DNA from: a virus
Length of the DNA stretch: 35,056 bases
Direction: 5' to 3' (one strand)
Virus record (IMG/VR): IMGVR_UViG_3300029448_004129
Coordinates: 1 to 35,056 of that record
Below, piece after piece: positions 1 to 35,056 of the stretch (its first letter is position 1; each line of letters opens with the position of its first letter). The position numbers were made by a program, and so were the translations under genes. The notes under the pieces were generated by a model. It was not told the DNA's origin and did no database searches. It saw nothing but the letters and a program-made list of their open reading frames with translations.

Positions 1-499
1 CACCTAGATAGTTGTAACCAAATGGTTGTGTAGGTACAATTGTGAAACCCATGATAGCAGAATGATTAAATCTTTTCATTTCATCTTTATCTTGCGTTCT
101 CAATGGTCTACCCAATAATTTATTTCTTGGTTTACTATTCATCATAGGACTACCAAAACGAATAAACCCTACTATCTTATTTGTATTTGTTTCTTTTACA
201 ATTATTCGTATTGCCTTACCAGGTATAGATGCCATAGCAGTATGACTTGTAACTTTATTCAGTATTCTGGTAAATGTACCATTATCTATCTCTTGTATAT
301 CGAAGGACATATCTTCTGGCGATATATCAAAATCTGTAAAGAAATCATCTTCATCTGCCATACCAGGTAGTTGAAATGGAAAGTCTTTTACTTGTTCTAA
401 TTTTTGTTCTTTGATATACTGGTCAATACGTTCAAATTGTGAGAAGTAATTTGTAAAGTATAACATCGCCCATTCAGCGTCCTGTTGATTTAGTATCAT
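1..499 (-). CDS. Partial gene of unknown function; weak DUF4338 (DruA-like) resemblance
   Basis: The frame stays open from an ATG at 499 to the window edge, giving 166 codons of the N-terminal part. The start overlaps the stop of the preceding glycosylase gene (ATGA), so the two are translationally coupled. The N-terminal 70 residues are acidic. Residues about 95-166 contain KIVGFIRFGSPMMN and later FNHSAIMGFTIVPTQPFGYN. This resembles the 'vG.i.lGdP...R......lpp.n.LgGK' pattern I associate with DUF4338 proteins, the family that includes Druantia DruA. That resemblance is from memory and weak, and no catalytic residues can be assigned. It is the last visible gene of the DNA polymerase operon, which suggests a DNA-related role. 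The gene is almost certainly real. Its function is unknown. Confidence 0.7.
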   Translation of the reverse strand, partial: MILNQQDAEWAMLYFTNYFSQFERIDQYIKEQKLEQVKDFPFQLPGMADEDDFFTDFDISPEDMSFDIQEIDNGTFTRILNKVTSHTAMASIPGKAIRIIVKETNTNKIVGFIRFGSPMMNSKPRNKLLGRPLRTQDKDEMKRFNHSAIMGFTIVPTQPFGYNYLG

Positions 500-879
500 A
501 ATCTCTCAATGTATTTTTTCAGTTCTTTGTCTTCAACATCTGCTGGTATATCGTTCTTATAAAATATCCTATAACTATCACTACCATATTTACCAATACC
601 ATGTAAGTCTAAAGCGTCTCTACCATCCCATGTCAGAAAGTCTTTACTCATCTGTCTCAATCTCTTTGACCTGACTTTACTCATACCAAGGGGTCTCAAC
701 ATCTTCTCCTGTGTGTTATATCTACCCTGTATGAAAGCAGAGGCATTGGGATATTTCTTAAATAGTTCAGGTAATATTTTCTTAACTTCTCTACCATGTG
801 TGAGGTTCAAACATATCACACCAACCATGTGTTGCCACTTACTCTTTACTTGTTGTTGCACCATTAACTCTGGTCTCAT
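496..879 (-). CDS. MBD4-like HhH-GPD mismatch DNA glycosylase
   Basis: This 127-residue protein looks like a stand-alone version of the catalytic domain of vertebrate MBD4, which removes T or U opposite G. The helix-hairpin-helix segment LHGIGKYGSDSYRIF (residues 92-106) is nearly the same as MBD4's LHGIGKYGNDSYRIF. The catalytic Asp corresponds to D117 in EDKELKKY, matching EDHKLNKY in MBD4. Earlier blocks also match: VGVICLNLTHGR (19-30, MBD4 IFLNRTSGK) and LRPLGMSKVRSKRL (61-74). No Cys cluster for an iron-sulfur centre is visible, unlike endonuclease III. The ATG overlaps the polymerase stop codon, so it is co-expressed with gp43. Base-excision activity on phage or host DNA is inferred from the family; the exact substrate is unknown. 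Confidence 0.85.
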   Translation of the reverse strand: MRPELMVQQQVKSKWQHMVGVICLNLTHGREVKKILPELFKKYPNASAFIQGRYNTQEKMLRPLGMSKVRSKRLRQMSKDFLTWDGRDALDLHGIGKYGSDSYRIFYKNDIPADVEDKELKKYIERL

Positions 880-3344
880 GCAAAAAAGTCCTCGATGGTA
901 TTACTATCAGAAGCGTCAATGTTCCATTTGATTGCACCCAGTATGAAACGTAATGGTTCCATAAATGATTTTTGGAATTGCATTTCATAATCAATATATC
1001 CGTGCATATCAAACTCTTTAGGTAATTTAGATATAAACGTTATGACATTTGCATTCCATAAATTTTTTCTAAGGTGAACATACTTACCCTTATCACCCTC
1101 ATAGATAGGTTGAAACTTATGTGAAACTTTTTTAATCTTTAATAGATGATTGTACATCAGAGCACCCTTGACGTGCATTGGTGTACCCTTCTTATATATT
1201 GATGTTACATCACCATATTTTTTCACACCGTTAACACTTCTAGGAAAAGCAATCTGTTCTGGTTGCATAAGTTCAAACTCTCTACGAAAATTCATAATAA
1301 ACTCTTTCATTTCTTTTTGGTCACCACCCATGATAACTTTAAAACCCTCTTTGAGTTTATCCCTACAAGGTAAAGGGGTAGAAGTTTTTACTGCCTCGAT
1401 ACCCATAATCTTTAACTTTGGTTCTGAGTATTGAACACCTTCAGAATTATGTACGTTGAGAATATATCTTTTCTTTGCCGTCCAGATACCTTTATCAGCA
1501 ATAACTTCTCGTTTCATTACCATCTTGTTTTCAAAAACGTTCATATAATTACCAAGTTCGTCATAACACCTCTCAATGTATGGTTCAAACTTTTCTGAAC
1601 AGAATTGGTCTAACGCTTTTACTATTTTTGTTTTATCAGTTGCACCTGTCAACTTAACAAGTGGTGCCATGTTGACGTAGATGGAATCTGTGTCAGAAGC
1701 GATAACATAATTTTTGTTATCAGTTTTATACAATCTATTAAAGTATTCGTTAACTTTATTATCTATCCATCTTATGTTCAATTGACCAGACATGGTAATC
1801 GCTTCTGCCTGTCTGTGGTCATAGTATCTAAAATATTTGTTACCAATCGCACCATAGGCACTATTCAATGAAATCTTTTTAGAATGTTGTATCAAATAAT
1901 ATTTACGTGCCAGTTTCTCATACTTCTTGTCTTTAGTGTTGGCATATTGTTGTTCTGCCTCTAACATCTTTTTCTTATAGATAACACGGTCATCATATTC
2001 TCTTTTGATGATACTAGGTAACATGCCAACTTTGTCCGTCTTATACATTGTGCCATTTGCAGCCATACAGTTGTTACCCACATTGACTTTTTTATCTAAC
2101 AGGTCATCTATAAAAACATCTTTCTTTTCAGGTAAGATTGTCTCTGGTGAAATATTGTATTGCATAATTAAGTGTGGGTATAGTGAGTTCAAATCGAAAG
2201 ATACTACCCAATCATGGAAACCAACAGTGGGTTCTTTTACATATGCACCAACAAGTTCTTTAGATTGTGGATTCATTTCACGCATTGGCACAATCGTATT
2301 TGTTTTTAACAATTCGTTATATATGATTGTGTCCCACATACGAACCTGTGAGAATACATCTTCATAATTTACTTTGGCATTATATGCCATCGTTATTGCA
2401 AGTTCTATCAGTTGTAATCTATCCTCTAGTCTATCGACTAATTCAACATCTTGTATATTATAATCTATGAATGATTGTATGTCTTGTTGATACCACTCTT
2501 TGAAAGTATCGTATGGGTTATCATCTTTACTTTCACCAAGTTCGACAAAACCAATATGGTCAAGTTTATAACTCTCTTGGTTTTTGATTGTAAATTTTTG
2601 ATAGAGTTGTAGGTAATCTAATTGTGCGATACCGTGCAATCTATAATAGGTCTGTGTCTTGCCCATATAGTATGTGTTATCTTCCATAACTTGACCCCAA
2701 GGGGACATGCGTTTCATAACACTCTCGCCAAGTATCTTTTCTATACGTCTTGTTAGATAAGGTATATCAAAGTATTTACTATTCCAACCAGTAAGAATAT
2801 CTGGTGAATAATCTTTCCAGAATTTTAGAAATTGTATTAGTAAATCTTTTTCATCTTTACATTTTATATAATGTACGTTGTCTTGTTTCTTCTCATAGTC
2901 TGCCATACCCCAAACCAATATTTGTTTTTTGACTTGGTCTTTGATTGTAATACAAATCATCTTTTCTGCACAATCAGTTACATTAGGAAAACCGTGTTCA
3001 CTTTCTACCTCAATATCAATTGTGTATATTCGTAATAGGTCTTTATCATATTCCATTGTGCCAGGATAATAATCAGAAATATATTGATACTGAAATCTAT
3101 CCGTACCAAATACAAAGTCTTTGTGTTCTTCGTATCTCTTAATCGCCTGTCTGGCTTCTCGTATTGTGTTGTAAGTCTGTGGTAATAAACCTTTACCATC
3201 TAATGATTGATGGGTGCATTTACCTTTGTATGGAAAGTATAGTCTTGGTTTCCATTTCATACGGTCAGTAAATCTCTCACCGTTTTCGAAACCTCGAATA
3301 TATAGGGTATCGCCATGTGGCGTAACGTTAGTATAAAATCGCAT
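876..3344 (-). CDS. 43: Family B replicative DNA polymerase (T4 gp43)
   Basis: At 822 residues this is slightly shorter than T4 gp43 (898) and looks complete. The 3'-5' exonuclease motifs are DIEVES (D110, E112), GWNSKYFD (186-193) and YNIQD (295-299). The polymerase motifs are A, DLNSLYP (384-390); B, K490 to NSAYG (494-498); and C, DTDS (551-554). The C-terminal tail IEDFFA is suited to clamp binding, as in T4. It is the processive replicase working with gp45/44/62. It has its own promoter, with TATAAT only six bases before the ATG and no Shine-Dalgarno sequence, so transcripts from that promoter would be leaderless. Transcripts reading through from regA would carry a leader. No intein or frameshift is seen. 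Confidence 0.98.
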   Translation of the reverse strand: MRFYTNVTPHGDTLYIRGFENGERFTDRMKWKPRLYFPYKGKCTHQSLDGKGLLPQTYNTIREARQAIKRYEEHKDFVFGTDRFQYQYISDYYPGTMEYDKDLLRIYTIDIEVESEHGFPNVTDCAEKMICITIKDQVKKQILVWGMADYEKKQDNVHYIKCKDEKDLLIQFLKFWKDYSPDILTGWNSKYFDIPYLTRRIEKILGESVMKRMSPWGQVMEDNTYYMGKTQTYYRLHGIAQLDYLQLYQKFTIKNQESYKLDHIGFVELGESKDDNPYDTFKEWYQQDIQSFIDYNIQDVELVDRLEDRLQLIELAITMAYNAKVNYEDVFSQVRMWDTIIYNELLKTNTIVPMREMNPQSKELVGAYVKEPTVGFHDWVVSFDLNSLYPHLIMQYNISPETILPEKKDVFIDDLLDKKVNVGNNCMAANGTMYKTDKVGMLPSIIKREYDDRVIYKKKMLEAEQQYANTKDKKYEKLARKYYLIQHSKKISLNSAYGAIGNKYFRYYDHRQAEAITMSGQLNIRWIDNKVNEYFNRLYKTDNKNYVIASDTDSIYVNMAPLVKLTGATDKTKIVKALDQFCSEKFEPYIERCYDELGNYMNVFENKMVMKREVIADKGIWTAKKRYILNVHNSEGVQYSEPKLKIMGIEAVKTSTPLPCRDKLKEGFKVIMGGDQKEMKEFIMNFRREFELMQPEQIAFPRSVNGVKKYGDVTSIYKKGTPMHVKGALMYNHLLKIKKVSHKFQPIYEGDKGKYVHLRKNLWNANVITFISKLPKEFDMHGYIDYEMQFQKSFMEPLRFILGAIKWNIDASDSNTIEDFFA

Positions 3345-3379
3345 TATATAATTATATCACACTCGACCGTAAAAGTCAA
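3345..3379 (-). promoter_or_regulatory. Sigma70-type promoter of gene 43, adjoining the start codon
   Basis: On the minus strand TTGACT lies at 3379-3374 and TATAAT at 3356-3351 with a 17-bp spacer and an extended -10 (TGATATAAT). Only six bases separate the -10 box from the ATG at 3344, so the expected +1 is the A of the start codon. The -35 abuts the stop codon of the preceding small gene. Confidence 0.88.
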
Positions 3380-3381
3380 GC

Positions 3382-3585
3382 CTAATTCTCAAAATATTTT
3401 TCTATAACTTCAAGTTGTTCCTTGTAACCACCAATAATCTTTAGTTCCTTCTCAATGGTCTCCACGATATCAGAATGTTCACCTATACCCGTGGTAGAGT
3501 TTAGGTAGATATCTACGTTGGTCTTATGTTTAATAATTTGTCCTTCAGCGTGTTGCTTAAGGGCTTGTAGTATCTGGTCTCTCAT
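3382..3585 (-). CDS. Small conserved-type protein of unknown function (67 aa)
   Basis: I place the start at the ATG at 3585 because GAGGAG lies four bases before it; a 15-codon upstream extension would lack such a site. The 67-residue product begins MRDQILQALKQHAEG and has a predicted helix, a short beta segment (VDIYLNSTTGIG) and a charged C-terminal helix with KELKIIGGYKEQLEVIEKYF. No cysteine, signal peptide or membrane segment is seen. It overlaps the 3' end of regA by 29 bases and sits between regA and gene 43 in the replication operon. I recall similar small unknown proteins at this place in marine T4-like phages, but I cannot name a function. Confidence 0.8.
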   Translation of the reverse strand: MRDQILQALKQHAEGQIIKHKTNVDIYLNSTTGIGEHSDIVETIEKELKIIGGYKEQLEVIEKYFEN

Positions 3586-3997
3586 TGTTCTCCTCACTTG
3601 GTTTCTTACCAATATTATATTTAGGTTCAAGTATCCATTCCTTCTTCTCTTTGAATGGTAATACTTTTATTTGTGATAGAGGGGCTGTTGTTGATACCTC
3701 ACCAACAAGTTCTATCAATCCCCAATCACTCAATAACTTGCCAATAGTATTTCTACGTTCAATATCATTGACAAATATATTTGCCGTTTTGCCATCTAGG
3801 GCAAAAAGTTCTTTGAAGTGGACAATAAAGTATCGTCCTTGTTTATGTAGTATGTGGCAAGATTGATATATCTTACGTTCTTTCCTACTTGCAACACCTA
3901 TTCGTGTTAATGTCTCTCGTATCTTTAGAAAATCATCAGGCTCTTTTATCTTTACTTCGAGCATCTGGTCTGGTTTCCATTCTATTACTTCACTCAT
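3557..3997 (-). CDS. regA: RegA translational repressor
   Basis: The 146-residue product closely follows T4 RegA: EPDDFLKIRETLTRIGVASRK, YQSCHILHKQGRYFIVHFKE (about 44-63), DWGLIELV (about 91-98) and a C-terminal W followed by PKYNIG. RegA binds mRNA around start codons and represses translation of early genes. T4 RegA has 122 residues; the extra length here is a short N-terminal extension plus a tail rich in Glu, Asn and Pro. The ATG overlaps the stop of gene 62 and is preceded by GGGAGA, so it is coupled to the clamp-loader genes. The order 45-44-62-regA-43 is the T4 order. Confidence 0.95.
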   Translation of the reverse strand: MSEVIEWKPDQMLEVKIKEPDDFLKIRETLTRIGVASRKERKIYQSCHILHKQGRYFIVHFKELFALDGKTANIFVNDIERRNTIGKLLSDWGLIELVGEVSTTAPLSQIKVLPFKEKKEWILEPKYNIGKKPSEENNERPDTTSP

Positions 3998-4386
3998 TTT
4001 CTCCCACCTTTATATAATCTCTCTTTAATATAATCAATTTGAGATTTAGTGAGAGTTCTAACAGCCTCTGCTGCCTTCTTGTTTGAGTAACCATAATATT
4101 GTTTTACGATATCAATATCTTTTATCTTACTCGCTTTCAACCACTTACTAAATCTTTTCTTACTTCTTATAGTATTTAGTAAAAAGGAAAATTGGGCATG
4201 TTTAGACGCATGGTGTAGTCTATTCATTTCATTGGCAAAGATAACCGTATCAGCAAAGTATGATAGACCTTTGTTGATGATGAATGGTGGGTATTTCTTT
4301 TCCCAATCTTTATCATCAGTATCTAGTAACTTTTCTTTTGACCAGTTGATTGCGGTGAGATATTTTGTTAAACCATAGTCACTCAT
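3994..4386 (-). CDS. 62: Clamp loader small subunit (T4 gp62)
   Basis: This 130-residue protein lies exactly where T4 gene 62 lies, between 44 and regA. It has the gp62-type features YPPFIINKGLSYFADTVIFANEMN (about 32-55) and a C-terminal segment with FSKWLKASKIKDIDIVKQYYGYS. In T4, one gp62 joins four gp44 subunits to load the gp45 clamp. It is shorter than T4 gp62 (187 residues), as is common in marine T4-like phages. The start overlaps the gene 44 stop (ATGA), which would support balanced translation of the two loader subunits. Confidence 0.92.
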   Translation of the reverse strand: MSDYGLTKYLTAINWSKEKLLDTDDKDWEKKYPPFIINKGLSYFADTVIFANEMNRLHHASKHAQFSFLLNTIRSKKRFSKWLKASKIKDIDIVKQYYGYSNKKAAEAVRTLTKSQIDYIKERLYKGGRK

Positions 4387-5327
4387 TTGAATTTACACTC
4401 GGACATGATTTCAGTTAGACAAGCGACCATGTTTAATTCTGGATCTGCCACAAAGGCATTCTTGTATTGATAATCTGCCAAAAGTATAACCATTGGTGGT
4501 ATACTCTCAGGTTTAAGTGAGTTGTAAAAGTTTTGATATAGTTCTTTAAATAGACCTGCAGGATCTTGGTCAATATTATCTGTGACCCATCTTCTCATTT
4601 CGCCAAAGTGTCTCTCTTTCAATGCCTTATTTAGACCTAGTAAGTTTGCCTCTGATATAGTTACCAATATGCCTGTGTCTATCTTACCAGATACGGAATA
4701 TCTTTGTAACTCGTTTATCGTTCTTCGAAAGTCGGGATAATATTTAATGATTAATTCTGCAACAACTTTAGGATCAAAGTCTGTATTCTCTTGTTCTAAA
4801 ATTGTACAAAGTCTTTTATGAAACAACCCTGCCAGTTGTTCTTTATCTTTATTCTGTATAGAAAAATTAATTACAGTACATCTGGAATGTATTGCAGGTA
4901 TAATCTTGTTCTTATAGTTACATGTAAAAATAAATCTACAGTTACCACTAAACGTTTCTATAAAGTTTCTCAATGCAGGTTGAACACTCTCGGCATTCAT
5001 ATAATCTGCCTCGTCAATGATAACCACTTTTGGTTTATCACTTTGGTTGAGAGATACAGTTGAGGCAAATGCCTTGATTTGATTTCTTACAATGTCAATG
5101 GATCGACCTTCGTCACTACCATTGATGACCATAACATCACAACCTAGTTCATTACATAATGCCTTGGCAACAGTTGTCTTACCAGTACCAGCAGTACCAG
5201 ATAATAATAAGTTTGGTATGTCACCTTGTTTGAGAATAGACTTGAAAGTCTTTTTAATCTCAACAGGTAAGATACATTCGTCAATCGTAGAAGGTCTATA
5301 CGCTTCTACCCATAATGTGTTTTCCAT
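4383..5327 (-). CDS. 44: Clamp loader AAA+ ATPase (T4 gp44)
   Basis: At 314 residues this matches T4 gp44 (319). It has Walker A GTAGTGKT (44-51), Walker B VVIIDEAD near residue 100, and the SRC arginine-finger motif in HSRCTVINF further on. The C-terminal third is the helical collar domain. It uses ATP to open gp45 and place it on primer-template junctions, together with gp62. The start lies just after the gp45 stop, with a weak GGTGGG ahead of it. Expression is probably coupled to gene 45. Confidence 0.97.
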   Translation of the reverse strand: MENTLWVEAYRPSTIDECILPVEIKKTFKSILKQGDIPNLLLSGTAGTGKTTVAKALCNELGCDVMVINGSDEGRSIDIVRNQIKAFASTVSLNQSDKPKVVIIDEADYMNAESVQPALRNFIETFSGNCRFIFTCNYKNKIIPAIHSRCTVINFSIQNKDKEQLAGLFHKRLCTILEQENTDFDPKVVAELIIKYYPDFRRTINELQRYSVSGKIDTGILVTISEANLLGLNKALKERHFGEMRRWVTDNIDQDPAGLFKELYQNFYNSLKPESIPPMVILLADYQYKNAFVADPELNMVACLTEIMSECKFK

Positions 5328-5329
5328 AA

Positions 5330-5998
5330 TTACCCACCATACTTACTTGTATTTTCTAACGCTACCCAATATTGTAACGATTTATTTTTATGTTTGAAAT
5401 TAGAAATAAGTTTAGAAGATATGGCAACATTGTAATCACCAGGTAACATTTTAAGATGTTCAGTTTTAAAGTGAAAGTCAAATGTCTTATCTGTGTCACC
5501 AACTTTAACACCGTATGTGTTTGCGGTTTCGTTCTTCTTATCAACTGCGGACATCATTATATCACCACCATTTGATTTAACAGAAATATCTGGTAGTTGT
5601 AACATCGCGGCAGCCTTCTTTACTTTAACTAGGTCTGCTTCAGTAAGAGTAAACTCTACCTCTGTGTCAGGCATTTTAACATCTTTTTGTGGAGTTGTTA
5701 GAATACTTGCGTCAGCAAAAAAGTATCTGGATTTAGTTGATGTACCTTCTTCGCTGATAGTCATAGACTTTTCTTCAAAAGCGAAAGTAGGTTTACTGAA
5801 TAGAGACATCATGCCTAGAAATTCAGATAGGTCGTAAATGGCAATATCTTGCGGGAAGTCTTCTTCAACCTCTGCCGTTGCCAAAATGTTTTTCATTGTA
5901 GAGATAGTTTTGATTTGTTTACCTGGTGTAATCATCAAGTTAGGATTGATTTCACTAAAGTTTTTTAGTATCTCTTTTGTAGTATCACTTATTTTCAT
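5330..5998 (-). CDS. 45: DNA polymerase sliding clamp (T4 gp45)
   Basis: The 222-residue product begins MKISDTTKEILKNFSEINPNLMI, very like T4 gp45 (228 residues), and the operon position agrees. It forms the trimeric ring that tethers gp43. In T4 it is also the mobile activator of late transcription with gp33 and gp55, which matters here because gp55 and late-type promoters are present in the window. AGGAG lies about nine bases before the ATG. The gene follows the DUF3310 gene by 11 bases and has no promoter of its own that I can see. Confidence 0.96.
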   Translation of the reverse strand: MKISDTTKEILKNFSEINPNLMITPGKQIKTISTMKNILATAEVEEDFPQDIAIYDLSEFLGMMSLFSKPTFAFEEKSMTISEEGTSTKSRYFFADASILTTPQKDVKMPDTEVEFTLTEADLVKVKKAAAMLQLPDISVKSNGGDIMMSAVDKKNETANTYGVKVGDTDKTFDFHFKTEHLKMLPGDYNVAISSKLISNFKHKNKSLQYWVALENTSKYGG

Positions 5999-6009
5999 TA
6001 TATAATCTC

Positions 6010-6387
6010 CTAGTCATTAGGGTTGTTTAACTTCTCTGCCATTGGGTTTCGAAGTGGTTGGTTGTCGTCCCATTTACCAATATCATGTTCGAGCAAATCT
6101 TCTCTGAGGGAATCAAATAAAGACTTATCATTATTGTAATGGTCTTGGGACAACTGTATCATGGCGTAGTGGATAACTTTCATAAGGTCATTCTTATTCT
6201 TGCCATCTTTCTTGCCATAACGTTGGGCATACTTTAAAATATTACCCATACAAAATCCTTCACCATGACCTTGGTCAATGATGATTTCAGTTGCTTGTTT
6301 CTGTGTAGTAGAGTAATGTGAGCGATAGGTCTTATCAATATACATCTTCACATCATCTAAAATAATATTCTCTTTAAATTTATACAT
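6010..6387 (-). CDS. DUF3310-type protein
   Basis: I take the ATG at 6387; a GTG two codons upstream is possible. The product has 125 residues. The core GFCMGNILKYAQRYGKKDGKNKNDLMKVIHY is the DUF3310 pattern ('G..NAiKY..R.gkKdg..DL.Ka..Y') found in many phage nucleotide-metabolism and replication clusters. The biochemical role of the family is not settled as far as I know. It is the first gene of the replisome operon (then 45, 44, 62, regA). The promoter at 6394-6422 places the transcription start on this ATG, and there is no Shine-Dalgarno sequence. Confidence 0.88.
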   Translation of the reverse strand: MYKFKENIILDDVKMYIDKTYRSHYSTTQKQATEIIIDQGHGEGFCMGNILKYAQRYGKKDGKNKNDLMKVIHYAMIQLSQDHYNNDKSLFDSLREDLLEHDIGKWDDNQPLRNPMAEKLNNPND

Positions 6388-6393
6388 TATCAC

Positions 6394-6422
6394 ATTCTAT
6401 CATAATAAGGGTTAAAAGTCAA
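6394..6422 (-). promoter_or_regulatory. Sigma70-type promoter of the replisome operon
   Basis: TTGACT at 6422-6417, a 17-bp spacer and TAGAAT at 6399-6394, preceded by TGA (extended -10). Six bases separate the -10 from the ATG at 6387, the same spacing as at gene 43. The -35 overlaps the T-rich tail of the terminator hairpin of hsp20. Confidence 0.85.
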
Positions 6423-6440
6423 GCGGGGATTAATCCCCGC
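6423..6440 (-). terminator. Hairpin terminator after hsp20, fused to the next promoter
   Basis: The perfect palindrome GCGGGGATTAATCCCCGC lies ten bases after the hsp20 stop codon. On the minus strand it is followed by TTGACTTTT, which serves as an imperfect U-tract and is also the -35 box of the next operon. On the plus strand the stem is followed by CC and A's, so it works only in the minus direction. Confidence 0.75.
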
Positions 6441-6449
6441 CCAAAAAAT

Positions 6450-6875
6450 TTATGAAATGTCAATTGTTCTAGGTTTCTTGCCCTCTGGGACAATCTTCTC
6501 TAAAGCAACCTTCAACATACCGTCTACCATTTCTGCACCTTTCACTTCAACATCATCAGCCACAGTAAAGGTTCTAGTGAAATGTCTCTTAGCAATACCT
6601 CTGTGTATTGTTTCAGTTTCACCTTCATCTTTGTGGATTGATTTTATAGTCAATTGGTTATCAGCGTAATGGACATCTATATCCTTCTTATTGTACCCGG
6701 CAAGTGCCAGTTCAATAGTCCAGTTTAGTTCATCTTTACCTTTAACGATATTATATGGTGGGAAAGTTGTTGACTTAGTATCTAAATGTAAGTCAAAGTG
6801 ACGGAAGATATCTTCAAAACCTATACTGTAAGGTCTCAAATCACTCCATATTGATAAATTTCTTGTGCTATTCAT
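6450..6875 (-). CDS. hsp20: Small heat-shock protein Hsp20 (IbpA-like)
   Basis: I choose the ATG at 6875, which has AGGAGT six bases upstream, over a GTG 17 codons earlier without a site. The 141-residue product has the alpha-crystallin domain: FPPYNIVKGKDELNWTIELA (about 38-57), AGYNKKDIDVHYADNQLTI, GIAKRHFTRTF (about 93-103) and GAEMVDGMLKVAL. It ends PEGKKPRTIDIS, very like E. coli IbpA. These oligomeric ATP-independent chaperones hold unfolding proteins. In marine T4-like phages Hsp20 is common and is thought to aid capsid or host protein folding. It has a combined host-type and late-type promoter and a terminator immediately after, so it is a single-gene unit. Confidence 0.96.
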   Translation of the reverse strand: MNSTRNLSIWSDLRPYSIGFEDIFRHFDLHLDTKSTTFPPYNIVKGKDELNWTIELALAGYNKKDIDVHYADNQLTIKSIHKDEGETETIHRGIAKRHFTRTFTVADDVEVKGAEMVDGMLKVALEKIVPEGKKPRTIDIS

Positions 6876-6929
6876 AGTGTTACTCCTGTTTAGCAAGTTA
6901 AATAATGTACCCATTATGGCGTACACTAC

Positions 6930-6961
6930 TATTTATATAGTTAGGGTTTTGTTTTTGTCAA
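6930..6961 (-). promoter_or_regulatory. Composite hsp20 promoter: TTGACA -35 plus late TATAAATA
   Basis: On the minus strand TTGACA lies at 6961-6956 and TATAAATA at 6937-6930. The latter can be read as a sigma70 -10 (TATAAA, 18-bp spacer) or as the exact T4 late-promoter box recognised by gp55. The leader to the ATG at 6875 is about 50 bases and contains a good Shine-Dalgarno site. Confidence 0.75.
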
Positions 6962-6974
6962 GTCTAAACCCTAA
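6941..6974. repeat. Inverted repeat enclosing the hsp20 -35 box
   Basis: TTAGGGTTT (6941-6949) and AAACCCTAA (6966-6974) are perfect 9-bp inverted copies separated by 16 bases, and the TTGACA lies between them. This could be an operator or a cruciform. There is no U-tract, so a terminator is unlikely. Confidence 0.6.
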
Positions 6975-7041
6975 AAAGACTTATAGTGTTGCACTTTACG
7001 AGAGGCAACTAACAACAGGACTTACGAATTGCCTGTGTTAC

Positions 7042-7049
7042 TATTTATG
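7042..7049 (-). promoter_or_regulatory. Late-promoter-like box CATAAATA
   Basis: CATAAATAG on the minus strand overlaps the last codons of the winged-helix gene and lies about 165 bases before hsp20. It fits the NATAAATAG series seen elsewhere in this window, but the nearer TATAAATA makes it possibly redundant or fortuitous. Confidence 0.35.
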
Positions 7050-7305
7050 CTCCAACGGCATTATTCATGTCTAAGGCAGCGAACCCTGCGGCAATTAGTG
7101 CCTTAGAAGGGCTACCAATTCTGTAACTGGTGCCTTTAGTTGATTTGTTGATGTAAACACAATGTCCATCTTCTCTTAACTTATTCACAACGGAACGTGG
7201 TGATTTTAAGTTAAATTTTTTCTGAGCATCTGTCCATGTGACAGAATTTCCTCTTAACATACTGTTAAGAAATTTTGTACTATTTGCAATTCTACGTCTT
7301 GCCAT
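7045..7305 (-). CDS. Small helix-turn-helix / winged-helix-like DNA-binding protein
   Basis: The 86-residue basic protein starts MARRRIANSTKFLNSML after AAAGGAAA. The middle reads VTWTDAQKKFNLKSPRSVVNKLREDGHCVYIN (about 22-53), which has the layout of an HTH_39-like domain: a helix, a turn at 'FNLKSP', a recognition helix and a short wing (SYRIGS). The C-terminus is Ala-rich. I infer DNA binding from this pattern only. It sits between bS21 and hsp20, and the inverted repeat around the hsp20 -35 box lies about 70 bases downstream, so a regulatory role on hsp20 is worth considering. A protein of this kind is common in marine T4-like phages without a known function. Confidence 0.82.
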   Translation of the reverse strand: MARRRIANSTKFLNSMLRGNSVTWTDAQKKFNLKSPRSVVNKLREDGHCVYINKSTKGTSYRIGSPSKALIAAGFAALDMNNAVGA

Positions 7306-7327
7306 AATATATTTCCTTTCGGGGTTG

Positions 7328-7531
7328 TTAAAGAAACTTCTCTTGTTGTCTCTTTAATTTATTAATACGCTTTAGACCCTCTTTGGCCTTGCGTTGTCTC
7401 TTTAGTGTTGGTTTCTCAAAGTATTGTCTCATCTTAACCTCTTTGAGGATACCTTCCTTCATAACTTTTTTCTTTAATTGTCTGATTGCTTTTTCAACAT
7501 TGTTATTTCTAACTTTAACCTCTAATGTCAT
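7328..7531 (-). CDS. rpsU: Ribosomal protein bS21 (phage-encoded)
   Basis: The 67-residue, strongly basic protein MTLEVKVRNNNVEKAIRQL continues with KKKVMKEGILKEV, MRQYFEKPTLKRQRKAKEG and a Lys/Arg-rich tail. This matches bacterial bS21 (VR.gN.EkALRrfKr...GIlkElRrR.yYEKPsekRkrk) along its whole length, and the size is normal. In bacteria bS21 sits on the 30S platform near the anti-Shine-Dalgarno helix and aids initiation. Phage bS21 copies are known from marine phages and are thought to replace or supplement the host protein. A 9-bp hairpin lies just ahead of the gene. The only ribosome-site candidate is GGCGGTG about six bases before the ATG. Confidence 0.95.
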   Translation of the reverse strand: MTLEVKVRNNNVEKAIRQLKKKVMKEGILKEVKMRQYFEKPTLKRQRKAKEGLKRINKLKRQQEKFL

Positions 7532-7552
7532 TATATCACCGCCTTTGAGTTG

Positions 7553-7578
7553 AGAGTGGCGCTATTACACGCCACTCT
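7553..7578 (-). other. RNA hairpin in the bS21 leader
   Basis: AGAGTGGCG (7553-7561) and CGCCACTCT (7570-7578) are perfect 9-bp inverted arms around an 8-base loop. The hairpin lies between the cobS stop and the bS21 start, about 22 bases before the ATG. No U-tract follows on either strand, so it looks like an mRNA structure (regulatory or processing site) and not a terminator. Confidence 0.65.
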
Positions 7579-7606
7579 ATTGAGGTCTACATTATGAAAA
7601 ATGGGT

Positions 7607-8782
7607 TTAGTTATTATCACTAATAACCTCCTCACCATCATTGGAAGATCCTTGGTTTAGTTCATCAAGTGAAACGCCTGCGTCTACTTTGGTGTACAAA
7701 TCAAGGAAACTCTTTTTAGTATCTTCGTCAAAACGATTGATACATACTTCGACAGCCTTTAGTTTGTTACCAAAGATTGCGAAAGCATTGATTATATGAA
7801 CCAATCTTCTGGTAGCGATAATCTCATCTACCCCACCATCAAAGAAGGTTCTACGAATAACATCTGCCCACTTAACAAGATTACCAGTAAAGTCAGTATC
7901 TTTTAAGTTATATGCGGACATAACGTTATCTAATATTTTTTGTTCAGTTTTAGCATTTGGATATTCTTGTTCGAAAGTAACAGGAAATCTTTCTAGGAAT
8001 GCCTCGTTCAAAATGTTAGTACCAATAAATCTACCGTCATCAGAACCTTTACCTTTAGTATTGGCAGTTGCGATAACATTGAACCCTTGTGAAGGTTCTA
8101 CAAAGGTACCAGTCTTCTTAAGGAAGACACCGTTACCTTCTAATATTGGTTGTAAACACATAATCTTATTAGAAGCCAAATCAATCTCATCTAATAATAG
8201 AACAGCACCACGTTTCATAGCGTCAACTACTGGACCATCATGCCAAACTGTTTGACCGTCTTGCAATCTAAACCCACCAAGTAAATCGTCCTCGTCAGTT
8301 TCGATTGTTATATTAACACGGATTAATTCTCTTTTGAGTTCCGCACAACTTTGGATAATATTCAAAGTTTTACCATTACCAGATAACCCAGTAATAAATG
8401 TTGGATAGAAAATTTTAGATTTAACGATATTCTTAATATCTCTAAAGTTACCAAAAGGTACAAATGTTTCTTCTTTAGAAGGTACCAAATTTTCTTTGAT
8501 AGTCTCTGCCGTTTGAATACGACCCTTAGTAACAGGTTGAGGTTTAGGAGTAGAAACTTTTTGTTTTACGTTCTTACTCGGATTTACGATATTGGGTAAT
8601 ACATATATACCACGACCTTTTCTAGCCACTTGATTTTTATATCTCCAATGTGATACCCAACTACCATCAACATTGAAATTGTTTTCAAGGTTTTTGATTT
8701 GTTGAGTAGTAATCTCTAACGAACCGTACTCACTATGAGCAAGTTCAACAAATTTTATTTTATCGTCATTCAATTTAGTCAT
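7607..8782 (-). CDS. cobS: CobS-like AAA+ ATPase (MoxR-type)
   Basis: The 391-residue product has an N-terminal 60-residue region with a helix-turn-helix-like VDGSWVSHWRYKN segment, a Pro/Lys linker (about 65-105), then an AAA+ core. Walker A is GLSGNGKT (132-139) and Walker B is LLLDEID (195-201). A sensor region with FNVIATANTKG and the arginine-rich LNEAFLERFPVTFE follow. This is the CobS-type ATPase common in marine T4-like phages. In bacteria CobS with CobT powers cobalt insertion into the corrin ring. More generally, MoxR-type ATPases remodel targets with VWA partners. The adjacent VWA gene with a twin promoter is the natural partner. No CobN is in the window, so true cobaltochelatase function is not shown. 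Confidence 0.92.
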   Translation of the reverse strand: MTKLNDDKIKFVELAHSEYGSLEITTQQIKNLENNFNVDGSWVSHWRYKNQVARKGRGIYVLPNIVNPSKNVKQKVSTPKPQPVTKGRIQTAETIKENLVPSKEETFVPFGNFRDIKNIVKSKIFYPTFITGLSGNGKTLNIIQSCAELKRELIRVNITIETDEDDLLGGFRLQDGQTVWHDGPVVDAMKRGAVLLLDEIDLASNKIMCLQPILEGNGVFLKKTGTFVEPSQGFNVIATANTKGKGSDDGRFIGTNILNEAFLERFPVTFEQEYPNAKTEQKILDNVMSAYNLKDTDFTGNLVKWADVIRRTFFDGGVDEIIATRRLVHIINAFAIFGNKLKAVEVCINRFDEDTKKSFLDLYTKVDAGVSLDELNQGSSNDGEEVISDNN

Positions 8783-8815
8783 AATATAGTCCTCACTATT
8801 TTTAATTATTCTTAT

Positions 8816-8844
8816 ATCCTATCATACTTTTGGTGATTTGTCAA
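8816..8844 (-). promoter_or_regulatory. Sigma70-type promoter of the CobS-like gene
   Basis: TTGACA at 8844-8839, a 17-bp spacer and TAGGAT at 8821-8816 with TGA before it. The 33-base leader contains GAGGA ahead of the ATG at 8782. The whole arrangement is copied in front of the neighbouring VWA gene. Confidence 0.8.
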
Positions 8845-8865
8845 GCACAATCGTAAAATTAAAAG

Positions 8866-8877
8866 CATTATATTTCA
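8866..8877 (-). promoter_or_regulatory. Conserved upstream box TGAAATATAATG (cobS)
   Basis: This box lies exactly 21 bases upstream of the -35. The same box with one change (TGAAATATAACG) lies exactly 21 bases upstream of the -35 of the VWA gene. It may be an activator site or UP-like element. Confidence 0.55.
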
Positions 8878-8882
8878 ACAAC

Positions 8883-11090
8883 TTAGGCAACTTTCGAAAT
8901 AAATTTGTTAAGTAATACCCTAGAAACCTTCTTGGATTTGAAATTTTTAAGGAATTGTTGTTTCATCTTCGCTGTTGTCATATCATTAGTGATATTCACT
9001 TCCTCGTCTTTAACCTGTAGTTTAGACTTAGGCATGATATACAATTCATCATATCCAACATTCTGTATGGTAATACAACCATTCGCTCTTAATTCTTTTT
9101 TGTATTCTTCATATCTTCCGTAACCCATGTAATCTTTAGCAGTAGATACAAAAGAAGATACATCAGAAAAACTAACATTCTTACCGTGAGTAATATAGAA
9201 ACCAATCAGTTGACTACCAGTCTTATTTTTGAAGTAATTGAACATACCCTCATGGGCAGCCTTAAACATACTTCTCTGGTTGTGTCTATCGTTATACTTG
9301 AATTGATAGTTGCCATCTTGTATTACAAGTTGTCCGTTTGAGTAGTCAGCATTATATTTTTTATTTACATCACCATCATACGGAGATACTTCTTGGGATT
9401 GATCTCTTTCTTTAGTAAACGCACCCTTGATGTGTCCACACCCATCTGTTAAGAATATAGTGGTCATCTTTTGGATCTTGTAATCTTTTTGAAACTTGTT
9501 TACCAGATCAATAGATTGTAAGATAGCACTATCAAGTGGAGTACCACCAAGTCTCATACATTGTGGCATTTTGAAAGAGTAATCTCTATCATCATCATAG
9601 TGGTAGTATCTACCAGAACCTCTGTGTGAGTAGTAATCTATAATTTTATGGAAGTATGCCATTGAAGCATTATACTGTGGAGTTTTAACAGTTGTATCAA
9701 CTAACTCAATCATAGTAACATTTTCCATAATCAATTCGTTTTCATTATCATAAATGTATGGAGTGTTATCATATCTCTCACCAAAACCGATATACTCATC
9801 ACTCTTTAATTTAAAGTGTTTGATATTGATATCAGAAAAGGCATATACTTTACAAGGTATCTGTACTGCCTTACAAAACATAACTAGGTTGGCAGTTTGA
9901 ATTAAGGTATCGTGTAAACAAGAATCCATACTACCCGACCAATCTACAACTAATATCATGCCATGATTTTTTGCACCGGGCGTGATATCAATTCTTTTAA
10001 AGATATCATCATTATATTTGTATTGGTGTAATTTACTCATATTCAACATACCAGTTTTTGATGTTTTAGTTCTTTTATAATCATCAGCAGATTTTTTCAT
10101 TTCAAATTCTTTAATCATATAGTTAACAGTTCTTAACTGTTGTCTTTTAAATGATTGAAATTTCTGGTAATACTCACCACGATGTTCTAAATTATGTTCA
10201 TCAAATAATGATACAACTGTTTTATTATCAACCGTGCTTGATTTACGTTTTGGTAAAGTTACATATTGGTTATCTTTGTATTCTTTATCTTGTGGTTTGA
10301 ATTGAGACTTTTTGTTCTCATCATATGCCTTATCAGTTATTGCCTCGTTCTTCGCTTCCCCACCGTCTTGTCCGTTATTGTCACCTTCTTCTTCCCCACC
10401 GTCTTGGTCTTCTTCTTCTCCTTGAACAGGATCAGTTCCATCTTCGGCAGAAGTTTCCTGATCAGACTCTTGTTGCTCACCATCACCTCTTACTGTTATA
10501 TTAATTTCTTGTTCTTCATATTGTTCTTCGTCAAATTCTTCCGTACCAGAATAATCGAAAATATCTTGGACTAACTTTTCAACATCTTTCCATGTATCAA
10601 GTGTTTCACTTCTTTTTACGAACCCTTGTTCGATATCATTAAACTCAATATCATTCATAGTATAACCAGATTTGGTATAAACATTAAGTCTATCAATAAA
10701 TCGCATACCGTTGATATCTCTATCTTCTAATCTGAAAAAATCTCTTTCTAATAATTCATTGTAACCATTGAAGTAAGATTTTCTTAGACCAGGATATTTT
10801 AATTTCATCTTTTTATCAATACGGATATCCTCTACTACGTTATAGTAAGAATGTGGTATTTTAGATTTTTTGATTTCTTGTACGTCTTCGATTGGAGTAT
10901 GTAAAGCGTGACCAACTTCGTGTCCGACTAACATATCATATAAATCGTTAGACATATCTTCCCAGATAGGAAGACATAATAATCTTTGTTTAGGTACAAA
11001 GTATGCCGTCTCAACGTTTCTATGTTGAACCGTAATGTTTTCTGTTGCCAGTAATCTAGCAAGATTTGATTTTTGTTCTTTAGTTATCAT
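8883..11090 (-). CDS. CobT-like VWA protein with HExxH metallopeptidase motif
   Basis: I start at the ATG at 11090, close behind GAGGA; a TTG three codons earlier would overlap that site. The 735-residue protein has three parts. The N-terminal part carries HEVGH (57-61) and VVEDIRID (86-93), a layout like gluzincin metallopeptidases. The middle (about 185-247) is an acidic Glu/Asp/Gln/Gly linker. The C-terminal part is a von Willebrand A domain with the MIDAS motif DWSGS (383-387), GGTPLDSAI and TIFLTDGCGH. Bacterial CobT has the same acidic linker and C-terminal VWA domain and acts with CobS. The HExxH region suggests a peptidase or a metal-binding relic. The nearly identical promoter with cobS supports a joint complex. 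Substrate is unknown. Confidence 0.9.
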   Translation of the reverse strand: MITKEQKSNLARLLATENITVQHRNVETAYFVPKQRLLCLPIWEDMSNDLYDMLVGHEVGHALHTPIEDVQEIKKSKIPHSYYNVVEDIRIDKKMKLKYPGLRKSYFNGYNELLERDFFRLEDRDINGMRFIDRLNVYTKSGYTMNDIEFNDIEQGFVKRSETLDTWKDVEKLVQDIFDYSGTEEFDEEQYEEQEINITVRGDGEQQESDQETSAEDGTDPVQGEEEDQDGGEEEGDNNGQDGGEAKNEAITDKAYDENKKSQFKPQDKEYKDNQYVTLPKRKSSTVDNKTVVSLFDEHNLEHRGEYYQKFQSFKRQQLRTVNYMIKEFEMKKSADDYKRTKTSKTGMLNMSKLHQYKYNDDIFKRIDITPGAKNHGMILVVDWSGSMDSCLHDTLIQTANLVMFCKAVQIPCKVYAFSDINIKHFKLKSDEYIGFGERYDNTPYIYDNENELIMENVTMIELVDTTVKTPQYNASMAYFHKIIDYYSHRGSGRYYHYDDDRDYSFKMPQCMRLGGTPLDSAILQSIDLVNKFQKDYKIQKMTTIFLTDGCGHIKGAFTKERDQSQEVSPYDGDVNKKYNADYSNGQLVIQDGNYQFKYNDRHNQRSMFKAAHEGMFNYFKNKTGSQLIGFYITHGKNVSFSDVSSFVSTAKDYMGYGRYEEYKKELRANGCITIQNVGYDELYIMPKSKLQVKDEEVNITNDMTTAKMKQQFLKNFKSKKVSRVLLNKFISKVA

Positions 11091-11118
11091 AGTCCTCAAT
11101 ATTTTTAATTATGATACT

Positions 11119-11147
11119 ATCCTACACTATTTTTTGGTAAAAGTCAA
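11119..11147 (-). promoter_or_regulatory. Sigma70-type promoter of the VWA/HExxH gene
   Basis: TTGACT at 11147-11142, a 17-bp spacer and TAGGAT at 11124-11119. The leader shares ATAATTAAAAATA and TGAGGACTAT with that of the CobS-like gene. Confidence 0.8.
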
Positions 11148-11168
11148 TATATTTTTTTAAGAAAAAAA

Positions 11169-11180
11169 CGTTATATTTCA
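11169..11180 (-). promoter_or_regulatory. Conserved upstream box TGAAATATAACG (VWA gene)
   Basis: Twin of the box at 8866-8877, with the same 21-base distance to the -35. See the cobS entry. Confidence 0.55.
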
Positions 11181-11194
11181 GTAAGTTGGGTGGG

Positions 11195-11210
11195 GTGCGA
11201 CATTCCGCAC
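11195..11210 (-). other. Small hairpin after the TAGT-like gene
   Basis: GTGCG and CGCAC form a 5-bp stem around six bases, just after the stop of the glycosyltransferase gene. No U-tract adjoins it, though a T-run occurs about 25 bases further. It is a weak candidate for a transcript end. Confidence 0.3.
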
Positions 11211-11213
11211 AGC

Positions 11214-12755
11214 CTAGTGGACCGCTTTCCAGTCAAAATCCGTCACTAATTCCATGCCATATTCGTTATTTTCATCTGGCAATACCACATCTGGTTTCAA
11301 TTTTAACTTGTTGACCTTGAATGGTGTATAATCCACAAAGTGGTGCCATCTACCATATTTCCAAACTAGGGTCGCAACGTCTGGGTGCATGTCGACCAAC
11401 ATTTGAGATTTGTTGATTGTGCCATCTACGTTATAACCTGTCTCCTTAAATTCTTCGTTATCTGTATTCTCGGCATGATAAAATTCTGCTGTGTTACCAC
11501 CCTTTACAGTTTGAGTTGCAGCCTTACCTTGTAGAAAGGCATTGAACTGGACGCACACATCACCATCTTTCAAAACTCTCAAACAGATATCAGTATCTTC
11601 ATTGTATCTACCACGCCATCTATGTTTCGTATCGTTACGAATTAGTAAACAACTGTATATTCTAGTGTTAGATACAAAAGGTGGATAGTTACTGTCTGGT
11701 GCGATAAAGAAACGATATTGTGGACCTGCGATATAAACATTTGAGTATCTATCAACGAAATCTTCCATCACTTGAAATCCTACACCACTTTCAAATCGTA
11801 TTCTCTTGTTATTATGTAATCTGTAAAAGTCTGTAATGTTATCATCAAACACCCAATGACTTGTTGCACCAATAGATATGGAATGATCCCATGCCCAGTT
11901 TCTTGCACGACCGGGTCCATCACCGTGATTGGAGAATGGTGCCTCTAGTAGAGTTACATAAGGTCGAATATTAAAATTATCTAGTGCCTTATCATAGTCG
12001 TTCATGTCTTGTGGTTCTACTACGATATAGTGTGGTATCTCCATACGTGCCAGTGACCTACTCGTTATCATTGTGTCACTACGACCTTTACTTACGATAT
12101 AACAAGGGTGTCTTGGATTAGTTCTACCATTTGGTTGCACCCATCTTAATAGTAAATTTTTTGTTATCTCTAATTTTGGATGCCAGATAGATTTAGATTT
12201 CTCTGTGACCTCTTGTTGTATCTTCTCACCAAACTCTTTATAATCTTCCTGTGTTCTAAAGTGTAATAGAAACTTACGATATGGTGCGTTGTCTTCTTGT
12301 TTATATTCTGGCATGCCCTTCCAATGTTTTGGCCATGCGTTCTCTTGTATCTCACTATCTCTCGTTTTGTCTGCCTTTATCTTACCAAAAAATTTTTTTG
12401 CTTTCTTTGGTTCTATCTTACTTCTATCAATGACAACTTGTTCATCATCATCTGCCAAGAATGACGTGCCTGCACTTGATGATTTTAATGGGTAGTACGT
12501 TTCTGATACGTTACCTGGTATAGATTGATTTATCTTCTTACAAAAATCTTCTAGGTCATCTAGGTTTCTGAATGCCATGTATATCGTCTTATACACATCA
12601 TCTTTTGTCTTCGTTTCTTTTTGTTTGTGATCGACAACAGCGTCAGCGATTAATTCATCACCCTCAACATGTCTATCAAGTGTGGCGATATAGTCATCAT
12701 TTTTGACCTGTGTCTTTTCCATAAAATTATCATATCTTGCACTTTCTTTAACCAT
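11214..12755 (-). CDS. TET/JBP-associated-type glycosyltransferase (TAGT-like) with duplicated N-terminal motif
   Basis: I start at the ATG at 12755, preceded by GAGGAG; it overlaps the stop of the upstream glycosyltransferase by one base. The 513-residue product has a C-terminal GT-A-like domain (about 205-485): CYIVSKGRSDTMITSRSL (218-235), HYIVVEPQDMNDYDKAL (242-258), GDGPGRARNWAWD (278-290), metal-site DDN (304-306) and YNEDTDICLRVL (384-395). This is the pattern of TAGT enzymes, proposed to glycosylate oxidised bases in phage DNA. The N-terminal half carries two copies of a short motif, FRNLDDLEDFCKKINQ (62-77) and FRTQEDYKEFGEKIQQ (166-181), each ending in a Tyr/Trp-x-Pro turn. Sugar donor and acceptor are unknown; a virion or lipid target is an alternative. 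Confidence 0.8.
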   Translation of the reverse strand: MVKESARYDNFMEKTQVKNDDYIATLDRHVEGDELIADAVVDHKQKETKTKDDVYKTIYMAFRNLDDLEDFCKKINQSIPGNVSETYYPLKSSSAGTSFLADDDEQVVIDRSKIEPKKAKKFFGKIKADKTRDSEIQENAWPKHWKGMPEYKQEDNAPYRKFLLHFRTQEDYKEFGEKIQQEVTEKSKSIWHPKLEITKNLLLRWVQPNGRTNPRHPCYIVSKGRSDTMITSRSLARMEIPHYIVVEPQDMNDYDKALDNFNIRPYVTLLEAPFSNHGDGPGRARNWAWDHSISIGATSHWVFDDNITDFYRLHNNKRIRFESGVGFQVMEDFVDRYSNVYIAGPQYRFFIAPDSNYPPFVSNTRIYSCLLIRNDTKHRWRGRYNEDTDICLRVLKDGDVCVQFNAFLQGKAATQTVKGGNTAEFYHAENTDNEEFKETGYNVDGTINKSQMLVDMHPDVATLVWKYGRWHHFVDYTPFKVNKLKLKPDVVLPDENNEYGMELVTDFDWKAVH

Positions 12756-13603
12756 CAAATAAACTCCTCTAAACTATTTGTATTACCCTTCTTATATGCC
12801 TTCGACCAAGACACCTTGACTTTACCATAGTCTCTGAATCCACCCTTAACTCTAGTGCCGTCAGTATTATATAGGATTTTAAAAAACTCTGGGAATCGTT
12901 CTTGTATCTTTTTATGGTCGTTATGTGTTTGTTCGAATGTTTGATTATCCCATATAGTTGATGGCATAGACTTTTTATTAACACTCGTATTTGAAAAACA
13001 AAACTCACTCGAAACTCTGTTACCATATCCATTAGTTAATAGTGTTAGAAAAAAATGTGTATCTTCCATAACTCGTATAGATGTTAGGTCCCACTTTGGT
13101 AAGTCATCTTTAAAATCTTTACCATTAAACCAGACACCACTACCAAGACTAGAATTATTTACAAAGTATTTGTCTGATGGTGGATTCTCTACATGGCTAC
13201 AACCACAGAATGTCACATCTGGTTCATCTAACCACTTCTCGTATAGTTCAAACATTTCTAGTATATCATCTGGTGTCGCATTACGTCTGGATTTCTCCAT
13301 GTTATCTTTGCCACCAAAGTATTTACTATTACGTCTATGAAAATTTAAGTCATCATCTAATACAACGTACTTCTCATCTTTTGCCGTATCGTAAATATAT
13401 TTTCTTGTTCTTGGTAAACAATAATAATCTGAGTAATGATATTCTGGTGTGTTTGGTAATATACAATAGTTCAGGTCTAGGTTGTATTCAGCCAGTTCAT
13501 GTGCCTGTATGACCAATACAACGTTCTTCTTCAACTCATCTGGTAAATGGTTGTATGTTATCTGATTATTATATCTATGGACAGTTGGTATATAAATTTT
13601 CAT
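12755..13603 (-). CDS. GT-A type glycosyltransferase, related to the next gene
   Basis: The 282-residue product begins MKIYIPTVHRYNNQITYN, continues VVLVIQAHELAEY (28-40) and has a DxD-type YVVLDDDLNF (79-88, acidic 83-85). The later VMEDTHFFLTLLTNG (178-192) matches YNEDTDICLRVLKDG of the downstream TAGT-like protein, so both share the same fold and motif order. There is no signal peptide or membrane segment. It is the first gene of a two-gene unit with its own promoter; TATAAT lies eight bases before the ATG and no Shine-Dalgarno sequence is visible. Sequential sugar additions by the pair, or two different sugars, are possible. The acceptor is not shown by sequence. Confidence 0.78.
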   Translation of the reverse strand: MKIYIPTVHRYNNQITYNHLPDELKKNVVLVIQAHELAEYNLDLNYCILPNTPEYHYSDYYCLPRTRKYIYDTAKDEKYVVLDDDLNFHRRNSKYFGGKDNMEKSRRNATPDDILEMFELYEKWLDEPDVTFCGCSHVENPPSDKYFVNNSSLGSGVWFNGKDFKDDLPKWDLTSIRVMEDTHFFLTLLTNGYGNRVSSEFCFSNTSVNKKSMPSTIWDNQTFEQTHNDHKKIQERFPEFFKILYNTDGTRVKGGFRDYGKVKVSWSKAYKKGNTNSLEEFI

Positions 13604-13611
13604 ATTTCTAT

Positions 13612-13640
13612 ATTATATCACAAAATTAAAAAAAAGTCAA
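13612..13640 (-). promoter_or_regulatory. Sigma70-type promoter of the glycosyltransferase pair
   Basis: TTGACT at 13640-13635, a 17-bp spacer and TATAAT at 13617-13612 with TGA before it. It starts two bases beyond the gene 46 stop codon. Eight bases separate the -10 from the ATG at 13603. Confidence 0.87.
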
Positions 13641-13642
13641 GC

Positions 13643-15349
13643 CTACTCCACAATTTTAGTGAAATTCCCTGCTTTTTCAAATCTCATTACGTTGGCAAAC
13701 TTATCTGCTATCATATCTGTTTTGTGGGATATGATAAAGATATTCTCACCTTCTAATGTATTTAGGATTTTAAGAAAGTCGTCCGTGCCTGTGCCATCTA
13801 AACTACTATCAAATATCTCATCTAACAATAATAGGTTGGTCGATATACTATTCTTCATCTTTGCAATAGCACGCCAAGTAAATAACAATGCAAGATTTAT
13901 TCTCATCTTCTCACCCTCACTAAAAGAGGCATAAGAGAACTCATCACGGAATCTACTTCTTATCGTTTCCTTAAACTCATTATCTAATCTAAAGTTTACA
14001 AAGAAGTCCATACTCGCAAGGTACTTATTAATCAACTGGTTCATTATTGGTAGATATTGTTTGATTACTTTTGTCTTAATACCTGTATCGTTCAACATTG
14101 TTTTTGCTGCCTGTAAATAATCTAGTTCTTCTTTTTTTATCTGTTTCTTTTCATCTATTTGTGTTTGTTGATTTTCTAGTTCAGATAATTTGCCCTTCGC
14201 TTCGCCACTGTCACTAGATTGTTGTTTTAACTCATCTATCTTATGTGTCAATTTTGTGTTAATATTGTGTAACTCTATTTTTGATTGTTCAAACTTAGCA
14301 ACGTCAATCTCTACGGTTCTTATCTCTGCCTCTATCGTTTGTATTTTTTCTAATCGTGTACTCAACGACCTTATCTCTTTGTCAGCGTCTTCTAATGCTT
14401 GATTCCATTTCATTATGTCTTTGTTATTTTCAGCAATCATAATTTGTTTATTAGATAACGTTTGTTTACATGTTGGACAATCATCATGGTTCTCGTAGAA
14501 TGATTTGTGTTTGTTACACTCTTTCAACTTACTCTCAAACTGTGCCTCAAAGTTTCTTAGTTTATCAGATTTGTTCGATAGGTTGTCTTTGTCTATTATA
14601 TCTTTTCTCAACTTTGATATCTCTGCCTGTAACCCTTGTATGTGTGTATTATATTTGTCTATAGCATTCGTATTACTCGTAACTTTCTGTATCTCACTTT
14701 GTACTTCTATGTCGGATCTTAATTGTAGTTTTTCAATATATTCTTTTTGTGTGTCTATCTTATTTGATACTATATCCAACTCTCTCAATATATCTTTGAC
14801 CTGTTCTTCTTGTTCTTTTATTCTTATCTTTGCCAACATTTGCATAACGGAGAATATCTTAATATCAAGTATATCTTCAACAACCTCTCGTCTATGTGCT
14901 GTCTTCAATTCCATGAACGGCACGAAGGTACTACTACCCAGTATTACGACCTGGGTAAAACTACGGTAGTTGAATTTAAGTATTTGTTGTTCTAACATTT
15001 TCTGATGGTCTGCTATCGTTGCGTCTTGGTCCATCATTTCATCATTCAAGTATATCTCAAAGAGACCAGGTTTCATACCTCGTCTTATCTTATACTTGTT
15101 ATTTGCGATAGAAAATTCTAACTCAACCTCTGTGCCACCTAGATTGACACTATTAATCATTTGTTCTTTTTTTATCTCTCTAAATGGTTTATTAAAAAGA
15201 GCAAAACACAATGCGTCTAATATGGTCGATTTACCTGCACCATTGTGACCAACGATGAGCGTGGTACTGTTCTGGTTTAGGGGTACTTCTATAAATTGGT
15301 TACCAGATGAAAGAAAGTTCTTCCACCTGATCTTTTCAAATATTATCAT
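13643..15349 (-). CDS. 46: Recombination endonuclease subunit, SMC/Rad50-like (T4 gp46)
   Basis: The 568-residue protein (T4 gp46: 560) has Walker A GHNGAGKS (34-41), two long coiled-coil arms, a zinc hook CPTC in the centre, the ABC signature FSEGEKMRI and Walker B LLLLDEIFDSSLD near the C-terminus. With gp47 it forms the Rad50/Mre11-type complex that resects DNA ends for recombination-dependent replication and host DNA degradation. The ATG overlaps the stop of the 2OG-oxygenase gene (TAATG). It ends the gp55-gp47-oxygenase-gp46 unit. Confidence 0.97.
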   Translation of the reverse strand: MIIFEKIRWKNFLSSGNQFIEVPLNQNSTTLIVGHNGAGKSTILDALCFALFNKPFREIKKEQMINSVNLGGTEVELEFSIANNKYKIRRGMKPGLFEIYLNDEMMDQDATIADHQKMLEQQILKFNYRSFTQVVILGSSTFVPFMELKTAHRREVVEDILDIKIFSVMQMLAKIRIKEQEEQVKDILRELDIVSNKIDTQKEYIEKLQLRSDIEVQSEIQKVTSNTNAIDKYNTHIQGLQAEISKLRKDIIDKDNLSNKSDKLRNFEAQFESKLKECNKHKSFYENHDDCPTCKQTLSNKQIMIAENNKDIMKWNQALEDADKEIRSLSTRLEKIQTIEAEIRTVEIDVAKFEQSKIELHNINTKLTHKIDELKQQSSDSGEAKGKLSELENQQTQIDEKKQIKKEELDYLQAAKTMLNDTGIKTKVIKQYLPIMNQLINKYLASMDFFVNFRLDNEFKETIRSRFRDEFSYASFSEGEKMRINLALLFTWRAIAKMKNSISTNLLLLDEIFDSSLDGTGTDDFLKILNTLEGENIFIISHKTDMIADKFANVMRFEKAGNFTKIVE

Positions 15350-16056
15350 TAAAAATAGTTTTTTGGAAATTTATCTCTATTGGTGTATATCATGTTACCA
15401 GATACGCTTATCCGTTCACCTGGCGTCTTGTAGGGATATACCATGTGTGTCAACATAGCAGGAAATATCCATAGCACACCAACTACTGGCCAGACTTTAA
15501 CCTGCATGGTCTTCCATTTAAGATGTCTCGGCATCGTGTCCAGTTCATTCTCAAACATGAGACTACCCGGTGTTGGTGAGTTCGCCACATGATTGTTGAT
15601 CTCATCTTCCCATGGTGGTAATTTTAAAAACGTTACATAACTCAGATCACCTGAATGGTTGTGTGGTGGATTAAATTCACCCTCTCTCATAAAGTTGACC
15701 CACATATCGTGTAGGTGCATTTCAACCATGAATGTGTCGATTCCTTCTTCCATTTGAAGTTGCCTACTTAAACCATGATAGTCTTCATGTGCTTTTCTGT
15801 AGTGACCAAAGAATGATCCAACTTCTTCTAAGAACCACTTTCTATCTTGTATGGTATAATGGTGTTCAGATTTTAGATGTCCTGCTAAATCTTTGTTAGC
15901 GGGATTATTTAACAATCTTGCTCTATCAAGCAAACCGTTTGTAACATGGTCTGGCATTTTTATACCCATGATGAATGGGCCAAAGTTCGCACCTTCCCAG
16001 TTTACACCTTTTTCTAATTGTGATGTGGGTATAGTAATCTTTTCTTCTTCGTTCAT
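15349..16056 (-). CDS. 2OG-Fe(II) oxygenase-like protein
   Basis: The 235-residue protein has the layout of the phage 2OG-Fe(II) dioxygenases common in marine T4-like phages. FNPPHNHSGDLSYVTFL (128-144) supplies candidate iron ligands (H132 or H134, and D137). THMVYPYKTPGERISVSGN (203-221) supplies the distal His (H204) and the 2-oxoglutarate-binding Arg (R215). Such enzymes hydroxylate proteins, small molecules or bases. This one is not an obvious TET/JBP or AlkB member by motif. Its start overlaps gp47 and its stop overlaps gp46, so it is inserted into the T4 47-46 pair and is probably late-early co-expressed with them. Substrate unknown. Confidence 0.88.
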   Translation of the reverse strand: MNEEEKITIPTSQLEKGVNWEGANFGPFIMGIKMPDHVTNGLLDRARLLNNPANKDLAGHLKSEHHYTIQDRKWFLEEVGSFFGHYRKAHEDYHGLSRQLQMEEGIDTFMVEMHLHDMWVNFMREGEFNPPHNHSGDLSYVTFLKLPPWEDEINNHVANSPTPGSLMFENELDTMPRHLKWKTMQVKVWPVVGVLWIFPAMLTHMVYPYKTPGERISVSGNMIYTNRDKFPKNYF

Positions 16057-17111
16057 ACTTCTATGTCTCCTGCTTCTGTATATAAAGACTTTAATAATGT
16101 TTTCAACTTATCTTTATTCAAATCAGTTTCAAGTTGTTCGATATAGTTATCCAACAACGTTGGTGTGTCCTCACTTCTCTCAGCGATATCATCTGCCACG
16201 GTAGAAGCGTCTAGGTCAGAATAGTCTTCTATAACTTTTATATCATTTATATCTGTTTTATAGAAACCATCTAAAAACTTGTCGAATAAGAAATAATCTT
16301 TTTTCTTTTCAACTATCAGTTTTATATATTTGTCTTTGTATTTGTCAAAGTCAAAATCTTTGTAATCGTTTTCTTCATCATTGTAATATATCTTTTCGTG
16401 TATCGTGTATGGATTCTTTATGTGTTTTATCTCTCTTGTTTCTGTATCTAATATATGAAACCCTTTTGGACAATTATGATCTGCCCAGTTAAATTCATAT
16501 GGACTACCAAGATAGAATATGTGACCATCATCAGATTTTTTATGAAAGTGACCAGATAATATGGTCTCAAATCTTCTAAACAATTTTTTCTCTAATCCAT
16601 TTGTAGAGATATGTCCGTTGTGCATTTCGAAACCTTTAATCTCTAGGTGACCCAATACAATGTCGGCACTCTCTTGTTCTAACATCATAGTTGTTTGTTC
16701 TATGTTTTGTGAGTTAACCCATGGTAAAAATAACATCTTCATACCACCTATTGTTTGAACAGTTGGTTCTCTATGAACATTAAACATAATAGGGTCTAAT
16801 AATTCATCTGGTGCATTTATATCATTTGTATTCTTATAATAAGTATCATGGTTGCCCACAATAATATCTACATTACGTCTACCATCTATCAATCGTTTTA
16901 CAAAATTATTGTTAAAGTCTGATAATGTTTTAAAATTAACAAACTTACGTCTGTCTAATACATCACCAAGGTGTATAACGTCTTGTATATGATTTGCTTC
17001 GATATACGGAAAGAATATCTCATCATAAAACTTATAAAAGTATTTGTTGTAATGAGGGTTATCGTTTCTTGCACCAAAGTGGGTATCTGCTAGTAATGCT
17101 ATTTCTGTCAT
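16053..17111 (-). CDS. 47: Recombination endonuclease subunit, Mre11-like (T4 gp47)
   Basis: The 352-residue product (T4 gp47: 339) carries the calcineurin-type phosphoesterase motifs: LADTHFGARND near the N-terminus, IHLGDVLDRR, IVGNHDTYYKN, GHLEIKGF and LSGHFHKK followed by LGSPYEFNW. These bind the two Mn ions of the Mre11 nuclease. It works with gp46 on DNA ends. It overlaps gp55 at its start and the oxygenase at its end by ATGA. The oxygenase between 47 and 46 is a departure from T4, where small genes also lie between them. Confidence 0.97.
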   Translation of the reverse strand: MTEIALLADTHFGARNDNPHYNKYFYKFYDEIFFPYIEANHIQDVIHLGDVLDRRKFVNFKTLSDFNNNFVKRLIDGRRNVDIIVGNHDTYYKNTNDINAPDELLDPIMFNVHREPTVQTIGGMKMLFLPWVNSQNIEQTTMMLEQESADIVLGHLEIKGFEMHNGHISTNGLEKKLFRRFETILSGHFHKKSDDGHIFYLGSPYEFNWADHNCPKGFHILDTETREIKHIKNPYTIHEKIYYNDEENDYKDFDFDKYKDKYIKLIVEKKKDYFLFDKFLDGFYKTDINDIKVIEDYSDLDASTVADDIAERSEDTPTLLDNYIEQLETDLNKDKLKTLLKSLYTEAGDIEV

Positions 17112-17668
17112 GCCATAAAAAATTCTAACTTACGAGGTTCTTTCTTTTTTCGTTTGACTGGTTTATCTTTGTCATCTTTTTTTGGTTCTTCCTCGTATAT
17201 CATGTTCTTCTTTAGAAAGTCAGCGTAGGCATTTTGATATTCTGTGTTATCGCCTTCTTGTCTCACTATCTCATCTAGTCCACCCTTCATTATTAGTTTC
17301 TGTTTTATCGTAGTCTGTTTCTTCTCTTTCTGTATTCTACGAATAAAAGCATAATAGATTATTTGGGTGAAGTAGGCAAAGGGATTGTTTGATTTCTCTG
17401 GGTCAAAGTTAGCAACGTATTGCAAACAGTTTTCTATACCGTCAGATATCATATCCTCTTTATATGTGTAATTGATAAAGTTTGGTCTATACGATAAGTG
17501 GTTAGCAATCTTCAAAAAACATTCACCAATATAATCAGATATTTTTGGATCTCTGTGGCCTCTTTTTCTTGCACTCACTACCTTCTTATGGTATTTTTTC
17601 ATTTCTTCAAGGAATAATTTGTTATCAACATAATGTTCCTTTTTCTTTTTCGTTATTGGTACATTCAT
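17108..17668 (-). CDS. 55: Late-transcription sigma factor (T4 gp55)
   Basis: The 186-residue product is the size of T4 gp55 (185) and has its sigma region-2-like block: YIGECFLKIANHLSYRPNF (about 46-64), EDMISDGIENCLQYVANFDPEKSNNPFAYFTQIIYYAFIRRI (about 71-112), then a Lys-rich tail ending RKLEFFMA. In T4 gp55 directs host RNA polymerase to TATAAATA, and its C-terminus binds the gp45 clamp; the tail LEFF here fits clamp binding. Such boxes occur before late genes in this window. The promoter puts +1 on or one base before the ATG, with no Shine-Dalgarno sequence. No gp33 gene is recognised here. Confidence 0.95.
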   Translation of the reverse strand: MNVPITKKKKEHYVDNKLFLEEMKKYHKKVVSARKRGHRDPKISDYIGECFLKIANHLSYRPNFINYTYKEDMISDGIENCLQYVANFDPEKSNNPFAYFTQIIYYAFIRRIQKEKKQTTIKQKLIMKGGLDEIVRQEGDNTEYQNAYADFLKKNMIYEEEPKKDDKDKPVKRKKKEPRKLEFFMA

Positions 17669-17675
17669 AGTTTAT

Positions 17676-17704
17676 ATTATATCATAATATAGTATAAAAG
17701 TCAA
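17676..17704 (-). promoter_or_regulatory. Sigma70-type promoter of gene 55
   Basis: TTGACT at 17704-17699, a 17-bp spacer and TATAAT at 17681-17676 with TGA before it. Seven bases separate the -10 from the ATG at 17668. Confidence 0.88.
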
Positions 17705-17762
17705 CCTCTTATACTAGATATATCTCATTTAATTTTTTTTTTATTATTTTTACATTTTATGC

Positions 17763-17791
17763 TTGACAATATTGGCATTTCCATGTATAAT
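17763..17791 (+). promoter_or_regulatory. Perfect consensus sigma70 promoter facing the plus strand
   Basis: TTGACA (17763-17768), 17 bp, TATAAT (17786-17791) is a full consensus match. A T-rich tract lies just upstream. It fires toward 17800 and beyond, against the direction of every gene. The only product would be an antisense RNA over the 17823-18278 gene, or a short unknown RNA. Confidence 0.75.
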
Positions 17792-17822
17792 GGGCCATGC
17801 CCCGGTTGTCAGAGTAATATGC

Positions 17823-18278
17823 TTAATGCTTCTTACGATTACCTTTAAGATATTCCATAGTCTCAAAATAATCATCATCATTCATTCTGTCTAATGCTTT
17901 TTGCATGTTGGTCTCTCTTTGTTTCTTTTCAAGGATAGGTTCCAACGTTTTCGTATAATTTAATCTCACATTATTATAGTAATCTTTTAAACTATCGTTA
18001 GGCACGGCAAGTGTCAAAACATGATTTTTATGGATAGAATAAATTTTATCAGTTGATTGGAAAACCCAAGGTCTTAACGCCATACGTTCTTCTACATAAT
18101 AAGCCTCTTCTTCTATCTCATTATTGTATAAATCAATTTTGTATGGTTCGTGTAATCTCAAAAAATCAGATCCCTCTTGTACATAAATGCCAGCGATAAC
18201 TTGTTCGCCAGAGGCTAATTTTAATAATCTTGCCACAGGTATCTTAACTGTTCTTGTCGTTGGTTTTTTATCTTCCAT
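17823..18278 (-). CDS. Unknown protein with possible LSm/SH3-like barrel
   Basis: The 151-residue product starts MEDKKPTTRTVKIPVARLL. Residues about 16-105 read as a small beta-barrel: LLKLASGEQVIAGIYVQEG resembles an Sm1-type strand-loop-strand, and IYSIHKNHVLTLAVPN could be the second half. The C-terminal 45 residues are helical and charged. The LSm comparison is my pattern reading and is tentative. It follows UvsW and precedes gp55. A TATAAATA box ends five bases before the ATG with no Shine-Dalgarno sequence, which suggests a leaderless late transcript. The 3' end faces an antisense promoter. Confidence 0.8.
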   Translation of the reverse strand: MEDKKPTTRTVKIPVARLLKLASGEQVIAGIYVQEGSDFLRLHEPYKIDLYNNEIEEEAYYVEERMALRPWVFQSTDKIYSIHKNHVLTLAVPNDSLKDYYNNVRLNYTKTLEPILEKKQRETNMQKALDRMNDDDYFETMEYLKGNRKKH

Positions 18279-18283
18279 ATTAT

Positions 18284-18291
18284 TATTTATA
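18284..18291 (-). promoter_or_regulatory. Late-type promoter TATAAATA adjoining a start codon
   Basis: Exact T4 late box on the minus strand, overlapping the end of uvsW. Five bases separate it from the ATG at 18278, so +1 would fall on or beside the start codon. The spacing equals that of the CTAAATAG box before the gene at 22134. Confidence 0.6.
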
Positions 18292-19753
18292 TATCCACAT
18301 TATGGAGTTCGTAGTCGAACTCTTGTTCAGTATAGAACCCTACTCTTTCCATAAAATGGTTAAGGGTAAAATTTTTTCTTTCTTTGTAAGAGAAGTCATC
18401 AGCAATATCATAAAGAGTTGCTTTGCTCTTACTATCACCAAGACGGAGCCCACGACCCAAAGACTGTAGAACTCTAATTTTAGATTTGGTAGGACTGGCG
18501 AATATAACATTGTGAAGATTCCTAATATTGATCCCAGTGCTAAAAGTTCCGTAACTCGCCACAATAATTGCGTTGTTTTCATTTTCTGTAATGCTCCTTA
18601 TAGTTTCTCTATCTTTTGTTTCTGTGCCACCAAATACAAAAAACAATTTTCTTGTTTGAGGGTCTAAAGTATCACCAATCATATCATACAGTATTTTACC
18701 ATGTTTGTCAACATATTGAAATAAAACTAATGTATTCCCTGTTTGATCTCTGGTTAAGTTTTTTATAAAGTTGTTTCTTCTTTCATGTGAAACAATAAAG
18801 TCCATCTCTTCCTGATACTTTAAATTTTTAACTTGAATACAATCCTCTTTAGGGTATTTTAACACCACACATTGTATCTTTAAATCTGCTAGTTGTTTTT
18901 TATCAATCAACTCTCTAGTCGTTGTAACATGGGTGACTGGTCCAAATAAACCTTCTAGTACCAATTTGTGTACCTTACTGTCATCTAACGTCCCGGTTGT
19001 GCCTATACGAAAGTTTGCGTTGACAAGGTTACCCATAATCTTTTGTAACTCTTTTGATTTATATAAATGTGCCTCATCACCTATAACACAATCAAACTGT
19101 TCAAACCATTTCTTCTCAAAGGTCGCCAGTGATTGCCATGTTGATACTACCACAGGTTTCTTATCATCAATCTCGTACCCATAATATTTTCTTTGTACAT
19201 AATCCTCTGCCTTCCAACTGTAGTCTTCGAAGTCTTTATACATTTGTTCTACCAGTGATGTGGTTGGCACTACCAATAAACTTCTCTTACCAAGTGTTGT
19301 CATCATTCTTATAATACAGTAGATGATTAGAGACTTACCAGAAGCGGTTGGACTCAATAAAATACAACGTCTATGGTTGATTGCATGTGCGAAAGCGTCA
19401 AGTTGGTAATCTCTTATTTTTAGGGATTTCGTTAAAATTTTGTCAACAAACTTGGAAAAATCGTCTCTAGGAACGCTACCAGTCCTGTTTAAGCCATCGG
19501 GTAGTATGATTGTATGTCTGTTTTTTTCGCAAAAATGCTGTACATACGGCACTAACCCTCTATACAGTTTTCCAGTCGCTTTACTGTATAACCGTATCTT
19601 ACCATCCCATCTTTTGGCACGTACTGATGGCATGAAACTTGCACCGGGTACTTGAAACGTAAAAAAATCAGAAAGGTCTTGTTGTAATCCAAGATCCTCT
19701 GTTTTACATTTGACGTATGCTTGATTAAAGATTTCTATTGTTAATTCGCTCAT
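18287..19753 (-). CDS. uvsW: DNA/RNA helicase UvsW
   Basis: The 488-residue product (T4 UvsW: 503) is a superfamily 2 helicase. Walker A is SPTASGKS (134-141), motif Ia VVPTTSLVEQM, motif II DEAH (226-229), motif III TTGTLD, motif V VASYGTFSTGINI and motif VI QSLGRGLRLG. The N-terminal 80 residues include the DNA-binding region seen in T4 UvsW. It unwinds R-loops and branched DNA and helps switch from origin to recombination-dependent replication. It overlaps the upstream IGNGES gene by 29 bases. In T4 it is a late gene near uvsY, which agrees with its place here. Confidence 0.97.
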   Translation of the reverse strand: MSELTIEIFNQAYVKCKTEDLGLQQDLSDFFTFQVPGASFMPSVRAKRWDGKIRLYSKATGKLYRGLVPYVQHFCEKNRHTIILPDGLNRTGSVPRDDFSKFVDKILTKSLKIRDYQLDAFAHAINHRRCILLSPTASGKSLIIYCIIRMMTTLGKRSLLVVPTTSLVEQMYKDFEDYSWKAEDYVQRKYYGYEIDDKKPVVVSTWQSLATFEKKWFEQFDCVIGDEAHLYKSKELQKIMGNLVNANFRIGTTGTLDDSKVHKLVLEGLFGPVTHVTTTRELIDKKQLADLKIQCVVLKYPKEDCIQVKNLKYQEEMDFIVSHERRNNFIKNLTRDQTGNTLVLFQYVDKHGKILYDMIGDTLDPQTRKLFFVFGGTETKDRETIRSITENENNAIIVASYGTFSTGINIRNLHNVIFASPTKSKIRVLQSLGRGLRLGDSKSKATLYDIADDFSYKERKNFTLNHFMERVGFYTEQEFDYELHNVDI

Positions 19754-20546
19754 TTAATTCATCATAAGATATATTGGTCCAGTTATCTCTCTCATCTAAA
19801 TCATCTATGGGTTGCCCAACGTGTATGAACTCGTGGTCTTCGTACCTGTTCAATAATTTCTTTGTGTGGAATATCCAGTTTTGTGGGTCAACTGCTGCTG
19901 CCTTTTCTCCAACATACCCCTTTGTACCTTTATACACATTATTAACAGTTGATAACTTTGAATAATAATCATAACCTATCAGATATATTTTTTTCTCTAC
20001 GTCTGCTGCCATCATGGCAATCAATATACCTGCATTTGTTTTTTCATTCTTGTATTTACCCAGACCCATGACTTTATCTTTCTTCTTCGTCCAGGTTATG
20101 AGATAACCTTCTTGGTCTTCACTCAGGTAGAGTTTGAAGTCATCTTCATTTTTATCTTTATTTTCTTCCCTCATCTTCTTCATCAGGTCTTTATTATTTG
20201 CCCAACAAACAAAATATCTTTTCTTCTCACCCTTCCATACCCACTCGTCTGTGTATTCAGATATGTCTTCGATATCTTGTCCAAGAAACTTTGTGATTGT
20301 TTCTGGTTCAAATAGTTTGGGGTATAGTGTGTGTGGGTTCTTCTCCCATGACCTGAGATATACAGGATTGTCGAAAGCGTACCCACTACGATATATCTCA
20401 TGGCATATATTATAATCCATTGCCAATAATACGTCAGGTGTAAAGTCTCTAAAAAGACCATTACAACCATATATCTTGCCGTGTTCTTTTAGTTTATGTA
20501 AGTCAAGGTCTTTTCTACTCTCGCCATTACCTATACAAAATATCAT
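19725..20546 (-). CDS. GT42 sialyltransferase/DUF115-like protein, paralogue 1
   Basis: The 273-residue product opens MIFCIGNGESRKDLDLHKLK, then YGCNGLFRDFTPDVLLAMD (about 31-49). The GNGxS motif, the following 'l..l' and the GCN step resemble the CMP-binding start of GT42 sialyltransferases (AGNGPSLKEIDYSRL ... FRCN) and DUF115 proteins. The middle region has a charged insert (KMREENKDKNEDDFKLY, about 124-140). The C-terminal part has KIYLIGYDYYS and HEFIHVGQP. The next gene upstream is a shorter paralogue with the same motifs. A nucleotide-sugar transferase or Rossmann-type binder is inferred; no substrate can be named. It overlaps its neighbours on both sides. Confidence 0.82.
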   Translation of the reverse strand: MIFCIGNGESRKDLDLHKLKEHGKIYGCNGLFRDFTPDVLLAMDYNICHEIYRSGYAFDNPVYLRSWEKNPHTLYPKLFEPETITKFLGQDIEDISEYTDEWVWKGEKKRYFVCWANNKDLMKKMREENKDKNEDDFKLYLSEDQEGYLITWTKKKDKVMGLGKYKNEKTNAGILIAMMAADVEKKIYLIGYDYYSKLSTVNNVYKGTKGYVGEKAAAVDPQNWIFHTKKLLNRYEDHEFIHVGQPIDDLDERDNWTNISYDELNERINNRNL

Positions 20547-21103
20547 GCTAATCTCACATTCTCATAGTTGTTTAATATATTGTCCCAATTACCATATTGT
20601 ACAAATTTCATCTTTGGATATAATTCAAAAGTTTCTAAAAACTCTCTACTAGGAAATATCTTAGGATTAACTTTGAGTGGATAATTGTTACTACTCTTAT
20701 ATATGTTATTATGTTTACCAGTTTTATCATAGTCAAATCCAATCATGTGTACCTCTACACCACTCTCATACTTACCATCACCCAAATACTTAACACTATT
20801 TTTTGCAGCGGTTCGCAATGCCATAGTGCCACAATCTGGATAATCTACACCCCAATAAGTGATACGATTATATGCTAATCTACTTTCACTATCGTTTCGC
20901 CAACGATGTTGAAAAACCACTCTACGGTCTTTCCAACAATTTGCAAAAGTCACCTCGTTAGATATGCCCTTATCTTTACAGAAAAGATAATCTGTCCAGT
21001 AATCTCTATAGATGGCATTGCAACCATACTTAACACCTTTCAGTTTATCAATGTCTATATTTTTTCTACTCTCACCGTTACCAATAACCCAATGTATCAA
21101 CAC
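20543..21103 (-). CDS. GT42 sialyltransferase/DUF115-like protein, paralogue 2
   Basis: The 186-residue protein starts at a GTG at 21103 that overlaps the uvsY stop; a TTG one codon later is possible. It has VIGNGESRKNIDIDKLKG (about 6-23), YGCNAIYRDYWTDYLFCKD and VHMIGFDYD, matching paralogue 1 (CIGNGESRKDLDLHKLKE, YGCNGLFRDF, YLIGYDYY). It lacks the charged insert, which accounts for most of the size difference. Tandem duplication followed by divergence is the simplest reading. Nothing in the sequence shows the sugar or acceptor. Its stop overlaps paralogue 1 by ATGA. Confidence 0.82.
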   Translation of the reverse strand: MLIHWVIGNGESRKNIDIDKLKGVKYGCNAIYRDYWTDYLFCKDKGISNEVTFANCWKDRRVVFQHRWRNDSESRLAYNRITYWGVDYPDCGTMALRTAAKNSVKYLGDGKYESGVEVHMIGFDYDKTGKHNNIYKSSNNYPLKVNPKIFPSREFLETFELYPKMKFVQYGNWDNILNNYENVRLA

Positions 21104-21531
21104 TAGAAATCACCACCAGTAAACTTCTTCCACTCTATGGCGTTCTTAATTTGAAATGTACGGTTGTTTATTTGTTTAAGTGTGTCTTCACAAAACTTAC
21201 ATATCTGTTTTAGATATTCAATCTTTTGTCTTTGTTTGATGATACTATCGTCAGCGTCAATAAACTTATCCACATCTTGTCTCAAAACTTTTAGGTCAAA
21301 GTTTTCTTTCTGATATTCTTCTGGGTCTGCCTTACCAGTATAGAATAACCATCTCCTTACATGTAGTTTAGAGTAATCACTTTCTTCCTTCTTCAACATC
21401 AAAGCGTATGTTGAATATATTTTTAAGTATTTACTGTGTAGTGTTGGTGTAGATAAACTCTCTATATCAAGTTGAGTATCATCTATTGCCAGGTCTTTAG
21501 ACGCCTGGTCTTGTAGTTCTTCTAGTGTCAT
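21103..21531 (-). CDS. uvsY: Recombination mediator UvsY
   Basis: The 142-residue product (T4 UvsY: 137) begins MTLEELQDQASKDLAIDDTQL, as T4 UvsY begins MRLEDLQEELKKDVFIDSTKL. Shared features follow: the YSKW-like 'SKYLKIYS', a YTGKADPEEY segment matching YSGRGDGDEF, and a C-terminal helix with RTFQIKNAIEWKKF. UvsY loads the UvsX recombinase on gp32-coated single strands; neither partner is in this window. The gene lies between a tail-tube-fold gene and the IGNGES pair. Confidence 0.93.
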   Translation of the reverse strand: MTLEELQDQASKDLAIDDTQLDIESLSTPTLHSKYLKIYSTYALMLKKEESDYSKLHVRRWLFYTGKADPEEYQKENFDLKVLRQDVDKFIDADDSIIKQRQKIEYLKQICKFCEDTLKQINNRTFQIKNAIEWKKFTGGDF

Positions 21532-21543
21532 AGTGTCTCATAA

Positions 21544-22134
21544 TTATAATGTTGTATATGTATGTATCTTATATCCAAAGGTACAAGTTGCCGTTAGATA
21601 TTCCACATCCGTTAAGTTTTGGTTATACTCTAAAGCACTCAATGATTTAGGGTATATGTCTTGGTAATTAATTTCCATGATGGAAATATTTCTACTTGTC
21701 ATTACCATAAGTTTAGCGTCAGCAAAGATTGCACCATCTGGTGTCATTTTAGTAGGTCTACCTGCGTCAGTAGATGATGTTTGGGTTGATAATGGCATTC
21801 TATCGCCACCATCAGTAACCAATTCTCTATACTTCTCGTCACTATCTACCTGTGCTAACCCTGCCATCCAATCGTGTATCTGTTTGTATGTCTCTAAATT
21901 CTCATCTACTGTAAATGTGATAGTTAGATCATCAAAGGTTAAATCATTACCTGGTATCTTCAACTGTTGCAATCTAGTTGGTTGTGTCAACTCTGCCAGA
22001 GTTATACCTGGTATGTTCGCCTGTATAGTGTTGAACTCTACCTTTGGTATCTTTATACATTGGAATCTAAATTTTGTAGGATCTGCAAAATCCAGATTTA
22101 CGGGTTGTTTACTGTTTAAACTTGCTTCTGTCAT
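21544..22134 (-). CDS. Tail-tube-fold virion protein (gp19/gp54-like)
   Basis: The 196-residue product reads KFRFQCIKIPKVEFNTIQANIPG (about 21-43), LQQLKIPGNDLTFDDLTITFTVDENLETYKQIHDWM (about 56-91) and, at the C-terminus, LSALEYNQNLTDVEYLTATCTFGYKIHTY. This order (an 'iP.is' strand, G...f.pl.i.F..d......i..W, then a final 'f.V.F.Y') is that of the tail-tube family, including T4 gp19 and the C-terminal part of gp54. It is shorter than gp54 and distinct from the gp19 gene at 28324-28851. A tail-tube initiator or completion role (gp54 or gp3 position) is likely. A late-type CTAAATAG ends five bases before the ATG, and there is no Shine-Dalgarno sequence. Confidence 0.75.
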   Translation of the reverse strand: MTEASLNSKQPVNLDFADPTKFRFQCIKIPKVEFNTIQANIPGITLAELTQPTRLQQLKIPGNDLTFDDLTITFTVDENLETYKQIHDWMAGLAQVDSDEKYRELVTDGGDRMPLSTQTSSTDAGRPTKMTPDGAIFADAKLMVMTSRNISIMEINYQDIYPKSLSALEYNQNLTDVEYLTATCTFGYKIHTYTTL

Positions 22135-22138
22135 ACTA

Positions 22139-22146
22139 CTATTTAG
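22139..22146 (-). promoter_or_regulatory. Late-type promoter variant CTAAATAG
   Basis: On the minus strand CTAAATAG lies directly after the gp23 terminator. Its last TAAATA base is followed by five bases and the ATG at 22134. Spacing equals that at 18284-18291. Confidence 0.5.
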
Positions 22147-22150
22147 TCAA

Positions 22151-22178
22151 ATAAAAAAGGGGGCATATTGCCCCCCTT
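22151..22178 (-). terminator. Rho-independent terminator after gene 23
   Basis: On the minus strand the stem GGGGGC (22175-22170) and GCCCCC (22164-22159) with a 5-base loop is followed by TTTTTT. Flanking A and T bases extend it. It lies about 25 bases after the gp23 stop, as expected for a strongly expressed capsid gene. A weaker hairpin (CTCC-ATACT-GGAG) precedes it. Confidence 0.9.
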
Positions 22179-22201
22179 AAATCTCCAGTATGGAGGTGAA
22201 A

Positions 22202-23467
22202 TTACATTAAGTTTGTAACTTTTACCATTCTGTAGTAAGTGTTTGCTTGGTCAGTTCCTACACCAGTAGTTTGTGCTGACGCTTCCGCGAATGGGTTTCT
22301 AATTAGACCATATCTAGTTTTGAAACCAATTTTTGGTTGGAATGTTGATTCACCAACCGCACGTACCATTTGTAGTGGAACGTATGGGCAGTAGAACATA
22401 CCAGCATCATAAGGTGAATTACCTTTATAACCTACTGTGAAGTATTGAGCCGCAGTATTATTTGACGCATATGGGTCAATATATACTTTGTATCTTCCGT
22501 TTAGAGTACCAGCAAAAGTGTTACCAGTATCGTCAACGTTAAGTGAGTTGTTAAGAGCAGGTGCGTAATCTAATACACCAGCCATTTGTAAAGCAGAAGC
22601 AACGTCAGAAGAACAGATTAGGATATTTCCTTTTCCTCTTCTTGTTTCTTGTGCGATTACGTTAGCGTCTCTTTCAACTTGGAACATTAACCCTTTGAAT
22701 TTTTCAACTGACCATCTTCCGTTGGAATCTGTATCTAAGTCAAAAGTACCCGCAGTAGTTGTATTAGTTCCTGCACCTTTTTTAGCCTTTTCGTAAATTG
22801 TTCTTACAACTTCCCTGTTGATTTCCGCAAGGATCTCAGCAGATAGTATGTTAGCCAATTCAGTTTCAGCGTCTAAACCGTGGATTGCTTTAAGGTCTTG
22901 AGCAAGTTCCATTGTGTATTCTGCTTTTAACTGTCTAGTTTTAGCAGTAACAGTGGATTTCTCAATACTGAAAGCCATCTCAGCGAATGATGAACTGTTT
23001 TCTGCCGTAGTAGTAGCAATACCAGTACCAGTTGTAACTGATGTGGTAGTATCGTTCATTAAACCTGGATTTAGTGAAGCAGACATTGTACCAGTACCAG
23101 AGAAATCTGAATCTGGCTCGTTGAATAATGCTTCTGTGCCTGAGTTTGAAGTAAATCTGGACTTCATAGCAAAGATCAGCCCAGTTGGACCAGTCATTGG
23201 TTGAACGCCACAGATGTCGTATGCGATTAAGTTAGGCATAGCACGTCTAACAAGTGAAATTAGGATTGGATCCCAGTTTGCTACAGCACTGTCACCAGTT
23301 ACGTTTGCAATCTCACCTAGAAATGCTTTGTCTTCTTTAGCCGCTTTTTCTTGGTTTTCCAAGATAACAGCAGTTACAGCCCTTTTGTATGGGGAATCAA
23401 TTTTTGGTAGATCCGCATGCTCAAGTACTGGAGACCACTTTTCTTGTAAGTTTTGTGAATTAAACAT
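22202..23467 (-). CDS. 23: Major capsid protein (T4 gp23)
   Basis: The 421-residue product is a gp23-type HK97-fold capsid protein, shorter than T4 gp23 (521) as in marine T4-like phages. It has MFNSQNLQEKWSPVLEH at the start, LVRRAMPNLIAYDICGVQPM (about 70-90) followed by GPTGLIFAMK, and GFKTRYGLIRNPFAE near the C-terminus. FLGE (49-52) is a likely gp21 cleavage site, giving a mature protein starting at I53. AGGAGA precedes the ATG. It lies next to scaffold gp22 and protease gp21 and is followed by a terminator. Confidence 0.98.
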   Translation of the reverse strand: MFNSQNLQEKWSPVLEHADLPKIDSPYKRAVTAVILENQEKAAKEDKAFLGEIANVTGDSAVANWDPILISLVRRAMPNLIAYDICGVQPMTGPTGLIFAMKSRFTSNSGTEALFNEPDSDFSGTGTMSASLNPGLMNDTTTSVTTGTGIATTTAENSSSFAEMAFSIEKSTVTAKTRQLKAEYTMELAQDLKAIHGLDAETELANILSAEILAEINREVVRTIYEKAKKGAGTNTTTAGTFDLDTDSNGRWSVEKFKGLMFQVERDANVIAQETRRGKGNILICSSDVASALQMAGVLDYAPALNNSLNVDDTGNTFAGTLNGRYKVYIDPYASNNTAAQYFTVGYKGNSPYDAGMFYCPYVPLQMVRAVGESTFQPKIGFKTRYGLIRNPFAEASAQTTGVGTDQANTYYRMVKVTNLM

Positions 23468-23488
23468 TTTGTTTATCTCTCCTATTAA

Positions 23489-24751
23489 TTATTTTCCGTA
23501 GATGTCTCTACTTTTTCCCCTACTGATTGCAGCCGTATAGCGTGACATTGTATCTGACATGTCCACTACTGTGTTACCCTCATTAGAATCCTCGTTGATG
23601 GAATCAACATTTTCTGTTGCCGCAGGAGCCTCTTTCTTTGTACCAAAGTAACTTTCCTTAATTGTGTCAAGTTTCTTTTTGTACTCGTCAGCACCTTCGT
23701 AAGAAATGTCTTCTACCAAAGATTTCATTTTTTCTTTTTCTGTATCAGCCATGCCGTCTACAGTTGATTCAAAAATTTCGTCTTTTGTAAAACCATCGAT
23801 AACTTTTTTATCTTCAATAGATTTTTCAGTCATTTCATTAACTTTACCTTTTAGGTCTTCCAGTTCTTTTTCTTTTGCCTCTAGGACATCATATTTTTCT
23901 TCTGGAACGTCAATGTAATGATCTTCAAATAATTGTTTTAGACCACCAATAAAGTCTTCAGCGATTTCTCCCTTAATACCTTTTTCGATTGCTAATTCAT
24001 TATCTGCCATCCATTGTTCAACAACGTAGTTTAGGTAGTTGTCAACTTTAGTTGTTAACTCTTCCTTAACTGTCTCTTTTGCTTCTGATAATTCGCTAGT
24101 ATATTCACCCTCTAATCTTTCGATTTCAGATTTTACTTTTGATTTAACAGCCGCTTCAAAGATTGTTGCCGCTTTAGATTTAAACTCTTCGGATAAAGAC
24201 TCGTCACCAGAAGTTAGCGCTTCAACATCAGCAGAAACGTCAATAGATTGTACTCTACTTTCAACTGCTTCTTTGTTTACTGTTTTACTTTCTTCTTTCT
24301 CGTCTTCTTTATCATCATCGCCGCCGTGCATAGCAGCCATCATTTTACCGTAAGAAGCCGCGATCTCAGATTTCTTCATTTTGTTCATGTTGTCATACAT
24401 AGCCTGTATCATACCAGACTTTGTTTTTGGCATTTCCATGATTTCATCTTCGTCTTTATCTGCTTCTTTTTCCTTCTCGTCTTCCTTTTCAGCATCAGCG
24501 TCCTCTTTGACTTTCGTCATTGGTTCTGCCGGTGCCGCACCTTTAGTAGGAGCACCAGAGTCTTTTTTCATTTTGTCCTTAGTCTTATCCTGCCCGGGTT
24601 TATCCGTTGGGGAAGTTACTGCTGGACCTAAATCCTCATAGTCGCCACTCTTTTGCATTGGTTCTGCTTTACCAGATCCTGCTTTTGGAGCGTCTGCGCC
24701 CTTAGGAGCCTCAGAAACGATTTCTTGTTCGTTTTTGATTTCTTCAGCCAT
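23489..24751 (-). CDS. 22: Prohead core scaffold protein (gp22-like)
   Basis: The 420-residue protein is extremely charged. Residues 1-110 are Lys/Glu/Asp/Pro-rich low complexity, followed by a helical coiled-coil part (about 150-360) and a tail with YKKKLDTIKESYFGTKKE. This composition and the place between gp21 and gp23 identify the internal scaffold, which is degraded by gp21 during maturation. The N-terminal acidic part is longer than in T4 gp22 (269 residues), so the protein is a plausible enlarged scaffold. AAGGAGAG lies upstream of the ATG and a GATAAATAG late box about 47 bases upstream. Confidence 0.88.
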   Translation of the reverse strand: MAEEIKNEQEIVSEAPKGADAPKAGSGKAEPMQKSGDYEDLGPAVTSPTDKPGQDKTKDKMKKDSGAPTKGAAPAEPMTKVKEDADAEKEDEKEKEADKDEDEIMEMPKTKSGMIQAMYDNMNKMKKSEIAASYGKMMAAMHGGDDDKEDEKEESKTVNKEAVESRVQSIDVSADVEALTSGDESLSEEFKSKAATIFEAAVKSKVKSEIERLEGEYTSELSEAKETVKEELTTKVDNYLNYVVEQWMADNELAIEKGIKGEIAEDFIGGLKQLFEDHYIDVPEEKYDVLEAKEKELEDLKGKVNEMTEKSIEDKKVIDGFTKDEIFESTVDGMADTEKEKMKSLVEDISYEGADEYKKKLDTIKESYFGTKKEAPAATENVDSINEDSNEGNTVVDMSDTMSRYTAAISRGKSRDIYGK

Positions 24752-24797
24752 TGTTTGTCTTCTCTCCTTATTTCGAAATAGAAATTTTGCGTATAAC

Positions 24798-24805
24798 TAT
24801 TTATC
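24798..24805 (-). promoter_or_regulatory. Late promoter box GATAAATA before the scaffold gene
   Basis: GATAAATAGT on the minus strand overlaps the last codons of gene 21, about 47 bases before the scaffold ATG. It fits the T4 late consensus except for the first base. Confidence 0.6.
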
Positions 24806-25457
24806 TTTTTGTTAATTTCTTCATAAAACTCTCAAAGGCATTCGCCTCTGCCGCAGCCTTACGTTGTCTAGTTTCACGCTCAATTTGTTCTTGTATTTCA
24901 GAAACATCTTGCTCTTTGATGATTCCGTTGTCCCAGATCCATTCTTTACCTTCCATTACGCCATTAACGAATGCTTGTGGTGCGGATGGATCCGCTACGA
25001 TATCTGCGGCAGTTGCCAGGTAAAAATCACTTTTTACATAGTTCGTGCCACCTTTATTCTCCAAAGAGCCCATGCCTCTGGAAGAAACTCCTAATTGTGC
25101 GCCTTCATCTATCAAAGACTTCACAATCTTACCATATGGTGTGTCTGTAATCTTCGCTTCGCCTATATAATTACCTTTGTTATCACCCTCTAACTTAGTT
25201 ATTAAGTGTGATACTCTCTCCAGATTTACAGTTGGACCGTCAGGATGCCCTAATTCTCCAAATGCTCTCTTTCTTTGTACAAATTCTTTATTATATCTGC
25301 CTACTTCTTTTTCTAAAACTTCTTGCGGGTACACACGGCCATTTCTATTCTTAATGTTGGCTTGCATGAAGATACCCTTAATCTTATGAGACTTCTTACC
25401 ATTATCTTCTTCGACAATGTATTCTGCCTCGTTGATTTCTTCTCTAATTAATTTCAT
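24801..25457 (-). CDS. 21: Prohead protease (T4 gp21)
   Basis: The 218-residue product (T4 gp21: 212) has the serine-protease signature of this herpes-assemblin-like family. GELGHPDGP supplies the catalytic His (H71). LGVSSRGMGSL supplies the Ser (S125 or S126). NIKNRNGRVYPQEVL (34-48) and IVADPSAPQAFVNG are also typical. It cleaves scaffold and capsid proteins after Glu in (I/L)xE sites during prohead maturation. Its start is preceded by AAGGGG, and a TATAAATA late box lies 24 bases upstream. Confidence 0.96.
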   Translation of the reverse strand: MKLIREEINEAEYIVEEDNGKKSHKIKGIFMQANIKNRNGRVYPQEVLEKEVGRYNKEFVQRKRAFGELGHPDGPTVNLERVSHLITKLEGDNKGNYIGEAKITDTPYGKIVKSLIDEGAQLGVSSRGMGSLENKGGTNYVKSDFYLATAADIVADPSAPQAFVNGVMEGKEWIWDNGIIKEQDVSEIQEQIERETRQRKAAAEANAFESFMKKLTKR

Positions 25458-25481
25458 GGTGCGTATTTTCCCCTTTTGTTC

Positions 25482-25489
25482 TATTTATA
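25482..25489 (-). promoter_or_regulatory. Late promoter TATAAATA before gene 21
   Basis: Exact T4 late box on the minus strand, between the 25490-25876 gene and the gene 21 start at 25457, followed by GAACAAAAGG and the start codon region. Confidence 0.75.
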
Positions 25490-25876
25490 TTATCTGACCT
25501 CTAAAATGACGGAATAACTGTCACCGTTCACAAAATTGTGAGTGGAGAACAAAATATCTCCTGTTGGTGTAGTCGCATTATTAGCAATCTGTATCGCTGG
25601 TGTTTGTAAATCTATGGTGCCAGAACCACCCAGGAAGAGTGCGGTTGCGTTGGTGTCACCCTCAAATAATATCTCCACACTACCCTTCGGGTCAGTTGTA
25701 TTGATATTATAGATAACCCTTGCAATCTTCGTAGAGGTTGACAAGTGGTTCAAAGACGCACTTGTCATTTTCTCTACTAAACTCTCACCAGTACCATCAG
25801 ATTTATTGGTAAATTTCATTACCGTCTTACTACCCGCAACGTCTGTGATAGTTTGTGATGTTACTGTGTCAGCCAT
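25490..25876 (-). CDS. Putative virion protein, paralogue of the preceding gene
   Basis: The 128-residue product is rich in Thr, Ser, Asn and short beta strands. It starts MADTVTSQTITDVAGSKTVMKF and has VEILFEGDTNATALFLGGSG (about 73-92), TPTGDILFS and a C-terminal YSVILEVR. The neighbouring 134-residue protein follows the same plan, and the genes overlap (TAATG), so they are tandem paralogues. Placement between core proteins and the protease gene, in the late cluster, suggests a capsid-associated or decoration protein. T4 has no gene here. Function unproven. Confidence 0.82.
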   Translation of the reverse strand: MADTVTSQTITDVAGSKTVMKFTNKSDGTGESLVEKMTSASLNHLSTSTKIARVIYNINTTDPKGSVEILFEGDTNATALFLGGSGTIDLQTPAIQIANNATTPTGDILFSTHNFVNGDSYSVILEVR

Positions 25877-26280
25877 TATCTTGTCTGTCCTGAAGCAGTA
25901 TAACCTTTTGATTTAGTTACTTCTAAGATAAACGTACCAGTTAAGGCACTTGCGTTAGTGATAACTATATCACCAGTTACACCTGTTGCCTCTGGGTTTG
26001 TAATGTTTGGCTGTTTACCGTGATACCCGTACTCGCCACTTCCGTGTACTGATATACCGTGACTATCTGTGCCTGCGTCAAACTCAAATGCTAAATCTGA
26101 GGTTGCTGCCGTTGTGTTCCATTTAATACTTCTTATATCTAACGTTGGGTTAGATACATGTCCAACTAATGCTGAAGCGTCTACCACTTGTACCGCATCA
26201 TTGGTATCATTATTGACTTCGAACATTACGACATGGCGTGTGCCACTATCAACCAATGTTCTTTTATTTACTACTGCCAT
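25876..26280 (-). CDS. Putative virion protein, tandem paralogue
   Basis: The 134-residue product starts MAVVNKRTLVDSGTRHVVMFEV after AAAGGAGAG. It shares the plan of the next gene: SG..hVVMFeV, SIKWNTTAATSDLAFEFDAGT (about 52-72), HGSGEYG, GVTGDIVITNASALTG and a final FILEVTK. It seems all-beta, without signal peptide or membrane segment. I infer a small head decoration or fibre-like protein from its surroundings and composition only. Confidence 0.82.
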   Translation of the reverse strand: MAVVNKRTLVDSGTRHVVMFEVNNDTNDAVQVVDASALVGHVSNPTLDIRSIKWNTTAATSDLAFEFDAGTDSHGISVHGSGEYGYHGKQPNITNPEATGVTGDIVITNASALTGTFILEVTKSKGYTASGQTR

Positions 26281-26292
26281 TTTTACTCTCCT

Positions 26293-26541
26293 TTATATGG
26301 TTAGACCTGTTTCTTTACGGAAATAGGTTTCAATATCTTTTGGTTGTACTCTATATTTCTTTGATACGTCTCTTACAACCTTTGGAAACGTAGTCAAAAC
26401 TTTTTGCGGTTGTTTAGCCATCATGTTGAACAAATCATCAACTGCCTTCTTTACTTTAGGGGCAAGATTTTTGTAAGATGGAGAACGTTTGTGTTCGTCC
26501 TTCTCTTTAATCGTCAATTTCAGTTGGCTCAACGTTAACAT
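26293..26541 (-). CDS. Small basic protein, possible prohead core protein (gp68 position)
   Basis: The 82-residue product starts MLTLSQLKLTIKEKDEHKRS and is Lys-rich and helical, with KNLAPKVKKAVDDLFNMMAKQ and KDIETYFRKETGLTI. It overlaps the preceding acidic gene by 35 bases; a TTG eight codons later would shorten the overlap, but GGGAG before the ATG supports the longer form. T4 has core proteins 67 and 68 between genes 20 and 21, so by position this is a gp68 counterpart. I do not see a firm sequence match. Confidence 0.72.
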   Translation of the reverse strand: MLTLSQLKLTIKEKDEHKRSPSYKNLAPKVKKAVDDLFNMMAKQPQKVLTTFPKVVRDVSKKYRVQPKDIETYFRKETGLTI

Positions 26542-26728
26542 CTGCTCCCACTTCTCCTTCAGGTGTTTCAGGTTCTTTGTTTAATAAAGTACCCGCAAGG
26601 TCTTTTCTTCTGGTGTCTAACTCGACACCTACTTTATCTGATAGTGACGCCTTAAAAGCCTTCTCTGCCTCTATGTTGTCACCTTTGTCTAAAGCGTTAA
26701 TCATGTTCTTAGTATCTTCAATTGACAT
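26507..26728 (-). CDS. 67: Prohead core protein, gp67-like
   Basis: The 73-residue acidic product starts MSIEDTKNMINALDKGDNIEAEK and continues FKASLSDKVGVELDTRRKDLAG. This is the 'aL..gd...Ae..F...l..Kv...ld.rr...A' helical pattern of gp67-type core proteins. The tail is Glu/Pro/Asp-rich with no Cys. It starts directly after gene 20 (TAAATG), as gene 67 does in T4. In T4 gp67 is part of the prohead core and is cut by gp21. Confidence 0.75.
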   Translation of the reverse strand: MSIEDTKNMINALDKGDNIEAEKAFKASLSDKVGVELDTRRKDLAGTLLNKEPETPEGEVGADVNVEPTEIDD

Positions 26729-28264
26729 TTAAAAATCTCCATCTTGTTGCTGTGCGTTAGGATCTGCTAACACACCAGTTTCAATTTCTTTTTTGATTGT
26801 TTCTCTTTGTCTTTCTATCTCTACATCATTCATCTTTAGGATATGTTTATTAACATAGTCCATAGAGTAAACTGATCCTATCATACCTGCGTCTTTCATA
26901 GAACGGAATATTTCCATTCTATCTTTAAACATTTCACTTTCTTTAATCTCAGCGAAATATCCATCGTTGACATATTCATACTTGATAGTTTGAGATAGTG
27001 AGTTCTCCCAATCCTCGATAGTAACAACACCTTTGAGAATGAGTTGAGTTTTCAATAAATCGTGGAATAGAGTATTAAATCTATTTCTCAATCTACTGAT
27101 AAACTTCGTAAATTTTATTTCGTCTCTGTTTACCTCAGTAGAACGACCAAGTTGTAATCCACCTGCCGCTTCACTATCTAGTCTGCTGTAAGGTACGTTT
27201 AGACTTTGATATAGTTTCTTTTGGAAATATTTGATATCATCTATCTCACCTAGATTTGAACCCCCTGGTAAAGTTGTAATCTCTGTTCCTCTACCACCTT
27301 CTCGTCTTGGTAACCAAAAATCTTCTAACATACTCATATATTGTCTATCGTCTCTAATCTCTCCTGTAGAGGCGTCATATACAAGTTTATTTCTATATCT
27401 GTTCATTACATCTTTGAGGTATTGTTCTGCCTTAACTTTTGGTAGATTACCTACATCAATGTAAAAAATTCTTCTTTCAGGTGCCCTTGATATACGATAG
27501 ATAACAACACTATCCTCTATCATTCGCAACTGATTAACTGGTTTGATTGCCTTATGTAGATATGATAAGACCATGTTTCTCTGTTGGTCTACTAATCCAC
27601 TTACACAATGAGCGATAGCGTCTTTTGCTATTTTAAGACCTGTACTCGCTGCCGCACCACCCTGTATACCTTTTTCATTGTAGATAAAAAATTCTTCATA
27701 CTCTACAGATCCAGGTTTATTTGGATCTTTTGGAGCAAACTCATTACCTGGTTTACTTTTTGGTGCTCTTACCTTCTTAACTTTTCTCGGGTCAATATAT
27801 CTCAACTCAGTTAGACCCTTCTTGGTGTCTTTTGGATCTATGACTTTGTGATATACTATTCTACCATCAACATACCAACGTCTGAAAATATCATGCCCTT
27901 TTTGTTCAAATTCCAATAATCTAATGACGTTTTCAAATTCCTCACTTATTCTTTTCTTTACTGCTTGAGAGAATGGTATATTGTTTAAATTCAATCTTAC
28001 TACTTCTTGTTTATCATCAACGACAATTGCCTCATTGATGATATCTTCTATTGCCATATCACACTCTGGGTGTATGGAAACTTCTCTATATCTTCTTATT
28101 AAGTCTGCTTCGTTATTAATCTTACCTTCTTGGTCAAGGTAGGTACCAAAGTGCCCACCACCCATAATAGTCTGTACACCATCCTCTGCGGTTGGCGCTG
28201 TAAACGATTGAGAGGTTGCTTTTTGTTGAGCCCTTTTGATTTCGAAACCAAATATTTCTGCCAC
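26729..28264 (-). CDS. 20: Portal vertex protein (T4 gp20)
   Basis: I choose the GTG at 28264, which has AGGAGA six bases upstream; a TTG six codons earlier would begin ahead of that site. The 511-residue product (T4 gp20: 524) begins VAEIFGFEIKR and has the portal features IHPECDMAIEDIINEAIV, RYIDPRKVKKVR, SYLHKAIKPVNQLRMIEDSVVIYRISRAPERRIFYIDVGNLPK and LPGGSNLGEIDDIKYFQKKLYQSLNVPYSRL. It forms the dodecameric DNA gate and prohead initiator. A hairpin and a CTAAATA late-type box lie just upstream. Confidence 0.97.
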   Translation of the reverse strand: MAEIFGFEIKRAQQKATSQSFTAPTAEDGVQTIMGGGHFGTYLDQEGKINNEADLIRRYREVSIHPECDMAIEDIINEAIVVDDKQEVVRLNLNNIPFSQAVKKRISEEFENVIRLLEFEQKGHDIFRRWYVDGRIVYHKVIDPKDTKKGLTELRYIDPRKVKKVRAPKSKPGNEFAPKDPNKPGSVEYEEFFIYNEKGIQGGAAASTGLKIAKDAIAHCVSGLVDQQRNMVLSYLHKAIKPVNQLRMIEDSVVIYRISRAPERRIFYIDVGNLPKVKAEQYLKDVMNRYRNKLVYDASTGEIRDDRQYMSMLEDFWLPRREGGRGTEITTLPGGSNLGEIDDIKYFQKKLYQSLNVPYSRLDSEAAGGLQLGRSTEVNRDEIKFTKFISRLRNRFNTLFHDLLKTQLILKGVVTIEDWENSLSQTIKYEYVNDGYFAEIKESEMFKDRMEIFRSMKDAGMIGSVYSMDYVNKHILKMNDVEIERQRETIKKEIETGVLADPNAQQQDGDF

Positions 28265-28282
28265 TACATTTCTCCTTTTCAA

Positions 28283-28289
28283 TATTTAG
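28283..28289 (-). promoter_or_regulatory. Late-type box CTAAATA before gene 20
   Basis: CTAAATATTG on the minus strand begins within the outer arm of the 28288-28309 hairpin and lies about 19 bases before the GTG start of gene 20. It resembles the CTAAATAG box at 22139-22146. Weaker than the TATAAATA boxes. Confidence 0.4.
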
Positions 28290-28313
28290 TGGGGCACTAT
28301 GGCCCCACTTTTT
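28288..28313 (+). terminator. Hairpin between genes 19 and 20, terminator-like on the plus strand
   Basis: AGTGGGGC (28288-28295) and GCCCCACT (28302-28309) form a perfect 8-bp stem with a 6-base loop, followed on the plus strand by a run of T's. On the minus strand, where the genes are, it is followed by AAATATTG, so it would make an mRNA hairpin but a poor terminator. It may end antisense RNA or protect the gene 19 mRNA end. Confidence 0.6.
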
Positions 28314-28323
28314 ATAACAACAA

Positions 28324-28851
28324 TTATGTTGTAGTGTTTGATTCCCAGTATTGGTATCTCCAAGTACATTCAAAAGTTTCTAATGTTGTTACCTGGTCCA
28401 TGTTTAAGTCAACTTGACCTATAATAGTTGGGAATAGTCCTCTAAAAGTATAACTTTTGATTGTATTACCGTTTCTATCTAGGTGGTCAACGAAAGCGTC
28501 TACCTGATAATCAACTGGGTTGTTTAACCCTTCGTTATCTGAATGGTTGTTAATACCATTTGACCATCTTTCTATAGCATTTTTGATTGCGAAATCAGTA
28601 TCGTTGATGATAGTAGTTGTCCAAGTTTGGAACGTTCTATCACCTGCCATATAAATTGGTCTACCACGGAAGTTTACAGTTAATTCCCCAATTTCTGAAC
28701 TTGGTAAGTTAGTTGCTGTACATAAGAAAGCCATGCTTTCTGTCTCACCACCAACTGCCGCAAATCCTGGGAAAGGCATTGTTACTTTAAACTGGTTTTG
28801 TCTTGCTCCACCACCTTTAAGTTTAGAAATAAAGTCTGATACGTTTGCCAT
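28324..28851 (-). CDS. 19: Tail tube protein (T4 gp19)
   Basis: The 175-residue product (T4 gp19: 163) begins MANVSDFISKLKGGGARQNQF and has KVTMPFPGF, AFLCTATNLPSSEIGELTVNFRGRPIYMAGDRTFQTWTTTIINDTDF (about 42-88) and a C-terminal VTTLETFECTWRYQYWE. These are the gp19 tube-fold blocks. It polymerises inside the gp18 sheath. The start has AGGAG ten bases upstream and lies directly after gene 18. Confidence 0.95.
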   Translation of the reverse strand: MANVSDFISKLKGGGARQNQFKVTMPFPGFAAVGGETESMAFLCTATNLPSSEIGELTVNFRGRPIYMAGDRTFQTWTTTIINDTDFAIKNAIERWSNGINNHSDNEGLNNPVDYQVDAFVDHLDRNGNTIKSYTFRGLFPTIIGQVDLNMDQVTTLETFECTWRYQYWESNTTT

Positions 28852-28860
28852 GTTTTACTC

Positions 28861-30858
28861 CTATGCCCCTGCCACTTCACTAAACGCAACGCCCGATCTG
28901 GTCGCTACAAAGTTTAGTTTGATGAAATTAATTGAACGATTTGGTTTGATAAAGATATCTGCCACAAATTCGTTTCTATCAATGATTTCACCCGTGTTGT
29001 TTGTTTCATCACACACTACTGAGAAGTCCGTGATACCTCGTCTACCTTGGATGTCCCTTAGGAAAGGTTCTACTAGGTTTCTAAATTGTGCTCTTGTAAA
29101 CTCATCATTGAACTCAAAGAGTTGGAATTTAGCAGCCGTAGATACTGCTTTCTCTAGGACCAAGAATAAACGTCTTACATTTATTCTATCGAAGGCACTA
29201 GGTTTTGATTGTGCTGTTTTATCCCCAAACAATACTGTTCCTTGTCCTGGGAATGTTACAACTGGATTTACTCTCGCTTTGTAGAGTACGTCCCTTTGTG
29301 CTTGGTTTGGATCGAATGCTAGTTTTACCGCACCTCTAATCTGACCTCTGTTGAATCCAGCAGGTGAGAAGAAAGGATCAGCAACGTTGTCTGTTCTTGC
29401 ACACAACCCTGCGATATCACCACATAATGGCACAAATCTATATACGTCATTATATTTGTCGTACATATACTTATAACCACTATCAATGACAGCGTATGAT
29501 GAACTAGAAAGTCCGTCAGCAAAGTTTTTAACATTGTCTGTTGCCGTGATTGCGTTTGCCGCGTTTACTACATCTGCTCTCGCAGGTGATATAAATGCCA
29601 CACAATCTTTTCTTGCTTCAGCAACGTCAATTACTTTAGTTGCGTGTGTGTCTCCTGTAGCATCAGCCGCAGTAGCACCACCACCTTGAGATGGTCCGCC
29701 TATAAGTAAGTTTATCTCTTCCGTTTCAGCGTCAGCAAACTTATCGTATGCTAATGCCATTTCGCCAAGAGTAGGTTCGTTGTCAGTAGTTCCTCCTGAT
29801 AGACTAATACTGAATATACCAATAGATTGGGTAGCAGTATTATCAAAAGTTGTTCCTGTTTTACTAGAACCCGCATTTGCTAAAGTTGTTTCGTGGTCTA
29901 ACCAGTAAATAAATTTACTGTTCGCATATAGATAATCTACATAATAGATTGAACTACCTTGCGCTGACTTAGCGTCAGAGGCCTGTGAAAGTCCTTCATG
30001 TGTTTCTAATATAGTTCCAGCAGTACCTGAGATACCGCCATCTTCATCAACAACTACAATATGCAATTCGTCATTTGAACCGCCAGCAGCAGATACATCA
30101 TCTGAGGTAGTTGGTGCCGCACTAAAGTTGAAATGGTATTCCCAAAATCTTCTATATTGTGCATTGTCAACTACAGCGTGTCTTAATCCGCCTGTCTCAG
30201 TTGCTCCAGTTGCTGTGTTAAATCTAGCAATTGTTAAAACAGCCGAATCTTTACTTGTTATTTTGTAATAGTGTCCAGAAGGCACAGCAGTAAAGTTACC
30301 ACTTGCGTCTCCAAACTCTAGTATGTCACCTACTTGGGTCTTGTCTCCACCACCATCATCAATTGTGATAGTAGTATCGCCAATAGCAGCAGCGTTGTCA
30401 TTTACTAAGTTTGACCCACCCGCACTTGAATATGCCGTTGAGTTGGTACACATAGATACTTTTAGATTGTTACCTTCAGTTCCCGCTTCTCTTGCTCCCC
30501 AAGAGCCATTAGAGGCAGAACCGTCGGCATAGTTATTTAGGTAGTGAGTAGTATTTTTAATCTGTAACCCTGTGCCACCTGAGGTCGCATTGAGGTTGCC
30601 AGTTACTGCTCTCACCACTTTTAAGGCATTTCCGTACTGTAAAAAGTTGGTTGCACTAAAAAAATATTCGAAGTTGGATCCAGTTGGTTTCCCAAATATT
30701 TCCACGTATTCGTCTTCACTAGAGATTAAAGTAACCTCGTCCATTGGCCCTTTCTCAGCAACGACACCAATAGCACCAATTGAAGTTGATACTGCCGGTA
30801 TTACGTTAGTGAGATCCTTTTCAGTTACGTTCACACCTGGTGATACTAAAAAAGCCAT
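28861..30858 (-). CDS. 18: Tail sheath protein (T4 gp18)
   Basis: The 665-residue product (T4 gp18: 659) starts MAFLVSPGVNVTEKDLTNVIP, the classical gp18 N-terminus, continues GAIGVVAEKGPMDEVTLISSEDEYVEIFGKP, and has the C-terminal domain FNRGQIRGAVKLAFDPNQAQRDVLYKARVNPVVTFPGQGTVLFGDKT and RINVRRLFLVLEKAV near the end. The middle is a large variable beta-rich region exposed on the sheath. It is the contractile sheath subunit. A perfect late box lies 43 bases before the ATG, with AAGGAGAAAC in the leader. Confidence 0.97.
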   Translation of the reverse strand: MAFLVSPGVNVTEKDLTNVIPAVSTSIGAIGVVAEKGPMDEVTLISSEDEYVEIFGKPTGSNFEYFFSATNFLQYGNALKVVRAVTGNLNATSGGTGLQIKNTTHYLNNYADGSASNGSWGAREAGTEGNNLKVSMCTNSTAYSSAGGSNLVNDNAAAIGDTTITIDDGGGDKTQVGDILEFGDASGNFTAVPSGHYYKITSKDSAVLTIARFNTATGATETGGLRHAVVDNAQYRRFWEYHFNFSAAPTTSDDVSAAGGSNDELHIVVVDEDGGISGTAGTILETHEGLSQASDAKSAQGSSIYYVDYLYANSKFIYWLDHETTLANAGSSKTGTTFDNTATQSIGIFSISLSGGTTDNEPTLGEMALAYDKFADAETEEINLLIGGPSQGGGATAADATGDTHATKVIDVAEARKDCVAFISPARADVVNAANAITATDNVKNFADGLSSSSYAVIDSGYKYMYDKYNDVYRFVPLCGDIAGLCARTDNVADPFFSPAGFNRGQIRGAVKLAFDPNQAQRDVLYKARVNPVVTFPGQGTVLFGDKTAQSKPSAFDRINVRRLFLVLEKAVSTAAKFQLFEFNDEFTRAQFRNLVEPFLRDIQGRRGITDFSVVCDETNNTGEIIDRNEFVADIFIKPNRSINFIKLNFVATRSGVAFSEVAGA

Positions 30859-30900
30859 CTTGTTTCTCCTTAAAAATTAAATTTAATTTTGTCTTACTTC

Positions 30901-30908
30901 TATTTATA
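30901..30908 (-). promoter_or_regulatory. Late promoter TATAAATA before gene 18
   Basis: Exact T4 late box on the minus strand between gene 17 (stop at 30919) and gene 18. The leader contains AAGGAG. It would feed 18, 19 and 20 onward. Confidence 0.8.
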
Positions 30909-30918
30909 AAATCGAAGA

Positions 30919-32559
30919 TTACCAACCTTTTTTCTGGACAACTGGTGACCAGGTCTGACCATATGGATCTTGGAATGTATCACCCTCTGGGTTGTCTATA
31001 CCATCATCTACAAATCCAAACGGTGCCATATCCTGTTCCATCATATGCGATTGTTCATCAACCAATCTTGCTCGTATGTCTTGGTCAGTTAATTCTTTGA
31101 AATAAGTCTGGTTGGATAACCAAGCGAACATCACCAAACACATAACCAAATCGTCTGTACTACCCTCTTCGGCCTCGTACTTTTCTTTCCCTTTTAATAT
31201 ATATGTTGACAGTTCCGCGATGATATCGAAGTCTTGGACGATGTACTTGTCGGTCTCTAACATTGTTTTCAAGTTTGAACACCCGATTTTCTTTGTTGCT
31301 TTTGTAGTACGCAACCCTAGTTGAGATTGTTTACCACTGAAACCTGTACCAGCAATCTGACCCGAACGACCTCTCTGGTTGACCATAATCATATTATCAT
31401 ACTCTAGGTCGAACTGTAGTGTATCTGCTACCTGACCACCAATATCATTTACCTCTACCAACACCTCTGCCATGTTATAACTCTTTGCAATCTTATGAAT
31501 GATTTGTGGAAACAACATTGGTCGTATCTCATTGTTACGATATTTCGCAACGGCCCTATACGGCATTCTCGTTGCGTCAGTAACTACAAAGGCACTATAA
31601 TCATTAACAGTACCACGGGCTACATCGACGGTTATTACGTACCTGTGACCCTTTCGTGGCATTTCGAATACATCTAAACCTGCGTTAGATTGTATCGGTG
31701 GTATGTGGGACATTGTTCTTAACTTGGCACTATTAATCAACGTATCAACACTACCCAAGAACTCACATTCAAACTCCGTTCTGAACTGTTGTTCACTTGT
31801 ATTCTTTATCGTCTCTGCTTTCCACTTCTCGTCTCTACCCGGTACCTCTGACCAATGAACCTCGATTGGCACATAACTATTTCTTTTATGTTGAGCATCA
31901 TTCCACAACTTGTAAAACATATTCATTCCATGTGGTGTTGATACAATCATAACCTTCGATGATTTACCAGAAGATATTGTAGGATAAACTGAACTGAAAA
32001 ATTGTTCAGCGATATTATTTGGTACGTAGGCGAACTCGTCCAAGAATATTACGTTATAAGAACCACCACGAACGGCACTTGATGAAGTTGCAGCCGCAAG
32101 TATTCTACTTCCGTTTTCTAATTCTAAACTACCTTTGTTCCAATTAATAACACCTTGTTGCAACCACTTTGGCAAATTTTCATATGCAAGTTGTAAACGA
32201 CCTAACAGGTCTCTCGCAATCGCAGCCTTGTTGGCAAGTATGGCGATATTTACATTCGCATTGAATATGGCATAGTGTAGTAGATAAGAAATAATCGTTG
32301 TTGACTTACCAGTCTGTCTGGGTAGTTTACATATACTAAAACGATTATGGTGAAAAGTATCTACCATCTCTTTCTGAAAGTTGTATAACTTAAATGGTTG
32401 TAGACCGTGATCCAACGTTACTATATTAATATAGTTAGATATGAAGTAAATAGGATTGTCCTGACAACGTAAAAATTCTTCTACTTGTTTTTTTGTGAAT
32501 TTAACTTTTTGGTTTGCCGCTTTGAGATTTGGATTACCTAGATAAGTTTTATTTTCCAT
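30919..32559 (-). CDS. 17: Terminase large subunit (T4 gp17)
   Basis: The 546-residue product (T4 gp17: 610) has Walker A-like RQTGKST (81-87) and Walker B VIFLDEFAY (170-178), with a coupling motif in VSTPHGMNMF. The RNase H-like nuclease domain has acidic ITVDVARGTVNDYSAFV, VEVNDIGGQVADTL and GSTDDLVMCLVMFAW. It pumps DNA into the prohead and cuts concatemers. The start overlaps gene 16 by 11 bases, as small-large terminase pairs often do. The end is 10 bases from the gene 18 late promoter. Confidence 0.98.
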   Translation of the reverse strand: MENKTYLGNPNLKAANQKVKFTKKQVEEFLRCQDNPIYFISNYINIVTLDHGLQPFKLYNFQKEMVDTFHHNRFSICKLPRQTGKSTTIISYLLHYAIFNANVNIAILANKAAIARDLLGRLQLAYENLPKWLQQGVINWNKGSLELENGSRILAAATSSSAVRGGSYNVIFLDEFAYVPNNIAEQFFSSVYPTISSGKSSKVMIVSTPHGMNMFYKLWNDAQHKRNSYVPIEVHWSEVPGRDEKWKAETIKNTSEQQFRTEFECEFLGSVDTLINSAKLRTMSHIPPIQSNAGLDVFEMPRKGHRYVITVDVARGTVNDYSAFVVTDATRMPYRAVAKYRNNEIRPMLFPQIIHKIAKSYNMAEVLVEVNDIGGQVADTLQFDLEYDNMIMVNQRGRSGQIAGTGFSGKQSQLGLRTTKATKKIGCSNLKTMLETDKYIVQDFDIIAELSTYILKGKEKYEAEEGSTDDLVMCLVMFAWLSNQTYFKELTDQDIRARLVDEQSHMMEQDMAPFGFVDDGIDNPEGDTFQDPYGQTWSPVVQKKGW

Positions 32560-32950
32560 TCTTCTTTATCAACTTTTGTAACTCAGCAGTTGACCCTACA
32601 AATAAATTATTTTCTACTTTGTTAGGTACCTTCTTCGTCTCTTCACCTAACTTCTTCATCTTCTCCTGTAGTTGCAAAAGTTTCTCTGTTACCTCACCAA
32701 CATTCTTAATCAGTTGTCCTGCTACTTCGTATGTTCGTGGGTGTTCAGTTTCTTTCGCAAGTGTAAGAATACCATCTATGGCGTCTTGCCCTCTCTCAAC
32801 TAAACTATACAAATTTTCCCTACTGTACTTGTAGTCATTTGTAATATCTTCGTCTTCCTTAGGACGTGGTATCACCTGTGTCGTTTTCTCAACTTCAACT
32901 TTAGGAGCAATATCTAAAATTTCGTTGAGTTTATCCTCAACTTTTTTCAT
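32549..32950 (-). CDS. 16: Terminase small subunit (T4 gp16)
   Basis: The 133-residue product (T4 gp16: 164) is mainly helical. It has YKYSRENLYSLVERGQDAIDGILTLAKETEHPRTYEVAGQLIKNV, the gp16 core, then a coiled coil with VTEKLLQLQEKMKKLGEETKK. It recognises concatemeric DNA and modulates gp17. The ATG overlaps the gene 15 stop (TAATG). Gene order 15-16-17 is that of T4. Confidence 0.94.
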   Translation of the reverse strand: MKKVEDKLNEILDIAPKVEVEKTTQVIPRPKEDEDITNDYKYSRENLYSLVERGQDAIDGILTLAKETEHPRTYEVAGQLIKNVGEVTEKLLQLQEKMKKLGEETKKVPNKVENNLFVGSTAELQKLIKKNGK

Positions 32951-33768
32951 TAGGAATCTTTATCTGTGCCAGACGCAGGATCATAAGTGTCGGCGTCTTG
33001 GAAGAAAGAGTGTGTCTCATTGAATCCAAAATTATCGTCAGCGTCTGCTGTCGTTGGATTAGGTGTAACAACTATTCTTTGTTCTCTCTTCGCCACATTT
33101 GTATTAGTATCTGTATATTGATCCACTTGTACTCTCTTAATAATTTTCTGACTTGTCACAGGTCCGTATAGATACATCTTCGCTGTGAAGTTTAGAGTGT
33201 ACATTATAACTCGTCTCTCAGTAAATGTGCCATCATAACTATCTTCATAAGATACATCATTTAAAACAATGGGTACGTCTCTTACGATTTCCATAGTTGG
33301 CATAACGTTTAATGAGATGGTGTAGTCTGGTTGAAACATTGGTAATATCTGTTCAACAATCTGTAATGCGTCTTCACTATTTTTTGCCATAGCGAATAAA
33401 CTGAAACCTACATTGTATGGTACAGGCATGTAACTATGTTGAAGTGACTTACTATCTGCCCCTTTTACTTTCTTAAACTTTTGTATTCTATTTAATTTTC
33501 TTGGTGCGTCATATTGAAGTGTCGTCATTTCAAAACCAATACGTGGTAATGTAAGTGCCGTGGTCTTTACATTCTCAGCAGTCCTTGAACTGTCTTGGTC
33601 TAGTCTTGTTAAAAATTTTTGTTTTGGTCCATACGCTAATGGCACCTTCATCTTTTGTATTGTTTTACCTGTTGAGTTTTTACGATAAACATATAGGTCG
33701 TTAAACAATGTGCCAAACGCAACAACTGTCTTTCGTATCAACTCATGGTACTGGGCATCCTTAAACAT
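32950..33768 (-). CDS. 15: Tail sheath terminator / tail completion protein (T4 gp15)
   Basis: The 272-residue product has the same length as T4 gp15. It starts MFKDAQYHELIRKTVVAFGTLFNDLYV and has MKVPLAYGPKQKFLTRLDQD, MPVPYNVGFSLFAMAKNSEDALQIVEQILPMFQPDYTISLNVMP and RRVIMYTLNFTAKMYLYGPV. gp15 caps the tail tube and sheath and joins the tail to the neck. The start overlaps the gene 14 stop by TAATG. Confidence 0.96.
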   Translation of the reverse strand: MFKDAQYHELIRKTVVAFGTLFNDLYVYRKNSTGKTIQKMKVPLAYGPKQKFLTRLDQDSSRTAENVKTTALTLPRIGFEMTTLQYDAPRKLNRIQKFKKVKGADSKSLQHSYMPVPYNVGFSLFAMAKNSEDALQIVEQILPMFQPDYTISLNVMPTMEIVRDVPIVLNDVSYEDSYDGTFTERRVIMYTLNFTAKMYLYGPVTSQKIIKRVQVDQYTDTNTNVAKREQRIVVTPNPTTADADDNFGFNETHSFFQDADTYDPASGTDKDS

Positions 33769-34637
33769 TATTTACTCCTCGGGTCTCCAAATGGGTTGTT
33801 CTCAGTAAAATCAAATATATCATTGTTAGGATCAAAATCATCTAACCCTGCTTCAGTATCGAAAGCGAGGTTATCACTATCAACCGCATCCGTAGCCATG
33901 TTATCTGTTAAACTATCTTCTAGTATTATATATTCAACATAACTTGGATCATCTTCGTAAAGTATATTATCTCCATCAACCTCATCAACTAGGTATTCAC
34001 CTGCTTCTGTTAATACCGCTTCGATATCGCCAGATAAATTTTCTGTTAGTAGTGAACCAGATGAAGTTGTGCCAGATTCCAAAGTGATTTGATTTTCCAT
34101 AACGTCCATTGTAACGGCGTCTAGTTTATCATCAATCTCTGCTAATCCAGTCTCAACACTTTCTGAACTGTAATCCCATGTAGAACATTTTAATTTAAAA
34201 ATAGGCAAGTCAGAAATCTGATACATTGGATCCTCGTCCTCAACGAAATCAACTTGCCAAAACTTTTTGAAAAGAGGCATGTATATAACATCACCCTCTC
34301 TTGGTCTATTAATTGTAAGTGTGTTTGATGGTTGGTCAACCAACAACTCGAAGGTACGTCTGCTGACTACGAAGGTCAACTCGTCTCTCATATCAAGTCC
34401 AAACTTGCCTATGAGATCACCTTGTCCTGCAAAACCATTTACGTCTTCAACGTACATTTCAATCATGTACTCGTCAGTAAATTTATCTGTAGTATTGCCT
34501 AGTACACCATCAGTATACAGATTTTCTCTCGGCATGTAATGAACATCATGCCCATAGATTTTTAATTGTTCTATGATTAAATCTTCGTAGAGATTTTTTT
34601 CTGCTCTGGTGCCATGTGCGAAGTATGTACTTCTCAT
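33768..34637 (-). CDS. 14: Neck protein (T4 gp14)
   Basis: The 289-residue product (T4 gp14: 256) starts MRSTYFAHGTRAEKNLYEDLIIEQLKIYGHDVHYMPRE and has TLTINRPREGDVIYMPLFKKFWQVDFVEDEDPMYQ, both typical of gp14. The C-terminal part has a variable acidic section (about 165-260). It closes the neck at the head-tail junction with gp13. Position next to gp15 follows T4. Confidence 0.95.
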   Translation of the reverse strand: MRSTYFAHGTRAEKNLYEDLIIEQLKIYGHDVHYMPRENLYTDGVLGNTTDKFTDEYMIEMYVEDVNGFAGQGDLIGKFGLDMRDELTFVVSRRTFELLVDQPSNTLTINRPREGDVIYMPLFKKFWQVDFVEDEDPMYQISDLPIFKLKCSTWDYSSESVETGLAEIDDKLDAVTMDVMENQITLESGTTSSGSLLTENLSGDIEAVLTEAGEYLVDEVDGDNILYEDDPSYVEYIILEDSLTDNMATDAVDSDNLAFDTEAGLDDFDPNNDIFDFTENNPFGDPRSK

Positions 34638-34638
34638 A

Positions 34639-35056
34639 TTAACCCATCATGTATTGCGGTGGTAACTCGTAAGATAATTGTATTTGTTCTTCTAACTTTG
34701 TTAATTCTTCCTGTGCCTGTGTGTATAGTTGTTCACCATTTAACTGAACACCACCCAACATAGCAACACCTTGAAACTTAATTAAGTTAGCACCCCATTG
34801 TCTTTTGACTAATTGTATGAGGTATTTTTTCAAAAAGATATCATCAAATATATCCGTAAAAGTTGAACCATCTAGTTTTCTGTAACATTCTATAACTATA
34901 AAGTCACCTGCGTCAACATCATTATCCCAATCCATATCAATATACAATCTGTTTTTGTGCATATTATATCTGACAGGTCTCTCACCAACAAGTATATGAT
35001 CTAACATATCTAAATGTCTCAACGTCATATCATAATGAATAATTGATGTAGATGAA
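34639..35056 (-). CDS. 13: Neck protein (T4 gp13), C-terminal part
   Basis: The frame is open to the window edge, so the N-terminus is missing. An internal Met at 35028 is unlikely to be the true start because codons continue upstream without a stop. The visible 138 residues include LDMLDHILVGERPVRYNMHKNRLYIDMDW, DFIVIECYRKLDGST and FLKKYLIQLVKRQWGANLIKFQGVAMLGGVQLNGEQLY, the gp13 C-terminal pattern. It ends one base before gp14. It joins portal and neck. Confidence 0.88.
   Translation of the reverse strand, partial: SSTSIIHYDMTLRHLDMLDHILVGERPVRYNMHKNRLYIDMDWDNDVDAGDFIVIECYRKLDGSTFTDIFDDIFLKKYLIQLVKRQWGANLIKFQGVAMLGGVQLNGEQLYTQAQEELTKLEEQIQLSYELPPQYMMG

Follow-up and report, generated by a model that had tools for sequence, protein, structure and literature searches.

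The window analyzed here, 35,056 nucleotides in length, comes from a virus record of 82.6 kb, and the phage is T4-like and close to Pelagibacter phage HTVC008M, with 94.5% identity in the major capsid protein and 75% in gp45. The HTVC008M genome is 147 kb, so the record is shorter by roughly 60 kb and ∼40% of the genome is probably absent. Five genuine, tightly packed genes lie together on the minus strand, as do all features described within them: the TAGT1 glycosyltransferase (11214 to 12758; 513 or 514 aa; PF20691, E 3.4e-41; phrog_842), the GT-A glycosyltransferase TAGT2 (12755 to 13603; 282 aa; PF20691, E 9.6e-8; phrog_842), the SbcC-like gp46 (13643 to 15349), a 2OG-Fe(II) oxygenase (15349 to 16056; PF13759 2OG-FeII_Oxy_5, E 8.2e-14; phrog_81), and gp47 (16053 to 17111, from the gene call). 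Pfam and PHROG matches and synteny identify gp46 as one flank of a variable slot that holds the transferases. The two transferase genes are coupled: the stop codon of TAGT2 overlaps the ATG of TAGT1 by one base (TGATG), and the ATG at 12755 is for this reason a likelier start of TAGT1 than the TTG at 12758. An earlier note on this DNA had placed a TAGT-like enzyme and a related GT-A enzyme beside gp46, with the oxygenase beyond it, and Pfam matches and gene calls bear out that arrangement.

Both transferases exceed the curated PF20691 cutoff of 27.5 bits (141.9 bits for TAGT1 and 32.6 bits for TAGT2), although their profiles give no significant score when compared directly with one another. 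The catalytic domain of TAGT1 (11496 to 12107) was delimited by the PF20691 match, invariant columns, and matches to GT-A enzymes in the PDB. Among 43 TAGT1 homologs, D305-D306-N307 (11838 to 11846) and N386-E387-D388 are invariant, as are D83-D84-D85 and D181 among 16 TAGT2 homologs, in which E180 is nearly so; the acidic motifs reported previously (DDN/NED versus DDD/MED) are thus genuine and conserved. The AlphaFold model of TAGT2 (pLDDT 87) matches GT-A enzymes in Foldseek searches of the PDB, including GnT-I and SpsA, and that of TAGT1, which is confident in parts only, chiefly the core, also matches GT-A enzymes. Protein glycosyltransferases are among these structural neighbors. Taken with the Pfam matches, the models place both proteins in the TAGT family with a predicted GT-A fold and conserved acidic motifs for metal binding and catalysis.

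Upstream of the catalytic domain, TAGT1 carries two copies of a tandem module of ∼50 aa, at residues 56 to 106 (12441 to 12593) and 155 to 206 (12141 to 12296), whose HMMs find each other. The module has no Pfam and no useful PHROG identity, and HMM searches detected it solely inside or adjoining TAGT genes. Standalone copies adjoin TAGT in phages Aeh1 (66 aa, ending ASLFDI; L004:7128-7328) and POP12 (59 aa, ending LDDFM; L007:7068-7247), and both match phrog_22103. The end of the Aeh1 copy is close to that of the gp43 protein of the same phage (ASLSDLFGDM). Standalone modules with such ends fit a tether that may be either fused to the enzyme or encoded separately.

An IMG/VR scan recovered 493 TAGT1 relatives, and 80 of them were retained. 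Another transferase is encoded no more than three genes away from 58/79 long TAGT1 genes, which is TAGT2, a GT4-type GT-B enzyme (c11, PF00534), or c62, a protein with no Pfam match that was termed a transferase from its appearance only. In relatives, TAGT2 fills the slot adjoining TAGT1, or else a GT-B enzyme that is unrelated to it but bears a similar tail (see below). Kinship of the GT-B partner with the T4 alpha-glucosyltransferase was considered and rejected, as its profile finds ordinary GT4 enzymes and not the T4 enzyme. The usual neighbors of TAGT1 are replication and recombination genes. Some relatives also have phosphomannomutase (PMM)-like (c51) and heptose adenylyltransferase-like (c17) genes near TAGT1, which suggests that the phage supplies the nucleotide sugar. 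A 454-aa protein that matches phrog_1583, has no Pfam match, and resembles DUF262 by eye is conserved near TAGT1 at 11 loci (L024:6066-7427 and ten others).

In T4, the hydrophobic-acidic C termini of gp43, gp55, and gp33 are interchangeable and bind the sliding clamp gp45 (PMC2988020). The corresponding tails in the window, TIEDFFA of the gp43 DNA polymerase (879 to 899, minus strand) and KLEFFMA of the gp55 late sigma factor (17111 to 17131, minus strand), served as references, and a strict pattern, [LIV][DE].[FLY][FLMIV] near the C terminus, was derived from tails of this type. Only three proteins in the 82.6-kb record match it: gp43, gp55, and TAGT2. The TAGT2 peptide, NSLEEFI (12758 to 12778), is predicted to bind gp45 on the basis of the strict pattern, its recurrence in relatives, and a shuffle test, and it lies in a low-confidence part of the structural model, as a flexible end would. 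TAGT1 has instead a predicted disordered N-terminal tail (residues 1 to 51; 12606 to 12758; pLDDT < 50), in which TLDRHV (12666 to 12683) is in register with the clamp-type SLDKFF/SLDRFF motifs of relatives. By sequence, the TAGT2 terminus is a hydrophobic-acidic peptide like those of the clamp clients gp43 and gp55, and TAGT1 of this clade has only a degenerate counterpart.

The background frequency of such tails was estimated from neighboring genes, of which 6/574 (1.0%) matched the strict pattern and 21/574 (3.7%) a relaxed one. The strict pattern was matched by 7/13 and the relaxed pattern by 11/13 TAGT2 relatives, the relaxed pattern by all nine members of the GT-B partner family, and the N-terminal motif was present in 33/46 distinct TAGT1 sequences versus 26/685 other genes. 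In shuffle tests on tails from divergent lineages, P was < 5e-5 for TAGT2, for the GT-B partner, and for the TAGT1 N terminus. Because the relaxed pattern was widened after the transferase tails had been seen and the lineages are related, these figures are strong but are not independent tests. Clamp-type tails were found in none of nine members of a transferase-like cluster from the same region (c31), and the 2OG protein has no clamp-type C terminus. The tails recur on three unrelated parts, namely, a GT-A C terminus, a GT-B C terminus, and the TAGT1 N terminus. No report of clamp binding by TAGT tails was found in the open-access literature searched. The equivalent slot of HTVC008M encodes a 335-aa protein (AGE60438; L003:10968-11975) that is GT-B-like by eye, has no Pfam match, and ends in RLDNLINL, a strict clamp-type match. 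It adjoins a JmjC_2-like protein (AGE60439), to which a 186-aa protein encoded at G000 63047-63604 (L010) is 49% identical.

These tails bear on what the transferases act upon. Cyanophage transferase clusters with sugar-supply genes are thought to modify host polysaccharide (PMC7824862), and the c17 and c51 genes near TAGT1, together with the protein glycosyltransferases among the structural neighbors, would suit enzymes that decorate host polysaccharide or lipid, or virion protein, for superinfection exclusion or tail glycosylation. We regard such a role as unlikely, since clamp-type tails have no evident use off DNA, the usual neighbors of TAGT1 serve replication and recombination, and, when seven proteins were searched with the TAGT2 profile, the DNA transferase of T6 was a match, if a weak one (E 1.2e-4).

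The base to which sugars would be attached was sought through the enzymes that might hydroxylate it. As the earlier note had proposed, the 82.6-kb record, itself a fragment, was searched for hydroxymethylases, and no PF00303 hydroxymethylase, the gp42-like dCMP hydroxymethylase included, was found in it. The TET/JBP family PF12851 had no match in 31 records (the 82.6-kb record and 30 others), a search in which no positive control matched either. Two marine relatives encode a canonical ThyA with Asn177, PTm1 has a gp42-like hydroxymethylase with Asp177, and Kuja has a divergent thymidylate synthase-like gene, residue 177 being assigned against an E. coli ThyA reference sequence. In Aeh1, td is alone among thymidylate synthase-type genes, and gene 42 is reportedly absent from this phage (PMC2993671). 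The cases of PTm1 and Aeh1 indicate that TAGT1-type enzymes occur with and without a recognizable hydroxymethylase. A TAGT2-like gene is also present in phage DLP6; the text consulted from the DLP6 publication contains no statement on DNA modification.

We think there is a good chance that TAGT1 and TAGT2 are DNA glycosyltransferases that dock on gp45 through terminal peptides and act on a modified base at the replication fork or in its immediate wake. The docking peptides would be SLEEFI at the C terminus of TAGT2 and, in the TAGT1 family, an N-terminal peptide of the SLDKFF type, which is degenerate in this clade. The linkage of two transferases suggests a sequential reaction, in which one would add a sugar to a hydroxylated base and the other would extend it, as the T6 TAGT does on alpha-glucosylated hmC. 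DNA is likely glycosylated at the replisome, the phage probably sugar-coats its own DNA, and the product may protect that DNA from nucleases. PF20691 membership of both enzymes, with the T6 precedent, speaks for this reading. Weighing against it are the lack of a hydroxymethylase or TET/JBP match in the 82.6-kb fragment, the degenerate TLDRHV tail of TAGT1, the ∼1% of C termini that match the strict pattern by chance, and two known enzymes: neither the T4 alpha-glucosyltransferase, despite its binding to gp45, nor the T6 TAGT has a recognizable clamp-type C terminus. The same tails, and the lack of an acceptor-base enzyme in the record, would also be expected if the clamp-tethered transferases acted on another replisome component, such as the single-strand-binding protein or an RNA primer, rather than on a base. 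We know of no precedent for such a target, and PF20691 has a DNA precedent in T6 (PMC13216743), which leaves this alternative a very slim chance.

The nearby oxygenase had been proposed as the functional partner of the transferases, so that a PF13759 enzyme would hydroxylate a DNA base and the two transferases would glycosylate the product. The genes are close together on the same strand, no alternative acceptor-forming enzyme was found in the record, and the TAGT family takes its name from an association with TET dioxygenases. The distribution of the oxygenase argues otherwise. In HTVC008M and Mosig EXVC030M, the order gp47-2OG-gp46 is kept with no TAGT at the site, and other genes lie between gp46 and the peptidase gene. 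Conversely, the gp47-gp46 junction could be read at 40 TAGT1 loci, of which 7 contain the oxygenase and 33 lack it. PF13759 was found in 7/28 records, all pelagiphage-like genomes, with or without TAGT, and it is absent from the TAGT-carrying isolates Aeh1, PTm1, Kuja, and POP12 and from the partial genome of a fifth, 1.076.O, whereas it has 3 matches in the 82.6-kb record and as many as 14 in HTVC008M (KC465899.1). By Pfam, the oxygenase belongs to PF13759 and not PF12851, in agreement with its earlier placement outside the TET/JBP subfamily, and its C terminus is not of the clamp type.

Since the oxygenase and TAGT vary independently, an obligate partnership is refuted, and an oxygenase-transferase unit was rejected on synteny and on presence and absence across records. 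We judge the PF13759 oxygenase to be a neighbor outside the system, which may have a role with the transferases in the window's clade alone; a base-hydroxylating set of all three enzymes seems to us highly improbable. The broader proposal that the transferases hypermodify DNA thus loses its oxygenase and keeps its target: DNA as the substrate is supported by the sliding-clamp-type tails of TAGT2 and of the equivalent enzymes in relatives, a line of evidence absent from the earlier note.

Several known systems resemble the one proposed here. The T2/T6 beta-glucosyl-HMC-alpha-glucosyltransferase (TAGT; YP_010067197.1) shares PF20691 and the GT-A fold and adds a second glucose to glucosyl-hmC (PMC13216743). 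Its gene adjoins gp42, the dCMP hydroxymethylase gene, and its substrate is alpha-glucosyl-hmC, whereas the phage studied here has two PF20691 enzymes with added tails and repeats and no gp42 in the 82.6-kb fragment. The T4 alpha-glucosyltransferase (PF11440) binds gp45 in vitro, according to the passage of PMC13216743 that cites Sommer 2004, and so offers a clamp-bound DNA transferase for comparison with the gp45 binding predicted here, but it has a GT-B fold and belongs to another family. The TAGT proteins of the Aeromonas phages Aeh1, phiAS5, and Ah1 are ∼47% identical to TAGT1 over 72% of its length and differ in that, in Aeh1, one repeat module is the separate 66-aa gene. The TET/JBP-associated systems in which TAGT was first described have a PF20691 enzyme in common with the window, but the linked oxygenase here is of a different family.

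Among 753 transferase-carrying phage genomes, 288 have a TAGT homolog without an alpha- or beta-glucosyltransferase and with no known function (PMC13216743). For at least one large group of these, the clamp-type tails point, from sequence, to action on replicating DNA. If so, many SAR11-type marine phages and members of related lineages have DNA coated with sugars, a trait that would bear on restriction, on DNA-glycosylase defenses, and on sequencing bias in ocean viromes. As a general marker, a clamp-type tail could also help to pick out DNA-acting enzymes among unknown phage genes. More speculatively, widespread marine T4-like phages might possess a replisome-docked set of unrelated GT-A and GT-B enzymes, each independently clamp-tailed, by which an oligosaccharide is assembled on a base hydroxylated by no known hydroxymethylase or TET/JBP enzyme, a possibility that we consider somewhat doubtful.

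Other open reading frames (ORFs) in the window were also compared. The MBD4-like glycosylase of the earlier note, there a possible counteracting enzyme, is a 127-aa ORF (496 to 879) that adjoins gp43, ∼10 kb from the transferases; no evidence in favor of a counteracting role emerged. It has a subthreshold match to PF00730 HhH-GPD (24.7 bits versus a cutoff of 26.2) and an 89.5% identical copy in G002, whereas comparison with stretches of HTVC008M and Mosig gave no match. The ORF beside it (2 to 499; compare L102:3036-4160) shares 71% identity with AGE60456 of HTVC008M, itself a match to PF14236 DruA (E 1.8e-10). Two adjoining ORFs, at 19725 to 20546 and 20543 to 21103, are likely paralogs, since both match phrog_30607.
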